NCBI GenBank assembly: GCA_002689995.1
Contig: NZIV01000011.1
Location: forward strand, 33,025-97,024
Direction of reading: 5' to 3'
DNA from: Fidelibacterota bacterium
GTDB lineage: Bacteria; Fidelibacterota; Marinisomatia; SCGC-AAA003-L08; GCA-2689995
DNA: 64,000 bases
Part shown: positions 1-64,000 of the stretch, piece after piece
How positions within the stretch are numbered: the first letter of the stretch is position 1
Layout: the number at the start of each line of letters is the position of its first letter
The notes under the pieces: model-generated
What the model saw: the letters and a program-made list of their open reading frames with translations, nothing else
What the model was told of the DNA's origin: nothing
The model's database searches: none
Made by a program: the position numbers and the translations under genes

Positions 1-370
1 GGTGGGAAAATATCTTCCTGAAATCATTCAAAAAGTTAAGTCAGAAGGACGAAATGTAATATGGTCCTGTGACCCAATGCATGGTAATACAATAAAATCT
101 AATAGCGGGTATAAAACACGACCTTTTGAGAATATTTTAGAGGAGGTAAAAACTAACATTGAAGTTCATAAATCTGAAGGTACTCATGCTGGTGGTATAC
201 ACTTAGAAATGACCGGTCAAAATGTTACAGAATGTATTGGTGGGCTTGCTGAAGTGACAGAAAAGACTCTTGGTGATCGCTACCATACTCATTGTGATCC
301 AAGACTAAATGCAAATCAATCGATTGAATTGGCTTTTTTAATTGCGGATGTAATAAAAAAAAATGGTTAA
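1..370 (+). CDS. Class II DAHP synthase, C-terminal fragment
   Basis: The frame is already open at the window edge, so only the last 120 or so residues of the protein are visible. They match the C-terminus of class II (plant-type) 3-deoxy-7-phosphoheptulonate synthase, the first shikimate-pathway enzyme, which condenses phosphoenolpyruvate and erythrose-4-phosphate. Visible family signatures are [22 protein letters not shown] and [13 protein letters not shown], which supply metal and substrate ligands in this family. The usual length is about 450 residues, so roughly three quarters of the gene lies upstream. The GTG at position 2 is internal, not a real start. It converges on sdhB. Confidence 0.93.
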
Positions 371-397
371 AAATGGATTAAGTATTGAATAATTAAA

Positions 398-1138
398 TTA
401 AAAGCTAGCTTTAACAAATTCTCGATTCATTCTTGCAATATTATCTAATGAGATTCCTTTTGGGCATTCGGCTTCACAAGCACCTGTATTGGTGCAGCTA
501 CCAAATCCTTCAGAGTCCATTTGATTTACCATATTTAGTACTCTTTTTCCTGATTCAACTTTTCCTTGTGGTAGCAATGCAAATTGTGAAACTTTAGCAC
601 CTACAAATAACATCGCAGATGAATTTTTACAAGATGCAACACATGCACCGCATCCAATACACGTAGCTGCATCAAATGAGGTATCCGCGTCATTTTTATT
701 TATTGGAATAGCATTAGCATCTTGTGTATTACCTGAAGTATTAACCGATATATAGCCACCTGCATGCTGTATCCTATCAAAAGCGCTTCTATCAACTACT
801 AAGTCCTTGATTACAGGAAAAGCACTTGCCCTAAATGGTTCTATATAAATGGTATCACCATCATTAAATTTTCTCATGTGAAGTTGACAGGTTGTAATTG
901 ATTTATCAGGACCATGAGCTCTTCCATTTATGAATAATGAACAAGACCCACAAATTCCTTCTCTACAATCATGATCAAAAACTACAGGACTATCATTGTT
1001 TTTTATTAATTTAGAATTAAGTACATCTAACATTTCTAGAAAAGACATGTCTTCAGATATATTATTTATTTGATAATCTACCAACTTTCCTTTTGTTTTG
1101 GAATTTTTTTGTCGCCATATTTTAAGGTTTAATTTCAT
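398..1138 (-). CDS. sdhB: Succinate dehydrogenase/fumarate reductase iron-sulfur subunit
   Basis: This 246-residue protein is the iron-sulfur subunit that carries electrons from the flavoprotein to the membrane cytochrome in complex II. The N-terminal ferredoxin-like domain has the 2Fe-2S motif CREGICGSC near residue 59 with a later Cys in TTCQLH. The C-terminal domain has [12 protein letters not shown] (about residue 160) and a second cluster motif around [12 protein letters not shown] (about residue 215) for the 4Fe-4S and 3Fe-4S centres. It lies 5 bases after sdhA, and the order sdhC-sdhA-sdhB indicates one operon. The arrangement resembles the Bacteroidota-type enzyme with a single diheme anchor. 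Direction (oxidation or fumarate reduction) cannot be told from sequence. Confidence 0.95.
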
Positions 1139-1143
1139 TTTGA

Positions 1144-3165
1144 TTATTTATAGCTTCTTTCTTTTACTTCTATATCATTATACTTTAATTCTTCTCTATG
1201 TAATACTGCATCCTTTGGCTCACCTTTATATTCCCATGCTGATACATGCTGAAATTCGTTACTTCTTTTTGCTTCCCCTTCACTTGTTTGATGTTCTTCT
1301 CTAAAATGTCCTCCACAAGATTCTTCTCTTTCTAATGCATCTTTTGCGAATAATTCTCCTAATTCTAGGAAATCAGCAACTCTAAGGGCTTTAGCTAATT
1401 CTTCATTATATTCATTTTTATCGCCAGGGACTTTCACTTCTTTCCAAAATTGTTTTCGAAGATTACTTATTTCTTTAATTGCTTCTTCTAGTATTTTTTT
1501 ATTCCGCGCCATACCACACTTATCCCACATTATTTTTCCTAATTTTTTATGAAAATAGTCAACAGAAAATTTACCATTATTATTAATGAAAAAATTTAAA
1601 TTTTCAATAACTTTTTTTTCAGCTTCAATAAATTCTTTTGTATCATTAGGTATCGGACCAGTGGAAATATCTTTTGATAAATAGTCACCAATTGTATATG
1701 GTAAAATAAAATAACCGTCAGCCAAGCCTTGCATTAAAGCACTTGCACCCAATCTATTAGCACCATGATCGGAAAAATTGGCTTCACCTGTCACATATAG
1801 ACCTGGAATTGTACTCATCAAGTCATAATCTACCCATACTCCACCCATTGTGTAATGTACAGCAGGATATATCATCATTGGAGTTTTATATGGATTTTCA
1901 TTAACAATTTTTTCATACATTTGAAAAAGGTTACCATATTTTTTTTGTATTATTTCATTCCCTAATTTTTGAATAATATTATCATCATTCTCATCAAGAC
2001 CTTTGAGACGGGCTTGTTCTTTCCCATATCTTATAATTGCTGATGCGAAATCTAAATATACTGCTTCTCCAGTTTTATTAACTCCAAATCCGGCATCACA
2101 GCGCTCTTTAGCGGCTCTTGAAGCTACATCTCTTGGAACTAAATTTCCAAATGCGGGGTAACGCCTTTCTAGGAAATAGTCTCTATTTTCTTCTGATAAA
2201 TCAGTAGCTTTTAATTTTTTTTCTCTAATTAATTTTGCATCAGCGATGTTTTTAGGTACCCATATTCTACCATCATTCCTTAAGCTCTCTGACATTAGCG
2301 TTAATTTAGACTGATATTCACCTGAAACGGGTATACATGTTGGATGAATTTGAGTAAAACAAGGATTTGCAAAATAAGCACCTTTTTTATGAGCTTTCCA
2401 TGATGCGGTAACATTACTTCCCATTGCATTAGTTGATAGATAAAAAACGTTTCCATAACCACCAGTTGCAAGTACTACAGCATGGGCAGAGTGCCTCTTT
2501 ATTTCACCTGTAACTAAATTTCTAACAATAACACCTCTAGCCTTACCATCAACTATAACAATATCAAGCATTTCATGCCTGTTATACATTTTAATTTTTC
2601 CTCTAGCAATCTGTCTATTCATTGCTGAGTATGCACCTAATAATAATTGTTGACCCGTTTGGCCTTTTGCATAAAATGTCCTAGAGACCAAAACACCACC
2701 AAAAGATCTATTGTCTAAAAGGCCACCGTAATCTCGAGCAAATGGAACTCCTTGTGCTACGCATTGATCGATAATATTTGTGGAAACTTCTGCAAGTCTG
2801 TAAACATTTGATTCTCTTGATCTGTAGTCACCTCCTTTAACGGTATCATAGAATAGTCTATATGTTGAGTCTCCATCACCCTGATAATTTTTAGCTGCAT
2901 TAATACCACCTTGAGCAGCTATGGAATGCGCTCTTCTTGGAGAATCTTGGAAGCAAAAGGCTTTTACGTTATACCCTAATTCAGCAAGAGTAGCAGATGC
3001 TGAACCTCCAGCTAAGCCAGTACCTACAACAATTATATCTAGCTTAAGCTTATTTGCAGGACTTACTAAATTAATTTTATTTTTATAATTAGTCCATTTT
3101 TTATCAATTGGGCCATTAGGAATTCTAGAATCTAATTTTTCTGAATATTTATTTTCTGTTTGCAT
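1144..3165 (-). CDS. sdhA: Succinate dehydrogenase/fumarate reductase flavoprotein subunit
   Basis: This 673-residue protein is the catalytic FAD subunit of complex II. The dinucleotide-binding motif [19 protein letters not shown] begins near residue 47, the covalent-FAD region [14 protein letters not shown] follows near residue 81, and the active-site region [11 protein letters not shown] lies around residue 275. The C-terminal helical domain contains the family motif [15 protein letters not shown]. The length is normal for the Bacteroidota/Wolinella type. It sits 4 bases after sdhC and 5 bases before sdhB, so the three are probably co-transcribed and translationally coupled. Confidence 0.96.
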
Positions 3166-3169
3166 AATT

Positions 3170-3832
3170 TTAGTGAATATTTAAATGATGATATATAGCG
3201 ATAAAGCAAAATCCAAATGGTACAAAGATACTATATATAAATCCTATAGTCTTGATTGGTTTTAAATAAATTTTATTAGCTCCCAATGATTTTAATGATG
3301 AATTAAATCCATGTAATAAATGAAGTGATAGTAAAATGAATGAAATGCAATAAAAAATTACTCTGAATATATTTTCAAATTTATGTGTCAGCTCATCATA
3401 GTATCTATGTGGATCCTCAGGTAAAAAATGAATATACTTATGGCTCATTTCAGGTATCCAGAAATCATAGAAATGTAAAATAAAAAATGCTAAAATAACT
3501 AAACCACTCAGAATCATGTTTCTACTCATCCAAGACGAGTTATCTTTTGCTGTATTTTTTTCATAATGACTAATAGTTGCTTTTTTATTATTGATCTCTA
3601 AAAAAATTCCCATTAAAAAATGAAAAATTACGCCAAAGATTAAAATTGGTTGAGCAATAAATTGTACGAGGGGATTTGTACCCATGAAATGCGAAAGAAA
3701 ATTAAATAATTTAGGACTAAATACAGAGGTTATATTTATTGCAAGATGCTGAAGTAAAAAAATCATTAAAAATATTGCTGAAATTGACATCGCAATTTTT
3801 CTACCAATTGAGCTACCTATAAAAGAATTCAT
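3170..3832 (-). CDS. sdhC: Succinate dehydrogenase cytochrome b subunit
   Basis: This 220-residue membrane anchor has about five hydrophobic segments and several His residues in or near them (for example in [23 protein letters not shown] and LHLLHG), as expected for the diheme cytochrome b of B-type complex II. It is the first gene of the sdhCAB operon on the minus strand and uses the ATG at 3830-3832. It passes electrons between the iron-sulfur subunit and menaquinone by family knowledge; the quinone type is not visible here. Confidence 0.93.
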
Positions 3833-3889
3833 TTTGTATTTTATATATTATGGGTGAAATTAATACTTAAATTTAATACTTTTTTATCA

Positions 3890-4267
3890 TCAATTTGAAT
3901 AGATTTGATTAAGTTTAATTCCAATGTAAATTGCTAAACCACCCAAAATTATACTAACTGTTGAATAAATTATTGCAGTTTGGACTTGATTTCTTTGAAA
4001 TAAAAATAGGAATTCATAGCTAAACGCCGAAAAAGTTGTAAATCCTCCTAAGAATCCAATGAGTAAAAATTCTTTTAAAAGAAGATTCGAATCATTTAAT
4101 AATTCATGATTTACAAGAAATCCAAATAGTAAGCATCCAAAAATGTTAATAAATAATGTAGAAATTGGAAATGAAATAGATATATTTTTGACTACTATAA
4201 CTCCAAAAATATATCTTGAAATGCCGCCAAAAAAACTACCAATTCCAACTGCGATAATTTGTGACAT
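3890..4267 (-). CDS. crcB: Fluoride ion channel CrcB/Fluc
   Basis: This 125-residue protein has four predicted membrane helices and the Fluc family motif GGFTTFSAFSYE near residue 72, which lines the fluoride pore. FINIFGCLLFGF near residue 39 is the conserved Asn-containing helix. Fluc channels form dual-topology dimers that export fluoride passively. The gene starts 4 bases after the SpoVG-like gene, so the two share a transcript. I looked for a fluoride riboswitch upstream of this pair and did not see one. Confidence 0.93.
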   Translation of the reverse strand: MSQIIAVGIGSFFGGISRYIFGVIVVKNISISFPISTLFINIFGCLLFGFLVNHELLNDSNLLLKEFLLIGFLGGFTTFSAFSYEFLFLFQRNQVQTAIIYSTVSIILGGLAIYIGIKLNQIYSN

Positions 4268-4271
4268 TTAT

Positions 4272-4637
4272 TTAAAATGGGATATCATCATCGTATGCTT
4301 CTGCAGCTCTGGGTGTTGAACTCGTCTGTTCATTATTTGGAGGTGTCGAATTATAAAAATCATTAGGAGCATTTGATTCAAATCCCGTGCTATGCATTGC
4401 ATCTCCGCCATATTCTTTTAGTGCAAACTGTGTTAATTTTTCTCTTAATTCCTTAGTAGCTAAAATAGTATCCCTGTATTCACCATCTTTACCTTTCTCA
4501 CTTGGAAATCCAACAAAATTACCATTTATTCCTTCAATTAATTTTAAACCTTTTATGATGAAACCTTCTTCAGTTCTGACAGAAAAAAAAGCCCTAACTT
4601 TACCCCATTCACCTTTATTCATGAATTCAATCTTCAA
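4272..4637 (-). CDS. SpoVG-like protein with SSB-type acidic C-terminal tip
   Basis: This is a 121-residue protein. Residues 1-75 match the SpoVG family: a small beta-fold with the core KLIEGINGNFVGFPS followed by DGEYRDTILA, the family's signature. SpoVG proteins are nucleic-acid-binding or developmental regulators in Firmicutes and Borrelia. The remaining 45 residues are low-complexity and polar, ending in the acidic hydrophobic tip YDDDIPF, which is nearly identical to the C-terminal tip of single-stranded DNA-binding protein. The start is a TTG at 4635-4637, chosen because AGGAGA lies a few bases before it on the minus strand and the family N-terminus fits. It precedes crcB. A role in DNA replication or repair is my inference from the tail. 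Confidence 0.8.
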   Translation of the reverse strand: MKIEFMNKGEWGKVRAFFSVRTEEGFIIKGLKLIEGINGNFVGFPSEKGKDGEYRDTILATKELREKLTQFALKEYGGDAMHSTGFESNAPNDFYNSTPPNNEQTSSTPRAAEAYDDDIPF

Positions 4638-4855
4638 TTATATCTCCTAATTTTAATGCAGAAATTTAGGGTTGAATTTCTATAAAAAAATATAATTTTG
4701 ATGAAATTTATTCTATTTTTTTCAAAATCATAGCTTCATTTTGAACAATAGTTTTAAATACAAAAACTACTTTATATTTAATTAAGTTATGATACTTATC
4801 TTATAGACGATTGGTTTTTATAATAAAAATGATAAAAAACTTATAGGAATTATTA

Positions 4856-6259
4856 ATGAGAATACTATTTATACCAATTTTAATCTTTATTGGCTGTAGT
4901 TATGTACTAGAAAATGATACCTTGCAAATAGAGGATGTAAATGGTGATGGTAAAGACGATAGAGATATTGAATTTTTACAAGTATTAATTGAAAATTCGC
5001 AGGGCTTTAATAACGCTCCCCCAGATACTTTAAATGTCTTAGAGTTAGGAGAACAGATTTGGGTTGAGGGAAGATTGAGATCATTGAAGCATACTGGAGG
5101 TTTATTCTACCTTTACGGACAAATTCCAGAAGAAATAGAGAATGTTGAATATTTAAACAAGCTTCATTTAGAGGATAATCGTTTCACTTCAATTCATGAA
5201 GGTATAGGGAAACTGCAAAATTTATCTGAAATAATTTTAAATGATAATCGCTTTAGTGGGATAGTACCAGAAGAATTATGGCAAAATAAATCTAATTTAA
5301 AAAATCTATCTATTTTTAATAATTATTTTAATCAATTACCAGAATCGATTTGCGAATCATATGATTCTATGGAAAACTTTATATTTTCTCATAATAATAT
5401 ATGTGAAATGCCTTCTTGTATAAAAGATGCGGGTATACAGTCTTGTGATTGTTTTGATTATATTACAATGGATATATGTATTAATCCTGGTGATGATTTA
5501 TCATGTGAAAATAATATTGGTCAAATTATTGATAATTGCCCTTTAAAGCAGTTTTGGGGAGAAAGCCTTTTTGAAGAATTATCAGATTTAAATTCTAGTT
5601 ATTGTGTAGATTGGGTTGGTACATGTAATGATTCTATTAATATCGGGACAGAATCAATAAATTTTGATTTAAACTTAGATCAGGGTTGCTTTGACTGTAA
5701 TGGTAATCCATGCGATGAAACACTTTCATGGATTGGTGATGGTATTTGTGATGAGATTGAAACTTTTACCGATATGGATAGCAACGGATTATGGGATGAC
5801 GGAGAACCATTTATAGACTTGAATGGTAACGGAATATGGGATTTTAGTACAAATAATAGTTTCTCATGTGAAGAGTTTAATTGTGATATGGAAGACTGCG
5901 GATTTTATTTAGAATCTGAAAATTCATGTTATTGTCAAAGGGATTGTTCTGGGAAATGTATTAATCAAGATGATTGTGCGGGATATTATTATTACTATGA
6001 CTGTTGTATAGATGATGGCACCTGTCAAGACGTAATATCTGATGGTGAAATTATTGATTGGGTGGGTGATGGTTGGTGTGATGATGGCACATGGGGTTAT
6101 GCATTTAATTGTCAAGAGTCAGGCGGCTTTGAGTTTAACTGTGATGATGGAGATTGTGGATTTTGGAATCCAGAAACAGGACAATGTGAACCTGCTCCTG
6201 GGCAGATTATAAAATATTATGATGATTATAAAATTAATAAATATATTGAAAAGGACTAA
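4856..6259 (+). CDS. Leucine-rich-repeat, Cys-rich surface lipoprotein
   Basis: This 467-residue protein begins with a lipoprotein signal peptide ending in IFIGC (Cys14). Residues about 90-190 are leucine-rich repeats (YLNKLHLEDNRF, NLSEIILNDNRFSG, NLKNLSIFNNYF). The remainder is rich in Cys, Asp and Gly and contains WIGDGICDE and WVGDGWCDDGTWGYAFNC, ending in NCDDGDCG; these resemble the calcium-binding LNR (Notch-like) pattern. A stretch around residues 300-325 carries two DxNGxWD calcium-binding-type repeats also found in the neighbouring TonB receptors. The gene ends 7 bases before the likely start of the UGA-containing TonB receptor, so it is probably that receptor's surface partner. The ligand is unknown. 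Confidence 0.72.
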   Translation: MRILFIPILIFIGCSYVLENDTLQIEDVNGDGKDDRDIEFLQVLIENSQGFNNAPPDTLNVLELGEQIWVEGRLRSLKHTGGLFYLYGQIPEEIENVEYLNKLHLEDNRFTSIHEGIGKLQNLSEIILNDNRFSGIVPEELWQNKSNLKNLSIFNNYFNQLPESICESYDSMENFIFSHNNICEMPSCIKDAGIQSCDCFDYITMDICINPGDDLSCENNIGQIIDNCPLKQFWGESLFEELSDLNSSYCVDWVGTCNDSINIGTESINFDLNLDQGCFDCNGNPCDETLSWIGDGICDEIETFTDMDSNGLWDDGEPFIDLNGNGIWDFSTNNSFSCEEFNCDMEDCGFYLESENSCYCQRDCSGKCINQDDCAGYYYYYDCCIDDGTCQDVISDGEIIDWVGDGWCDDGTWGYAFNCQESGGFEFNCDDGDCGFWNPETGQCEPAPGQIIKYYDDYKINKYIEKD

Positions 6260-6266
6260 AACAACC

Positions 6267-9200
6267 ATGAAATATAAATTCATTTATGTTTTTTTACTTA
6301 CATTAACACATTTATTTAGCGGTTCAATAAATGGATATATTGTTGATCAAAACGATGAACCTTTGATAGCTGTAAACATATCTGTTTTAAATACTAATTA
6401 TGGAAATACAACAGATGAAGAAGGTTATTTCAATATAAGTGGATTACCTCCAGGGAAATATACTTTATTTATTAGTTATATTGGATTTTATGAGAAATCA
6501 ATTGATTTTTATATTTCGGAAAGAGAAATTCAGGGAGATAAATCGTCCGCTTATTATAATCAGAAACTTGGGCTTTCATTTAATGATGATACTATAGAAA
6601 CTCTTAAGGGTGTTAATATAGATGGCTTATATATTACTTTAATGCCGCAATTATTAGACTATGATGCCGTTGTTGTATCAGCTTCAAAAAAACAGGAAAA
6701 AGTATTTGATGCTCCTGCTACGATTTCATTAGTTAGCCAAAGAAAAATACGTCAATTTTCAGGTGTAGACATTGGATCAGCATTAAGTAAGGTTAAGGGT
6801 ATGGATGTTTATCATGCAGGAAATGGAAGAACAAATATTAATACCCGTGGATTTATGGCCGTATTTAATGGTCGCTTTGTCACATTGATGGATGGGAAAA
6901 AGTTTGCAGATCCTATATTTAGGACGACATTCAATAACACCTTTCCAACAATTATGGAAGATATTGAAAGATTGGAGGTGGTTTTTGGACCTAGTTCTGC
7001 TCTATATGGACCAAATGCGCATAATGGATTAATAAATATTATAACGAAACATCCAAAAGATTCACCTGGAATGGATTTTACTTTGACTTCAAGTGCTACA
7101 AATCATAATTCTCAACGCTTTAGATATGCAAAAGCAGGTGAAAAATTAAGTTATAAAATAAATTTGGAAAATAGTATCTATACTGAATGGGATCCAAACC
7201 GAGTTTATGCACCCCGAGATTATAATGGAGATGGTCTTTATTCTTTAGAAGGTGAACAATTTATCGATTCAGATGATGATGGTATGATTTCTACTGAGGA
7301 TTATTATGATGCAAATCATGATGGAGTATATTCTCCAGAATACGATATAGAAAAAGATTGTTTTTTATTTGGTTGTGATATTGATGGTTTAACAGGTATT
7401 CCTATAGATGTATTAGATGAAAATGGAATTGAATATGATCCTCTTAATATAATAGAATTTGAATCCGGTGATGAAGTCATAGATAATGGTATTTACGATT
7501 TCTGGGATTCATTTACTGATTTGGATAGCAACGGAACATGGGATAATGGTGAACCATTTACAGATTCAGGTAATCAAGAATTTGACTATAAAGAAGAATT
7601 TTATGATTGTGGATATAATTTATTAGGTGAATTAAAATGTGAAGGTGATGAGGGATGGGATCCAAGCTTTGGAGATGGTATGCATACTGGTCCTGAGGGT
7701 GTGGAATTATTTAAAACAGATTTTGAAAAAGATTTGTATACTCGAAAACTTTTGGCAGCTATATATTATCAAATTGATGAAAATGCAGAGATAACATTTG
7801 AGCCCACATTAATTCAGCAAAAAAATTATATTCCATATGATTTAGGTTATTTATTTACTACAAACACATATTCATCTTTTTCAACAAAATTAAACATGAA
7901 GAATTTAAATGCTTCCATGAATGCTGATTTCTTAGATGGCGAAGTAATTACAGGCGAGGAATTGTATAATGCGGCATTAAAATTATTTAATGGAGATGTA
8001 CAGAAATCCTATAATTTCTTAAAAGAAAATAGAGATAAAACTTATAAAACAACATCATATTATGGAAATTTATCTGGAAATTTTAATAATAAATTTTTAA
8101 ATTCAATCACATATGGGCTTGATTTTCGTTATGATGCACCAAAAACAAATAGAAATATATTAAGAGATAAGGGCTCTAATCAAAAATATGCTTTTGATGG
8201 ATCACCATTACCTGAAAAAATAATTGGTGAAGATATTAAAGTATTTCAATATGGTGCATTTACTCAATTTAGTTATTCACCAATTAATCGATTTGATTTA
8301 ATTTTAGCGAATAGAATAGATTATCATTCTCATTATGATCAGTTTTATTTTAGCCCAAGGGTTGCCTTAAAATATTCAGGATTTAATTCATCAAATATTC
8401 GTTTAACCTATAATCGAGCACATCAGGTACCATCATTATTTCATTTATTTGGAAATATTTATAACCAAAATACCATAACCTTTTCTGAGGATTTAAATGG
8501 ATCCGTTAATGCTTTTAATTCCCCAGATAACGTTGATGTTTATGGTAATCCAATAGAATCCCCTTTATTAGTTGAACAGCCATACGTACCACTTTTTTCT
8601 GGGAATGGTGAAGGTTTTACTGTAGATGATTCAATTATGATTGATCCAATTCAAGTAGAGGTTGTTGATTCTTATGAGTTTGGTATTAAGGGTATGCCGT
8701 TTAGAAATTTATTTTTAGATTTTAATGCATATTATTCAAAATTTCATAACATGACAAGTACAACTCAATATATCCAGACAATATGGCCTCATGGACAAGT
8801 ACCATTTCAAATGAATCAATTAACACATGTTGGAGATCAAGAGCTTGATGGTAGAGATATATTGTTTACCTATGTAAATTTAGGCGAAGTTGAATATTTT
8901 GGCATGGATGTGTCGTTAGAATATCAGATAGATTATAGAACATCATTTTTTTCAACTTATTCCTATTATAATACTATGGAGATAATAAGTAGAGCAAACG
9001 AGACACCGTATGTTGGAAATGATTGGGCGTGGACTGAACTTATTCAAGATAGTAAAGATGTTTCTCCATATGATATTATGCATTTTAATGCACCAAATGA
9101 AAAAATATCATTTGGTATATCAAGAGATGATTTTTTATTAAGTGAATTATATTTTGAATTTTCTGGTAAATATAATTCAAAATTTGATTTTGAATCAGGT

Positions 9201-9464
9201 GGTTGGAATTATTCAGAAGATGACCAAAATGAGAGTTATTTATATTCAGGTTGTGGCTGACCTGGACTTGCGAATAAGTTTTATTCGAATCAAGGGGCTC
9301 TAGGAGGAAATATTATATTTGACATTAAATTAAATTATTTAATTAATAATAATGTATCATTGAAATTTTCGATTAATAATTTAACAGATAAAGATGATGT
9401 AAGACTTGTTGGCTCGCCAGTATCAAGAAGATCAACTTTATTTGAAATAAATTATCATTTATAA
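6267..9464 (+). CDS. TonB-dependent receptor, predicted selenoprotein (UGA at 9258)
   Basis: This is an outer-membrane active transporter of 1,065 residues if the UGA at 9258-9260 is read as selenocysteine (residue 998). The ATG at 6267 gives a signal peptide (MKYKFIYVFLLTLTHLFSGS), then a carboxypeptidase-regulatory-like domain (residues 20-120), a plug domain (about 138-270), an Asp/Gly-rich insert with calcium-binding-type repeats (about 313-475) and a beta-barrel. Before the UGA the frame reads SGCG; after it, 67 further residues supply the last barrel strands, including the family pattern NNLTDKDDVRLVGSP and the C-terminal strand LFEINYHL. Without readthrough the barrel would lack about three strands. 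A strong hairpin follows the UGA (separate entry). The Cys996-Gly-Sec998 motif falls in a predicted extracellular loop. The substrate is unknown. A plain nonsense mutation is the main alternative. Confidence 0.82.
9258..9294 (+). promoter_or_regulatory. Candidate SECIS element in TonB receptor
   Basis: After the UGA at 9258-9260 there is a hairpin with seven consecutive pairs (9271-9277 with 9281-9287) and a three-base apical loop GTT at 9278-9280, extended below a three-base bulge by four more pairs (9267-9270 with 9291-9294). The loop starts with G and lies 17 nt after the UGA. Bacterial SECIS elements require a stem-loop at about this distance with a G in the first loop positions. There is no following T-run, which argues against a terminator. 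Confidence 0.72.
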
Positions 9465-9519
9465 ATGAAAAGTTGTTTCTAACTACTCATTTACTAATTT
9501 AAAATTTTAGGATTTTTAT

Positions 9520-12414
9520 ATGGCTATAAAATTTATTATATCTTTATTTTTTATAATATCATTATCTTTCTCTTCACAATATACAAATATTCAAAATTTT
9601 AAATTTATTGACGGATTATCAAGTAATAACGTTACTGACATAACTATTGATGAAAAAAACAGAATTTGGTTAGGTACTTACAATGGAATTTCTATGTTTA
9701 ATGGAAATTCATTCCAAAACTTTTATAATGATGAGATAATTACTGAAAAATCAATTAATTGTACCGAATCAAATGAACTTGGTGTATGGTTTGGCACCAA
9801 TAATGCCCTCTTAAAAATGTATGAGAGTGATGCCGGTATTAAAGTTCAAAAGTATTTAGAATTTCCAAATGGAATAATGAGTATTGCTTTAATTGGTAGT
9901 AGAGTTTATGCCTTATCAAAAAACAAATTATTTAGTATAAATACATTAAACAAACAATATAAGGAAATAAATTTTGGAAATATTAAAAAAGTAATTCCAT
10001 ATGAAAAAAAATTAATAGTCACAACAAATTCAATGATTTATTTATACGATATTAAAACAGGAGATAAAAAAATCTTAAAAAAATTCGATTCTGATATTAA
10101 TTTAATTGATTTGAAAGATTCTGAATTGTTCGTTGGTACTAATAGTGGTCTTTATAAATATAAAATTAAAAACTCAAATCTAAGTTTGGACAGACATCTT
10201 TTTAAAAATAAAAATATTAATGCAATCGGACTAACTGAAAATCAAGTATTTGTTTCTGTTGAAAACAAATTATTTAGTTTGAATGAGAGTTTAACAAAAA
10301 ATAAAAATATAAGCATTGAAAATATTAGAAGTATTCAGGCGACGCAAGAAAATATTTTATTTATAGGTTCTTTTGGCGAGGGGTTATATAAAATTGATCC
10401 AAATAGCTTTAAAAATTATTCAGTACTTGAAGGAAAAAATAATGTAAGAGTAAATAGCTCTTTGGAATTTAAAAATGATATTTTTCTTGCAACTGAAAAA
10501 GGATTTTATTCTCAAAAACAAGATGAATTTTTATTTAAAGGAAACATATTTGATATAGAGATTGAAAAAGATAATATAATTTGGCTTGCAACTCAAAAAG
10601 GAATTTATACTTATGCTAATAATAAAATAAAAAAAATAAAATTAGAAGGTATTGAGTCTAATATTATTGTGTTATCAATAATGATTGATAAAATGGGTAT
10701 TAAATGGTTTGGTACTACTAAAGGGCTTATTAAATATGATGATAGAAAACAAAATAAATTTATCTATCTATATAATACAGCAGATGGATTAATTTCAAAT
10801 GTAATATATGATATTTGTCAAATTCCAGGTGGAATTGCCGCAACCAGTTCTAATGGGATTACTTATTTTAAAAATTATAAAAATATAATACCTCTAGAGT
10901 ACACATCTGATGAGTATAACTCCTGTGTTTATGACTATGATAGCGGTTTATTATGGGCATCAACAACACAGTCTGGTATAAAAAAAATTGATATAGAAAC
11001 TGGCGAAATTATTGAATCTTATTCTACCTCTAATGGATTAAATAATAATGAAATATTTAATTTAATAATTGATGATAATTCAACATTATATGTATCGACT
11101 GATGGAGGAGGTGTTTCAATTTATAATGGAGAGGTCTGGAGTAGTTTAGATTCACGAGATGGATTAGTAAATAATACAGTATATCATGTTTATATAGCTA
11201 GAAATGGGGATTCTGTAGTTTCTACGAAATCAGGATATTCCATATATAGTCCTAAAACTACAAATTCTAATATAAAAATAAATCAAATAATTGGAGCTAC
11301 AAAAAATAGGAACTCCTTTTCTGTTCAGGAGGGAAATAAAGTATTTATCAATTTATCGCCTGTAGATTATATAACTAATCCTCAAAAATATATTTTTAGA
11401 TATAATTTAGGAAATGAATGGCAATACAGTTTCGGAAATACTAATATTGAAATAAATGCATATAAAAGTGGGACATACAATATTAATGTGGAATTCATAG
11501 ATAGAGATTTAAATGTTAGTGAATCAGAAAAAGTAAAACTTGTTGTGCTTAAACCTTGGTATCTCAGAACAAATATAGCAGTTCCACTATATGGCGGAAC
11601 CTTAATTCTACTTATCACAACAATTTTCTCATTATTACAATTTTTCAAAAAACGTAAAGAAAGTGAAGCCCTGAAGGAGGCAGATTTAAAGCGACAGTAT
11701 GAAGAAATGGAAGAAGCTAGGAAATTCCAAATGGGTATGTTGCCAGATAAAACTCCTGCGGTGTTAAATTTAGATATAGCTACTCATATCAATACTGCCG
11801 ATGAAGTTGGAGGCGATTATTATGATTTCTTTATCCAAAAAAAATCAAATTCTTTAATTGTTGCAATTGGCGACGCAACGGGACATGGTATGATTGCCGG
11901 AAATATTGTTTCTATTACCAAAGCTGGATTAAATAGTGTAAACTTTGAATCTCCAATTAATGAAATCTTGGAAAACTTAAATAAAATAATAAAAAAAGTT
12001 GGTATTGGTCGAAATAGAATGTGTTTGAATATTTGTCATGTTACAGATAGTAGTTTTGAAATTTGTTCTGCAGGAATGCCACCAACTTATCTATTTAAGA
12101 GAGAGTCTAATACAATTGAAGAAGTAATGATTAGTGGACTACCTGCAGGTTCATTAAAGAATAGTAAATATTCAAGTGAAAAGTTTGATTTTAATAAAAA
12201 TGACATTTTAGTTATGATTACTGATGGTCTTCCAGAATGTGAAAATTCTAATGGTGAATATATTGGTTATGAGAGAATTAAGGAAACAATCCTTAATAAT
12301 TCAGATAAATCTGCAGGTGAAATTAAAAGTAATTTAGCTAATTTAGGGAAAAATTGGATGGCTGGAAGTCCAATTACCGACGATATTACATTTGTTGTAA
12401 TTAAGAAATGTTAA
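9520..12414 (+). CDS. Two-component-propeller sensor with SpoIIE/RsbU phosphatase domain
   Basis: This 964-residue membrane sensor has a signal peptide, then repeated propeller blades of the type IWLGTYNGISMFNG over about residues 20-590, a Y_Y_Y-type beta domain (about 600-680), one membrane helix around residues 690-710, a short coiled coil and a C-terminal PP2C/SpoIIE serine phosphatase. Metal-binding motifs are GGDYYDFF, GDATGHGM, ITDGLPE and DDITFVVIK. In partner-switching systems such a phosphatase dephosphorylates a STAS anti-antagonist in response to a signal, and here the propeller would sense something in the periplasm. The three following genes supply kinase, STAS protein and a cyclase. 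It starts 55 bases after the receptor gene ends. Confidence 0.9.
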   Translation: MAIKFIISLFFIISLSFSSQYTNIQNFKFIDGLSSNNVTDITIDEKNRIWLGTYNGISMFNGNSFQNFYNDEIITEKSINCTESNELGVWFGTNNALLKMYESDAGIKVQKYLEFPNGIMSIALIGSRVYALSKNKLFSINTLNKQYKEINFGNIKKVIPYEKKLIVTTNSMIYLYDIKTGDKKILKKFDSDINLIDLKDSELFVGTNSGLYKYKIKNSNLSLDRHLFKNKNINAIGLTENQVFVSVENKLFSLNESLTKNKNISIENIRSIQATQENILFIGSFGEGLYKIDPNSFKNYSVLEGKNNVRVNSSLEFKNDIFLATEKGFYSQKQDEFLFKGNIFDIEIEKDNIIWLATQKGIYTYANNKIKKIKLEGIESNIIVLSIMIDKMGIKWFGTTKGLIKYDDRKQNKFIYLYNTADGLISNVIYDICQIPGGIAATSSNGITYFKNYKNIIPLEYTSDEYNSCVYDYDSGLLWASTTQSGIKKIDIETGEIIESYSTSNGLNNNEIFNLIIDDNSTLYVSTDGGGVSIYNGEVWSSLDSRDGLVNNTVYHVYIARNGDSVVSTKSGYSIYSPKTTNSNIKINQIIGATKNRNSFSVQEGNKVFINLSPVDYITNPQKYIFRYNLGNEWQYSFGNTNIEINAYKSGTYNINVEFIDRDLNVSESEKVKLVVLKPWYLRTNIAVPLYGGTLILLITTIFSLLQFFKKRKESEALKEADLKRQYEEMEEARKFQMGMLPDKTPAVLNLDIATHINTADEVGGDYYDFFIQKKSNSLIVAIGDATGHGMIAGNIVSITKAGLNSVNFESPINEILENLNKIIKKVGIGRNRMCLNICHVTDSSFEICSAGMPPTYLFKRESNTIEEVMISGLPAGSLKNSKYSSEKFDFNKNDILVMITDGLPECENSNGEYIGYERIKETILNNSDKSAGEIKSNLANLGKNWMAGSPITDDITFVVIKKC

Positions 12415-12471
12415 AATATAAAAAAATTATTAAATTTTAGTACATTATAACCCTTCAAAATAAGAGATACA

Positions 12472-12894
12472 ATGAAAATTCGAGATTTTACAGAAGTTGA
12501 TTTAAAAATACCAATGCTTCCTGATATGGAAATTGCTGCTACCAAAACTGCAGAAGCAATGGCAGAATATTTATCATTTGATCAGGAAAAAACAGATGAA
12601 ATTAAACTGGCACTAATTGAGGCAACTTTAAATGCATTTGAGCATAGTAAGTCATCTGAAAGATTCGTAGAAATTAAATTTGAAGCAAGTAATGATGAGC
12701 TTACCATTAAAATTCATGATAGAGGCAAGGGATTTGATGAAAATAAGGTTGAGAATCCTGATATTAATAAAAAAATTAAAGCTGATTACAAGAGAGGCTG
12801 GGGAATGTCTCTCATGGAGCAATTAATGGACTCTGTTGAAGTAATTAATGACAAAGATGGTTGTACAATCATTTTAACAAAGGGGAGAGAATAA
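12472..12894 (+). CDS. RsbW-type anti-sigma/serine kinase (HATPase_c_2)
   Basis: This 140-residue protein is a stand-alone GHKL ATPase of the RsbW/SpoIIAB kind. The N-box is EATLNAFEHSKS, followed by DRGKGFD (G1) and KRGWGMSLMEQLMDSVE (G2). Such kinases phosphorylate a STAS antagonist and in many bacteria bind a sigma factor. The STAS partner is the next gene, which starts immediately after this gene's stop. No sigma factor gene is present in the window, so the output target is unknown. Confidence 0.92.
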   Translation: MKIRDFTEVDLKIPMLPDMEIAATKTAEAMAEYLSFDQEKTDEIKLALIEATLNAFEHSKSSERFVEIKFEASNDELTIKIHDRGKGFDENKVENPDINKKIKADYKRGWGMSLMEQLMDSVEVINDKDGCTIILTKGRE

Positions 12895-13236
12895 ATGAGC
12901 TCAGATAGTATTACAGGTGAATTAAAAGATAATGTATTTGTTGTTAAATGTTCGGGATATCTAAATATGGAGTCAGGAGATAGTATTGCTAAATTATGTT
13001 ACGAACAAATTGACAATGGTATAACAAAGTTTTTAATAAATTTAGAAAATACAAAAATGGTAAATAGTATTGGTGTCTCTATATTAATTGAAATTATAGA
13101 GAAATTACAGGATATAGATGGTCAACTAGGATTCTGTAATTTAGCTGCTATTGTCGAAAAAACTTTTAAAATTATGGGACTTACTCAATATTCAACATTA
13201 TTTGGAACCGAATCTGAAGGCGTTGATTCTCTTTAA
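12895..13236 (+). CDS. STAS-domain anti-sigma-factor antagonist
   Basis: This 113-residue single-domain protein of the SpoIIAA/RsbV family has the conserved phosphorylation-site region NTKMVNSIGVSIL, with Ser58 as the likely target of the upstream kinase and the substrate of the upstream SpoIIE-type phosphatase. It begins directly after the kinase gene's stop codon, implying coupled translation and stoichiometric expression. Phosphorylation state would control whether it sequesters the kinase or an alternative partner. Confidence 0.92.
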   Translation: MSSDSITGELKDNVFVVKCSGYLNMESGDSIAKLCYEQIDNGITKFLINLENTKMVNSIGVSILIEIIEKLQDIDGQLGFCNLAAIVEKTFKIMGLTQYSTLFGTESEGVDSL

Positions 13237-13251
13237 ATTTTTTTTATATAA

Positions 13252-15255
13252 ATTCTGAACGACCTTCTTTATAAATATCATATAGAGTCACTTTATGAAT
13301 TAAGTCGAATTCTAACGAAATCTACTCATTTTGAAAAGATTGCTCGTCCAGTTTTTCACCTAATTTTAGGCTCACTTGGATTGTCATATGGTGGAATTTA
13401 CATTAAAAAAAATAATTCAAATAATTTTGATTTATTTATTCAGAGAAATACTGAATTAAATCAATCAGTTTCGATTTCTGAACACACCAAAGAAAACCTT
13501 CTAATGAATCTAGATACAAAATTTGTCAATTCAATTTCATTTAAAGGGCCTAAGTCAAAATTTATTAATCACTTAAAAACACAAAATATTGAAATTTTAA
13601 TACCTCTTATATTTTCAGACGAGTTATTAGGAATAATTGTTTTAAGTAAAAAGTTTTCTAAGGAAGACTTTACTAAAACTGACATAATGTTAATTCAGAT
13701 TATGGGAAATTGTCTTTCAAGTTCATTAAAAAACTCCTCTCTTTTAAATTCGTTAATTTCACAAAAAGAAAAACTTAATAAAACATTATTTGAACTTGAA
13801 ACCTTTTTTGATACAGGTAAATTAATTCAATCTTCAGATAGTGAAGACCAGCTTTTTGAGGATTTACTTATTAGAGCTGTTAGCTTATTAAATGCAAGTG
13901 GTGGTGTGATTTACTTATGTCAAACAGGTTCTCCAATATGTAAGATAGGAGCTTCAATTCATCCTGATGACTCTAAATTAAGAACTGAATTATTTACAAC
14001 AAATTTTGAACCATTTAAAATATGTTCGTACAAGAAATCTGTTTTAATAAAAAATGATGTAAAAGATAAAAAATTAACTAAGTTAGGATGGAAAAATCTA
14101 TTGGTTTCTCCTTTAGTAGGGCCTCAAAAAGTTCATGGATTTTTAATTTTGGGAGAGAAAGAAACCAGGTCTGGTATAATTCATTTTTCTGTAGAGGATA
14201 GTCATATTTTAGAAGTAATATCTATGCAGGCAGGGATTGCGATTGAAAATATGCTCCTCATTCAAAATTTAGAAAAAGAAAAAAAATCTGTAAAAAATAT
14301 TATTCGTAGTATTGGTAGTGGAATAATAACTTTAAATTTAATAGGTGAGGTTGATTCTGTTAATGAAAATACAATTAAAATCCTTGAAAAAAAAGAGAAT
14401 GAACTTTTAAATCATTCTTATTTATTTCTATTTGAAAATAATAATCGCTTGATTGAGCTAACAACTAAATGCATTGAAACTGGTGAATCAGTATTAGAAC
14501 AGAATATATTACTGAATATTGATAATGGACAAAAAAATATCAATTTTACTGCTCGTCCTTTGATTGATTCTAATCAGATTGCAATTGGTGTAATTATAGG
14601 CCTTGAAAATATTACAGAAGAATTAAGAGTCCGAAATACATTTAAAAGATATGTATCTGAATCTATTGTTGATCAAATTATTGAAGACAAGTTAGAACTA
14701 GCTATGGGTGGAAAGTTAATAAATGCAACTATTCTTTTTGCTGATATCAGAGGTTTTACTACGCTATCTGAAAAAATTGAACCAGATGAGGTTGTTGAAT
14801 TACTTAATCATTATTTCACAGAAATGATAGAAATCATTTTCAAAAATGAAGGTACATTGGATAAAATTGTTGGAGATGAATTGATGGTAGTATATGGCTC
14901 TCCAATTGAGATTAAAAATGCAGAAGAAAAAGCTGTAAAAACAGCAATTGAAATGCAAAATAAATTAAAAGAATTAAATAAGATATTAACTCATCCAATA
15001 GAAATCGGAATTGGAATAAATTCAGGTAAAGTAATTAGTGGAAATATAGGGTCAGAAGTTCGATCTGATTTTACTGTAATTGGAGATAATGTAAATCTTG
15101 CTGCAAGACTTTGCTCCTTTGCAAATGCAAAAGAAATTATTATTTCAGAAAACACTAAAAATAATTTATCTTCAAATCAAATAACAAAAGAGCTTCCTCC
15201 ATTTTATGTCAAAGGTAAAAAACATAAAATATCTGCATTTACAGTAAAATTTTAA
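13252..15255 (+). CDS. GAF-GAF-PAS class III adenylate cyclase, non-ATG start
   Basis: This is a cytoplasmic signalling protein of about 667 residues. It has two GAF domains (about residues 20-160 and 190-330), a PAS-like region (about 345-460) and a class III nucleotide cyclase domain (about 485-660). Catalytic motifs are ILFADIRGFTTLSEK (metal Asp), LDKIVGDELMVVYGSP and DFTVIGDNVNLAARL. The first TTG (13381) would cut into GAF1: upstream codons encode YELSRILTKSTHFEKIARPV, which fits the start of a GAF domain. The frame is open back to a TAA at 13249, and the first usable codons are ATT at 13252 and CTG at 13255. It follows the STAS gene by 15 bases, so cAMP production may be the output of the partner switch (inference). 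Confidence 0.85.
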   Translation: MLNDLLYKYHIESLYELSRILTKSTHFEKIARPVFHLILGSLGLSYGGIYIKKNNSNNFDLFIQRNTELNQSVSISEHTKENLLMNLDTKFVNSISFKGPKSKFINHLKTQNIEILIPLIFSDELLGIIVLSKKFSKEDFTKTDIMLIQIMGNCLSSSLKNSSLLNSLISQKEKLNKTLFELETFFDTGKLIQSSDSEDQLFEDLLIRAVSLLNASGGVIYLCQTGSPICKIGASIHPDDSKLRTELFTTNFEPFKICSYKKSVLIKNDVKDKKLTKLGWKNLLVSPLVGPQKVHGFLILGEKETRSGIIHFSVEDSHILEVISMQAGIAIENMLLIQNLEKEKKSVKNIIRSIGSGIITLNLIGEVDSVNENTIKILEKKENELLNHSYLFLFENNNRLIELTTKCIETGESVLEQNILLNIDNGQKNINFTARPLIDSNQIAIGVIIGLENITEELRVRNTFKRYVSESIVDQIIEDKLELAMGGKLINATILFADIRGFTTLSEKIEPDEVVELLNHYFTEMIEIIFKNEGTLDKIVGDELMVVYGSPIEIKNAEEKAVKTAIEMQNKLKELNKILTHPIEIGIGINSGKVISGNIGSEVRSDFTVIGDNVNLAARLCSFANAKEIIISENTKNNLSSNQITKELPPFYVKGKKHKISAFTVKF

Positions 15256-15330
15256 AAGATTATTACATCCAAAATTGCAAAAATATTTTTAATTTTCAAC
15301 TATAAATTTTGTATAAAAAAGTAGGCTTAC

Positions 15331-17112
15331 ATGGATAATAAAATTTCACAAAAACTAAATCAAATTCGTTCTTGGATGGAATCAAAAAAAATAGATGCAT
15401 TTATAATTCCACATGATGATGAATATATGTCAGAGTATCTCCCTCCTCAGAATGAAAGACTTGAGTGGGCAACAGGATTTAATGGCTCTGCTGGTGTTGC
15501 CGTTGTAACAATAGATAAAGCCGCGATATTTGTTGATGGTCGTTATACAGTCCAAGTTGGAAATCAAGTGGATAGAAAATATTTTGAAATTAAACATTTA
15601 ATTGAGAATCCATATTTAAAATGGATTGAAGCGAATATAGATAGTGAAGGAAAAATTGGTTATGATTCCAAATTACACACTAATAATTGGCTAGAAAGTT
15701 CAAAAAAAATATTAAATAATGGACATTTATTTATAGCTATAGAGGATAATCCTATTGATATAAATTGGGAAAATAGACCAAAAAAAATAGTTGATAAGGC
15801 TATTTTATTAGATGAGAAATATTCTGGTAAATCCTGTGAATCAAAGCGTAATGATATTGCAAAAAAAATAAAAGATAATAATTTAGATGGAGTTTTGATA
15901 ACAGCTTTAGATTCGATATGCTGGCTTTTAAATATACGTGGAAATGATGTTCCTTGTAATCCTGTATTACTTTCTCATCTGATGATTTATTCAAATAGTG
16001 ATGTTGATTTATTTATTGAAGAGTCAAAAATCCCTGAAGGATTTGATTTACATGTAGGTTCTGGTGTAAACGTTTTTTCAATGAATGAATTAAAGTCAAG
16101 AATATCAAGCCATTCCGGTAAAAAAATCGGATTTGATATGAATAAAGGAAATTTATGGTTATTTGATTGCATGAAATCTAGCGGTGCAAAAGTAACACAT
16201 TTTATAGATCCATGTACTTTGCCAAAAGCATGTAAAAATAAGGTCGAAGCTCAAGGGATGCGTGATTGCCATGTACGTGATGCTGTTGCAGTTTCTAAAT
16301 TTTTAGCCTGGATTGAAAGAAAAGTTACAAATGGTAAGTTACTTGATGAAGGGGCACTTTCTGATAAGTTAGAAGATTTTCGTAAACAAGGTGATAAATT
16401 TATGGGAATTAGTTTTGATACAATTTCTGCTGTCGCAGGCAATGCTGCAATGTGTCATTATAAGCATTCTAATGAAGATATTCCTGCAAAGATGAAAATG
16501 AATTCAATATATTTAGTAGATAGTGGAGGACAATACTTGGATGGTACCACTGATGTGACTAGAACTATCGCAATTGGAAAACCGAGCGATTCTGCTAAAA
16601 AAGCATTTACTTTAGTTTTAAAAGGACACATAGCACTTGGCCGAGCTATTTTCCCAGAAGGAACATCTGGGATGCAGCTAGACCCATTAGCACGTCAGTT
16701 TTTATGGCAATATGGGATGGACTATGATCATGGAACAGGGCATGGAGTAGGAAGTTTTTTGAATGTTCATGAAGGTCCACAAGGTATCGGTAAAAAAGGA
16801 AGTAAGGTGCCATTAAGAAATGGTATGGTTATCTCAAATGAACCAGGATATTATGAAGCAGATACATATGGATTTAGATGTGAGAATTTAGTTTTAGTTG
16901 TTGATAAGAAGTCTCCAGGGAGTTTAAATACTTTAGGTTTCGAAGATTTAACCATGGTACCATTTGATAAAAATTTATTGGATTTGGATATGATGAATGA
17001 TTTAGAAATTGAATGGTTAAATGATTATCATCAAAAAGTCTGGGATAAAATATCACCATCTCTGTTGGGTAAAGATTTGGAGTGGTTAAAAACTCAAACA
17101 GAAAAAATCTGA
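15331..17112 (+). CDS. pepP: Xaa-Pro aminopeptidase (M24B)
   Basis: This 593-residue cytosolic aminopeptidase removes N-terminal residues preceding proline. It has two creatinase-like N-terminal domains (about 1-310) and a C-terminal pita-bread metallopeptidase domain. Expected metal ligands and active-site residues are seen in LVDSGGQYLDGTTDVTRT, DYDHGTGHGVGSFLNVHEG, MVISNEPGYYE and FRCENL. The length is that of the long aminopeptidase P type. It stands alone between the cyclase and the convergent sulfate gene. The symbol is used in the family sense. Confidence 0.93.
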   Translation: MDNKISQKLNQIRSWMESKKIDAFIIPHDDEYMSEYLPPQNERLEWATGFNGSAGVAVVTIDKAAIFVDGRYTVQVGNQVDRKYFEIKHLIENPYLKWIEANIDSEGKIGYDSKLHTNNWLESSKKILNNGHLFIAIEDNPIDINWENRPKKIVDKAILLDEKYSGKSCESKRNDIAKKIKDNNLDGVLITALDSICWLLNIRGNDVPCNPVLLSHLMIYSNSDVDLFIEESKIPEGFDLHVGSGVNVFSMNELKSRISSHSGKKIGFDMNKGNLWLFDCMKSSGAKVTHFIDPCTLPKACKNKVEAQGMRDCHVRDAVAVSKFLAWIERKVTNGKLLDEGALSDKLEDFRKQGDKFMGISFDTISAVAGNAAMCHYKHSNEDIPAKMKMNSIYLVDSGGQYLDGTTDVTRTIAIGKPSDSAKKAFTLVLKGHIALGRAIFPEGTSGMQLDPLARQFLWQYGMDYDHGTGHGVGSFLNVHEGPQGIGKKGSKVPLRNGMVISNEPGYYEADTYGFRCENLVLVVDKKSPGSLNTLGFEDLTMVPFDKNLLDLDMMNDLEIEWLNDYHQKVWDKISPSLLGKDLEWLKTQTEKI

Positions 17113-17144
17113 AAAATAAAATAAAAATATATTTATATCTTTAT

Positions 17145-18821
17145 TTAATTAATATACCCAAAATATTTGAGTTTACTGAGAATCTGATCAACTAATATTT
17201 CAGGTTCTTCACCACTAGAATTAATGATAATTTCTGGATTAATTGGTTCCTCATAAGGGTCACTGATACCTGTAAATTCTTTAATTTTACCTTCTCGTGC
17301 TAGTGCATACAGTCCTTTTACATCTCGCTCTTCACAGACTGCTAAGGTCGTATTAACATGAATCTCAATATATCCTCCAAATGATTGGATTATTTCTCTG
17401 TTAAATTGTCTATCAGCTTCATAAGGAGCAATTGGAGCACAAATAGCAATTCCATTATTTTTTGTAATTTCACTTGCTACATAGCCAATACGTCGAACAT
17501 TCACAGACCTATGCTCTTTCGAAAATCCTAATTCACTAGATAAATGAGTTCTGACAATGTCACCATCTAATAATGTAACAGGCCTTCTACCGTCTTCTAG
17601 CAGTTTTATCATCAAGCCATTAGCTAATGTTGATTTACCAGAGCCAGATAAACCTGAAAAGAAGACCGTAAATCCACGTTTGATTTTTTTGGGATAAGAT
17701 TTTCGAAGTTCTTTAACAACTTCTGGGTATGAAAACCATTGTGGAAAATCTAAGCCTAAATCTAATCTACGTCTTAATTCTGTTCCAGAAATATTTAGAG
17801 TTTTTTCACCTTTGGGGACATTATCAATTGGTATATAAGATTGACTTTTTTCACCAAAGACCATCATTTTAAAAGGTACCATTTTGATTCCTATTTCATC
17901 TTCAACCTTTTTCATTAAATCTTGGGCATCATATGGACCATAAAATGGATTTCCATTACTATCATTTCCTGGACCTGCATGATCGCGGCCAACAATAAAA
18001 TGTGTGCAGCCATAATTTTTTCGAATTAATGCATGCCAAATAGCTTCTCTTGGGCCTGCCATTCTCATAGCTAATGGAAGTAAAGAGAGAGTTGCAGAAT
18101 TATTTGGATATTTTTTTATAATTTCTTGATAACAACGAACACGAGTAAAATGGTCAACATCACCGGGTTTAGTCATGCCTATAACTGGATGTATTAATAG
18201 TCCTGCATTTTCGGTTTGAGCAGCTAGTTTTGTAATTTCTACGTGAGCTCTATGCATTGGATTTCTAGTTTGGAATGCAACAACTCTATTCCATTTATTT
18301 TTATCTATAATCTTTTTTTGTTGTAGAGGTGTTAATCGTAAATTGGGATAATCATAATGTTTTGGTAATGAAATTCCACGAATTTTACCACCAATATAAA
18401 ATTTTTGTACTTCGTTATTTAAATAATTTACTGCAGGATGTTTTATATCTGTTGATCCAAAAACTTTTTGTGCTTCTTCTTCTTTATTTGGTATCCAAAT
18501 AGACGAAACATCTAAAATTGCTAATGAAAACCCTTCTTTATCTTTAAGTGTAATTTTATCACCTAATTTTATTGAATTTGCAAATTTCTCTTTAACATCA
18601 AGATTAATAGGTATTGGCCAAATTGAACCATTATGAAGTCTCATATTATCTAAAACAGATTGATAATCATCTTGATTTAAAAATCCATTTAAGGGGTAAA
18701 AACCCCCATTTAGTATTAATTCTAAATCACATATTTGCCTTTCAGAAAGGATATGTGATGGATAGAGACTAGATTCTGATTTGAGTAATTTATATTCTAA
18801 TTCTGAGGCAAGTGCCTGCAT
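17145..18821 (-). CDS. Bifunctional sulfate adenylyltransferase / APS kinase
   Basis: This 558-residue fusion makes PAPS from sulfate in two steps. The N-terminal part (about 1-375) is ATP sulfurylase with VVAFQTRNPMHRAHVEI and FIVGRDHAGPG. The C-terminal part (about 380-558) is APS kinase with the P-loop VFFSGLSGSGKSTLANG and the substrate region RRIGYVASE. The kinase P-loop is intact, so the domain is likely active. The divergent neighbour is a CysQ-type phosphatase that recycles PAP, giving a coherent PAPS metabolism pair. No PAPS reductase or sulfotransferase lies nearby. Confidence 0.95.
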   Translation of the reverse strand: MQALASELEYKLLKSESSLYPSHILSERQICDLELILNGGFYPLNGFLNQDDYQSVLDNMRLHNGSIWPIPINLDVKEKFANSIKLGDKITLKDKEGFSLAILDVSSIWIPNKEEEAQKVFGSTDIKHPAVNYLNNEVQKFYIGGKIRGISLPKHYDYPNLRLTPLQQKKIIDKNKWNRVVAFQTRNPMHRAHVEITKLAAQTENAGLLIHPVIGMTKPGDVDHFTRVRCYQEIIKKYPNNSATLSLLPLAMRMAGPREAIWHALIRKNYGCTHFIVGRDHAGPGNDSNGNPFYGPYDAQDLMKKVEDEIGIKMVPFKMMVFGEKSQSYIPIDNVPKGEKTLNISGTELRRRLDLGLDFPQWFSYPEVVKELRKSYPKKIKRGFTVFFSGLSGSGKSTLANGLMIKLLEDGRRPVTLLDGDIVRTHLSSELGFSKEHRSVNVRRIGYVASEITKNNGIAICAPIAPYEADRQFNREIIQSFGGYIEIHVNTTLAVCEERDVKGLYALAREGKIKEFTGISDPYEEPINPEIIINSSGEEPEILVDQILSKLKYFGYIN

Positions 18822-19109
18822 GTAAAATACTCCTTAAAATTAAAAATAATGATAGAAATACAATTAATAATCTATTACTTACACGTTAACAGATTCTAAA
18901 TGATTAAAATTAATTATGTAACGATTTAATTCAGAATTAATTTGATAAGATTCTCTAATAAATTTTTTTTAAATAAAAATAATGATTTTTTTATTCGAAA
19001 GTAATTTAGATTTGATTTTATTAAATATTATAAAATCATGAAAATTTTTAAAGGTTTAAGTGGTGAGATTGAAATAATTTATAGCCAGTTTATAAAAAAT
19101 AATATATTA

Positions 19110-19898
19110 ATGAATTCTATTTTAAAAGACACAATTAAAGCAGTAAAAAATGCTGGTAAAATTATTAGTAGTTTTTATCTTTCTGAATATGAAGTAAATC
19201 AAAAAGGAAAAGGAAATCCTGTTACCGAAGTAGATTTACTAACTGATTCATATTTAAAAAAATATTTTACTGAAAGATATCCTGATTATGGCTGGCTTTC
19301 TGAAGAAACAAGAGATTCTAAAGAAAGATTAAATAAAGATCGGGTTTGGGTTGTTGACCCACTAGATGGAACAAAAGAATTTATTGAAGGAGTACCCAAC
19401 TTTGCAGTTAGTATTGCCCTAATAGAATATAGAAAACCAATTTTAGGAGTAATATACAATCCAATTACAAAAGATTTATACACTGCAATAAAAGGATTAG
19501 GAATGAAATTCAATGATAAAAAATCTACTATTTGTCAAAAAAATAATTTAATTGAGCTTAATATTTTAAATAGCCGATCAGAGACTAAAAAAGGATTATG
19601 GGAACCTTATAAATCTGAATTTAAAGAGTTAGTGCCATTTGGAAGTATTGCTCTTAAACTGGCTATGGTAGCAGCAAATCAAGGTGATTTCGTAGGATCT
19701 CTGCAGCCAAAAAATGAGTGGGATATATGCGCAGGCCATTGTTTGATAAATGAAGCTGGTGGTAAGTTATTATCTACAGAGAGTAAAGAAATTATTTACA
19801 ATAAAAAAAATACACTAACTAGACCAGGATTAGTCGCAGGTAATCAAATAGTTGTTGATAAATTCTTAGAACTATCAAAAATAAATAAATTTAAATAA
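19110..19898 (+). CDS. cysQ: 3'(2'),5'-bisphosphate nucleotidase
   Basis: This member of the inositol-monophosphatase superfamily hydrolyses the PAP left over when PAPS is used. Motifs are LSEETRD, WVVDPLDGTKEFIEG (metal Asp residues) and NEWDICAGHCLINEAGG. I chose the ATG at 19110 because NSILKDTIKAVKNAGKII is the usual start of the family; an in-frame ATG at 19038 would add 24 residues with no family match. It is divergent from the PAPS synthase gene, with a gap of about 290 bases that may hold both promoters. Confidence 0.9.
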   Translation: MNSILKDTIKAVKNAGKIISSFYLSEYEVNQKGKGNPVTEVDLLTDSYLKKYFTERYPDYGWLSEETRDSKERLNKDRVWVVDPLDGTKEFIEGVPNFAVSIALIEYRKPILGVIYNPITKDLYTAIKGLGMKFNDKKSTICQKNNLIELNILNSRSETKKGLWEPYKSEFKELVPFGSIALKLAMVAANQGDFVGSLQPKNEWDICAGHCLINEAGGKLLSTESKEIIYNKKNTLTRPGLVAGNQIVVDKFLELSKINKFK

Positions 19899-20060
19899 TA
19901 TTTATACAATAGATAGTATTAATTTGTAAGAACATTATTATTGATTAGATTATAAAAAACATAAATATAAGAACAGAAATCAATTCTATTTATTTTGTAG
20001 AAAACTTTAGTAAAATTTAACCGTGAAGAATGCAACTATTTATATTAATCGAGGAGTATT

Positions 20061-20447
20061 ATGAGTAAGCCTGTAAGTTTAACTGATGCACATAGAGTTG
20101 CATTTATATTTCTCTATTTTGCATCTGAAACAGATCAGAAATTAGCTTCTGAAGAAATGATTGTTATATCAGATAAAATAGAAAACTGTATAAATGAAAG
20201 TCTTAAAAAGGTTGATAATTTAAATTTGTGGAATATTATTACTGAATCCTTAAATTGGTTTAACGCCTTATCATTAAATGATAAGCAAATTACCTTTTAT
20301 CAGTTAATGGATTTTTTAAAAGTTAATTTTTCAGATAATCAAAAAAATCGTATACTTGAAGATTTAAAAGTATTAGCAAAATCAGATGGTATATTTTTAG
20401 AAGCAGAAAAAGCTTTAATTGATAAATCTGCTGAATTATTAAACTAA
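20061..20447 (+). CDS. TerB-like small helical protein
   Basis: This 128-residue, mostly alpha-helical protein has no signal peptide. Two acidic half-motifs, FASETDQKLASEEM near the N-terminus and AKSDGIFLEAEKALI near the C-terminus, match the pattern of TerB-like domains, in which Asp and Glu residues bind metal. The function of chromosomal TerB-like proteins is generally unknown. It has a good ribosome-binding site (GAGGAG at 20051-20056) and its last codons overlap the stop of the convergent TPR gene by 4 bases. Confidence 0.6.
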   Translation: MSKPVSLTDAHRVAFIFLYFASETDQKLASEEMIVISDKIENCINESLKKVDNLNLWNIITESLNWFNALSLNDKQITFYQLMDFLKVNFSDNQKNRILEDLKVLAKSDGIFLEAEKALIDKSAELLN

Positions 20448-22807
20448 TCTAAGTTATTAATTTGTTCTAGAGAACTATCCTTTTCAGCATTATTATATTC
20501 TATTAAAGAATTTAATGTATCAAAATAAGTAGAACCTATGAGTTTTAAGATGTTAGCTTCATTATAGGCAAGTCTTAATTTACCAATAGCTAAGTAAAGC
20601 TGACCAATTTCAAAATGATAAATTTCTTCATCTGGATTTAAAAGAGTCGCTTTTTTTAAGGCAATTGCAGCATTATCTAAATTCCCAATCTGTTTTAAGC
20701 AAAGTCCAATATAATACTGAGAATCAGCGTCCTGATTATCAAATATTAGAGCTTTTTGAAATGATGTAATTGCAGATTCATATTCTCCTAATTTATACAA
20801 ACATTTACCAATTAAAAAATGCACTAAAGCGTCATCTGGATATTGATTAGCATATAAATTAAACTTAGTAAGTGCATCTTCAAAAAGTAATAATTCCATT
20901 AATAATACACCTGTTTGAAATGATATTTTTTTATCCTGAGGATTAAGAATTTTTGCCTGATTAAATGCCAAAATTGCCTGAAATGATTTTCCAAGATTTC
21001 CATATGCAAGTCCAAGAAGATAGTTTGTATTAAAATCAGGATTTTCACAATTCATTGATTCTAATAAATACTTAATAGTTTTTTCGTAGTATCCTAACTC
21101 ATACGTAGTTAATGCTAGCTCATTATAAATTTTTGAGGACTCATCATTGAAATTTAAAGCTTTTTCATACACATACATTGCTTCTTGAAAATAATCCATC
21201 TGTTTATATGCGTCTGCTAACTTTAAGTAATTATCTATATCGTTAGGTTCTTTTTCAATAAGTCTTGAGAATCCATCAATTGCCTCCGGGTATCTTGATT
21301 CTTGTAATAAAACATTACTAAAAATTGATAAAATTCTAGTAGAATCAGGAAAATTTATAATATAATTTCTAAGTGGTTCAACAGCATTTCTGTATTGCTT
21401 TTTGTTAAAAAGTAATAAACCTAATTTTCTATTTACTTCAATATTTTCGGGAGAAAATTTTCGAGTTATTTTGTAATTTTTTATTGCTTCATCTAACTTT
21501 AAAATTTTCTCATAGACTTGGCCCAAATAATAATGATACTCACCATTTTCTTTTTCATATATTGTACTTTTTGTAAAAAAATCTAGTGCTTGACTTAATT
21601 TACCAATTTTTAGAAAAACTTTTCCTAAGTGAAAATGAATTTCAGCATTTTGCTTGTGTAATTCGAGAGCTTTTTTTAATTGTTTTATAGCTAAAATATT
21701 TTTTTGTTCCATTGCATAAATTTTTCCCAATGCAAGGTATACTCTATAATCAAGAATTTTATTTAGAATAATTTGTTCAAGAACAATGCGCGCACCTTGA
21801 AAATCTCCTCTATGCATCATACTTAAGGAAAATCCAATTTTTGCATGAATATTTTTTGGAGATTTTTGAATTGCATTATGATAATAAATAAGAGATTCAA
21901 ACCAATTCTTCATTCCAAAGTGAATATCTCCAAGTAATAGGTCAAGCCTAAGTTCATTTGGATAATTTAATTGGAATCCTTTAATTAGGTTATAAGCTTT
22001 CTCGTAATTATCTTGACTAAGATTTGCTAATCCTAGAATAAACTTTTTTTCAGTCGAAAGTTGGGATATACTATCAAGATTAGAAATTTCATTGATAAAC
22101 GAATTTGTAGAATCTTTATTTGAAAATAATTGATTTGTTAAGAATTCATGATTTAGAAAAATTTCATCTAAGACTATTGCTTGAGAAAGTAATTCTGCAG
22201 CGTCTTTAAATAATCCTCTATCATAATATGATAGTGCTATATTTGTTAATTCAATAGCCTCAACATTAGTTTCATCTAATTTTGGAGAAGTATCATTTAA
22301 TACTCCAACATATCTTATTTCAGGAAACCAAGCACCATAAGGATGGAAAAAACTTGTATCATTATAATTCATTCTTAAAGAATCATTTAATTCCTTTATA
22401 ATCATAGAATAAGGGCTTTCAGAAAATGTATCATTAGATGCTATATAAATATTATCTAAACCTATTAATGGATTTATTAACTTTGATTGAAATCTAAGAA
22501 TTTCGCTTTCATATATTTTAGCAGATCTAAAATATAGAATATTTGCAATTGAATCTTTTTTTATTTCAAAATAAAAATCTGCAAAAGCTAACAAATAATT
22601 TGCAAAATTTTCTTTTTCAAGATTTGGTTCCAATTCTAATTCAGAGATAATTTGTTTTGCTAACTTATCGGCACTTTCATAGTTGGAAAGATTTTTTTCA
22701 ACTCGAAATTTCTCGATTAGTTGCTCTATTTCGTCTTTTGACTGATTGTTGCTGAATGTAAAACAGAGTAATAAAATGATATAAAAAGTTAATTGAATAT
22801 AATACAT
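20444..22807 (-). CDS. Secreted or periplasmic TPR-repeat protein
   Basis: This 787-residue protein has an N-terminal hydrophobic signal segment (MYYIQLTFYIILLLCFTFS) and then a nearly continuous array of tetratricopeptide repeats from about residue 190 to 770. Recognisable copies include AEIHFHLGKVFLKIGKLSQA, GEYHYYLGQVYEKILKLDEA and ADSQYYIGLCLKQIGNLDNA. TPR arrays are protein-protein scaffolds; no catalytic domain is evident. It may be lipid-anchored or periplasmic, but no clear lipobox is seen. There is no operon partner. Confidence 0.82.
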   Translation of the reverse strand: MYYIQLTFYIILLLCFTFSNNQSKDEIEQLIEKFRVEKNLSNYESADKLAKQIISELELEPNLEKENFANYLLAFADFYFEIKKDSIANILYFRSAKIYESEILRFQSKLINPLIGLDNIYIASNDTFSESPYSMIIKELNDSLRMNYNDTSFFHPYGAWFPEIRYVGVLNDTSPKLDETNVEAIELTNIALSYYDRGLFKDAAELLSQAIVLDEIFLNHEFLTNQLFSNKDSTNSFINEISNLDSISQLSTEKKFILGLANLSQDNYEKAYNLIKGFQLNYPNELRLDLLLGDIHFGMKNWFESLIYYHNAIQKSPKNIHAKIGFSLSMMHRGDFQGARIVLEQIILNKILDYRVYLALGKIYAMEQKNILAIKQLKKALELHKQNAEIHFHLGKVFLKIGKLSQALDFFTKSTIYEKENGEYHYYLGQVYEKILKLDEAIKNYKITRKFSPENIEVNRKLGLLLFNKKQYRNAVEPLRNYIINFPDSTRILSIFSNVLLQESRYPEAIDGFSRLIEKEPNDIDNYLKLADAYKQMDYFQEAMYVYEKALNFNDESSKIYNELALTTYELGYYEKTIKYLLESMNCENPDFNTNYLLGLAYGNLGKSFQAILAFNQAKILNPQDKKISFQTGVLLMELLLFEDALTKFNLYANQYPDDALVHFLIGKCLYKLGEYESAITSFQKALIFDNQDADSQYYIGLCLKQIGNLDNAAIALKKATLLNPDEEIYHFEIGQLYLAIGKLRLAYNEANILKLIGSTYFDTLNSLIEYNNAEKDSSLEQINNLD

Positions 22808-22962
22808 TTTTTATTTTCTTAGTATCTAAATTTAAATATAAACATAATTTAGCTAAAATCTTTTCAATAAAAATGCCAATTCTTGTAATAGCATATTTAT
22901 CCACTTTAAATTTAAGACGATGGTAACATTCAAATTCTTTAATAAAATTAATAGGAAATATA

Positions 22963-23280
22963 ATGGACGTACTTTTTAATCTAATAAAACAGGAAATAGA
23001 AACAACCTCAATCAAGTTATTTATGAAGGGAACAAAAGAGATGCCTATGTGTGGTTATTCTAATACTGTTGTTCAAGTTTTAAAACATTATGGTAAAGAT
23101 TTTTCTACAACTAACGTTTTAGAAGATCCAGCAATAAGAGTAAAATTATCTGAATATTCAAATTGGCCAACAATTCCACAATTGTTTGTAAATGGTGAAT
23201 TTATTGGCGGATGTGATATTGTTGTTGAACTTCATCAAAAAGATGAATTAAAAACAATTTTAGATCAAGCTAAAAAATAA
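22963..23280 (+). CDS. grxD: Monothiol glutaredoxin (Grx4 type)
   Basis: This 105-residue protein of the Grx4/Grx5 family binds glutathione and a bridging 2Fe-2S cluster and traffics iron-sulfur clusters. The active site is MCGYSN, a variant of the usual CGFS; the glutathione-binding WPTIPQLFVNGEFIGGCDIV region is intact. The family N-terminus (KLFMKGTKEMPMCGYS) starts normally. It precedes priA by 23 bases. It may serve the iron-sulfur proteins encoded around it, but that link is only contextual. Confidence 0.93.
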   Translation: MDVLFNLIKQEIETTSIKLFMKGTKEMPMCGYSNTVVQVLKHYGKDFSTTNVLEDPAIRVKLSEYSNWPTIPQLFVNGEFIGGCDIVVELHQKDELKTILDQAKK

Positions 23281-23303
23281 ACTTTATTAACATATAATCA
23301 AAC

Positions 23304-25541
23304 TTGTTACGTAAAGAAAATAGTAATTATGCTCAAGTGGCATTTCCTTTAACGAGTTTTAAAAATTTTACCTATGTAATTCCAGCAAGTTTAAAAAATC
23401 AAATAAAAATTGGTTCATGCGTACTAGCTCCAATTCGAAATAAAGAAAGAATTGGATTTGTCATTAATATATCTGATAAAACAAGGTTTGATGGTAATAT
23501 TTATGAATTAAAAGGTCGATTAGAAAAAGACCTATCAATACCTAAAGATCTCTGGGAAACTTTAAATTGGATCTCATTTTATTATTTTTGTTCTATAGGT
23601 AAGGTAATTAAGTCTGCAATTCCATTAAGTTTTAAAAAAAATCTAAACTTAAAAAGAATAGGATATGTAAAAATTACGAACTTCGGACTTAAAAGTATAA
23701 GTATACTATCAAAAAGTGCTAATGCTCAAAGAGCAATTTTAAATTTACTATCTAAAATAGATGAACCCGTTCCTATTTCCTCACTAAGAATAGTTTCGAA
23801 ATCTGCTTCTTCTATTTGTAAAAAATTGGAAGAGAAAGGATATATTGAAACTTCTTTTAAAAATCAGATTTTTAACCGCTTAAATCAACTTCCAAATAAA
23901 AATTTTACTCATATTGAGTTAAATAATGAACAGGAAAAATCATTTAATAAAATTAAGAAAAACTTTATAAATAATTTTTTTTCTATTAATTATATTCATG
24001 GTGTTACTGGCTCAGGTAAAACAGAACTTTATATAAAATTAGCTGAATCTGTGATTAAAAAAAATAAAACAGTAATTATTCTTGTTCCTGAAATTGCTTT
24101 AACACCTCAGATTTCTGCCAGATTTAAGTCCTATTTTGGTGATAAAATTGCAATGTGGCATAGTAAATTAACAATTGCAGAAAAATCTTGGACTTGGAAA
24201 GAAATTAAAAAAAGACGATTTTCAATTATTATAGGAGCAAGAAGTGCTTTATTTACTCCAATGAAAAGTCTAGGTTTAATAATTGTTGATGAAGAGCATG
24301 ATTATTCATATAAACAGGATAGAGTATCTCCATATTATCATGCACGTAATACAGCATTAATGAGAGCTAAATTTGCAAATATACCTATTGTTTTAGGTAG
24401 TGCTACACCAAGCATGGAAATGTATTATCAAAAAATTACTAAAAAAGTCACATGGACTAAACTAAAAAATAGATATGGTAACGCTAGTTTACCCTCCATT
24501 AAGATGGTTGATATGATGGAAGAAATGAAAAAAAATGAAAATTTCAATTCATATTTAAGTTCTGAACTTAAAATTTCAATACAAAATTGTTTGAACAAAA
24601 ATGAGCAAGTAATCTTAATGCTTAATAGAAGAGGCTATGCAGTCGTTCAGCAGTGCTTAAGTTGTAGTAAAATAAGAAATTGTCCTAATTGTTCAGTTAG
24701 CTTAACATATCATAGGAAAGTTAATAAGTTAATTTGTCACTATTGTGATTTTAAAGAAAAAAAAGGAATAAGTTGTAAATTCTGCGGTAGTAATGAAATT
24801 CATTTTTTAGGCTCTGGGACGCAAAAAATTGAGGAAGAATTGATTCAAATCTTTCCTTCTTTAAATATATTAAGAATGGATATTGATTCTGTTCAATCTA
24901 AAGGTGGTCATGAAAAAATATTAAAAAAATTTGGAAATGGCGAAGCGGATATTTTGCTTGGTACACAAATGATTGCAAAGGGATTAGATTTTCCTAATGT
25001 TACTTTAGTAGGTGTTTTAAATGCTGATACAGGAATATTTATGCCTGACTTTAGGGCTGGAGAGAGAAATTTTCAACTTATTTATCAAGTTGTAGGACGT
25101 TCGGGTAGACATAAAAAGCCTGGAAAAGCAGTTATTCAAACTTTTAATCCAAAAGAAATTAGTATTTCTTTGGCAGCTCATCAAAATTTAAAACAATTTT
25201 ATAACACAACAATTGCACAGCGAAATGAATTATTTTATCCGCCATTTTCACGAATTTCTAGATTTATTTGCTCTGGTTTAGATAAATTAGAAGTTAAAAA
25301 AAGAATTTATTATATTTACAATTTATTAGAAAAAGTTGAAGGATTACAGATTTTAGGTCCTTCAATTGCCCCTATAGAAAAAATTAAAAATTCATGGAGA
25401 TACCACTTAATAATAAAATATGAAATAAATATGCCACATATTTTACATCAAAATCTTAGAGTGCAAATTTTATCAATGCTAGATAATACTTTTAAAAATG
25501 TTAAGGTTCAATTAGATGTAGATCCTATTTCTATTTTATGA
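23304..25541 (+). CDS. priA: Primosomal replication restart helicase PriA
   Basis: This 745-residue 3'-5' DNA helicase restarts stalled forks. The order is an N-terminal DNA-binding domain, helicase core with Walker A IHGVTGSGKTELYIKL and motif II VDEEHDYSYKQ, a zinc-binding insert with paired cysteines (CLSCSKIRNCPNC, then CHYCDF and CKFCGS), and the conserved QVVGRSGRHKKPG near the C-terminus. The start is a TTG at 23304, as no ATG lies near the family N-terminus AQVAFPLTSF. Its UGA stop overlaps the ATG of the next gene (ATGA). SSB tips recruit PriA, which is of interest given the SpoVG-like protein at 4.3 kb. Confidence 0.94.
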   Translation: MLRKENSNYAQVAFPLTSFKNFTYVIPASLKNQIKIGSCVLAPIRNKERIGFVINISDKTRFDGNIYELKGRLEKDLSIPKDLWETLNWISFYYFCSIGKVIKSAIPLSFKKNLNLKRIGYVKITNFGLKSISILSKSANAQRAILNLLSKIDEPVPISSLRIVSKSASSICKKLEEKGYIETSFKNQIFNRLNQLPNKNFTHIELNNEQEKSFNKIKKNFINNFFSINYIHGVTGSGKTELYIKLAESVIKKNKTVIILVPEIALTPQISARFKSYFGDKIAMWHSKLTIAEKSWTWKEIKKRRFSIIIGARSALFTPMKSLGLIIVDEEHDYSYKQDRVSPYYHARNTALMRAKFANIPIVLGSATPSMEMYYQKITKKVTWTKLKNRYGNASLPSIKMVDMMEEMKKNENFNSYLSSELKISIQNCLNKNEQVILMLNRRGYAVVQQCLSCSKIRNCPNCSVSLTYHRKVNKLICHYCDFKEKKGISCKFCGSNEIHFLGSGTQKIEEELIQIFPSLNILRMDIDSVQSKGGHEKILKKFGNGEADILLGTQMIAKGLDFPNVTLVGVLNADTGIFMPDFRAGERNFQLIYQVVGRSGRHKKPGKAVIQTFNPKEISISLAAHQNLKQFYNTTIAQRNELFYPPFSRISRFICSGLDKLEVKKRIYYIYNLLEKVEGLQILGPSIAPIEKIKNSWRYHLIIKYEINMPHILHQNLRVQILSMLDNTFKNVKVQLDVDPISIL

Positions 25542-26440
25542 AGATTTTCATAACGTATATGCTTTTTATTTCGATTTCATTTTCATTAGAATTCGAAACA
25601 GATATAGGGGATTGTAATCTTTTTTTTGACGAAAAAACTAATTTATATATACAAGATTATATTATTTTCATCCAAAATGATATCAATAAATTAGTAAAAG
25701 AGTTTGGGCAAGTTAAGAAATTCCCTTTTGAAATATTTATAACTAATAATATCAATAAGTTTAAAAAATTAGCAAAAGGGCCTATGCCTGAGTGGGGTGT
25801 TGGGATTGCAAAAAAGAACCCATCAAGAATTGTAATAAAAGGAACTAAGTTAGGAAAAATATCTTATAATAGATTGTATGAAATTTTAAGTCATGAATTG
25901 AATCATATTTATCTATTTAGAACACCAAATTATAATATTTTACCTAAGTGGTTTATTGAAGGATTTGCTAGTTATTGGGCAGATGAGCTTACAGTTACAA
26001 AAAAAATCCATATATCATCTGCACTTTTAGAAAAAAAACAATTTTCACTTGAAACATTAAAAAGTTTCAATTCTTTTAATAGGATTCATGCAAGTTTAGC
26101 ATATGCTCAATCAGCGGTAGCAATTTATACTATAATTCATTTTTATGGTAAAAATAAATTAATTGAAATTATTCAAAGTAATAAAAGTAAAGATACTTTT
26201 GAAACTCATTTTTATGAAATTACATCTGATTCAATGCTTGAATTAACTTATAAATATGAGAAATATTTAAATAAAAATTTTAAGTGGATGTTTTTATTAA
26301 AATCCTCTAATATTCTCTTTACATGTTTACCATTAATTTTAGTTATTGGCTATTTTATAAAAAAAAGAAGGAATAAATTAATTTTAGAACAATGGTCAAA
26401 AGAAGAATTAGAGATTAGTAATAATGAAGAACCTATTTAA
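25538..26440 (+). CDS. Peptidase MA-like gluzincin metalloprotease
   Basis: This 300-residue protein has an N-terminal signal segment, a zinc-protease motif LSHELNHIYLF near residue 117 and a downstream Glu in WFIEGFASYWADE, typical of peptidase MA/gluzincin proteins. A C-terminal membrane helix (about residues 262-280) is followed by a basic patch and an acidic tail, so the catalytic domain probably faces the periplasm while the tail is cytoplasmic. The gene overlaps priA by 4 bases and the next gene by 17, as part of a packed operon. The substrate is unknown. Confidence 0.78.
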   Translation: MKIFITYMLFISISFSLEFETDIGDCNLFFDEKTNLYIQDYIIFIQNDINKLVKEFGQVKKFPFEIFITNNINKFKKLAKGPMPEWGVGIAKKNPSRIVIKGTKLGKISYNRLYEILSHELNHIYLFRTPNYNILPKWFIEGFASYWADELTVTKKIHISSALLEKKQFSLETLKSFNSFNRIHASLAYAQSAVAIYTIIHFYGKNKLIEIIQSNKSKDTFETHFYEITSDSMLELTYKYEKYLNKNFKWMFLLKSSNILFTCLPLILVIGYFIKKRRNKLILEQWSKEELEISNNEEPI

Positions 26441-27257
26441 TTTATATTTCTTATTTAATTTAGTCTTTGGATCAGGGTTTATTGAGTCTCCACAAAATTC
26501 AATTAATTTAGCACGCTGGAACGGTGGCTCAGCATCTTCAAATATTTATCATCAGTTGAATCCTGCAGCATTACCTATTTTTAATGTTGTATCATTTTCT
26601 AATATTCAAATACCTGGCGATATATCATTAAATAGTATTTTTATTTCTCAAAATTTTAAAAATTATTTAATTAAGATTAATACAACAGTTATAGACTATG
26701 GTAGACTTGAAGATTTTGTTACTAATAAAAATTTCAATGCAAATGATTTAAAGGTTGATCTTTCAATTAAATCTACTTTTGAAGAAATTTTATCTTTAGG
26801 ACTTCAAATTGGTTATCTAAATAGAAATATAGAAAATTTTTCTAAATCTATTTTAGTTACAAAATTTGGATTAAGAACTCAATTATTAGAAAAAAGATTA
26901 GGAATTGGATTTGTTTTAAATCATTCTTTTGATGATGAAGATAAAATATATTCCTTAATTGGTATATTTTATAAACCTATTTATTTCCCTGGCGAGCTTT
27001 CCATTGATATTAGAGGTGTAAAGCAGAGTGAAATTATATTTTCGATAATTTTAAATATTAATTCTTATTTTGATTTTTCATTAGGTTTTACCAATGATAA
27101 ATTGAAATATCATACTGGGTCAACTATTGAAAATATTTATAGTGGATTAGGATTAGGATTTAATCTCAATCTTAAGAGCTACAATTTAGCATATGGGATT
27201 AGAAATATAGGACAATATGGTGTAATGAATGGTATAACTTTAAGTTTTAATTTATGA
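26424..27257 (+). CDS. PorV/PorQ-like outer-membrane barrel protein
   Basis: This 277-residue protein has a signal peptide (ending around GSGF) and alternating hydrophobic beta-strands ending in ITLSFNL, the pattern of an outer-membrane barrel. YHQLNPAALPIF near residue 40 resembles the NPA motif of the PorV/PorQ and UPF0164 families, some of which serve type IX secretion. A type IX sorting tail is found on the protein at 52-54.7 kb, so such a role is possible. Family assignment is tentative. It overlaps both neighbouring genes. Confidence 0.6.
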   Translation: MKNLFNLYFLFNLVFGSGFIESPQNSINLARWNGGSASSNIYHQLNPAALPIFNVVSFSNIQIPGDISLNSIFISQNFKNYLIKINTTVIDYGRLEDFVTNKNFNANDLKVDLSIKSTFEEILSLGLQIGYLNRNIENFSKSILVTKFGLRTQLLEKRLGIGFVLNHSFDDEDKIYSLIGIFYKPIYFPGELSIDIRGVKQSEIIFSIILNINSYFDFSLGFTNDKLKYHTGSTIENIYSGLGLGFNLNLKSYNLAYGIRNIGQYGVMNGITLSFNL

Positions 27258-27697
27258 TAATGGATTTTCACCCGTTTTTAATACATTTCCCTATTAGTTT
27301 TTATTTTTTAGCATTTTTATTTGAAATTTTACGATATAAATTAAATTGGATTAATGAAAATACTCCTCTACTTATATTTATAATCGCATCAATATTCTCA
27401 ATCTTCTCTGCATTCACAGGTGATGCAGCAAAACTAAATATAGGAGATAGTGATAAAATAATTGTTTTATTAGAAAATCATGAAGGTATGGGAACATTAG
27501 TTACAATTTTTGGATTAATATTTTCATTTTTTTTATTATATATGAGGTTAAAATATCCAAAAAAAAAATTATCAATTATAAAACGATTAATTTTTTTATT
27601 GATGACTTTGATGGTTTTTTATACAGGATTTTTAGGCGGAAAAATTGTTCATAATTTTGATATCACTTATATAAATAAATTGGAACGATATAATTAG
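27254..27697 (+). CDS. DUF2231-like four-helix membrane protein
   Basis: This 147-residue protein has four hydrophobic helices and the N-terminal motif DFHPFLIHFPISFYFLAF, characteristic of DUF2231 proteins, in which conserved His residues near the membrane suggest heme or metal binding. GDAAK and LENHEGMGT follow the second helix and match the family. The function is not established. It overlaps the upstream gene by 4 bases and the next coding frame runs across its stop. Confidence 0.78.
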   Translation: MIMDFHPFLIHFPISFYFLAFLFEILRYKLNWINENTPLLIFIIASIFSIFSAFTGDAAKLNIGDSDKIIVLLENHEGMGTLVTIFGLIFSFFLLYMRLKYPKKKLSIIKRLIFLLMTLMVFYTGFLGGKIVHNFDITYINKLERYN

Positions 27698-28751
27698 TTT
27701 TTCAAATAGGATAGCATCTTTAAAACTTATTTTTGGATTAATTAAAACTAATAATTATGTTCCAAATTCAAATAATGTTATACAAAAATACTATACTGAT
27801 TTAAAAAAGAAACAAATTCCATATTTAGAAGTATATCCCAATAAAAACATAAGAAGATTTGAAGTAATTTTATTTCATGGTGCGTCTCCATATGGAGAAG
27901 AACATCCTGCTATGATAAATCTTGCTTTAGCTTTGGCAAAAAGTGGAATAAAAGTTTATATACCACAACTACCAAAATTAACTGAATTAGAGATTAGTAA
28001 CCATACTATTAATTTAATTTCTCATTTTTATTCACTTATTGTAAAAGAAAACTATAAAAAAAATATAGTTCCAGCGGGTATTAGTTTTGGCGGGGGGCTA
28101 CTGATTAAAGCATTAACAAAAACTATGGTCAAAAACTTTTTACCAAAATCAATTTTAACATATGGAACATATTTTAGTTTAGCTTCAAGTATAGAATTTT
28201 TACTTTCTGGAAGAATTATTAGTAATGGTAATGAAGAGTTTATAAAACCAAATGATTGGGGCTTGATTGTATTATTTCATAATTTTCTTTCAGGTATAGA
28301 TGCCGGTTTTGACACAAGTCAAATGGAGAAAGTTCTTAGATTAAGAGTGAAAAATAAAATAGTAGAATCAAATAATGAATTAAGGAGACTTCCAGAGGAC
28401 CAAAAAAAAATTATGTTTGATATTTTAAATTCAAATCAAACTGAAATTATAAAAAAGTTAACAGAAAAAATGAAAACTGTATATCAAGAAGAGCTTGAAG
28501 ATATTTCACCTTCAAATGTTTGTAATGAAATTAATTATAAGGTATTTTTAATGCATGGAGCAAACGATTCTATGGTTCCTTATACAGAATCAATAAAGCT
28601 CAGTAAAAAAATAAAAAAATCTCAATTATTTTTATCAGGACTATACGAACATAGAGAAATATCAAAAAGTAATTCTCTTATTAAAAAAATATGTGAACTG
28701 AAACATATGTCCAATTTTTTTACTGATTTTATGGATTATAATGAAAGTTAA
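27693..28751 (+). CDS. Alpha/beta-hydrolase-like protein, start codon unresolved
   Basis: The frame encodes an alpha/beta hydrolase-like protein: an oxyanion-type VILFHGASPYGEEHP strand-loop, a nucleophile elbow PAGISFGGGLL, and a late VFLMHGANDSMVPYTES region supplying Asp, with YEHRE possibly supplying His. The first ATG (27912) would delete the first strand and the HGASPYG motif. The frame is open back to 27675 but contains no ATG, GTG or TTG upstream; an ATT at 27693 would overlap the previous stop as ATTAG, and an ATA at 27675 or 27690 is also possible. With ATT the protein is about 352 residues. The substrate is unknown. Confidence 0.7.
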   Translation: MSFSNRIASLKLIFGLIKTNNYVPNSNNVIQKYYTDLKKKQIPYLEVYPNKNIRRFEVILFHGASPYGEEHPAMINLALALAKSGIKVYIPQLPKLTELEISNHTINLISHFYSLIVKENYKKNIVPAGISFGGGLLIKALTKTMVKNFLPKSILTYGTYFSLASSIEFLLSGRIISNGNEEFIKPNDWGLIVLFHNFLSGIDAGFDTSQMEKVLRLRVKNKIVESNNELRRLPEDQKKIMFDILNSNQTEIIKKLTEKMKTVYQEELEDISPSNVCNEINYKVFLMHGANDSMVPYTESIKLSKKIKKSQLFLSGLYEHREISKSNSLIKKICELKHMSNFFTDFMDYNES

Positions 28752-29388
28752 ACCATTTCAAGGCGGATATGATAAAAATTTTAGCTATGTTCTTTGGTGT
28801 CAGGAGTCATTAAGAGCAGCAGTTATAGATCCATCCGTTGAACCTTTAAAGATATTTGAATTTATTGAAGAAAACAATCTAGTTTTAGAAAAAATATTAA
28901 TCACACATACTCACTATGATCATATTGCATATTTAGATGATTTTATATTTAAATTTCCTAATATTAGAGTTTTTGGTTATAAAATGCCCGTAAAAAAATT
29001 GAATAGTAATTATATTAAATTATCTAATAATCAGATTTTTAACATAGGAAACAACATAATTACTGCAATTTTTACTCCAGGTCATTATCCAGATTGTATG
29101 TGTTATTGGAATTTAGACGAAGGGTTTATATTTAGTTGAGATACTGTTTTTGTAGGTCGTACTGGTAGAACAATAAGTTCAGCGAGTAAAATTGAAGATT
29201 TATATCATTCAATATATAAAAAATTTTTGAAATTACCAACTTCTACAGTTATTTATCCAGGCCATAATTATGGATTTTCAAAGACATGTACAATAAAGGA
29301 GAATATTAAGTATTCTCCTTTTTTTCAATGTAAAAATTTTGCAGAATTTAAATTAGTTATGGAAAATTATGAACGAAGCAGAAAATGA
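28741..29388 (+). CDS. Metallo-beta-lactamase-fold hydrolase, predicted selenoprotein (UGA at 29137)
   Basis: This is a 215-residue glyoxalase II-like hydrolase if the UGA at 29137-29139 is decoded as selenocysteine (residue 133). Metal ligands are present on both sides of the UGA: THTHYDH (His56, His58, Asp60, His61), TPGHYPD (His115), then Asp134 directly after the UGA and YPGHNYG (His175). The post-UGA sequence DTVFVGRTGRT matches the family motif GDTLFVGxxGRT, so the UGA replaces the usual Gly before the metal-bridging Asp. A SECIS-like hairpin follows. Without readthrough, two metal ligands would be lost. It overlaps the hydrolase gene by 11 bases and the next gene by 20. The substrate is unknown (thioester or persulfide are family options). 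Confidence 0.87.
29137..29172 (+). promoter_or_regulatory. Candidate SECIS element in MBL-fold hydrolase
   Basis: Downstream of the UGA a bipartite hairpin forms: six pairs (29145-29150 with 29167-29172), an internal bulge, three pairs GTA/TAC (29152-29154 with 29160-29162) and an apical loop GGTCG at 29155-29159, 15 nt after the UGA. The GGUC in the loop is the same as the SelB-contacting loop of the E. coli fdhF SECIS, which sits at a similar distance from its UGA. Confidence 0.78.
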
Positions 29389-29641
29389 TAAAAGTTTAAA
29401 ATTAAGTAATATTTTAAAAAAAGGTAATTGGACTGTAAAGCAATTTTATCCAATTGAGAATACAAATAATTTTGAAGTGAAAATTATATTTAAAAATCTT
29501 CCTGGAGTTTTAATAAGTGACTTTTTTGCCCCAAATACTATTAATCATCTTTCAATGAATAAAGATAAAGTTTATATAACTTCAACTGGTATAGATGATG
29601 TTTCTTGGAAATATGAATTAGATAGAATTTCAGAAGATTGA
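29369..29641 (+). CDS. Hypothetical 90-residue protein
   Basis: This small soluble protein was not recognised. The N-terminal half is basic and polar (LKKGNWTVKQFYPIEN), and the centre alternates hydrophobic residues (FEVKIIFKNLPGVLISDFF), suggesting a small beta-rich domain. There is no signal peptide, membrane helix or Cys. The ATG at 29369 overlaps the last 20 bases of the predicted selenoprotein. That overlap makes sense only if the ribosome reads through the upstream UGA or reinitiates, and it supports the gene order being intact. It ends a run of overlapping genes from priA. Confidence 0.6.
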   Translation: MNEAENDKSLKLSNILKKGNWTVKQFYPIENTNNFEVKIIFKNLPGVLISDFFAPNTINHLSMNKDKVYITSTGIDDVSWKYELDRISED

Positions 29642-29721
29642 ATTATCTAAAGTTTTAATTTAGATGATTTTCAGTAATGATTATCACTCATTTAACTACA
29701 TAGTTTAATAAAAAAAATAGC

Positions 29722-29751
29722 TTGTTAAACTAAGTAGATAAACATTAGAAT
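29722..29751 (+). promoter_or_regulatory. Possible sigma70-like promoter
   Basis: TTGTTA at 29722-29727 and TAGAAT at 29746-29751, separated by 18 bases, precede the small repeat-protein gene by about 46 bases. The fit to the consensus is fair. In such AT-rich DNA chance matches are common. Confidence 0.35.
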
Positions 29752-29797
29752 AATAGGGTAAGATAACTCTGCACTTTAATACACAATAGGAGGTATA

Positions 29798-30022
29798 ATG
29801 GCCGATAAAGTTAAAAAAGTCGGAATTAAAAAAGAAAAAGGGTATCTATATTATTTAGATAAAAATGGGGATGTCAGTCGATCTAAAATGGCAAGAGGAA
29901 GCCAAGAAGGTGGAAATACCGAGGTAGTTTTATCAACAGGCGTAACTAGAGAAAAAGGATATCTTTATTTTATTGATAAAGATGGAGATGTTGCAAAGTC
30001 TCCTATGGCACGAAAAAAATAA
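29798..30022 (+). CDS. Small two-repeat protein
   Basis: This is a 74-residue basic protein made of two near-copies of a 20-residue unit: KEKGYLYYLDKNGDVSRSKM and REKGYLYFIDKDGDVAKSPM, each followed by AR. The units look like a beta-hairpin with an Asp-Gly turn. The gene has an ideal ribosome-binding site (AGGAGGT at 29788-29794), its own possible promoter and a strong terminator, so it is probably a well-expressed single-gene unit. The function is unknown; no signal peptide. Confidence 0.75.
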   Translation: MADKVKKVGIKKEKGYLYYLDKNGDVSRSKMARGSQEGGNTEVVLSTGVTREKGYLYFIDKDGDVAKSPMARKK

Positions 30023-30044
30023 AATATATTCTTATATTACAATG

Positions 30045-30080
30045 AAAAGCCCTTTTAATTTAAAGGGCTTTTCTTTTTTT
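30045..30080 (+). terminator. Rho-independent terminator
   Basis: GAAAAGCCCTTT pairs with AAAGGGCTTTTC around a short AATT loop, followed by a run of T residues (30073-30080). It closes the small repeat-protein gene and separates it from the Omp85-like gene that begins at 30088. Confidence 0.9.
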
Positions 30081-30087
30081 ATAAACT

Positions 30088-31350
30088 ATGAAATATATAA
30101 ATCTATTAATCTTTACAACATTCCTATTATTTTCGGAAAATATAACTGAAATTAAAATTAAAGGAAATAATATAACTCAAGATTATATTATTTTCCGTGA
30201 AATAATGCATCCAATCCATTCTGAATTTTCAGATTCATTAAGAATTGAAGACGAAAATAGATTATATAACCTTGGAATTTTTTCATTTGTTGAAATTAAT
30301 CAAATAAATAATATTTACCAAATTCATGTAAATGAGATATTTAGATATTATCTGCTACCATTAGTTGATATTGATGAATCAAATAAAAATGGGGGGACTT
30401 CATATGGATTAGCATTCAGTATTTTAAATTTAAATGGTAAAAATAGAAAATTTGAAGCTGGAACTATGTTTGGTAATAAACACTTGTACTTTTTTAATTT
30501 TTCTGATCCTTGGATATTTGGTAATCACATTTCATCTGAAATTAATTTTTTTCAAAAATATGAGCAATTATTTTGGTACGATAATAGTATAGAAAATGAT
30601 TTTAAAAATATTATTAAAGGTTTTCAATTTGGAGTAGGCTTTCATATTGGTTTGAAAAATAATTTTAATTTTAATTTAGGTTTTTTTAATAATAAAATTG
30701 ACTTTAGTAATTATATTGAGACTGAGATTATTCAAGAATATCAAAATATTGGAATAAAATTAACTTATTCGCTCGATTCTAGAGATATTATAATTGATCC
30801 TACAAAAGGAACTCTTCTAAAATTCAATTTTAATCAAAATATTGGAATAAATAGCTCAAAGTCATTTTCAAATTTATTTTTAGAGATAAATAAGCATTTT
30901 AAAATTTCAGATTTTAAAGATTTTACAATTAATCTAAAATCTAAATTGTTATTACAGAATCCTAATCATATTCCTATTTTTAATTACCATAGTTTAGGTG
31001 GTGAAGATTTTGTAAGAGGATATAATCGATATCCTAATAGTAATCCTGCAGAAATTCAAAGTAAAATAAGAGCAAATCAGTTATTTTCTCATTCCTTAGA
31101 ATTTCAATTTACTCTTGTAGAAAAAAAGTCTTTTGATGGATTCGAGTTCGGGTTAGACAATATATGGTTTATTGATATTGGTATTGGAACGATATATTTA
31201 GATGAATTTTTAGAAGCTAAAGCTTTGAAAAGCTATGGAGTTGGATTTAGATTCTTTTTATCTGGAATTGGAACAATTGGATTTGATATTGGTTTTAACC
31301 CTTATTCCTCGACCCCTCAATTACATATATCTGATAGTAAAGATGATTAA
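30088..31350 (+). CDS. Short Omp85/BamA-family outer-membrane protein
   Basis: This 420-residue protein has a signal peptide, one POTRA-like domain (residues about 17-90, starting ITEIKIKGNNITQDYIIFREI) and a 16-strand-type beta-barrel containing the surface-antigen motif SLGGEDFVRGYNRYP near residue 308. True BamA has five POTRA domains and about 750 residues, so this is a reduced paralogue (compare TamA- or FhaC-like or patatin-associated barrels) rather than the core assembly protein. Its end overlaps the convergent plsY stop by 4 bases. The substrate is unknown. Confidence 0.8.
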   Translation: MKYINLLIFTTFLLFSENITEIKIKGNNITQDYIIFREIMHPIHSEFSDSLRIEDENRLYNLGIFSFVEINQINNIYQIHVNEIFRYYLLPLVDIDESNKNGGTSYGLAFSILNLNGKNRKFEAGTMFGNKHLYFFNFSDPWIFGNHISSEINFFQKYEQLFWYDNSIENDFKNIIKGFQFGVGFHIGLKNNFNFNLGFFNNKIDFSNYIETEIIQEYQNIGIKLTYSLDSRDIIIDPTKGTLLKFNFNQNIGINSSKSFSNLFLEINKHFKISDFKDFTINLKSKLLLQNPNHIPIFNYHSLGGEDFVRGYNRYPNSNPAEIQSKIRANQLFSHSLEFQFTLVEKKSFDGFEFGLDNIWFIDIGIGTIYLDEFLEAKALKSYGVGFRFFLSGIGTIGFDIGFNPYSSTPQLHISDSKDD

Positions 31351-31994
31351 TTAAATAGTTTTTTGATTATCATAGCTTTTTCAAATTGGTTCTCATTACC
31401 ATTTATCATTCTTAATATATTACTTCTATGAGTAAATATAATAAATAACGCCAAGAAAATAGAAAGAATTGGATAGTAATTAAAAGTTAAATTTTCACCA
31501 GAGATATAAAGATAAATTGGAATTGAGCTTGCTGCCACCATAGTACCAAATCCTACGAATCCTGTCAATATTAAAATTATAATCCAATGCAGTAATGCAA
31601 TACCTACAGAGGTTGGATGTAATGCTAATAACATTCCTATTGCTGCACCAGCTCCTTTTCCACCTTTAAATTTATGATATACTGGATAAACATGTCCAAT
31701 TATTGCAGATAAACCACAGAGTAAAATATTTAATTCCGAAGTACCTATATATTCAGAATTTAGTAGCATAAAGTATGAAATGTATTTTGCACAGATATAT
31801 CCTTTTAATATGTCAATCATTAGAACACCTAAGGCAAATACAAAGCCTTGAGTACGGAATGCATTAGTTCCACCAGCATTTCCACTTCCATGTTTTCTAA
31901 TGTCTACACCTTTTAGTTTTCCAAGAAATAAACTTCCGGAAAAGGAACCAATTAAATAACTCAAAAAAATATTTAAAATTGTATTATTAATCAT
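31347..31994 (-). CDS. plsY: Glycerol-3-phosphate acyltransferase PlsY
   Basis: This is an integral membrane enzyme that transfers an acyl group from acyl-phosphate to glycerol-3-phosphate, the first step of phospholipid synthesis. Family motifs are YLIGSFSGSLFLGKLKGVDIRK, seen here as IGSFSGSLFLGK, then GSGNAGGTNAFR and YHKFKGGKGAGAAIGM. I placed the start at the ATG at 31992-31994 because INNTILNIFLSYLIGSF is the usual N-terminus; a longer frame to 32039 would run further into the upstream gene. It overlaps the FakAB-like fusion by 8 bases, so acyl-phosphate production and use are probably co-expressed. Confidence 0.94.
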   Translation of the reverse strand: MINNTILNIFLSYLIGSFSGSLFLGKLKGVDIRKHGSGNAGGTNAFRTQGFVFALGVLMIDILKGYICAKYISYFMLLNSEYIGTSELNILLCGLSAIIGHVYPVYHKFKGGKGAGAAIGMLLALHPTSVGIALLHWIIILILTGFVGFGTMVAASSIPIYLYISGENLTFNYYPILSIFLALFIIFTHRSNILRMINGNENQFEKAMIIKKLFN

Positions 31995-33792
31995 TTGGTA
32001 TTTCTTGGATTCCGATAGAAATTGATCCTGGACCTGCATGAACGCCTAAAGCACAGCCCATTTCTATATTATAAATTTTCTCTATATTTTTGAAATCATC
32101 AATTGATATCTTTAGTAACTCAGCACCTTTATGATTATTACAATGGCCTATTTGAATAATATATCTTTTCGAAACTTCTAGTCTTTTTCTAATAAATCTT
32201 GCGAATTTACTTTCTAAGTTTTTTGTTCCAAATAATTGTCCAGCTTTTTCAATTACTCCATTTTTGGCTGTTAGGATTGGTCTGATTCTTAATAAATCTG
32301 CAATAACTTTTACTGATTTAGGTAATCTCCCACCCCTTACAGGATATGTTAAGTCATAAATAGCTAAATATACTTTTGTTTTAGGAATTATCTTATGTAC
32401 TTTTTCCGTAATTTCATCATGAGAAAGTCTATTTTTTGCTAATTTTGCTGCATACATAACTATCAACCCTTGAGCAACAGAAGCTGTCATTGAATCTATG
32501 AGGGTAGTCCTTGATTCTGGAACTCTTTTAGATGCCGTATGTGCAGATTGTAATGTTCCACTTAATTTTTTTGATAAATGAATTGAAATGACAGATTTAT
32601 AATGACTGGATAAATAATTATATTGTCTTCTGAAGTCTCCTGGAGTTGGCTGTGATGTTTTTGGATGTATTGGATTTACTTTTAATTCTTGGAAAAACTC
32701 TTGAGGTGATTGAGAAACTTTATCAATATAGCCAATATTTCCAAAATGGTATCTAACAGGAACTACATGAATATTTAAACTATCAGATTCTGGTGGTAAA
32801 TCTGCTCCAGAATCAGTTAAAATTGCAATTTTTTGTAAAGATTGTCCACCTGCAGAAGCTTGTTGCTGACTCATGTCATCAGTTTTTTGATCTGAAACAA
32901 TACCGTATTTACTACAATAATTAAAAACTTTCGCAGGTTCATTAGTATGAATATGAATCTTTGCTTTAGACTTAGATCCAGCAATTACTAGGCTGTCTCC
33001 AAATGCCATCAATTCTTCCCTTACTTTTTTCCGATCTATGTCATCACCATTTATAAGGCATTCAGTGCAAAAATTATATTTCAATTCATTAGAATGAATT
33101 TCGCTACTATTCTTTTCTGATTCATCTAAAAAAAAATTTTGAATTTTTAAGTCTTTAATAGATCCAGAATTTATAAAATAAAATATTCCATTTAATAAAT
33201 CAACAAATCCTTGTGCACCTGAATCTACTACGCCTGATTTTTTTAAAATAGGTAATAGATTAGGTGTATTTTGCAATGATTCTTCTGCTTTTTGTATTCC
33301 CAATTCCAATAAACGTACAAAATCTATTTTTTTATTTTTTAATAAATTTATTAATTCATTTGAAAAATCTGTAATAACAGTTAATATAGTTCCTTCAGTT
33401 GGTTCTGCTAAAGCTTCTCTAGCATAATCAGCACCTACTTTAATCGCTATACTGAAGGTTTCAGGAGTATGCTTTCCTACTTCATTTGAACCATCGCAAA
33501 ATCCTTGAAAAAATTGTGCTAGGATTGCACCTGAATTTCCTCTAGCTCCATCTATTGCTGAATCTGCGACTTTTTCAAGCATTTCATCAACACGATTATG
33601 AACTTGGTTAATAGTTCCATCTAAGATAGAAGTGAGAGTAAATGCCATATTTGTACCTGTATCTCCATCTGGAACAGGGAAAACATTTATTTTATTCAGG
33701 TAATCTTGTCTTGAGATTACATTTTGAATGCCAGCAGTGATAGCTCGATGTAATCGAATACCATCAATATATGTAATTTTATTATTTGTAAT
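31987..33792 (-). CDS. FakA-FakB-like fusion (DhaL kinase + DegV), start unresolved
   Basis: This is a fatty-acid kinase fusion of about 600 residues. The N-terminal DhaL domain holds NVFPVPDGDTGTN and DGARGNSGAILAQF (Mg-ATP binding). A middle FakA-type domain begins YNFCTECLI. The C-terminal DegV/FakB domain starts AILTDSGADLP and has TSQPTPGDF and SIHLSKKLSGTLQSA for fatty-acid binding. The first ATG (33648) would remove the essential PDGDTG motif. The frame continues upstream through KITYIDGIRLHRAITAG to a TAA at 33802-33804 with no ATG, GTG or TTG; an ATT at 33792 is a candidate start. Another reading is a TTG start in the neighbouring frame with one lost base in an A-run. plsY overlaps its end. 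Confidence 0.85.
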   Translation of the reverse strand: MTNNKITYIDGIRLHRAITAGIQNVISRQDYLNKINVFPVPDGDTGTNMAFTLTSILDGTINQVHNRVDEMLEKVADSAIDGARGNSGAILAQFFQGFCDGSNEVGKHTPETFSIAIKVGADYAREALAEPTEGTILTVITDFSNELINLLKNKKIDFVRLLELGIQKAEESLQNTPNLLPILKKSGVVDSGAQGFVDLLNGIFYFINSGSIKDLKIQNFFLDESEKNSSEIHSNELKYNFCTECLINGDDIDRKKVREELMAFGDSLVIAGSKSKAKIHIHTNEPAKVFNYCSKYGIVSDQKTDDMSQQQASAGGQSLQKIAILTDSGADLPPESDSLNIHVVPVRYHFGNIGYIDKVSQSPQEFFQELKVNPIHPKTSQPTPGDFRRQYNYLSSHYKSVISIHLSKKLSGTLQSAHTASKRVPESRTTLIDSMTASVAQGLIVMYAAKLAKNRLSHDEITEKVHKIIPKTKVYLAIYDLTYPVRGGRLPKSVKVIADLLRIRPILTAKNGVIEKAGQLFGTKNLESKFARFIRKRLEVSKRYIIQIGHCNNHKGAELLKISIDDFKNIEKIYNIEMGCALGVHAGPGSISIGIQEIPND

Positions 33793-33930
33793 AAATATCC
33801 GTTAAATCTTCAGGGTTAAAAGAATAGGACAATTTTTATATTACGAACAATATTATTTTCTTGACCTGAGAATTACTAACCAGGTAATTTTAAGTACTTG
33901 CTATTCATTAAATAAACTAATGATTCAAAT

Positions 33931-34560
33931 ATGAAAATAAATTTAATTAGAAAAGAGCAAGAAAACCTCCTTCATAAAAAAATAATAAAAAAGACAGTTC
34001 AAGTTTTTTTCTGAAAAAGGCCATGAAAAAGCAACACTTAATCAAATTGTATGTTTAGTAGAGTTCAGCAAGGTAATTTTTATAATTATTTTGAAAACTA
34101 AGAAGACTTATTTTTGACGAATATAGAAACTAAAGTTCAAAAATTAATTGAAGAAATGGAATCACTAATTGATAAAAAACAATTAATTTTAACTCAAATT
34201 AAATCAATTTTAGTATTAACGATAAAGTTCTTTAAAGAAAATGATTTGTTTAATAAATACAGAGATTTTTTTCAAATGATGGTTAATAAAAAAAGAGTTA
34301 TAGTGTATCAAACATTAAATGAATTTTTCAATAGGATGCAAAATATCTATGAAAAAATGACCTACTTTTCTTCTTTAATATTAGGCAGAGAAATAAAAAA
34401 TATAGAGGTAAGGATTGGTAATTCTCAAATACATACAAAAATATTACTTCTAATGATTCATTATCATATTTTACATGTCAATGTCGATTTAATTGAATTT
34501 AATCAAAAAAAAGCTAATCAAATTTTTGATGTATCTTTTAACGGGGTAAAATTTAAATGA
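33931..34560 (+). pseudogene. TetR-family regulator, inactivated
   Basis: Three frames together encode a TetR-type repressor. From the ATG at 33931 the reading runs to a UGA at 34012 caused by one extra T in a T7 run; the next frame gives SEKGHEKATLNQIVCL (helix-turn-helix); a base lost near 34070 shifts again to KGNFYNYFEN; then a TAA at 34099-34101 stands where Lys is expected before EDLF. From 34114 the ligand-binding domain is open for 148 residues. Two indels plus a nonsense codon in the DNA-binding half point to real decay rather than one sequencing error. It lies directly upstream of, and overlaps by 4 bases, the efflux operon it probably once repressed. Confidence 0.8.
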
Positions 34561-35948
34561 ACAGATTATATTTAATAATATTTTTTATTAATTTTATTTT
34601 ATCTAATGAATATAATCTTGACAGCTTAATAAAAATTGGATTAGAAAATAGTCCTTCGATTAATCTTGCAGTGGAAGAATTAAAAAAAGCTAGAGCAAAT
34701 TCAATTGAAGCGCGATCTACAGCACTGCCTAAAGTTCAAATATTCACATCAGGAACCAAAAATTTTAATATAGCTGGACAGCCAATTTCCTTCCCAATAT
34801 TTCCAGGTCTTTTAGACCAATTTGGTAATCCAGTATCAAATGATTCATTATCTTATTTTCAAGCAACTGGATTAATTATGAGTGAGATTGATTTACCAAT
34901 GGGAACAGATTATTCTGGAGTATTTGGAATCAATTTCAATCAAACTCTTTTTGATGGTAGAGTATTTGCGGCAATTAGAGCTTCAAAGATTTATGATACT
35001 TATACTGAAGAATCATATAATGAAATAGTAGAAAAAGTTATAGAAAATATTAAAATTTCATTTTATTCAGTACTTTTAACAAAGAAAGTTTTTAAAGTTT
35101 TTAAAAAATCATTAGAAAGAGCCAAATCGAATTTTAAAAATACAGAATTATTATTTGAGTCTGGAAACGTAAATGAATTAGAATTAATAAGAGCGGAATC
35201 ATTAGTAAAAGATCAAGAAACTTTTCTAAAAAATGCTGAAAAAAATAAAATATTAGCTTTAGAACAATTATGCTTAGTTATAGGCATTAAAAATGTAGAT
35301 AACTTGAATATAATAGGAAGTTTTAAAGAAATTAATTTTAACATACTTAGTTTAGAAAATTATGAAAAAAAATTATTAAAAAATCAATCCCAAATAAGAC
35401 AATTAGAAGCAAGTTATCTATTATCAAAAGAAAATATAAAAACATATTTATCTGAATTTTATCCGAGTATTAGTCTATCAGGAGCTATTCATAAAATACA
35501 ATCAAAAAATAAGGAAGATTTTAAATTTGAATTTGAACATTTTCAAGATAATACTTCTCTATCAATTAATTTAAGTTTACCAATTTTTGATGGATTTGGC
35601 TCCAAAGCAAGAGTTATGAAAGCTAAAGCTGATGCAAAAAAAATAAAATATCAATCTGAAGATTTAAAAAATAACTTATTACTAGAACTAAAAAGTATAT
35701 ATTTGAATTTGAATGAATCAATGGAGAAAATATATGCAGGTGAAACAAAATTAGAATTAGCTAAAAAAGGCTATAGTATTGCAAGTGATTTATTTAAAAA
35801 TGGAATGACAACTCAATTAGACTTACTTGGCGCAGAGATTAATTTAAATCAAGCCGAATTAAATTTAATTCAGGCAAAATTTGAATACCAAATAGAAATG
35901 GCCAAACTTTCACGTTCAATTGGTGAAAATACAGAAAGAATTAAATAA
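34557..35948 (+). CDS. TolC-family outer-membrane efflux protein
   Basis: This 463-residue protein has a signal peptide and the duplicated coiled-coil/beta-barrel architecture of TolC-type channels, with long helical heptads (KKARANSIEARSTALPKVQI early, LELAKKGYSIASDLFKNGMT late) and the family turn DLFKNGMTTQLDLLGAE. It forms the outer-membrane duct for the MFP and RND genes that follow with an overlap of one base. The outer-membrane component being first in the operon is common in Bacteroidota. Confidence 0.9.
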   Translation: MNRLYLIIFFINFILSNEYNLDSLIKIGLENSPSINLAVEELKKARANSIEARSTALPKVQIFTSGTKNFNIAGQPISFPIFPGLLDQFGNPVSNDSLSYFQATGLIMSEIDLPMGTDYSGVFGINFNQTLFDGRVFAAIRASKIYDTYTEESYNEIVEKVIENIKISFYSVLLTKKVFKVFKKSLERAKSNFKNTELLFESGNVNELELIRAESLVKDQETFLKNAEKNKILALEQLCLVIGIKNVDNLNIIGSFKEINFNILSLENYEKKLLKNQSQIRQLEASYLLSKENIKTYLSEFYPSISLSGAIHKIQSKNKEDFKFEFEHFQDNTSLSINLSLPIFDGFGSKARVMKAKADAKKIKYQSEDLKNNLLLELKSIYLNLNESMEKIYAGETKLELAKKGYSIASDLFKNGMTTQLDLLGAEINLNQAELNLIQAKFEYQIEMAKLSRSIGENTERIK

Positions 35949-36985
35949 TGAAAAAAATAGTTCTAAATATAATTATCATCTTATTTTATGGTTGTTCATC
36001 GTCATATGGTGATGAAAATGAAAAAAAAATTGAAAAACAAATACCTGTTAGAACAAAAGTATTAATGCCAAAAAAATATGTAAAAGAAATAAAAGGAACT
36101 GGTAAAATAAAGTCCGCTCAACAGGCTAATTTAATGTTTGAAGTTCCAGGTAAAATTGTATCTGTAAATTGTAAAATTGGAGACTATTTAGAAAAAGGTG
36201 ATATTATAGCATCCTTAAAAAATGATGTTTATAAAGCTAAATTTCAATTAGCAGAGAACGCTCTAAATAAAGCAAACAGAGATCTAAAGAATATTGAAAG
36301 ATTATTTAAAAGTAATGCTGTATCTGAAGATGAATATCTTAACGCTAAATTAGGTCAAAATAATGCTAAATCTAATTTTATTACTGCAAAATACGCATTT
36401 GAAAGTACAGATTTAATTGCACCTTTTAGTGGGACAGTAACTCATATAAATCTACAAATAGGAGAATTATTTAGTCCTGCTCCAGTGCCTTTGCCTCCTG
36501 TAATTATTTCAAAAATGGATGATTTACAGTTGGAAGCAAATATTTCAAGCAAGGAGATAATGAGCTTTAAAAATGGCCAAAAAGCTACAATAAAGTATCC
36601 TGAATCAAATACTAATATTGAATTAAGTGGAGTCATCTCTGAAGTTGGTTATGTACCACTTACAATGAGTAATAGCTATAAAATTAATATAGATATACAA
36701 AATCCAAATGAGAAGTTAAGGTTAGGTATGATGATGAATTTTTCCGTTGAAGTTTCAGAGGCAGATTCAGTATACATGATTTCAAATCGTTTTATTTTAA
36801 AAGAAAAAAACAATCAGTTTATTTGGTCTATTAGTAATGATAAACCAAAAAAAGTATATGTTAAAATTAGTGAATTAATTAATGATAAAATGATAGTTGT
36901 GGGTGATTTATATCCAGGTATAGAGATTATTACTGATGGTTTAAGGCGAGTTGAAAAAGAATCGAAACTTAGAGTAATAGAATGA
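35948..36985 (+). CDS. RND efflux periplasmic adaptor (HlyD/AcrA type) lipoprotein
   Basis: This 345-residue adaptor has a lipoprotein signal (ILFYGC, Cys16), a split biotinyl-lipoyl domain (MFEVPGKIVSVNCKIGDYLE and FSGTVTHINLQIGELF), a helical hairpin between them and a beta-barrel domain with NPNEKLRLGMMMNFSVEV. It bridges the TolC channel and the inner-membrane pump. Its stop overlaps the pump's ATG (ATGA), which indicates translational coupling. Confidence 0.92.
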   Translation: MKKIVLNIIIILFYGCSSSYGDENEKKIEKQIPVRTKVLMPKKYVKEIKGTGKIKSAQQANLMFEVPGKIVSVNCKIGDYLEKGDIIASLKNDVYKAKFQLAENALNKANRDLKNIERLFKSNAVSEDEYLNAKLGQNNAKSNFITAKYAFESTDLIAPFSGTVTHINLQIGELFSPAPVPLPPVIISKMDDLQLEANISSKEIMSFKNGQKATIKYPESNTNIELSGVISEVGYVPLTMSNSYKINIDIQNPNEKLRLGMMMNFSVEVSEADSVYMISNRFILKEKNNQFIWSISNDKPKKVYVKISELINDKMIVVGDLYPGIEIITDGLRRVEKESKLRVIE

Positions 36986-39900
36986 AAATAACTGAAAAGG
37001 CAATTGATTATCCATTAATATCATCATTTTTATGTTTTTTAATATTTTCTCTTGGACTTTTCTCTTATTTTATAATTCCTAGGGAGGCTGTGCCTGAGAT
37101 AAAAGTACCTGTTGCAAATATTTTTAATCAATATTTAGGAGCTGGTCCTGAAGAAATTGAAAATGAAATACTGAAGCCTCTAGAGGAAAGTTTAGAAGAG
37201 TTAGAAGATATTGATTTTATAAGATCATATGCATTGCAAGGGTTTGCATATACCGTTGTTGGATTTCCTCCAGAATCTGATATGAAGTCAAGTTTAGATG
37301 AATTACGAGAAAAAGTATCCGATGCTGAGTCAAATTATATAGATGAAATTGAAAAATCTAAAATTACTCAGGTAAGTTTTGATGATGTTCCAATTTTAAT
37401 TTTAAATATATTTGGAGACTATCCTACTAATCAATTATCAGAGATAGCTGAAAATTTTAAGGATGAAATTGAAAATATAAAAGGCGTTAATGAAGTAACA
37501 ATTTTTGGTGATTTAAATCGTGAAATTTCTATCGATGTTAACCCTACTTTGTTAAAATTACATAATATACCAATTCAGGGAATCATTAGAGCCCTACAAT
37601 CAAATAATCTTAATATGCCAGGAGGCTCTGTAGAATTAAATGGTCAAGATTTATTAGTGAGAACTGTTGGGAAATTTAATTCTCTCGAATCAATTTCTAA
37701 TTTAATGATTTATAAATTTCCTGATGGAAGTATTGTAAGAATAAAAGATGTTGCTACTGTAAAGGATATTTATGAAGATCAGTTAAGTTATTCAAGGTTT
37801 AATACTATAAATTCAATAACATTATTAATTCGGAAAAAAGTTGGATTTAATATAATAGAAACATCTAAAGAAATTGAAAATTTAGTTGAAAATTTATCAA
37901 TTTCTTTTCCACCTGCCATTCAGTATGAATTTAGTAATCGTTTAGCTGAAGAAACTGAACAATCTACTGCTCAATTAAGTCAAAATGCTTTATTTGGAGC
38001 AATACTTGTTATAATTACTCTTTATTTTGGTATTGGTTTAAGAAATGCATTAATAGTTGCATTTGCTATTCCATTTAGTATTTTAACTGCATATTTATTT
38101 CAATACATTTTTAATATTAGTCAATCTGGAATTACTATGTTTTCATTAATTATGGTTTTAGGTATTGTTGTAGATGGTGCAATAATTGTAGCAGAAGCGA
38201 CTTATCGCCAAATGGAGCTTGGTTTAAATAAAAAAGATGCATCAAAAAAAGCTATAAATAAAGTTGGTTCACCAATCTTAACCTCAGTTTTAACTACAAT
38301 AGCAGCATTTGCACCAATGATGTTTATGACTGGGATTATGGGACAATTTATGAGTTATATTCCTAAAATTGTAATATTTTCTTTAATCGGTGCCGCAATT
38401 GCAGATCATTTTTTAATACCTGTTTTATCATCATTATTTATGACAATTAATACAAAAAATTCCTTAATGTCAGGTGATTGGATAGGAGCTAAAATCTATA
38501 AAAAAATTATTAATTGGGCACTTAAAAATAGAAAATTAACTTTAACTTATACTTTTTCATCATTTTTAATTGGTATTTTTATTTTATTTCTTTCTGCATC
38601 ATCGAGTTTCAATTTAGTAAAAGTTCAAGTTTTCCCAAATGTACCTAAACCAAGATTCATTATAGATATTGAAACAGAACCTGGTTCAGATTTGAATTAT
38701 ACAAATTCAATAACAGAAAGTATTGAACAAATATTAATTAACATGTATGAAGTAGAGAGGTTTGCTGCTACTGTAGGGCAATCTGGAGTTCAGAATGTTA
38801 GATTGAGTCAAGGAACCGCTTTAGGAAGTGAAGTTGCTCAAATAAACGTTGACTTAATTGATAAATCAGAAAGAGATCGTGATGTTAATGAAATAATCAT
38901 TTTTCTACAAAATAAAGTAAAAAATATTCCTGGTGTTGATTTTTCTTTTTCATTAATAAAAGAAGGACCACCCGTTGAAGATAGATTGGTTTTAGATATA
39001 AGTGGTGAAGATTTATCACTGATTAGTGATGTATCTGAAGATATAATAAAAATTTTTAAAGACATTGGAGGAATATATAATATTCGTTCTAGTTTATCAA
39101 AATCTAGAAAAGAAATTCAAGTTAAAATTAACGAAGATAAAGCTGCAATGCTAGGTGTAAATAGTCAAAGTATTGCTCAGACTATTTCTTCTGCCTTATT
39201 TGGATTTGAAGTAACAAAGTTTAATCAAGAATCAAAAGAAATTCCAGTAAAAGTTAAGTTAGCAAATACTGATAAAGATATTTTTTCAACTTTAAATAAT
39301 TTAGAAGTTCCAACAAATAAAAACACTTTAGAATTAATGTCTAGTGTAGCTGACATTGAGTTTAAGCAAGGTCAAGCCTCAATCTATAGAAAAGATTTTA
39401 AAAGAACTATATCAATTTCAGCTGATGTATATGAGGATTATAGTTTAATTGACATACAAAGGGATGTTGAATCAAAAATATCAAAATTAAAACTACCAAG
39501 CGGAATAATTACAAATTTTGGTGGAGTAGATGACGAGACGTCCGAAAGCTTTAAGACATTAGGTAAATCTATGTTGATTGCTTTTTTTGTTATATTAATT
39601 CTTCTTGCATTCCAGTTCAAATCTTTAAAACAACCTTTTATAATAGCAATTACGATACCTTTATCTTTTATCGGGGTTATTTTTGGTTTAATGATAACTC
39701 GTGTACCATTTGGAATGATGTCATTTTTCGGTGTAGTTGCATTGACTGGTATTGTTGTTAATGATGCTATTGTAATGATCAGTCAAATTAATGATTATAG
39801 AGATGAAGGGTTAAATTTATTTGATTCTTTAGTAGAAGGAGGTAAGACAAGATTAAGACCAATTTTATTAACAACAATTACAACAATTTCTGGTTTAATT

Positions 39901-40062
39901 CCACTGACCTTTGATATTGCTGGTGGTGCAGAGTATTGGAGACCTTTAGCGGTTAGTATAATCTTTGGTCTTTTAGTAGCCACAATTCTTACCTTAGTAG
40001 TCATCCCAATTTTATATTCATTTATTGGAGGGGCTAAAGGGGATAATTTGAAAAGTATTTAA
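36982..40062 (+). CDS. RND-family efflux pump (AcrB/MexF type)
   Basis: This 1,026-residue inner-membrane pump has 12 membrane helices in two pseudo-repeats with large periplasmic loops. Recognisable regions are the N-terminal YFIIPREAVPEIKVPVANI, the proton-relay helix MVLGIVVDGAIIVAE with its Asp, and the C-terminal VALTGIVVNDAIVMISQI. The start PREAVPEI is seen in pumps of the MdtBC-like or heavy-metal/multidrug group; substrate specificity cannot be read out. Its end overlaps the convergent glycosyltransferase gene by 29 bases. Confidence 0.94.
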   Translation: MKITEKAIDYPLISSFLCFLIFSLGLFSYFIIPREAVPEIKVPVANIFNQYLGAGPEEIENEILKPLEESLEELEDIDFIRSYALQGFAYTVVGFPPESDMKSSLDELREKVSDAESNYIDEIEKSKITQVSFDDVPILILNIFGDYPTNQLSEIAENFKDEIENIKGVNEVTIFGDLNREISIDVNPTLLKLHNIPIQGIIRALQSNNLNMPGGSVELNGQDLLVRTVGKFNSLESISNLMIYKFPDGSIVRIKDVATVKDIYEDQLSYSRFNTINSITLLIRKKVGFNIIETSKEIENLVENLSISFPPAIQYEFSNRLAEETEQSTAQLSQNALFGAILVIITLYFGIGLRNALIVAFAIPFSILTAYLFQYIFNISQSGITMFSLIMVLGIVVDGAIIVAEATYRQMELGLNKKDASKKAINKVGSPILTSVLTTIAAFAPMMFMTGIMGQFMSYIPKIVIFSLIGAAIADHFLIPVLSSLFMTINTKNSLMSGDWIGAKIYKKIINWALKNRKLTLTYTFSSFLIGIFILFLSASSSFNLVKVQVFPNVPKPRFIIDIETEPGSDLNYTNSITESIEQILINMYEVERFAATVGQSGVQNVRLSQGTALGSEVAQINVDLIDKSERDRDVNEIIIFLQNKVKNIPGVDFSFSLIKEGPPVEDRLVLDISGEDLSLISDVSEDIIKIFKDIGGIYNIRSSLSKSRKEIQVKINEDKAAMLGVNSQSIAQTISSALFGFEVTKFNQESKEIPVKVKLANTDKDIFSTLNNLEVPTNKNTLELMSSVADIEFKQGQASIYRKDFKRTISISADVYEDYSLIDIQRDVESKISKLKLPSGIITNFGGVDDETSESFKTLGKSMLIAFFVILILLAFQFKSLKQPFIIAITIPLSFIGVIFGLMITRVPFGMMSFFGVVALTGIVVNDAIVMISQINDYRDEGLNLFDSLVEGGKTRLRPILLTTITTISGLIPLTFDIAGGAEYWRPLAVSIIFGLLVATILTLVVIPILYSFIGGAKGDNLKSI

Positions 40063-41152
40063 GTAATCGATGTGTTTTTAAACCATCGAACCAACAAAGG
40101 AATTGGTGTTCAAAGTTTTTATTATTATTTGATGATAGTTGGAGCCCATTCCAAGTTTTTTCTATATTATTATTAATTAAAAATAATGGTAATTTTATAT
40201 TAACTTGATTAGCATTAGATAATATTTTATCAATTGATTTTTTAAATCCATCATTCCCAATTTCTAGCCAATTTTTTAATATTTTAAATGCTTCTTTATT
40301 ATAGTAAAGCTTTTCTAGGTCATATCCTTGTTTAGCTTGATGGATTCTAAATCCAGTACCTAAATATACTCTGTCTGAAATACGAGAACTTGGGAAAACT
40401 AGTTTTCTTTTTATTACTTTTACTGAGCTTGTTTTAACAACATTTTGTAAAAAATAAAAATCTTCAGTAGCTTTTTTAGGTGGAATCCCTCCTGCCTTTA
40501 TGTAGCATTTTCTAGTAAAAGCCATTGCCGAACCCATTGTAATAAATCCATATGGAGAATTAACTTTAGCTAAATTATTTGCTGTAGAATAAAGAAATTT
40601 TTCATATTTTCTAATTGCATTTTCTTCTATTTGGCCTATCGCTTTTTGATGAAATATACCAGGAATAATGCAATTATAAACACCTTTATCAAAATATGAT
40701 TTTAAAATATATAGGTAGTTTTGTTCTACTAGAGTGTCTGCGTCTAATGCGATTAAAATTGAATTCGAGTTAGTAAACTTTAATGATAAATCAAATCCTA
40801 TCCTTCTAGCTAATCCAACCCCTGCTTTTTTTTTAGGTAGAGGATAATTTTTAAATGCATCAATAGTACATATATCAAAATTGAAATTAGATTCATTAAT
40901 ACTATTAATCGTAATTTGATTTTCATTGAAAATATTCTTACATGGATTAGTGGGATTATTTATAACAATAACAACAAGTAAAGAAGTAGGATTAATATTT
41001 TTTTGTCCTGAAATAGACCTAAGCGTTGGTATTATTTCAATACCTTCATTAAATGATGGAATAACTATTATAAATGAATATTTATCTTTTAAACCTGTCT
41101 TATCAATAATCCAAGGGCTAGTAATTGCATTTTTTTTTAAATATTTATTCAA
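40034..41152 (-). CDS. Family 2 glycosyltransferase
   Basis: This 372-residue GT-A-fold enzyme starts its catalytic domain with FIIVIPSFNEGIEIIPTLRS and has the nucleotide-sugar metal motif ALDADTLVEQNYL. An acceptor-side ED pair occurs in PPKKATEDFYFLQN. There are no obvious membrane helices. It is a single gene between convergent and divergent neighbours, and the acceptor (lipid, glycan or protein) is unknown. Confidence 0.85.
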   Translation of the reverse strand: MNKYLKKNAITSPWIIDKTGLKDKYSFIIVIPSFNEGIEIIPTLRSISGQKNINPTSLLVVIVINNPTNPCKNIFNENQITINSINESNFNFDICTIDAFKNYPLPKKKAGVGLARRIGFDLSLKFTNSNSILIALDADTLVEQNYLYILKSYFDKGVYNCIIPGIFHQKAIGQIEENAIRKYEKFLYSTANNLAKVNSPYGFITMGSAMAFTRKCYIKAGGIPPKKATEDFYFLQNVVKTSSVKVIKRKLVFPSSRISDRVYLGTGFRIHQAKQGYDLEKLYYNKEAFKILKNWLEIGNDGFKKSIDKILSNANQVNIKLPLFLINNNIEKTWNGLQLSSNNNKNFEHQFLCWFDGLKTHRLLKYFSNYPL

Positions 41153-41287
41153 GTTTAGTTATTTTTTATAAATATGAGATATTTAATATAATGAAGTACT
41201 CTAATTTTAAATTTTCCAAAGATTTTTTTATAAAATTAGGTTAATAATTTTAGATTAATAATCAAAATTAATTATCCTGAAGATTAC

Positions 41288-41797
41288 TTAATTAACTAAT
41301 CTGATATCTATACCAAGCTTTTTACTATGCTTATCTAAAATATCAATCAATTGATTTTCATCAAGATTTTTAGGTAGCTTAATTAAGGCATTTAAATTAA
41401 ATAGTGGAGTTGCAGAAATTGGAGCTAAATCTATAAAGGTTTCTAATTCAATTATATTTATATTATATGTAGCAAGTTTTTTAGTAAGTGAGTGAACTAT
41501 TCCTTCATTATCTGCTCCAGAAAGCTTTAACTTTTTAAAATGTGATATCTTTTCATTATCTAATTTTTTAGTTTGTATTATTTGGGCCTGAAGATTTATG
41601 TTTTTATTTAGATTTAATTTTAAATTCATTGCTTCTAAATTTGAAAGTGATATTAAAATTATCATTACAAATTGGTTTCCCATTTTCACCATTTTACTTT
41701 CTTCTATATTCCCGCCATTATTTTCAATGAGACCACTAAGAGTCGAAACTAATCCAGGTTTATCTGCTCCAAATGCTGTTAAAATATATGATTGCAT
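41288..41797 (-). CDS. GcvR-like tandem ACT-domain regulator
   Basis: This 169-residue protein consists of two ACT domains, the first starting YILTAFGADKPGLVSTLSG and the second LKLSGADNEGIVHSLTKKLA. This is the layout of GcvR, the glycine-cleavage repressor partner, and related amino-acid-sensing proteins. There is no DNA-binding domain, so it would act through a partner protein. It is divergent from selD with a gap of about 110 bases. Confidence 0.85.
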   Translation of the reverse strand: MQSYILTAFGADKPGLVSTLSGLIENNGGNIEESKMVKMGNQFVMIILISLSNLEAMNLKLNLNKNINLQAQIIQTKKLDNEKISHFKKLKLSGADNEGIVHSLTKKLATYNINIIELETFIDLAPISATPLFNLNALIKLPKNLDENQLIDILDKHSKKLGIDIRLVN

Positions 41798-41908
41798 AAT
41801 GTCTCCAAAATGATAATTTTAATTATAAATATTTTATAGTAAAATACGCTTTTGCGCCTTTTTTATATAATTAATTTTTTTTAACAATTAATGAAAATTT
41901 AATAAATA

Positions 41909-42970
41909 ATGTTTAATACTTCAAAAAAACGAAATCCGAAAAAATTAACATCATTTAGTAGCGGTGCAGGTTGAGCCTGTAAATTAAGTCCGGAGGATTT
42001 AGAAAATGTATTATCTAGTATAAATGAACAAAAAATATCAACTGGATTACTAGGTTATGCTACTAACGATGATTGTGCAGTTTACCCATTAGAAAGTGGG
42101 CAAAAAATTATTCAATCGGTTGATTTTTTTACTCCAATCGTTGATGATCCATTTGAATTTGGAAGAATTGCCGCAGCTAATTCATTATCAGATATTTATG
42201 CTATGGGAGGAAAACCTTTATTTGCATTAAATATAGCATGTTTTCCTTCAGATGATTTACCATTAGAAATTTTAACAGAAATATTAAATGGTGGTCTTGA
42301 TTGTGCAAAAGAAGCTGGGATTCCAATTTTAGGAGGACATACTGTTAGAGATGCTGAACCTAAGTATGGATTAGTTGTGACAGGAATAATTGAAGAAGAA
42401 AAAGAAATAAAAAATAGTCAAGCTCAGGCTGGAGATGTTTTAGTTCTTACTAAACCATTAGGAACAGGAATAATTTCTACAGCAATTAAACAGGGCAAAG
42501 CTCCTGAAAATATGATAAATGATGCCATTAATAATATGTCTACATTGAATTTAAGTTCAGCAAAATCAATGAAAGGACTTCCAATATCTGCATGTACAGA
42601 TATTACAGGCTTTGGATTACTTGGACATTTATTTGAAATATGTAAAAATAGTAATGTCTCTGCCGTGATTGAATTTAATAAAGTTCCTTTTTTGGAAGGT
42701 GTTTTTGAACTAGCACAAAATGGTGTTATACCAGGTGGAACAAAAAAAAATTTAAAATTTGTAGAAAGTTATATTGATTTTGATGATGTTTTATTGGGTT
42801 ATCAAAGGTTAATGCTTGCAGATGCTCAAACTTCTGGAGGACTGTTAATTTCTATCCCTTCTGAAAATTCAAAAAAATTAATTCAAAATTTAAAAGAAAA
42901 TAAAACTTTATCTTATGAAGTTATTGGACAAATATATAAAAAAGCTGAAAAATCAATATATGTACAATGA
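41909..42970 (+). CDS. selD: Selenophosphate synthetase, itself a selenoprotein (UGA at 41972)
   Basis: This 353-residue enzyme makes selenophosphate from selenide and ATP, the selenium donor for selenocysteine. The frame from the ATG at 41909 runs through a UGA at 41972-41974 (Sec22) in the motif GAG-Sec-ACK, which aligns with the catalytic Cys/Sec and Lys of SelD (GCGCK in E. coli). Then come YATNDDCAVYP, DFFTPIVDDPFEFGRIAAAN, GGHTVRDAEPKYGLVV and TDITGFGLLGH, all family signatures. A SECIS-like hairpin follows the UGA. Many bacterial SelD proteins are selenoproteins, so this is strong evidence that the genome decodes UGA as Sec. apaG overlaps its stop. Confidence 0.95.
41972..42002 (+). 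promoter_or_regulatory. Candidate SECIS element in selD
   Basis: Eight pairs (41984-41991 with 41995-42002, including two G-U pairs) enclose the apical loop GGA at 41992-41994, which starts 17 nt after the UGA. Loop position and leading G match the other two candidate SECIS elements in this window. Confidence 0.75.
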
Positions 42971-43362
42971 TTGAAGATATCTCTAGTTTAGAAACTAATG
43001 GATTTAAGGTATTAGCAAAATCAATTTATGTACCTGAGATATCAAATGTTAAAAAGTCTAAGTATTTTTTCGCATATATAATTCGAATAATTAATCAAAG
43101 TCAAATTTCCGCAACTTTAAGGCGCAGATACTGGGAAATTACAGATGGATTTGGGAAAATAGATATCGTTAAAGGGGAAGGTGTAATTGGTAGACAACCT
43201 AAAATAGAGCCAGGTGATTATTATGTTTATTCCAGTTATTGTCCAATAAAAACTACATATGGATTCATGAAAGGGTATTATGAAATGGAAAATAATGAGG
43301 GTAATTTTTTTAATATTAAAATTCCACCATTTCAATTAATTATTCCTAATACTATTAATTAG
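42967..43362 (+). CDS. apaG: ApaG-domain protein
   Basis: This 131-residue protein has the fibronectin-III-like ApaG fold with the signatures FFAYIIRIINQSQ, LRRRYWEITDGFGKI, VKGEGVIGRQPKIEPG and YYVYSSYCPIKTTYGFMKG. ApaG proteins have been linked to metal efflux and, in some bacteria, to dinucleotide binding; the function remains loosely defined. The ATG overlaps the selD stop (ATGA), so it is translationally coupled to the selenium gene. Confidence 0.92.
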   Translation: MIEDISSLETNGFKVLAKSIYVPEISNVKKSKYFFAYIIRIINQSQISATLRRRYWEITDGFGKIDIVKGEGVIGRQPKIEPGDYYVYSSYCPIKTTYGFMKGYYEMENNEGNFFNIKIPPFQLIIPNTIN

Positions 43363-43411
43363 ATTATAGTTAGTTTCAAATAATTTATTAGTTTTAAACA
43401 AGACATTATAA

Positions 43412-44582
43412 ATGAAAAGAATTTATTTAGATAATAATGCTACAACTAAGGTTGATCCAGAAGTTTTTGATAAAATGCTTCCTTGGTTTATAGAAAATTA
43501 TGGGAACGAAATGAGTAATTCACACTCATTTGGTTGGGAAGCACGGGAAGCAGTAGATATTGCTCGAGAACAAATAGCTTCTGAAATTGGTTCGGAACCT
43601 TCAGAAATTATATTTACAAGTGGTGCGACCGAATCTATTAATATTGCTTTAAGAGGTGTTATAAAGAAGTCTTATATAAAACCACATATTATTACACTAA
43701 AAACTGAACATAAAGCGGTATTAGATACACTTAATAATTTAGAGCAAAACGGAGTTGAAGTAACTTATTTAAATGTTAAAAAAAATGGAATTATTGATTT
43801 TTCGACAATAAAAAATGCGATAAAAAAAAATACCGTTTTAGTCTCAGTTTTACATGGTAATAATGAAATTGGTGTGATACAACCAATAAAAATAATCGGT
43901 GAAATTTGTAGAGAAAATAAGATTTTATTCCATGTTGATGGTGCTCAAACTTTAGGTAAGATTATTTTAAATATGAATGAATTAAATATTGATTTATTTT
44001 CAATGTCATCTCATAAATTATATGGACCTAAAGGAGTTGGAGCACTTTATATTCGTAGAAAAAATCCTAGAGTGAATTTGATTCCAATTACCACAGGGGG
44101 TGGACAAGAAAAGGGTATTCGTCCAGGAACATTGCCTGTTCCATTAATAGTTGGGTTTGGTGAAGCTATGAGACTAGCGATTAAAAATTTAGAATTAGAC
44201 TCCAAAAGAATAAAAAAAAATGAGAGATAAACTAATTTTTGGATTAAATCAAAATATTGAAAATATTATTATTAATGGTGACTTAAAAAATAGGTTGGTT
44301 GGGAATTTAAATGTCAGTTTTCCAAATATTAAAGGTGATAGCTTGATTATGAGTTTAGGAAAAATTGCAGTATCTACTGGGTCTGCCTGTACGTCTTCAG
44401 CATCCAAAGTATCACATGTTTTGAAAGCAATTAGTCTATCTAATGAACTTGCTTCTTCAACAATTCGTATTGGAATTGGACGATTTAATTCAGATAAGGA
44501 TATTGAAGTAGCTATAGAAGTTATTTCTAGAGTTGTAAATGATTTAAAAATAAAAAGGAAGAAATATGAATTTATCAGTTGA
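43412..44582 (+). CDS. Cysteine desulfurase, frame interrupted at an A9 run
   Basis: This is a PLP-dependent NifS/IscS-type enzyme that removes sulfur (or selenium from selenocysteine) for cofactor synthesis. Frame 1 (43412-44230) carries YLDNNATTKVDPEV, HVDGAQTLGKI and the PLP Lys in SMSSHKLYGPKGVG, ending in KKNER. Frame 2 (from 44220) continues MRDKLIFGLNQN and contains the catalytic Cys loop STGSACTSSASKVSH. The switch lies in nine A residues at 44212-44220; one A fewer gives the normal RIKKMRDKL junction. Transcriptional slippage, a +1 frameshift or an assembly error would each explain it. The position after selD and before SufT- and DUF2480-like genes suggests sulfur/selenium or Fe-S supply. 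Confidence 0.85.
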
Positions 44583-44922
44583 TGAACAAGTAATAGACGT
44601 TTTAAAACAATGTTATGACCCTGAAATTCCAATAGATTTATGGAGCCTAGGATTAATCTATCATATAGAAATTAAAGATATTGAAGACGGATTAAAGAAC
44701 GTTCACATTATAATGTCATTAACAACTCCTGGTTGTAAGATGGGTGATAGTATGTCATTAGATATAAAAACTAAATTGGAAGCAACAGAATTTGTAAAAG
44801 AAGCAAAAGTTGAAATTACATTTGAACCACCTTGGACACCTGAAATGATGGCTGAAGATGCTAGAAAAAAACTAGGTTTTACCAAGCCTGTTGAAAATAA
44901 AGTAAACACTACTTGGGAGTAA
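44566..44922 (+). CDS. SufT/MIP18-family (DUF59) Fe-S assembly protein
   Basis: This 118-residue protein matches the DUF59/MIP18 family: CYDPEIPIDLWSLGLIY followed by MSLTTPGCKMGDSM (conserved Cys) and a late FEPPWTPEMMAEDARKKLG. SufT-type proteins help deliver or mature iron-sulfur clusters. It overlaps the end of the cysteine desulfurase by 17 bases and is one base from the DUF2480-like gene, so the three form an Fe-S unit. Confidence 0.9.
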   Translation: MNLSVDEQVIDVLKQCYDPEIPIDLWSLGLIYHIEIKDIEDGLKNVHIIMSLTTPGCKMGDSMSLDIKTKLEATEFVKEAKVEITFEPPWTPEMMAEDARKKLGFTKPVENKVNTTWE

Positions 44923-44923
44923 G

Positions 44924-45169
44924 ATGGAAACAGTTAGCCTTGATAATTTTTTATCTAATGGTTTGATTAGAGAAAAGCAGTTTAGAGAACTAGTCAATCA
45001 AACTAATTGGTCAATTTATAAAGATAAACGTGTAATAATTAAAGGGTGTGCATCCGTTCCAGTACCTACTTGGGCCTATTTAATAATTACAACGCAATTA
45101 GTAGGTATCGCTAATCAAATTCTATATGGTGAGCCTTGTGCTGCAGTAAAGATTTATTCAAAGGCTTAA
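44924..45169 (+). CDS. Short DUF2480-like protein
   Basis: This is an 81-residue protein. GLIREKQFRELVNQTNWS, then IIKGCASVPVPTWAYL and LYGEPCAAVKIYSKA, match blocks of DUF2480 proteins, which are usually about twice as long and found beside SufT-like genes in Bacteroidota. Two conserved Cys are kept (in KGCAS and GEPCA). It may be a natural short form or a remnant with the middle removed. It follows the SufT-like gene by one base. Confidence 0.7.
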   Translation: METVSLDNFLSNGLIREKQFRELVNQTNWSIYKDKRVIIKGCASVPVPTWAYLIITTQLVGIANQILYGEPCAAVKIYSKA

Positions 45170-47781
45170 AGGTCGAACCAATAATTTAATTTTATAAATA
45201 AAGAATAGTCTAAGTAAGTTTCTACCCACTTATCATTTTCAGAATATTCTATAACTTCAAACGGGTCTGATAATAATTTTCCATTTATTATTTTATAGTA
45301 GGTATAAACAATATAAAGGCTTGAACCAGGGCTATAATCCCAATGAAAAACAATATTAGTAGAATAGCTTGTATATTTGGGGTATAAAGTTGGCTCAATT
45401 TTTGGAGTTACCAATTTACTACCTGAATTAAAATCATTTTCTTCATCCATTGAAAAATTAAGCGGATCCATGTAAGGTTCATAATATTCAAGATTATTAA
45501 TTGGGAATTCAGAAGAATCAGGAATTAATTCTAAAAAATTTAAATGATTAGTATGGCTGTAAAAATACTCAGTGTATAATTGTAAGGATGTATTTCGATT
45601 AAAACTAATATTAAATCGAGATGTCAAATTAGTAACTCGGTTTTGTGCATTACTGAATATAAAGTGTTTAGTCTTTATCTCTAAATTTGGATTATCAATT
45701 GAAATTTCATTCGATTCTGTAATCTCAACCCAATGATATTTTTCACTAGAATATCCATTATAATAATCAAAGCTTACTTTTAAATTTTCATTTGGACTAA
45801 AATTAAGATTTGCATAAATATTAGATCCAAAATCAGATAAGTCATTCCTACCTAAACCATATTCAAATCTTGAAGAAAACAAATTCCTTTGATCTGTTTG
45901 AATAAAAAGTTTCAACCCTTCTGATTTAGAATCTATAGTGATGGGGCCTAAATCACCATCTTCATAGTCATAGGTTAGTAAATCATTAAAGTTTTTAGGA
46001 CTATATTCCCAAATAATTCCTGAATTCCAGTAATTCGCCCAATATTGATTTGCAGACAAAATTAATTTTTTCTCAATTGGAAGATTATCTAAATTTTCAG
46101 CGTATTCAATTTCAGAGGAAAAATATAATCTTCTGAATTTCCAAAATGAATTTCTAATTTTATACCCTATTCCAAAAGAGTATTCTTCTAAATTATTTCG
46201 CCATAAATAACCAGTTTTTTCTAAATTAAAGGATTTATCATAATATGAATTTAGAAACCAAATTTCCCATGGGTGTGTAGATTCATATGTCGCAGATGAT
46301 GTAAATCCAATTCCTTTTTTGGAGTTGACATTTGATTTTACTAGTTGAAAATCTGAGTAAATTTGATTTCCAAATAAAGATAAAACGCCATCAAGAGATA
46401 ATGCGGAAGAAGAACTAAAGCTATTAGTCATATTAGAATATATCATTCCCAGGTACGAATTACCATCAAAAATATCTTGAATCAATCTTAAATTAGTATA
46501 TTTGTTAATATTTCGCTGTATATCAAAATTTGTTAATTCATTATGTGTAATAGCTCGTAACACCCCATAAGTAAATCCTGAATTAGTTTTCCCAACTAAT
46601 TTATATGCTGATGTAATATTTGTTTTTTGAGTAATTGAATCATTTAAATTGGCGTTTATTGCTTTTATTTCACCTTTAATTAAAATGCTATCTAAGCTTT
46701 CTCCTATTCTTCTGGAGTAAAATACATTTATTGGTGTTTCAAATATTGAAGCACTCTCCAAAAAAAATGCTCTTTTTTCAGTATAATAAGTTTCATAAGC
46801 AGTTAGGTTAATCTCTGTAGGATCAGCTTCTATTTGACCGAAATCTGGGTTAATAGTTGTTTCTAAAGAAACATCTGTATTGAAATTATATTTTATATCA
46901 AGTCCAATATTTTTTAATTGTGACATATCATTATAATTTTCAAAACTTCCGTTTATGTCATTAGGCTTTATAATTTTATTTTCATAGTTATTTTGCCCAA
47001 AAATCATATAAGGTTTAAATTGAAGTTTCCTCTGAATCATAAATTTTTTAAGACCAATTAAATGACCAAATTTTGATGCTATTCCACCAATGCCATGTGG
47101 ATAGCCAACCCAAGAAATATATTCATTATTTCTATGTATATATCTTGCAATATTTAATCCCCAAATCATTTCATCTTTTTTTGAAAATCGAAATGCAGAA
47201 AAAGGAATTTTCATTTCAATTATCCATCCAGCAGAGTCTATTTGTGTTTCTGATGTCCAAACTGCATTCCAATCTCCATCATAATTTGAATCATCAAATA
47301 CAAACTCATCTAATTGTACGCCTGATGCATTGACTGAAAATGCAAATGCGGTTTGATGATCATGCCGTGAATCAAATTCAATCCTAAAATAATCAGCTTT
47401 ATCGTCAAAACCTTCATACCAATCATCTCTTAATGTTAGTTTTGTAGTAATCTTTTTTGGATTATTATCATATAATCTTGCCAAGACAAATAAGTTGGAA
47501 TTATTATATAATAATTTGACTTCAGTTTTTTGGGTTGGTTTACTCATATTGATTGGATCTGTTTGAATAAAATCAGTTATTGAAATTGCTGATTCCCAAA
47601 TTTTATCATCTCCAATTCCATCAATAGATGGCTCGTTATTTATATAAGTAATCTGTGCAATTTTACCTTTTTTATATTTATTAAGAGGTTCAATTGATTC
47701 GTAACTAAACACAAGTCTAAAAACAACGATAAATGAAGTTAAGTATTTTAATTTATTTTTTAAATTCAAAAAAATATCCAA
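45166..47781 (-). CDS. DUF5916 protein: CBM9-like domain plus outer-membrane barrel
   Basis: This 871-residue protein has an N-terminal signal segment, a family 9 carbohydrate-binding-like domain (about residues 45-245, with EPSIDGIGDDKIWESA and WIIEMKIPFSAFRF) and a long C-terminal region of amphipathic beta-strands starting after the DUF5916 block (YETYYTEKRAFFLESA). This matches outer-membrane proteins of the DUF5916 family, abundant in FCB bacteria and of unknown substrate. It is transcribed alone, converging on the DUF2480-like gene with a 4-base overlap. Confidence 0.85.
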   Translation of the reverse strand: MDIFLNLKNKLKYLTSFIVVFRLVFSYESIEPLNKYKKGKIAQITYINNEPSIDGIGDDKIWESAISITDFIQTDPINMSKPTQKTEVKLLYNNSNLFVLARLYDNNPKKITTKLTLRDDWYEGFDDKADYFRIEFDSRHDHQTAFAFSVNASGVQLDEFVFDDSNYDGDWNAVWTSETQIDSAGWIIEMKIPFSAFRFSKKDEMIWGLNIARYIHRNNEYISWVGYPHGIGGIASKFGHLIGLKKFMIQRKLQFKPYMIFGQNNYENKIIKPNDINGSFENYNDMSQLKNIGLDIKYNFNTDVSLETTINPDFGQIEADPTEINLTAYETYYTEKRAFFLESASIFETPINVFYSRRIGESLDSILIKGEIKAINANLNDSITQKTNITSAYKLVGKTNSGFTYGVLRAITHNELTNFDIQRNINKYTNLRLIQDIFDGNSYLGMIYSNMTNSFSSSSALSLDGVLSLFGNQIYSDFQLVKSNVNSKKGIGFTSSATYESTHPWEIWFLNSYYDKSFNLEKTGYLWRNNLEEYSFGIGYKIRNSFWKFRRLYFSSEIEYAENLDNLPIEKKLILSANQYWANYWNSGIIWEYSPKNFNDLLTYDYEDGDLGPITIDSKSEGLKLFIQTDQRNLFSSRFEYGLGRNDLSDFGSNIYANLNFSPNENLKVSFDYYNGYSSEKYHWVEITESNEISIDNPNLEIKTKHFIFSNAQNRVTNLTSRFNISFNRNTSLQLYTEYFYSHTNHLNFLELIPDSSEFPINNLEYYEPYMDPLNFSMDEENDFNSGSKLVTPKIEPTLYPKYTSYSTNIVFHWDYSPGSSLYIVYTYYKIINGKLLSDPFEVIEYSENDKWVETYLDYSLFIKLNYWFDL

Positions 47782-47891
47782 AAATTAGTGTAATAATTTA
47801 TCCATTATCTCTATAAGTAACTTTTTGTAATTTTAGGCATAGAATTCAACCATAATCCTTCAAATTTTAACTTAAAATACAGGAATAAATT

Positions 47892-48665
47892 ATGAAAATT
47901 GCAGTACTTGTTAAACAAGTCTTTGATAAAGACTCAAATATAAATATATCAGCAGATGGTTCGCTCTCCAATAGGGAAGACCTGACTTTATCTACTAATG
48001 AATGTGATTCCTATGCACTTGAAGAAGCTTTACAAATTAAAGAAAAAATTGGTGGAGAGGTAATTATATTATCAGTTGGTAATGACTCAGTTTTATCTGT
48101 TATAAAAGATGGGTTAGCGAAAGGGGCAGATAGAGGACTTCATATTAAAATTGATAATGAAGAAAAACTTGATGCTCTAGAGTTATCTAAATTAATTCAA
48201 GCAGCGTTAAAGAATGAAAATGTAGATATGGTTTTTTCAGGGTTACAGTCTGATGATAAAGGTTTTGGGCAAACAGGAATTTTATTAGCAGAATTAATGA
48301 ATCTATCGCATGCTTCTTTAGTGATGGGTACAGAAATTCAAAATGATTCAACTATTAGAATTAAAAGAGAGCTTGAAGCAGGATGGTTTCAGTGGGTAGA
48401 TTTATCTTTACCTACTTCTTTGACTATACAGTCGGGAATCAATAAGCCTCGTTACTCATCTCTGCGCGGAATTATGATGATGAAAAAAAAGAAAATTGAC
48501 ACTAAAACTATTGAAGATTTAGGATTTGAATTATCTCAAAAAACAAAAGTTGTTAAAATGTATGTTCCTGAAAAAACTAAAGAAACAGTATATATTGATG
48601 GATCTGTAAATGAAATAGTTGATCAATTAATTGATAAATTTGCCAATGATATAAAAGTATTATAA
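47892..48665 (+). CDS. etfB: Electron transfer flavoprotein beta subunit
   Basis: This 257-residue protein has the ETF beta motifs MKIAVLVKQVFD at the start, LTLSTNECDSYALEEALQIK, FSGLQSDDKGFGQTG and the AMP/FAD region KPRYSSLRGIMMMKKKK. With EtfA it accepts electrons from acyl-CoA dehydrogenases or similar enzymes. etfA follows by 10 bases with a good Shine-Dalgarno sequence (AAGGAG at 48665-48670). Confidence 0.95.
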   Translation: MKIAVLVKQVFDKDSNINISADGSLSNREDLTLSTNECDSYALEEALQIKEKIGGEVIILSVGNDSVLSVIKDGLAKGADRGLHIKIDNEEKLDALELSKLIQAALKNENVDMVFSGLQSDDKGFGQTGILLAELMNLSHASLVMGTEIQNDSTIRIKRELEAGWFQWVDLSLPTSLTIQSGINKPRYSSLRGIMMMKKKKIDTKTIEDLGFELSQKTKVVKMYVPEKTKETVYIDGSVNEIVDQLIDKFANDIKVL

Positions 48666-48675
48666 GGAGATAAAA

Positions 48676-49632
48676 ATGTCAATATTAGTATTTATTCAAC
48701 AAGAAAATGGTCAAATAAATAGATTATCCATAGAGGCAATAGCTGGAGCCCAACAATTAGGTAAAGTTTTAGGAAAGCCTGTAAATGTCTGTGTCTTTAA
48801 TGAATCATCTGCAAACGAACTTACTAAATTCAATCTGCAGAAAGTAATTTTAGTAAATAATTCAAAATTATCAAACTATAATCCATTAAATTTTGCTGCT
48901 TCAATGGAGCAAGTTATAAGTAAAGAGAGTCCTGATTTAATTATTGTAGGACATACTTATGAAGCAAGAGACTGGGTTCCAAGATTAAGTGCAAGATTAG
49001 ATTTACCATTTGTGTCTGATTGTACTGGATTTAAAAGTGATGAGAGATTAATAGTTATCAGGTCAATTTTTCAAGGAAAAATTTCAAGTAATGTAACTTT
49101 AGAGGGTGATAAAGGCTTTATTTCTTTCCAATCTGGTTCCTTTAGAGCAGATGCAATTGAGAGTGGTGATTGCCCAATTTCTATTATTGATGTTGATATA
49201 TCACAAGTCTCCGATAGTATTAAGCCAGGAGAAAAATTTCAAGAATCAAAAGGAGAGGTTGATTTATCTCGTGCAAACATTATTGTTTCAGTAGGTAGAG
49301 GTATCGGAAAAGAAGAAAATATGCCAATAGTAAAAGACCTTGCTAAATCTCTTAATGCAGAAATTGCAGCCTCTCGTCCAGTAGTAGATTATGGTTGGTT
49401 ACCACATGAAAGGCAAGTAGGGTCATCTGGACAAACAGTGACACCTAAGATGTATTTAGCATTAGGTATGTCTGGAGCGGTTCAGCATCAGGTCGGGATG
49501 AAGGGCTCTGATTGTATTGTAGCGATAAATAAAGATCCAAATGCACCTATATTCGAAATTGCAGATTACGGAATTGTTGAGGATTTATTCGAAATTGTTC
49601 CTAAATTATCTGAAAGTTTAAATACTAGGTAA
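48676..49632 (+). CDS. etfA: Electron transfer flavoprotein alpha subunit
   Basis: This 318-residue protein has a C-terminal FAD-binding domain with ASRPVVDYGWLPHERQVGSS (shown here as SRPVVDYGWLP), GQTVTPKMYLALGMSGAVQH and INKDPNAPIFEIADYGIVED, all standard for EtfA. It forms the heterodimer with EtfB and hands electrons to the membrane protein encoded next, 9 bases downstream. Confidence 0.95.
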   Translation: MSILVFIQQENGQINRLSIEAIAGAQQLGKVLGKPVNVCVFNESSANELTKFNLQKVILVNNSKLSNYNPLNFAASMEQVISKESPDLIIVGHTYEARDWVPRLSARLDLPFVSDCTGFKSDERLIVIRSIFQGKISSNVTLEGDKGFISFQSGSFRADAIESGDCPISIIDVDISQVSDSIKPGEKFQESKGEVDLSRANIIVSVGRGIGKEENMPIVKDLAKSLNAEIAASRPVVDYGWLPHERQVGSSGQTVTPKMYLALGMSGAVQHQVGMKGSDCIVAINKDPNAPIFEIADYGIVEDLFEIVPKLSESLNTR

Positions 49633-49641
49633 AAATTATAC

Positions 49642-51654
49642 ATGACTGAACATACTTCACATTCTGTACCAATGTTATTTTATATCTTATCCTTTATTGC
49701 GATGGGGTATATGTTTTATAATCTAAGAAGATTATTTACCGTTAGATTGGGTAAGTCAGAAGAAAGACCAATTGATTTTTTCAGTCAATTATTTAATAGC
49801 CTTAGTTTTGGGGTTGGACAGCGTAAAGTATATTCAAAGAAATTCACCTATGCTTCTATAATGCATTTTCTTATGGGTTGGGGTTTTATTGAATTATTTT
49901 TTGCAACAACTGTTGATTTTTTTACTTCGCAGGGCTGGTTCTTAGAATATCTTCCAGGTTTTGATACACCTTGGTTTGCTGCTCTTAATGATACAGGAGG
50001 AGTAATGTTGACAATAGGTTGTTTGATGGCTCTTTCTAGAAGACATTTTATTAAACCAGTAAAACTGCCTCAAGAAAATTTTTCTGGAAGAGGAAATTTG
50101 CTTGGCGATAGTGGTATATTAATATTTATGTTGGTGTTGTGTGTTGGAGGTTTTTTAGCAGAGGCCGCTCGTCTAGCAATTGAAAAGCCAGACACTGCTC
50201 ATTTTTCATACATCGGATATGCAATATCAAATATAGCTTCAACTAATTTTTGGATTGCTTTTAAACCAGGTTTTTGGTGGTCTCATGCTATATTTTCATT
50301 GATTTTTATCGCTTTACTTCCAATGACTAAAATGTTTCATGTCATAGCAGCAGTAGTAAATATTAGCTTGACTAATAGAAAATATAAAGGTCACTTACGC
50401 CCTATGAATGTCTCTAAGCTAATGGAGGATCCAGATATGGATCCTGATCAAATTTCATTAGGTGTCGGTAAGTCGTCCGACTTTACATGGAAGCAATTAT
50501 TAGATTCAGTTGCGTGCACCGAATGTGCTCGTTGTACTACTGTATGTCCTGCTAATTCTACAGGAAAATTACTTTCTCCTATGAAAATAATTACAGATAT
50601 ACGTGCTGACTTATATCAAAATACATTAGGTTTTGGTAAACAGGCGGATTTGGTTGGTAATAGAATATCAGCCGAAGAGCTTTGGGCATGCACCACTTGT
50701 GGTGCATGTATGGAAGAATGTCCTGTATTAATTGATCATGTTCCAGCAATTACAGATATGAGAAGACATCTGGTGCTTTCAGAAGGAATGCCACCTGAAA
50801 AAGCAAGTGAAAGTTTAGAAAATACTATGCAAAATGGTAATCCATGGGGTTTTCAGAAATCAGATAGATTGAAGTGGGCAGTTGATGCAGGATTAGAGTT
50901 ACCAACATTAGCAAAACAAAAAGAAGTTGATGTTCTTTATTGGGTTGGATGTGCTGGAGCTTATGACCCTCGAAACCAGGGTATTGCACAGTCTATTGTT
51001 AAGATTTTAAATGCAGCAGATGTAAATTTTGCGGTACTTGGAAAAGAAGAATCCTGTTCTGGAGATTCAGCGAGAAGACTTGGTGAGGAGTACTTATTTG
51101 AAACTTTAGCTCAAGAGAATATTTCAACTTTTAATAAGTATAAATTTGATACTGTAATTACAGCATGCCCTCATTGTTTTCATACAATTTCAAATGAATA
51201 TCCTGATTTTGGAGGTGATTATAATGTCCTTCACCATTCAGACTATATACAGCAATTATTAGATGAGGGGAAGCTGGACCCTGAAAAATCTATGGATGGG
51301 AATATAACTTATCATGATGCATGTTACCTAGGAAGGCATAATAATATATACGACTCACCGAGAAATATTTTAAATTCTGTGTTATCTGAAGATTCGAATT
51401 ATATAGAGCTTGAACAGAGTAAATCTTCTAGTTTTTGTTGCGGTGCAGGAGGCGGAAATATGTGGCATGAAGATAACAGAGGTGATAGAGTTAATGTAAC
51501 CAGAATGGAACAGATAATAGATTCAGGAGCGGATAAGGTTGCAACAGCTTGTTCATTTTGTATGATTATGATGGATGATGCTATGAAGGTTAAGGGTAAA
51601 GAGAACGAAATGGTTGTTCAAGACATAGCAGAAATTATTGCAGAGAGATTATGA
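49642..51654 (+). CDS. Membrane Fe-S ETF:quinone oxidoreductase (EtfD/HdrD-like)
   Basis: This 670-residue protein couples ETF to the menaquinone pool in many bacteria that lack ETF-QO. Five or six membrane helices fill residues 1-240 (nitrate-reductase-gamma-like, with His residues for heme b). Two 4Fe-4S motifs follow, CTECARCTTVCP and CTTCGACMEECP, and then two CCG (HdrD-type) domains with VGCAGAYDPRNQG and EESCSGDSARR, then HDACYLGRHN and FCCGAGGGNMW. Its UGA stop overlaps the ATG of a short membrane protein gene. Confidence 0.93.
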   Translation: MTEHTSHSVPMLFYILSFIAMGYMFYNLRRLFTVRLGKSEERPIDFFSQLFNSLSFGVGQRKVYSKKFTYASIMHFLMGWGFIELFFATTVDFFTSQGWFLEYLPGFDTPWFAALNDTGGVMLTIGCLMALSRRHFIKPVKLPQENFSGRGNLLGDSGILIFMLVLCVGGFLAEAARLAIEKPDTAHFSYIGYAISNIASTNFWIAFKPGFWWSHAIFSLIFIALLPMTKMFHVIAAVVNISLTNRKYKGHLRPMNVSKLMEDPDMDPDQISLGVGKSSDFTWKQLLDSVACTECARCTTVCPANSTGKLLSPMKIITDIRADLYQNTLGFGKQADLVGNRISAEELWACTTCGACMEECPVLIDHVPAITDMRRHLVLSEGMPPEKASESLENTMQNGNPWGFQKSDRLKWAVDAGLELPTLAKQKEVDVLYWVGCAGAYDPRNQGIAQSIVKILNAADVNFAVLGKEESCSGDSARRLGEEYLFETLAQENISTFNKYKFDTVITACPHCFHTISNEYPDFGGDYNVLHHSDYIQQLLDEGKLDPEKSMDGNITYHDACYLGRHNNIYDSPRNILNSVLSEDSNYIELEQSKSSSFCCGAGGGNMWHEDNRGDRVNVTRMEQIIDSGADKVATACSFCMIMMDDAMKVKGKENEMVVQDIAEIIAERL

Positions 51655-51800
51655 TAAAGAATTTTATTGAATCATTTAATTCTATGCCAATAGATATTAG
51701 AGCAAGAATAGTATGGATTGCAGGGATTGTAGTTTTAGTATGGTCCTTTCGACGTTATTTAATGACTAGAGGCAGATATATTAAACGTAATAAAAATTAA
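51651..51800 (+). CDS. 49-residue single-helix membrane protein downstream of EtfD
   Basis: An ATG overlapping the etfD stop (ATGA at 51651-51654) opens a 49-codon frame ending with TAA at 51798. The product has an amphipathic N-terminus (MIKNFIESFNSMPIDIR), one membrane helix (IVWIAGIVVLVWSF) and a strongly basic C-terminus (RRYLMTRGRYIKRNKN), so the C-terminus should be cytoplasmic. The overlap and clean topology suggest a real small subunit or assembly partner of the ETF-quinone oxidoreductase. I do not recognise a family. Confidence 0.6.
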   Translation: MIKNFIESFNSMPIDIRARIVWIAGIVVLVWSFRRYLMTRGRYIKRNKN

Positions 51801-52022
51801 TCTTAGCATAAATATATAAAAATTTTATTCAAACAATTATTAATTAATTTTATTTATAATTAATAAATTATTAATAAAATTCTTAATTTAAATTATATTT
51901 TTAATTTTATTTTGAATTTAGTTTAAATATTTAGGTTTATACTATTGAAAGAGTTTGCTTGTTTAATGAAAATTTTGTTTGATGAAGTAGTAAATACTTA
52001 CTATTTTCAGTAGTAAAATTGT

Positions 52023-52050
52023 TAGACAAGTTTTATAAATAAGTTATAAT
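52023..52050 (+). promoter_or_regulatory. Possible sigma70-like promoter of the secreted protein gene
   Basis: TAGACA at 52023-52028 and a perfect TATAAT at 52045-52050 are separated by 16 bases, 36 bases before the ATG at 52087. The rest of the 286-base gap after 51800 is AT-rich with no gene seen. Confidence 0.45.
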
Positions 52051-52086
52051 GAATGAGTTAATTTACTTAAAAAAGATGGAGGAAAA

Positions 52087-54669
52087 ATGAAACTCTTTAG
52101 AAAAACGTTCGCTGTAATAGCTATAATGGGCATGAGTTACATGTTTGCGCAGGATATTGCAGGTGACTACAGGTTAAATGGTACTAATGTACGGTATACG
52201 AGTCTATATAGAGGTGCGACCCCTGGAGCCTTATATATAACTGATTCGTATGGTTTGGGTGTTACCCTTCCAGCATTGACATTTCAACCGATGAGTCCTA
52301 TGAATCAATTTATTAATGGTCCATATCCGAAAAATGCATTAAATGCTATAGGTGTTAATTTGAATATGTCAATGTATTCAGACGGTACTGGGCACATATA
52401 TGAGGGTAGTATGTACCCTACAGCAGTATTTGATGAAGAAACTTGTACATCTGTTGCCGGCGTACTACCTGCTAGTGATTTCTTACAATATACTTCCGAT
52501 TTAGATGCAGAAAATGTAGTTCAGTCAGTTTCTATTTTGGGTGAACCAACACTAAGTCCGTATGTGGGTGCTACATTGGGTGGATTTAGTCTGCAGGCTG
52601 CAGATATTTTTGATTATATGCCAGCAGTACCTACTTACATGGATATGACAGGATCTCCAGCTGCATCTGCTGAAGAAATTGCATTTCCTGGCCCTGCGGC
52701 AGGTTATATAACAAAAGACCACAACGTACCATTTTTACCAGAATTAAATGGTGGTGAACCATTAAATCCGTTAGATTTACTTGCTGGTGGAGTTCAAGTT
52801 ACTGGTTTTCAAGCTCCTGGAGATTTATACTTAGAATGGCATGCGGTAGATGGTGGAATTTCACAAAGTGGTTTTGGTGATGATTTAGAAGATGATGAAG
52901 ATGGTGACGGAACTCCATTTGATAGAATTTTAGGTATTCCAGCAGTACCAGCATCATACATAGCTACAGATGCTGATGGTAATGGACTTTGTGGTGGTGG
53001 TGCTTTTGATCCATTTGATTTTAGAAATTTAGATCCTGCAATGCCAATAATAGGTGGTAATAGTTCATTAGAAGGTATAGTAACTTCAGGAGGTGTAGAT
53101 TTATGTTATGAATCTGGTGGATTAGATGTTCTTGCGGGAGGCGTTTGTATGCAGGCTATTTTAGCAGATTTAGATGCTAGTGGTGCTCCTGATATGAATG
53201 AGGGATGTGATTATTATGAATTAGTTGAAGGATATCCAAGTGATGTTGCAGCAACTGCAGTTGTTGAGGCTACTTGTAATGCTTTAGGATTATTTTCAGA
53301 AGCACAGTGTGTATTAGTATCTGCTAATTCAGCTTTAGCAGCAGTAGAAGCAGGATTGGAGTGGGGATGTGATGCTGTTGATGCCTTATCGACTCCTGAT
53401 GCTGATTTAGGCGGTTTAGCTCCGATATGTTTAGGATTAACTGATTTAGCAACAGGTTGTTACGCTGATTTGGATGAAGACGGCTTACCTGATGCTGATG
53501 GTGCTATGGAATGTGCTGCGGGTGAAGTTTGTGGATGTGATGTTGGATTTGGTAACTGTGAAACTTTTGGTGACAGATATGGTACTAATTGGACAGCAGA
53601 TTGTTTAGATGGAGAAACAAGTGCTTCTCAATTTTATGCACTTAATCCAGCCTTTGCAGACTATGGTAATTTTGTTACTGCAAATGGTGTATCAATGCAA
53701 GGTTGTCTTATGGAGGGTGTTGATGCCGCTACATGCTTTGGATTATATGGAGCAGATGATAGTGATCACGACTTCAATGGTGTAGATGGAATTTTAGTTA
53801 TGGATTATACACCACAATGTTTCCCTGAATTACAGGTTAGAGAGGTTCATACTGATTTTCAGGAATTGGATGCAGGAGAATGTTTTGATGGTCCAGGCTC
53901 AGGAAGTGGTGATGTTGATAATAGCTGTGCTGACGGTGGATTCGGAGGAGTTGTTGATAACTGTTTAAATGTTGCAGATGTTGTATTAATGGTTCAAGCT
54001 ATTTTAGGGACTGAACTAGAATTTCAGGAAACATGTCGTGGAGACATAGATGGCAATGGAATTATCAACGTTGTAGATGTTGTTCAAACAGTTCAATCAA
54101 TTTTAAATGGATTAACTATTGATGCTTCTTCAACTGAAATAATTAAAACTACAGATGCAGTCCATTATACTTCAAATGGTACTGTTGGTGCTTTCCAGTT
54201 TATAATAACTCATGATGAAGATTTCTCAATTGAATTAACAGAAAAAGCATTAGTTGCAGAATATTCTACTCATGAAAATAAAACAACTGTAGTAATTGTA
54301 ATGCCTGAATCTGAACAATTATTTACAGTTTATGGTCAGTATGAAATTAGTGAAGTTCTTGCTGCTAATAGCGAAGGTTTAATAGAATCCTCAGTTATTA
54401 CGCCAGAAGATTTTACACTTTCTAATGCATATCCAAATCCTTTTAATCCAACAACGTCTTTATTGTTAAACTTAGACCAAGATGGTATTGTTGCGGTTAA
54501 AGTATTTAATCTAAACGGCCAACTAATTGATGTATTAACTGATGGTACTTTAGAATCTGGGATGCATACAATTACATGGGATGCTCAAGAGTTTGCATCT
54601 GGTGTTTATTTCATTAAAGCTTATATTGGCTCAGAAGTGATTACTCAAAAAGTATCATTAATGAAATAA
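52087..54669 (+). CDS. Secreted acidic Cys-rich protein with dockerin and T9SS sorting tail
   Basis: This 860-residue protein has a signal peptide cleaved near MFAQDIAG, a long Ala/Gly/Asp-rich acidic region with scattered Cys residues, a dockerin-type pair of calcium repeats at about residues 620-680 (NCLNVADVVLMVQAILG and GDIDGNGIINVVDVVQTVQ) and a C-terminal type IX secretion sorting domain (SNAYPNPFNPTTSLLLN to the final VSLMK). It should be exported through the outer membrane and anchored or released by the PorSS machinery. A strong ribosome-binding site (GGAGG at 52078-52082), a likely promoter and a terminator mark a stand-alone, probably abundant product. The main domain has no recognised function. 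Confidence 0.85.
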   Translation: MKLFRKTFAVIAIMGMSYMFAQDIAGDYRLNGTNVRYTSLYRGATPGALYITDSYGLGVTLPALTFQPMSPMNQFINGPYPKNALNAIGVNLNMSMYSDGTGHIYEGSMYPTAVFDEETCTSVAGVLPASDFLQYTSDLDAENVVQSVSILGEPTLSPYVGATLGGFSLQAADIFDYMPAVPTYMDMTGSPAASAEEIAFPGPAAGYITKDHNVPFLPELNGGEPLNPLDLLAGGVQVTGFQAPGDLYLEWHAVDGGISQSGFGDDLEDDEDGDGTPFDRILGIPAVPASYIATDADGNGLCGGGAFDPFDFRNLDPAMPIIGGNSSLEGIVTSGGVDLCYESGGLDVLAGGVCMQAILADLDASGAPDMNEGCDYYELVEGYPSDVAATAVVEATCNALGLFSEAQCVLVSANSALAAVEAGLEWGCDAVDALSTPDADLGGLAPICLGLTDLATGCYADLDEDGLPDADGAMECAAGEVCGCDVGFGNCETFGDRYGTNWTADCLDGETSASQFYALNPAFADYGNFVTANGVSMQGCLMEGVDAATCFGLYGADDSDHDFNGVDGILVMDYTPQCFPELQVREVHTDFQELDAGECFDGPGSGSGDVDNSCADGGFGGVVDNCLNVADVVLMVQAILGTELEFQETCRGDIDGNGIINVVDVVQTVQSILNGLTIDASSTEIIKTTDAVHYTSNGTVGAFQFIITHDEDFSIELTEKALVAEYSTHENKTTVVIVMPESEQLFTVYGQYEISEVLAANSEGLIESSVITPEDFTLSNAYPNPFNPTTSLLLNLDQDGIVAVKVFNLNGQLIDVLTDGTLESGMHTITWDAQEFASGVYFIKAYIGSEVITQKVSLMK

Positions 54670-54690
54670 TACGAATTTAATTCGATATTT

Positions 54691-54726
54691 GAAAAGCCCC
54701 GACAATTTGTTGGGGCTTTTCTTTTA
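54691..54726 (+). terminator. Rho-independent terminator
   Basis: AAAAGCCCC at 54692-54700 pairs with GGGGCTTTT at 54712-54720, extended inward by GACAA with TTGT, and a T-rich tract follows. It ends the transcript of the secreted protein and separates it from the TonB receptor gene at 54801. Confidence 0.92.
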
Positions 54727-54800
54727 TTTTCCCAAATGAGATGATTTACCTTAAATTCCTTACTATAATTATTAACAGTTTTTTATTTTTTGGAGAGTAA

Positions 54801-57800
54801 ATGTTATATTTACGACTAATTCTAATACTATTATGTTTAAAATTTAGCTATTCAGGTACTATACAGGGATATCTTATGGATAAAATTTCTGGGAATCCAT
54901 TAATTGGTGCAAATGTAATGTTAGAAGGAACTTCCTTTGGATGTTCAACAGATCAAAATGGATTTTACTTAATCACTATAGATAAGGGTAGCTATAACTT
55001 AATTGTCTCTTATATCGGTTATAAAGATTTCAACTATAATTTTAATATTGGTACTACGGAATCTATTATCTACGATATTCAATTAACACCTCAAGCATTA
55101 GAGCATAAAGGAACAACTGTTACTGGAACAAAAAGAAAAGAAAAAATAACAGACGCTCCCGCCTCTATAGAAATTATTAGTAATAGAGATATTCGTAGAG
55201 AATCAACAACAAATTTAGGATCTTATTTAAAAGGTATGAAAGGTGTGGATTTTACTGCAAGTGGTGTTGATAATTATAGTATATCCATTAGAGGGTTTAA
55301 TTCTAGTGTTAGTACAAGGTTATTAACTTTAACGGATGGGCGTAATGCTGCATTACCAGCATTACGTGTAATGAGTTACAATACTTTACCTCAATCATCT
55401 GAAGATGTAGAAAAAATGGAAGTAGTACTAGGACCAGCTACTTCTTTATATGGTGCCAATGCACATAGTGGTGTTGTGAATATAATATCGAAGTCACCAG
55501 CGACATCTCAGGGATTAAATATGAACTTTTCTGGAAGCTTTGATGAACGAGCCTTAAAAAAAATTGATGGTAGGTATGCAAAAAAAATATCTGATAAATT
55601 GAGTATGAAATTATCAGGAACCTATCTTAAAGCATACGAGTGGGAATATATATCACAAGCAGAGTGGAAAGTTCATCGTATGCCATGGGTAGGAGTTCCT
55701 GGTAGAAAAATTGATGGAAAAGATAATAATCCTTGGAGAGCATTTGAACCAACATATATTGATTCGGGATTAAATATATATGGACAATGGGTACGAATTG
55801 GGGATGGTGAACCAAATCACGGAGATTGGGATGGTGATGGTCTTGCTGGAGAAGATTGGTTTAATGGGCACGATGATGATGGCGATGGTAAAATTGATGA
55901 AGATTATTTTGAAGCTGATGGAATTAATAATTTTGAGCCATTTGAAGATTTAAATAGTAATAATATTGCTGATTTAGATGAAGAATATACAGATATAAAT
56001 GATAATGGCATTTGGGATTTTGGAGAACCATTTATAGATATTGGAAATGGTATTTGGGACTCTGGTGATATTTGCCAAGGACAAATTGACGAGTTATATG
56101 GTTGTATAGGTAATTGGGTTGATGTAGGTGATGGGACGTGGTCTCCGGCAGAAGAATACACTGACTGGAATGGTAATCAAGAATGGGATGGTGATAATTA
56201 TGATGCAGATGGAAATCCAGTTATTGATGAATATATAGATTATGTCACAGATACATGGTATGATGGTGTTGATAACAATAATAATGGTGAGGTAGATGAA
56301 CCAGAAGAGCGGTTGATGGAGGAAAATTTAGGACCACATTGGCAATGGGGAATAGAAGAAAAAGATATATTAATATGGAATGGCAGAGAATTAGAGGGTT
56401 GGTATGAGGTTGATAATATGGGTAATAATACTTGGATTGAAAATCCTTGGTATATAGATGGAAATTTAGATGAAAATGGTAATATTATTGATAAGCATAT
56501 AAGAGGTGCTCAGTTTTGGGATGAAGATAATTTTACATTATTATTTGACACATATATAAATGATTATGGTGAAGATGGGATTGCAGGAGAACCTTTTTTT
56601 GACTTATCCGGAGATTCAGAGTATCAAATTGGTGAGAAATTAATATATAACATAACTAGTAATGGAGATATTGTATATACATCAAATGATTATGGATTAG
56701 ATGGTGTTGAAAATACTAATGATGAAGGGGAGAATGATGGAATTTGGCAGCCAGGTGATCATTGGATTGATATAAATAATAATGGTGAAGTTGATTTGTT
56801 TTCCGAAAACTTTAATGATAATAATGGTAATGGATTTTGGGATGAAGGCACAGAGATTTGTCAAGGTAATCTCATTTCAGTAAATAATCAGTTTCTTTGT
56901 GATGGAATTTTCGTTGATTTAGGTAATGGAGTTTGGGACGATTCTGAACCTTTTATTGATTCAAATGGAAATGGTATTTGGGATGCTCCAGAATGTAATG
57001 GTTGGTATGATTCTATTAATCAGCAGTGTTTTGGAAATTGGGTGGGTGGAGAACAGTATGATGATCTAAATAATAATGGTTTATGGGATGATGATGAAGA
57101 ATTTATAGATAATAATAGTGATGGAATTTATAATGACGGCGAAGAATTTATAGATAATTCCAATGGAAATTTTGATGGACCTGAATTTTATGAAGATCTA
57201 AATATGAATGGTCAATATGACGGACCTGATTTATATAATAATGATTTTATATTTGATTCAAATATAATTGATGTTTGGCCAATTCCAAATGGTCAATGGA
57301 ATGATGGTGAAGGAGTTGTAGATTGCGGTTATGATGGTCTCTGTTGGGACTATTCATTAAACTCTAATCAATTACAGAGTCCTCCAGAGGCATTTGAAGA
57401 TTTGAATGGTGATAATCAATATAATATAGGTGAACCATATTATGATTGGAATAATAATGGATTTAGAGATAATTCAAGTTATATTGATAATGATAAAAAT
57501 GGTGAATATAATTCAAATATAGATGAATACTACACAATATCAGGCCCTGATCAGGGTGAAAATGATGGTCAAATGGTTGCATATGATATTGGTGAAAATG
57601 ATGGTATATTAGATACAGGTGATGAATGTTATGGATGTGAGGGTGACTATGAACAGAATTATGAAGTAGTAGAAGATACAAATGGTGATGGTATAAGAGA
57701 TATTCCTGATTTTGAAGTACAAAATAGAAAATTAGAATTTAGATTAGATTATGACTATAGCGAAGATTTTAATTTTAGTTTTCAATCAGGTTATTCATGG

Positions 57801-59963
57801 TCAAAATCACAATTAGTTACTGGTGTAGGACGATATTTAACAGAAGGACTAGAATATAGTTACTTTCAATTTAGGACACGTTATAAAAATTGGTTTGCAC
57901 AAACATATTTAAATAAATTAAATACCGGCAATACTAGAGGATACAATTTAGGAAATACTGTATTGGATAGATCTCAAGATTTTGCAGTACAATTACAAAA
58001 TCACTTTAAAATAAGAGAGTATTTACCACTTGAAACAGAAGTTGTTTGGGGGGTAGACTTTAATAGAACGATGCCAGAGACTTTTGGTACAATAATAAAT
58101 GATGGTCCTAATGGATATGATAACGATGGTGATAGTTATTATTTACAAAATAATAAGATTGATGATAATGGTGATGGAGTCATTGATGAACCAGGCGAAC
58201 AATATGTTGCATGTTGTGATGGATTAGATAATAATAATAATGGACAAATAGACGAGAAAGGAGAAGGTGTAGATGAACCTGATGAATTTGATGACGTTAA
58301 TGCGAATCAAATAGGTGTTTATTTCCAAACAAATACGTCCTTAACTTGGGATAAAAAGTGGGAATTAATCACTTCTGCAAGATTTGATTATCACGATCAA
58401 ATCAAAGATGAAGGATTACAATTTGGTCCTAAAATTGGTTTATTTTACAATCCAAGTGATTTATATTCATTTAGATTTACTTTTGGTAGAGCTTTTAATA
58501 CTCCATCTACAGCAACATTACATACTGACCTATTTGTAGGGATGTGGAATATTTTTCCAATTTATTGGAAAGGTAATAAAGATGGTACTCCATATCCACG
58601 TGTAGACTTGAATAGCAGTAATGTTGTTACTCCAACTCATATAATACCAATTGAAAATATTAATAATACTAATGATTGTATTGAAACTACCGAAGAGTGG
58701 TGTTATAAACAAATTGGAGCCTATGATTTTGACGATGGCTCTAATTTCTCATATACTGAAAGAGTCGATGGTGCTCCATATTTTTATAATTTATTAGATG
58801 GCGATGCACCTTTTGATATGATACCGATTGATACATCTAAATATAGCATATTTATACCAGAGTTTGGTGGTGATGGTGTGACCTATAGTGCTGAAGAAAC
58901 ATTTAATTTATCTGATGTTGAACCTTTAAAGTCTGAAGAGATTTATTCGTGGGAGCTTGGATTTAAAGGTATGATTACTGAAAAAACAATTTTAACTACT
59001 GATTATTTTTTAAGTCATTATTTAGATTTTTTTAGTCCAGCAAGATTTATAACGCCTATGGTTAGAAAAAGAGGTACCGATCAAATAGTTGGATTTGTAC
59101 CACCTAATCAAAATGGTTTACAAGCTCCATATGGTACTTCATGGGATGGAGTTGATAATGACTTTGATTGGGCAACTTATGCTCCATATTTTGGTTGGAA
59201 TGATGATAAAAATGGTGACGGAAATCCAATAGATAACGGTGAATGGGGCCTAATAGATTTTGCAAATCCGGATGAAACTATGAATTATGATACAGGCCTA
59301 ATTGAGGAAACACCATTTACTGCATATTATCCATATGAAGTAGGATTTACAGGAACATCGATAGATGGAGAATATTTTTTAGATCCTATTGCTAATGCTA
59401 GTTTATGGGATGCTGTGGGTGTTGATGAATGGCACCCTCAACAAGGATTAAACGAGGCTGAAATGGTTGCATTTTTTGGAACAGACAGTGTACCAGGAAG
59501 ACCGTATGCACCACCTCAAATCCTTTTAGCTTCAATGAATTATGGTAGTGTATGGCAGTCAGGAATTGATGCAGGGTTTACTCATATATTTTCAAGAGAC
59601 CTGATTTTTGATGGTAACTTTTCATGGTACAATTCAACAACATTTTATAATGAATTATCTAAAAAAGAGGAACCAATTAATGCACCAAAATTTAAGTGGA
59701 ATTTCAGTTTAAAATATGCATCAAAATTTGGTGATATGGCATTAAACTATAGACATGTAGATGGGTATGAATGGCAGGATGGTTTGTGGTCAACATACAT
59801 TGATGCCTATGATATTTTTGATTTTCATTATAACTATAAAGTTAATAATCACCTGAAATTGAGTGTTTCTGCTTTAAACTTTTTTAATAATATACACAGA
59901 GAATTAGCAGGTGGAGCAAAAATGGGAAGGCAAGTTATCTTTAGATTAACTTCTTCTTTTTAA
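54801..59963 (+). CDS. Giant TonB-dependent receptor with long Asp-rich inserts
   Basis: This 1,720-residue outer-membrane receptor has a signal peptide, a carboxypeptidase-regulatory-like domain (about 20-105; IQGYLMDKISGNPLIGANV), a plug (about 115-235; VVLGPATSLYGANAHSGVVN) and a barrel interrupted by a huge acidic insert at about residues 300-970. The insert repeats the DxNxNGxWDxGE pattern more than a dozen times (for example DLNNNGLWDDDEEFID and DSNGNGIWDAPE), resembling thrombospondin type 3 or EF-hand-like calcium loops. Smaller inserts occur near residues 1100-1165 and 1440-1470. The C-terminal strand ends VIFRLTSSF. No in-frame UGA is present, unlike the receptor at 6.3 kb. The substrate is unknown. 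Confidence 0.9.
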   Translation: MLYLRLILILLCLKFSYSGTIQGYLMDKISGNPLIGANVMLEGTSFGCSTDQNGFYLITIDKGSYNLIVSYIGYKDFNYNFNIGTTESIIYDIQLTPQALEHKGTTVTGTKRKEKITDAPASIEIISNRDIRRESTTNLGSYLKGMKGVDFTASGVDNYSISIRGFNSSVSTRLLTLTDGRNAALPALRVMSYNTLPQSSEDVEKMEVVLGPATSLYGANAHSGVVNIISKSPATSQGLNMNFSGSFDERALKKIDGRYAKKISDKLSMKLSGTYLKAYEWEYISQAEWKVHRMPWVGVPGRKIDGKDNNPWRAFEPTYIDSGLNIYGQWVRIGDGEPNHGDWDGDGLAGEDWFNGHDDDGDGKIDEDYFEADGINNFEPFEDLNSNNIADLDEEYTDINDNGIWDFGEPFIDIGNGIWDSGDICQGQIDELYGCIGNWVDVGDGTWSPAEEYTDWNGNQEWDGDNYDADGNPVIDEYIDYVTDTWYDGVDNNNNGEVDEPEERLMEENLGPHWQWGIEEKDILIWNGRELEGWYEVDNMGNNTWIENPWYIDGNLDENGNIIDKHIRGAQFWDEDNFTLLFDTYINDYGEDGIAGEPFFDLSGDSEYQIGEKLIYNITSNGDIVYTSNDYGLDGVENTNDEGENDGIWQPGDHWIDINNNGEVDLFSENFNDNNGNGFWDEGTEICQGNLISVNNQFLCDGIFVDLGNGVWDDSEPFIDSNGNGIWDAPECNGWYDSINQQCFGNWVGGEQYDDLNNNGLWDDDEEFIDNNSDGIYNDGEEFIDNSNGNFDGPEFYEDLNMNGQYDGPDLYNNDFIFDSNIIDVWPIPNGQWNDGEGVVDCGYDGLCWDYSLNSNQLQSPPEAFEDLNGDNQYNIGEPYYDWNNNGFRDNSSYIDNDKNGEYNSNIDEYYTISGPDQGENDGQMVAYDIGENDGILDTGDECYGCEGDYEQNYEVVEDTNGDGIRDIPDFEVQNRKLEFRLDYDYSEDFNFSFQSGYSWSKSQLVTGVGRYLTEGLEYSYFQFRTRYKNWFAQTYLNKLNTGNTRGYNLGNTVLDRSQDFAVQLQNHFKIREYLPLETEVVWGVDFNRTMPETFGTIINDGPNGYDNDGDSYYLQNNKIDDNGDGVIDEPGEQYVACCDGLDNNNNGQIDEKGEGVDEPDEFDDVNANQIGVYFQTNTSLTWDKKWELITSARFDYHDQIKDEGLQFGPKIGLFYNPSDLYSFRFTFGRAFNTPSTATLHTDLFVGMWNIFPIYWKGNKDGTPYPRVDLNSSNVVTPTHIIPIENINNTNDCIETTEEWCYKQIGAYDFDDGSNFSYTERVDGAPYFYNLLDGDAPFDMIPIDTSKYSIFIPEFGGDGVTYSAEETFNLSDVEPLKSEEIYSWELGFKGMITEKTILTTDYFLSHYLDFFSPARFITPMVRKRGTDQIVGFVPPNQNGLQAPYGTSWDGVDNDFDWATYAPYFGWNDDKNGDGNPIDNGEWGLIDFANPDETMNYDTGLIEETPFTAYYPYEVGFTGTSIDGEYFLDPIANASLWDAVGVDEWHPQQGLNEAEMVAFFGTDSVPGRPYAPPQILLASMNYGSVWQSGIDAGFTHIFSRDLIFDGNFSWYNSTTFYNELSKKEEPINAPKFKWNFSLKYASKFGDMALNYRHVDGYEWQDGLWSTYIDAYDIFDFHYNYKVNNHLKLSVSALNFFNNIHRELAGGAKMGRQVIFRLTSSF
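55690..57710 (+). repeat. Degenerate Asp/Asn/Gly-rich calcium-loop repeat array
   Basis: Within the giant TonB receptor, the codons for about 670 residues are made almost entirely of variants of the unit D-x-N-x-N-G-x-W-D-x-G-E-x-F-x-D, irregularly spaced and interspersed with short Cys-containing pieces such as CQGNLI and CYGCEGD. Related units occur at about 5760-5850 and 7200-7600 in the two genes of the first receptor locus. The nucleotide copies are diverged, so the array is old or under selection for the protein motif. Confidence 0.8.
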
Positions 59964-59975
59964 TTATTTTAATTT

Positions 59976-60548
59976 ATGTTGTTAATTTTTGATTATTTTC
60001 AAAAAATAGATATAAAAATACTTGAAATTATCAATATAAATTTATCAAATCCTGTATTTGATTTCTTAATGCCAATTATTGATAAGCCGGTAGGATTCAT
60101 TCTACCTGTTTTTATTTTTTGGATTTTTACAATTTTCAAATATTCTGTAAAAAGGAAGAAAATACTTTTACTTATACCATTAGTTATTGCTTTTACAGAC
60201 CAATTAGGTTATAGAATAAAAAAGTTAGAAATAAGAGAGCGGCCATGGGTTCAGAATGAGCAATTAAATCATTTAGGTGGTAAAGGTGGAAAACAATTTT
60301 CATTTCCATCAAATCATGCTGCTAATTCAATGGCAATGGCTACCGTATTTGTGGAGATATTAGGAAAAAGTTATTGGTTCTTATTTTTTTTAGCTTTTTT
60401 TTCAGGGTATTCTCGAATTTATATAGGAGTCCACTATCCTGGAGATGTATTGTCTGGTTTTATATTAGGTTGGTTAGTTGCTAAAATGATTTTTATAGCA
60501 ACTAATAAAATTCAATCTAATTTGGTAAAATATCATCAGGTAGATTAA
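59976..60548 (+). CDS. PAP2-family membrane phosphatase
   Basis: This 190-residue protein has about five membrane helices and the acid-phosphatase motifs KKLEIRERPW (motif 1), FPSNHAANSMAMATVF (motif 2) and YIGVHYPGDVLSG (motif 3) with both catalytic His residues. Such enzymes dephosphorylate phosphatidic acid, phosphatidylglycerol phosphate or undecaprenyl pyrophosphate; which applies here is not visible. It starts 12 bases after the TonB receptor and overlaps the convergent DUF3467 gene by 32 bases. Confidence 0.92.
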   Translation: MLLIFDYFQKIDIKILEIININLSNPVFDFLMPIIDKPVGFILPVFIFWIFTIFKYSVKRKKILLLIPLVIAFTDQLGYRIKKLEIRERPWVQNEQLNHLGGKGGKQFSFPSNHAANSMAMATVFVEILGKSYWFLFFLAFFSGYSRIYIGVHYPGDVLSGFILGWLVAKMIFIATNKIQSNLVKYHQVD

Positions 60549-60840
60549 AAGTTGGCGGTTTTATTCCTTCTTGGGTTTGTACTTTAATCTCACCAAACTT
60601 TGCTTCATATTTACCAACGTTATCTTTAAGAATATTTAAAAGTGTTTTAAGATGGCTAGGGGCCATAATGATTCGTGATTTTACTTTTGCTTTTTTTAAT
60701 CCGGGTGCTACTCGGATAAAATCTAATATAAATTCAGCCTGCGAATGGGATGCAATAGTTAAATTTGCATATTCACCTTGACCAGTTTGTTCATCTAACT
60801 CAATTTGTATTTGATGTTGCTTTTTAGTTTTTTCATTCAT
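60517..60840 (-). CDS. DUF3467 protein
   Basis: This 107-residue protein of the DUF3467 family has the core GEYANLTIASHSQAEFILDF followed by PGLKKAKVKSRIIMAPSHLK and a C-terminal helix. The family is small, soluble and widespread in FCB bacteria with unknown function. It starts 3 bases after the zinc-ribbon gene, so the two are probably co-expressed. Confidence 0.85.
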   Translation of the reverse strand: MNEKTKKQHQIQIELDEQTGQGEYANLTIASHSQAEFILDFIRVAPGLKKAKVKSRIIMAPSHLKTLLNILKDNVGKYEAKFGEIKVQTQEGIKPPTFNLPDDILPN

Positions 60841-60843
60841 TGA

Positions 60844-61254
60844 TTATGCCTCACCTTCTACATCATTATCATCTTGTTTATTAAATTCTTGCCAATCTTC
60901 TTCTAGACCTTTCCACTTTCTGAATTCTTTTTCATCCGTGCTTACTTCGTGTAGATCAACATTAATATCATCATATCGATCCATCTTTTCTGCTTTATCT
61001 TCAAATTCATCTGGATCAGTTTCATCTTTTTGTTCTTTTTCAGTTTCATTCTTTTTTATTTCATCACCATACAGAATTTCATCAAAAAAATCAATATTAC
61101 TAACTATCCCCTGCATCATGAGAAATTCGAGGAAGCCTAAAAATCGTTTATCTTTTAAGTTAACACCACAATTTGGGCAAGTTAACTTTTCTTCCAAATG
61201 CTCTTCTGGAATAGAATTGGAGCATTTTGGACAAATTATACCTTCAAATGACAT
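60844..61254 (-). CDS. Zinc-ribbon protein with acidic C-terminus
   Basis: This 136-residue protein has two CxxC pairs (CPKCSNSIPEEHLEEKLTCPNC) that form an N-terminal zinc ribbon, a short hydrophobic segment (LGFLEFLMMQGIV), and an acidic low-complexity tail of about 75 residues. I do not recognise a family with confidence. The ribbon suggests nucleic-acid or protein binding. It is paired with the DUF3467 gene. Confidence 0.7.
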   Translation of the reverse strand: MSFEGIICPKCSNSIPEEHLEEKLTCPNCGVNLKDKRFLGFLEFLMMQGIVSNIDFFDEILYGDEIKKNETEKEQKDETDPDEFEDKAEKMDRYDDINVDLHEVSTDEKEFRKWKGLEEDWQEFNKQDDNDVEGEA

Positions 61255-61315
61255 ATATTCCCTTATAATAATAGTGCGAAAATATAAAATTAGAATTTAT
61301 CTGTTGCAAAGGATT

Positions 61316-62494
61316 TTATAAAAATTTATATAAGTTTTTTAGTCGATTTATTACAGCGGTAGTTAAATTTTTATTTCTTCTCTTTTTCATTCTATTACAT
61401 GTTTCTATAAATAAGTTCCATTTAACAACCTCAGATTTACCCCATTTAAAAGAAGGAATATATTTTTCCTGAAAGCCTCCACCAAATACATTTGCACCAA
61501 TTCCTATATAAGATCCAGTATTTAACATTGTTGAAATTCCAGTTCGCACAAAATCACCAATCATAGCACCTATAAATATTTCACCAGTTTTCACTTCAAG
61601 CTCAGGGAATTTAAATTTAATTTGACCATATGTATTCTTTAAATCACTACTTGTTGTGTTAGCACCTAAATTCACCCATTCTCCAACGTAAGAATGCCCT
61701 AAATATCCATCATGTTGTTTATTACTATATCCATGGATAATAGAGTCTTCAACCTCTCCTCCAATTTTACAAAAAGGACCTATTATTACATTTCCTCTAA
61801 GATTTGCTCCTGGATTTATTATAGAATTTTTTCCGATATATAATGGTCCTTGTAATAGAGCACCAATTTCAATTAATGTGTTTTTCTCTATAATTACAGG
61901 ACCGTTACTAGCATCAATTATAACTCCTGCTTTTATAATTGTATCTGTACCACAGTGAATAGACTCTTCATTAACCATAATTGCTGAGTGATGGATATTT
62001 CCATGTCGAACTGGAAAGTTTTTTAAAAAATCTTCTTGAATTTGGTGATGACTTTCTTTGATTGCGTCCCATAAAAATGAGATATGAGGGAGTTCTATTT
62101 GAGATGTTACTTTTCGTTTTGATAGTATCATTTTCTCAATTTGGTCAAAGATAATTTTATTTGAGACAGTAAATGCAAATAGAATATCTTCATTTGCATA
62201 AGTCTTACCATCACTTATATTCTTTAATATATTCTCTGACCATATGGTAGCTCCATTTAACCAAATACCAGGTTCAATAGTATTTGGATTTACGTTTAGA
62301 TTATTAAACTTTTCAGAAATTATCTCTTCAATCTCAGGACGAACTATTAAAGAAATAGAATCAGTAGGCTTTAATATTGAGAATAATCTATCTAAATTTG
62401 TAAATTTTCCACATCTAACCTCAAATGATGCGTGTAAATCAGAGAATGGTTTTAGAAATTGAGTAAAATGATCTTCAAATAAAATATAATTCAT
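61316..62494 (-). CDS. GlmU-like sugar nucleotidylyl/acetyltransferase
   Basis: This 392-residue protein has a degenerate N-terminal nucleotidyltransferase-like part (1-170) and a C-terminal left-handed beta-helix of hexapeptide repeats (about 180-350: NTLIEIGALLQGPLYIGKNS, GANLRGNVIIGPFCKIGGEV). It matches the alternative GlmU family common in Bacteroidota, which is thought to make UDP-GlcNAc for peptidoglycan and lipopolysaccharide. The usual Rossmann-type GxGxRM pyrophosphorylase motif is not present at the N-terminus, so that activity is uncertain. Its start overlaps the preceding GT9-like gene by 4 bases. Confidence 0.82.
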   Translation of the reverse strand: MNYILFEDHFTQFLKPFSDLHASFEVRCGKFTNLDRLFSILKPTDSISLIVRPEIEEIISEKFNNLNVNPNTIEPGIWLNGATIWSENILKNISDGKTYANEDILFAFTVSNKIIFDQIEKMILSKRKVTSQIELPHISFLWDAIKESHHQIQEDFLKNFPVRHGNIHHSAIMVNEESIHCGTDTIIKAGVIIDASNGPVIIEKNTLIEIGALLQGPLYIGKNSIINPGANLRGNVIIGPFCKIGGEVEDSIIHGYSNKQHDGYLGHSYVGEWVNLGANTTSSDLKNTYGQIKFKFPELEVKTGEIFIGAMIGDFVRTGISTMLNTGSYIGIGANVFGGGFQEKYIPSFKWGKSEVVKWNLFIETCNRMKKRRNKNLTTAVINRLKNLYKFL

Positions 62495-63024
62495 GATATT
62501 TTTAATATATTTTTTATTTGCCCGTAGCTAGTTTCTAAAAATTTATTATTAGATAAATCCAATTGTATATTATAAAAAGTATCTGAAATATTAGATTTAA
62601 ATCCAATTTTATATGTCGCAGTTATATTTTTAATTATTTCAGATATAGCTATATTTGTTGTTGGATTAAGATCTATTATCATGTCATACTTTTTTAAGTT
62701 ATCAATACTTTTATTTAACTTTATAATATTATTTCCATTTTTTAAATATGTGAATTTATCACAATTAATAGATTCGATTAATTTTTTTAAATTATCTGAT
62801 AAACAAATATGAATTTCTACCCCTTTATCTTGTAATTCATTTAATGTTTTGAAAGAGTATGAGGCAATTCTGCAATACTTTTCATCTATTGGAAAGAAAA
62901 TTAGTATTGCATTATTAATTCTTGAATAACTATCAATAGTTAGTGAAGAATTTATTTTTCCGAAATGGTTTCGAAGTCTTAAAATTCCTACTTTGAATTT
63001 TAGTATAAAATCATCAAAATTCAT
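62491..63024 (-). CDS. GT9-like half-length glycosyltransferase protein
   Basis: This 177-residue protein resembles the N-terminal Rossmann half of heptosyltransferase-like GT9 enzymes: NAILIFFPIDEKYCRIASYS near residue 39 and the acceptor-side DMIIDLNPTTNIAISEIIKN near residue 113. Full GT9 enzymes are about 340 residues and carry the donor-binding half at the C-terminus, which is missing here. It is either a natural half-domain protein or a truncation. It is co-transcribed with the GlmU-like gene, which suggests a surface-glycan role. Confidence 0.6.
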   Translation of the reverse strand: MNFDDFILKFKVGILRLRNHFGKINSSLTIDSYSRINNAILIFFPIDEKYCRIASYSFKTLNELQDKGVEIHICLSDNLKKLIESINCDKFTYLKNGNNIIKLNKSIDNLKKYDMIIDLNPTTNIAISEIIKNITATYKIGFKSNISDTFYNIQLDLSNNKFLETSYGQIKNILKIS

Positions 63025-63073
63025 CTAGTCGTAAGTTACGAAAATGTTATTTAGATTTCTGAGAATAAAACAA

Positions 63074-64000
63074 ATGAAAATTATTTTTTATATATTAATT
63101 ATTTCTTCTATTTTTTGTTCTGAATTGGGAAGTGAGTCCTACATTTGGCCAACAGATGCAAGTAAAACTCTAACTGCTGTATTTGGAGATGTACGCCCAC
63201 GTCGTTATCATGCAGGACTGGATGTTAGAACTTATGGACTCTCTGGACATGATTTGTATGCAATTGAAGATGGTTATATAGAGCGAATAAGAGTAAGTTC
63301 ATCAGGTTATGGAAAAGCAATTTATTTACGATTGAAAGATAATAGAATTGCAGTTTATGCACATTTATCACAATTTACACCTCAATTAAATAGTCTGGTA
63401 AAAGAATACCAAAAAAGTGCTAACAAATATTCAATCAATCAGATTTTAGAACCAAATAAATATTTAGTTAAAAAAGGAGATATAATAGGTTATACTGGTG
63501 ATACTGGAAGTATATCTGGACCTCATTTGCATTTTGAAATTAGAGATGAAAACAATAAGCCTCTGAACCCATTATTAACAAATTATTCAATTAAGGATTC
63601 TCATTTTCCCGTAGCAAAGATGTTGGCAATTATTCCACTTGAAGAGATATCTAGAGTTAATGGGGATATCAAACCAGTCACTGTCCCAATAAAAAAAATT
63701 AATAATAAGATCTATAAAATTGATGAGAAGATAAATATCTCTGGTCCATTTGGACTTGCTATCCAAATTATTGATAAAATTGATAAGCAACCATTTAAAT
63801 TTGGTCTATATCGATTAGAAATGAATATAAATGGAAAGAAGTATTATTCTATTAAATATGAACAATTTGACTTTAATGAAGGTGAATTAGTTTATACTGA
63901 AAGAGATTATGCATTAATCCGAAATGGTGAAGGAAAGTATTATAGACTATTTAGAGATAGTAAAAGAAAAAAACTGTCATTTCATCAGGATGGATTAGAG
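63074..64000 (+). CDS. M23-family peptidase (partial)
   Basis: The frame opens at the ATG at 63074 and is still open at the window end after 309 codons. There is a signal peptide (MKIIFYILIISSIFCSELGS), then a LytM/M23 zinc endopeptidase domain: PRRYHAGLDVRT (metal His and Asp), VYAHLSQF and GPHLHFEIRDENN. Such enzymes cut peptidoglycan cross-links or act as inactive cell-wall hydrolase activators; all the zinc ligands are present here. A beta-rich region follows from about residue 190. It is divergent from the GT9-like gene by 49 bases. Confidence 0.9.
   Translation, partial: MKIIFYILIISSIFCSELGSESYIWPTDASKTLTAVFGDVRPRRYHAGLDVRTYGLSGHDLYAIEDGYIERIRVSSSGYGKAIYLRLKDNRIAVYAHLSQFTPQLNSLVKEYQKSANKYSINQILEPNKYLVKKGDIIGYTGDTGSISGPHLHFEIRDENNKPLNPLLTNYSIKDSHFPVAKMLAIIPLEEISRVNGDIKPVTVPIKKINNKIYKIDEKINISGPFGLAIQIIDKIDKQPFKFGLYRLEMNINGKKYYSIKYEQFDFNEGELVYTERDYALIRNGEGKYYRLFRDSKRKKLSFHQDGLE

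Follow-up and report, generated by a model that had tools for sequence, protein, structure and literature searches.

Does the UGA near the 3' end of a TonB-dependent receptor gene from this Fidelibacterota genome end the protein, or does it encode selenocysteine (Sec)? The gene lies in a stretch of 64,000 nucleotides (the window), and an earlier note on this DNA had described a receptor at 6267-9464 in which a single UGA at 9258 is followed by 67 further codons for the final strands of the barrel. Analysis of the reading frame bears this out: the open reading frame 6267-9260 closes at the TGA, and the same frame reopens for 67 codons, up to a TAA at 9462-9464. The read-through protein contains a carboxypeptidase regulatory-like domain (PF13715), a plug domain (PF07715, 1.3e-16) and a barrel domain (PF00593, 1e-16), the last two each scoring over the curated cut-off, which identifies it as a TonB-dependent receptor. 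The barrel match extends to residue 1039, beyond the UGA, and the best matches in both sequence and structure are Cir and BtuB. In an AlphaFold2 model built from 17 sequences (pTM 0.63), the barrel has 22 strands, of which strands 20-22 are encoded by the 67 codons after the UGA. As set out below, the receptor gene is very probably a selenoprotein gene in which UGA 9258 is decoded as Sec, because Sec is paired with Cys among its homologues, the downstream hairpin has the geometry of a bacterial SECIS (17-nt spacing, loop beginning with G), and the genome encodes SelA, tRNA-Sec and a SelD that itself contains Sec. The features discussed are collected in Table 1.

Table 1. Features of the window, numbered from its first letter, with the evidence or remarks for each.
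Feature	Position	Strand	Evidence or remarks
Putative surface lipoprotein, 467 aa, 31 Cys	4856..6259	+	Lipobox FIGC; leucine-rich repeats (LRR_8, Pfam); Cys-rich LNR-like C-terminal half
TonB-dependent receptor	6267..9464	+	1065 residues with UGA read as Sec; domains, full-length homologues, model like Cir/BtuB/FepA
Large acidic DxDG-rich extracellular loop 2 (predicted), residues approx. 304-488	7176..7731	+	Lies between predicted strands 3 and 4; low confidence in the model
Cys996-Gly-Sec998 (TGT GGC TGA), predicted extracellular loop 10	9252..9260	+	L069 TGA and L070 TGT in the same column; strand order in model
In-frame UGA, read as selenocysteine	9258..9260	+	Homologue alignment
Bacterial SECIS-like stem-loop, CUUG-CGAAUAA-GUU-UUAUUCG-(AAU)-CAAG	9267..9294	+	Folding, model fit, shuffles, codon conservation
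Reg_prop/SpoIIE-type sensor phosphatase	9520..12414	+	Pfam
HATPase	12472-12894	+	Pfam; downstream of Reg_prop/SpoIIE sensor
STAS protein	12895-13236	+	Pfam; after HATPase
selD, itself a predicted selenoprotein gene	41909..42970	+	UGA 41972-41974, GAG-U-ACK; TIGR00476 374.8 bits, 1 TGA inside

When 84,980 species genomes were scanned for homologues, two loci came up, L069 and L070, both in Candidatus Marinimicrobia bacterium UBA2986; another search, across the phylum, found these two again and added none. The receptor clade has three known members, two of which are paralogues from one genome. L069 has a single in-frame TGA, at the exact column of the UGA in the source receptor, while L070 has TGT (Cys) there. 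The context of the site is GCG-U-PGLANKFYSNQG in the source receptor, GCG-U-PGFANKFYSNQG in L069 and GCG-C-EGFANLFYETQP in L070. The 67 codons after the UGA have 64-72% identity to the orthologues from U+15 onward and retain conserved motifs. The earlier note had proposed alignment of Sec with Cys in relatives as a test of its idea; the UGA in L069 and the TGT in L070 supply just this, with the downstream stem kept in the first and lost in the second. More distant receptors (30-35% identity) have no residue aligning with the Sec, because the loop that carries it is an insertion, and they therefore speak neither for nor against Sec. As L069 shares 85% identity with L070 ahead of the UGA, and each of the two about 60% with the source receptor, the simplest history suggested by the alignment is that Sec is ancestral, that the gene was duplicated in the UBA2986 lineage, and that one copy then exchanged Sec for Cys while its hairpin decayed.

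The earlier note had described an 11-pair stem directly after the UGA. The stem is real, although it actually comprises seven pairs (9271-9277 with 9281-9287) and four more below a 3-nt bulge; the three-base loop beginning with G (GTT, 9278-9280) and the distance of 17 nt from the UGA are as the note had them. The bacterial SECIS (bSECIS) model allows a loop of 3-9 nt, an upper stem of 4-16 bp, a G in the first two loop positions, a spacing of 16-37 nt and a minimum free energy of -7.5 kcal/mol or lower (PMC13188914). Both UGA copies fit this model with 7 bp, a GUU loop and a 17-nt spacing, at -8.8 kcal/mol in the source receptor and -10.4 in L069. L070, the Cys copy, has no such hairpin, its stem having been destroyed. 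The arms and loop are identical letter for letter between the source receptor and L069, and the longest run of identical codons in their whole alignment, eight codons from U+4 to U+11, coincides with the hairpin. Likewise, the most similar 12-codon windows start at the UGA or up to three codons before it, with 91.7% nucleotide identity vs a mean of 65%. When synonymous codons were shuffled so that protein and codon use of the gene stayed the same, a stem of this length and with as low an energy arose at the bSECIS position in 0.31% of shuffles for the source receptor and 0.085% for L069. For the eight identical codons, a product taken residue by residue comes to 0.011, giving support that on its own falls short of overwhelming. 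Taken alone, the fold energy of the hairpin is unremarkable (z -0.74), and the case therefore rests on conservation. An Rfam scan around the UGA gave no match to a SECIS family, and the stem has no compensatory base changes.

The source genome contains tRNA-Sec (selC, 65.3 bits), selA (501 bits) and selD. The earlier note was right that SelD is encoded: its gene lies within the window, itself specifies a Sec protein and is a useful internal control. The selD hairpin also has a spacing of 17 nt and a three-base loop (GGA), and is weaker when taken alone (-5.0). The earlier note had further tied Sec decoding to the presence of SelB and selC. The latter is present; selB is also present, directly after selA on contig G000:C63 (L067, 22870-24725), but with one frame change between 23274 and 23289, at an AAAA run. 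Because the two halves jointly span nearly all of the SelB profile and the second half stays open for 485 codons, the frame change is probably a single-base assembly error; if it is real, Sec could not be inserted in the source genome. UBA2986 has selA, an adjoining intact selB and tRNA-Sec, and selD was not detected in that genome, which is 77% complete. The source genome is a draft assembly of 87 contigs with 7.3% estimated contamination. A different TonB receptor occurs in it twice, as apparently identical copies on separate contigs (G000:C6:45540-48326 and G000:C31:1844-4630), which suggests strain redundancy in an assembly with this level of contamination.

In the cell, UGA 9258 would be decoded by SelA, SelB, tRNA-Sec and SelD through the SECIS hairpin just downstream, with the selD product supplying selenophosphate. 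If translation ended at the UGA, the protein would lack strands 20-22 together with the C-terminal signal required for barrel assembly, so a complete receptor is expected only where selenium is available.

It is hardly credible that the UGA is instead a plain stop, arising from a nonsense mutation or an assembly error in a gene that is decaying or mis-sequenced. This assembly does contain some nonsense changes or single-base faults: its selB is frameshifted, and an MBL-fold hydrolase gene has a TGA in frame at a position where readable relatives have Gly. However, L069, which belongs to an independent genome and is about 60% identical as a protein, shares the receptor's UGA, and the paralogue L070 has Cys in its place. 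This Sec/Cys pair in effect refutes a simple stop or decay, and the continued conservation of the 67 downstream codons likewise argues against it. Selenium-free read-through, in which Trp or another residue is inserted and two lengths of receptor result, is very improbable. In both UGA copies the next base is C, and UGA-C is a leaky context. Against this, Sec is indicated by the Cys codon of the paralogue, by the restriction of the bSECIS-type hairpin to the UGA copies and by the Sec machinery of both genomes, and a barrel without its final three strands is not expected to assemble.

The TGA in the glyoxalase II-like MBL-fold hydrolase gene of the window (28741-29385, + strand) was considered as a second Sec codon and rejected. 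It lies at 29137 (IFS-stop-DTVFVGRTGRT) and 82 further codons stay open beyond it; the corresponding residue is Gly in all 13 readable relatives, and its surroundings do not fit the bSECIS model. It is probably a nonsense change or an assembly error rather than Sec.

The Cys-Gly-Sec motif (CGU, residues 996-998) lies in a low-confidence loop of the model between strands 19 and 20. The earlier note had put it in an extracellular loop between the last strands; the strand order of the model agrees with an extracellular position and makes the loop the next-to-last rather than the last. Loop 2 holds four further cysteines (Cys365, Cys370, Cys448 and Cys458), and by the usual topology both loops would be extracellular. 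Excluding the signal sequence, the mature receptor has just six Cys/Sec residues, in three pairs; all six are invariant across the clade's three members, and none occurs in the 14 other aligned relatives. Two related receptors, in genomes G062 and G091, have no cysteines at all, the G091 sequence being incomplete (830 residues) as its contig ends before the loop. Searches of solved structures and folds matched generic receptors only (Cir, BtuB, FepA and OprC), and thus no ligand follows from them. Like Cir, BtuB and FepA, the source receptor has a plug and a 22-strand barrel. Unlike them, it has a regulatory-like N-terminal domain, a 180-residue DxDG loop with two Cys pairs, and the Cys-Gly-Sec of loop 10 with its predicted selenium-dependent completion.

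The stop codon of the lipoprotein gene lies 7 nt ahead of the receptor's ATG. Orthologues of the lipoprotein (42-43% identity over the whole length) are encoded directly upstream of both UBA2986 receptors, 28 Cys columns are common to all three proteins, and among 245 genomes of the phylum full-length relatives were found in just the source genome and UBA2986. The Cys-rich lipoprotein is likely a partner of the receptor. SusC/SusD and BtuB/BtuG are known pairs of a receptor and a surface lipoprotein. The source locus resembles them in having the lipoprotein gene ahead of the receptor gene in one apparent operon, but its lipoprotein, with LRR and LNR-like regions and the 28 shared Cys, is unrelated to SusD or BtuG in a Pfam scan. 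Downstream of the receptor, the Reg_prop/SpoIIE, HATPase and STAS proteins form a probable partner-switching regulator. Proteins of SpoIIE and STAS size, assigned by size and N-terminal sequence, also adjoin related Cys-free receptors from another family, in three other genomes (G062, G186 and G091; L135, L136 and L137), hinting that partner-switching control of the receptor is conserved. We infer that the Cys/Sec pairs and the Cys-rich lipoprotein came together onto an older, regulated receptor.

What the thiol-selenol pair does is a more tentative matter. Our preference, held with less than even confidence, is that the pair and the Cys-rich lipoprotein may form a binding site at the mouth of the receptor for a soft metal or for a sulfur or selenium ligand. 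Somewhat doubtful, but to be taken seriously, is the alternative that CGU serves as a redox device and not as a ligand site, either exchanging, as a selenenylsulfide, with the Cys-rich lipoprotein or reducing an extracellular oxidant. CxU and UxC selenoproteins elsewhere belong to thioredoxin-like and oxidoreductase families (PMC13188914), and the gene immediately upstream encodes a disulfide-rich lipoprotein in all three clade members; however, there is no obvious source of electrons for the cell surface, and the host protein is a transporter without an enzyme fold. It is conceivable, though unlikely, that the locus is a selenium-gated uptake system: alongside the Cys-rich surface lipoprotein, the receptor would bind its ligand, a soft metal or a chalcogen and perhaps a selenium compound, directly through the CGU loop, it would be made only when selenium suffices, and the Cys paralogue in the relative would be a selenium-independent stand-in. 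According to a review, prokaryotes have no identified high-affinity transport system specific for selenium.

The earlier note knew of no described Sec-containing TonB receptor, which is out of date. In 2025, deep-Sep predicted a TonB-dependent receptor with Sec in Desulfosarcina sp. BuS5 (PMC12013277), and a 2026 review catalogues it as NCBIfam NF049945, of the FCYXU motif-type, CxxU (PMC13188914). Like the source receptor, the NF049945 receptor is TonB-dependent and has a predicted Sec, homologues with Cys, and a hairpin resembling a SECIS; its motif is F-C-Y-x-U (CxxU), whereas that of the source receptor is G-C-G-U-P (CGU). Against the NF049945 profile the source receptor scores 34.1 bits vs a cut-off of 825, over residues 188-299 only, in the generic plug region. 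No members of NF049945 were found in 245 genomes of the phylum, in a search that gave no positive-control signal. Judged by motif and profile score, the source receptor lies outside NF049945 and is apparently a separate variant of this recently predicted kind. A full-text literature search found no example of a Sec TonB receptor from Marinimicrobia. Among barrels of other kinds, MtrB is of the cytochrome-conduit type and is not TonB-dependent. The GSU2204-type MtrB/PioB entry (NF041027) is also an outer-membrane beta-barrel protein for which Sec is predicted, and differs in that no CxU motif is given for it (PMC13188914).

If the Sec reading is true, TonB-dependent receptors would have a second case of Sec, apparently separate from the first, along with a genome whose paralogues carry Sec and Cys, and completion of a receptor made dependent on selenium. 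Sec is usually catalytic and lies inside the cell or in the periplasm; in this receptor its predicted site is next to a Cys on the transporter's outer face. Standard gene callers stop the receptor at 9260, and its last three strands are thereby lost.
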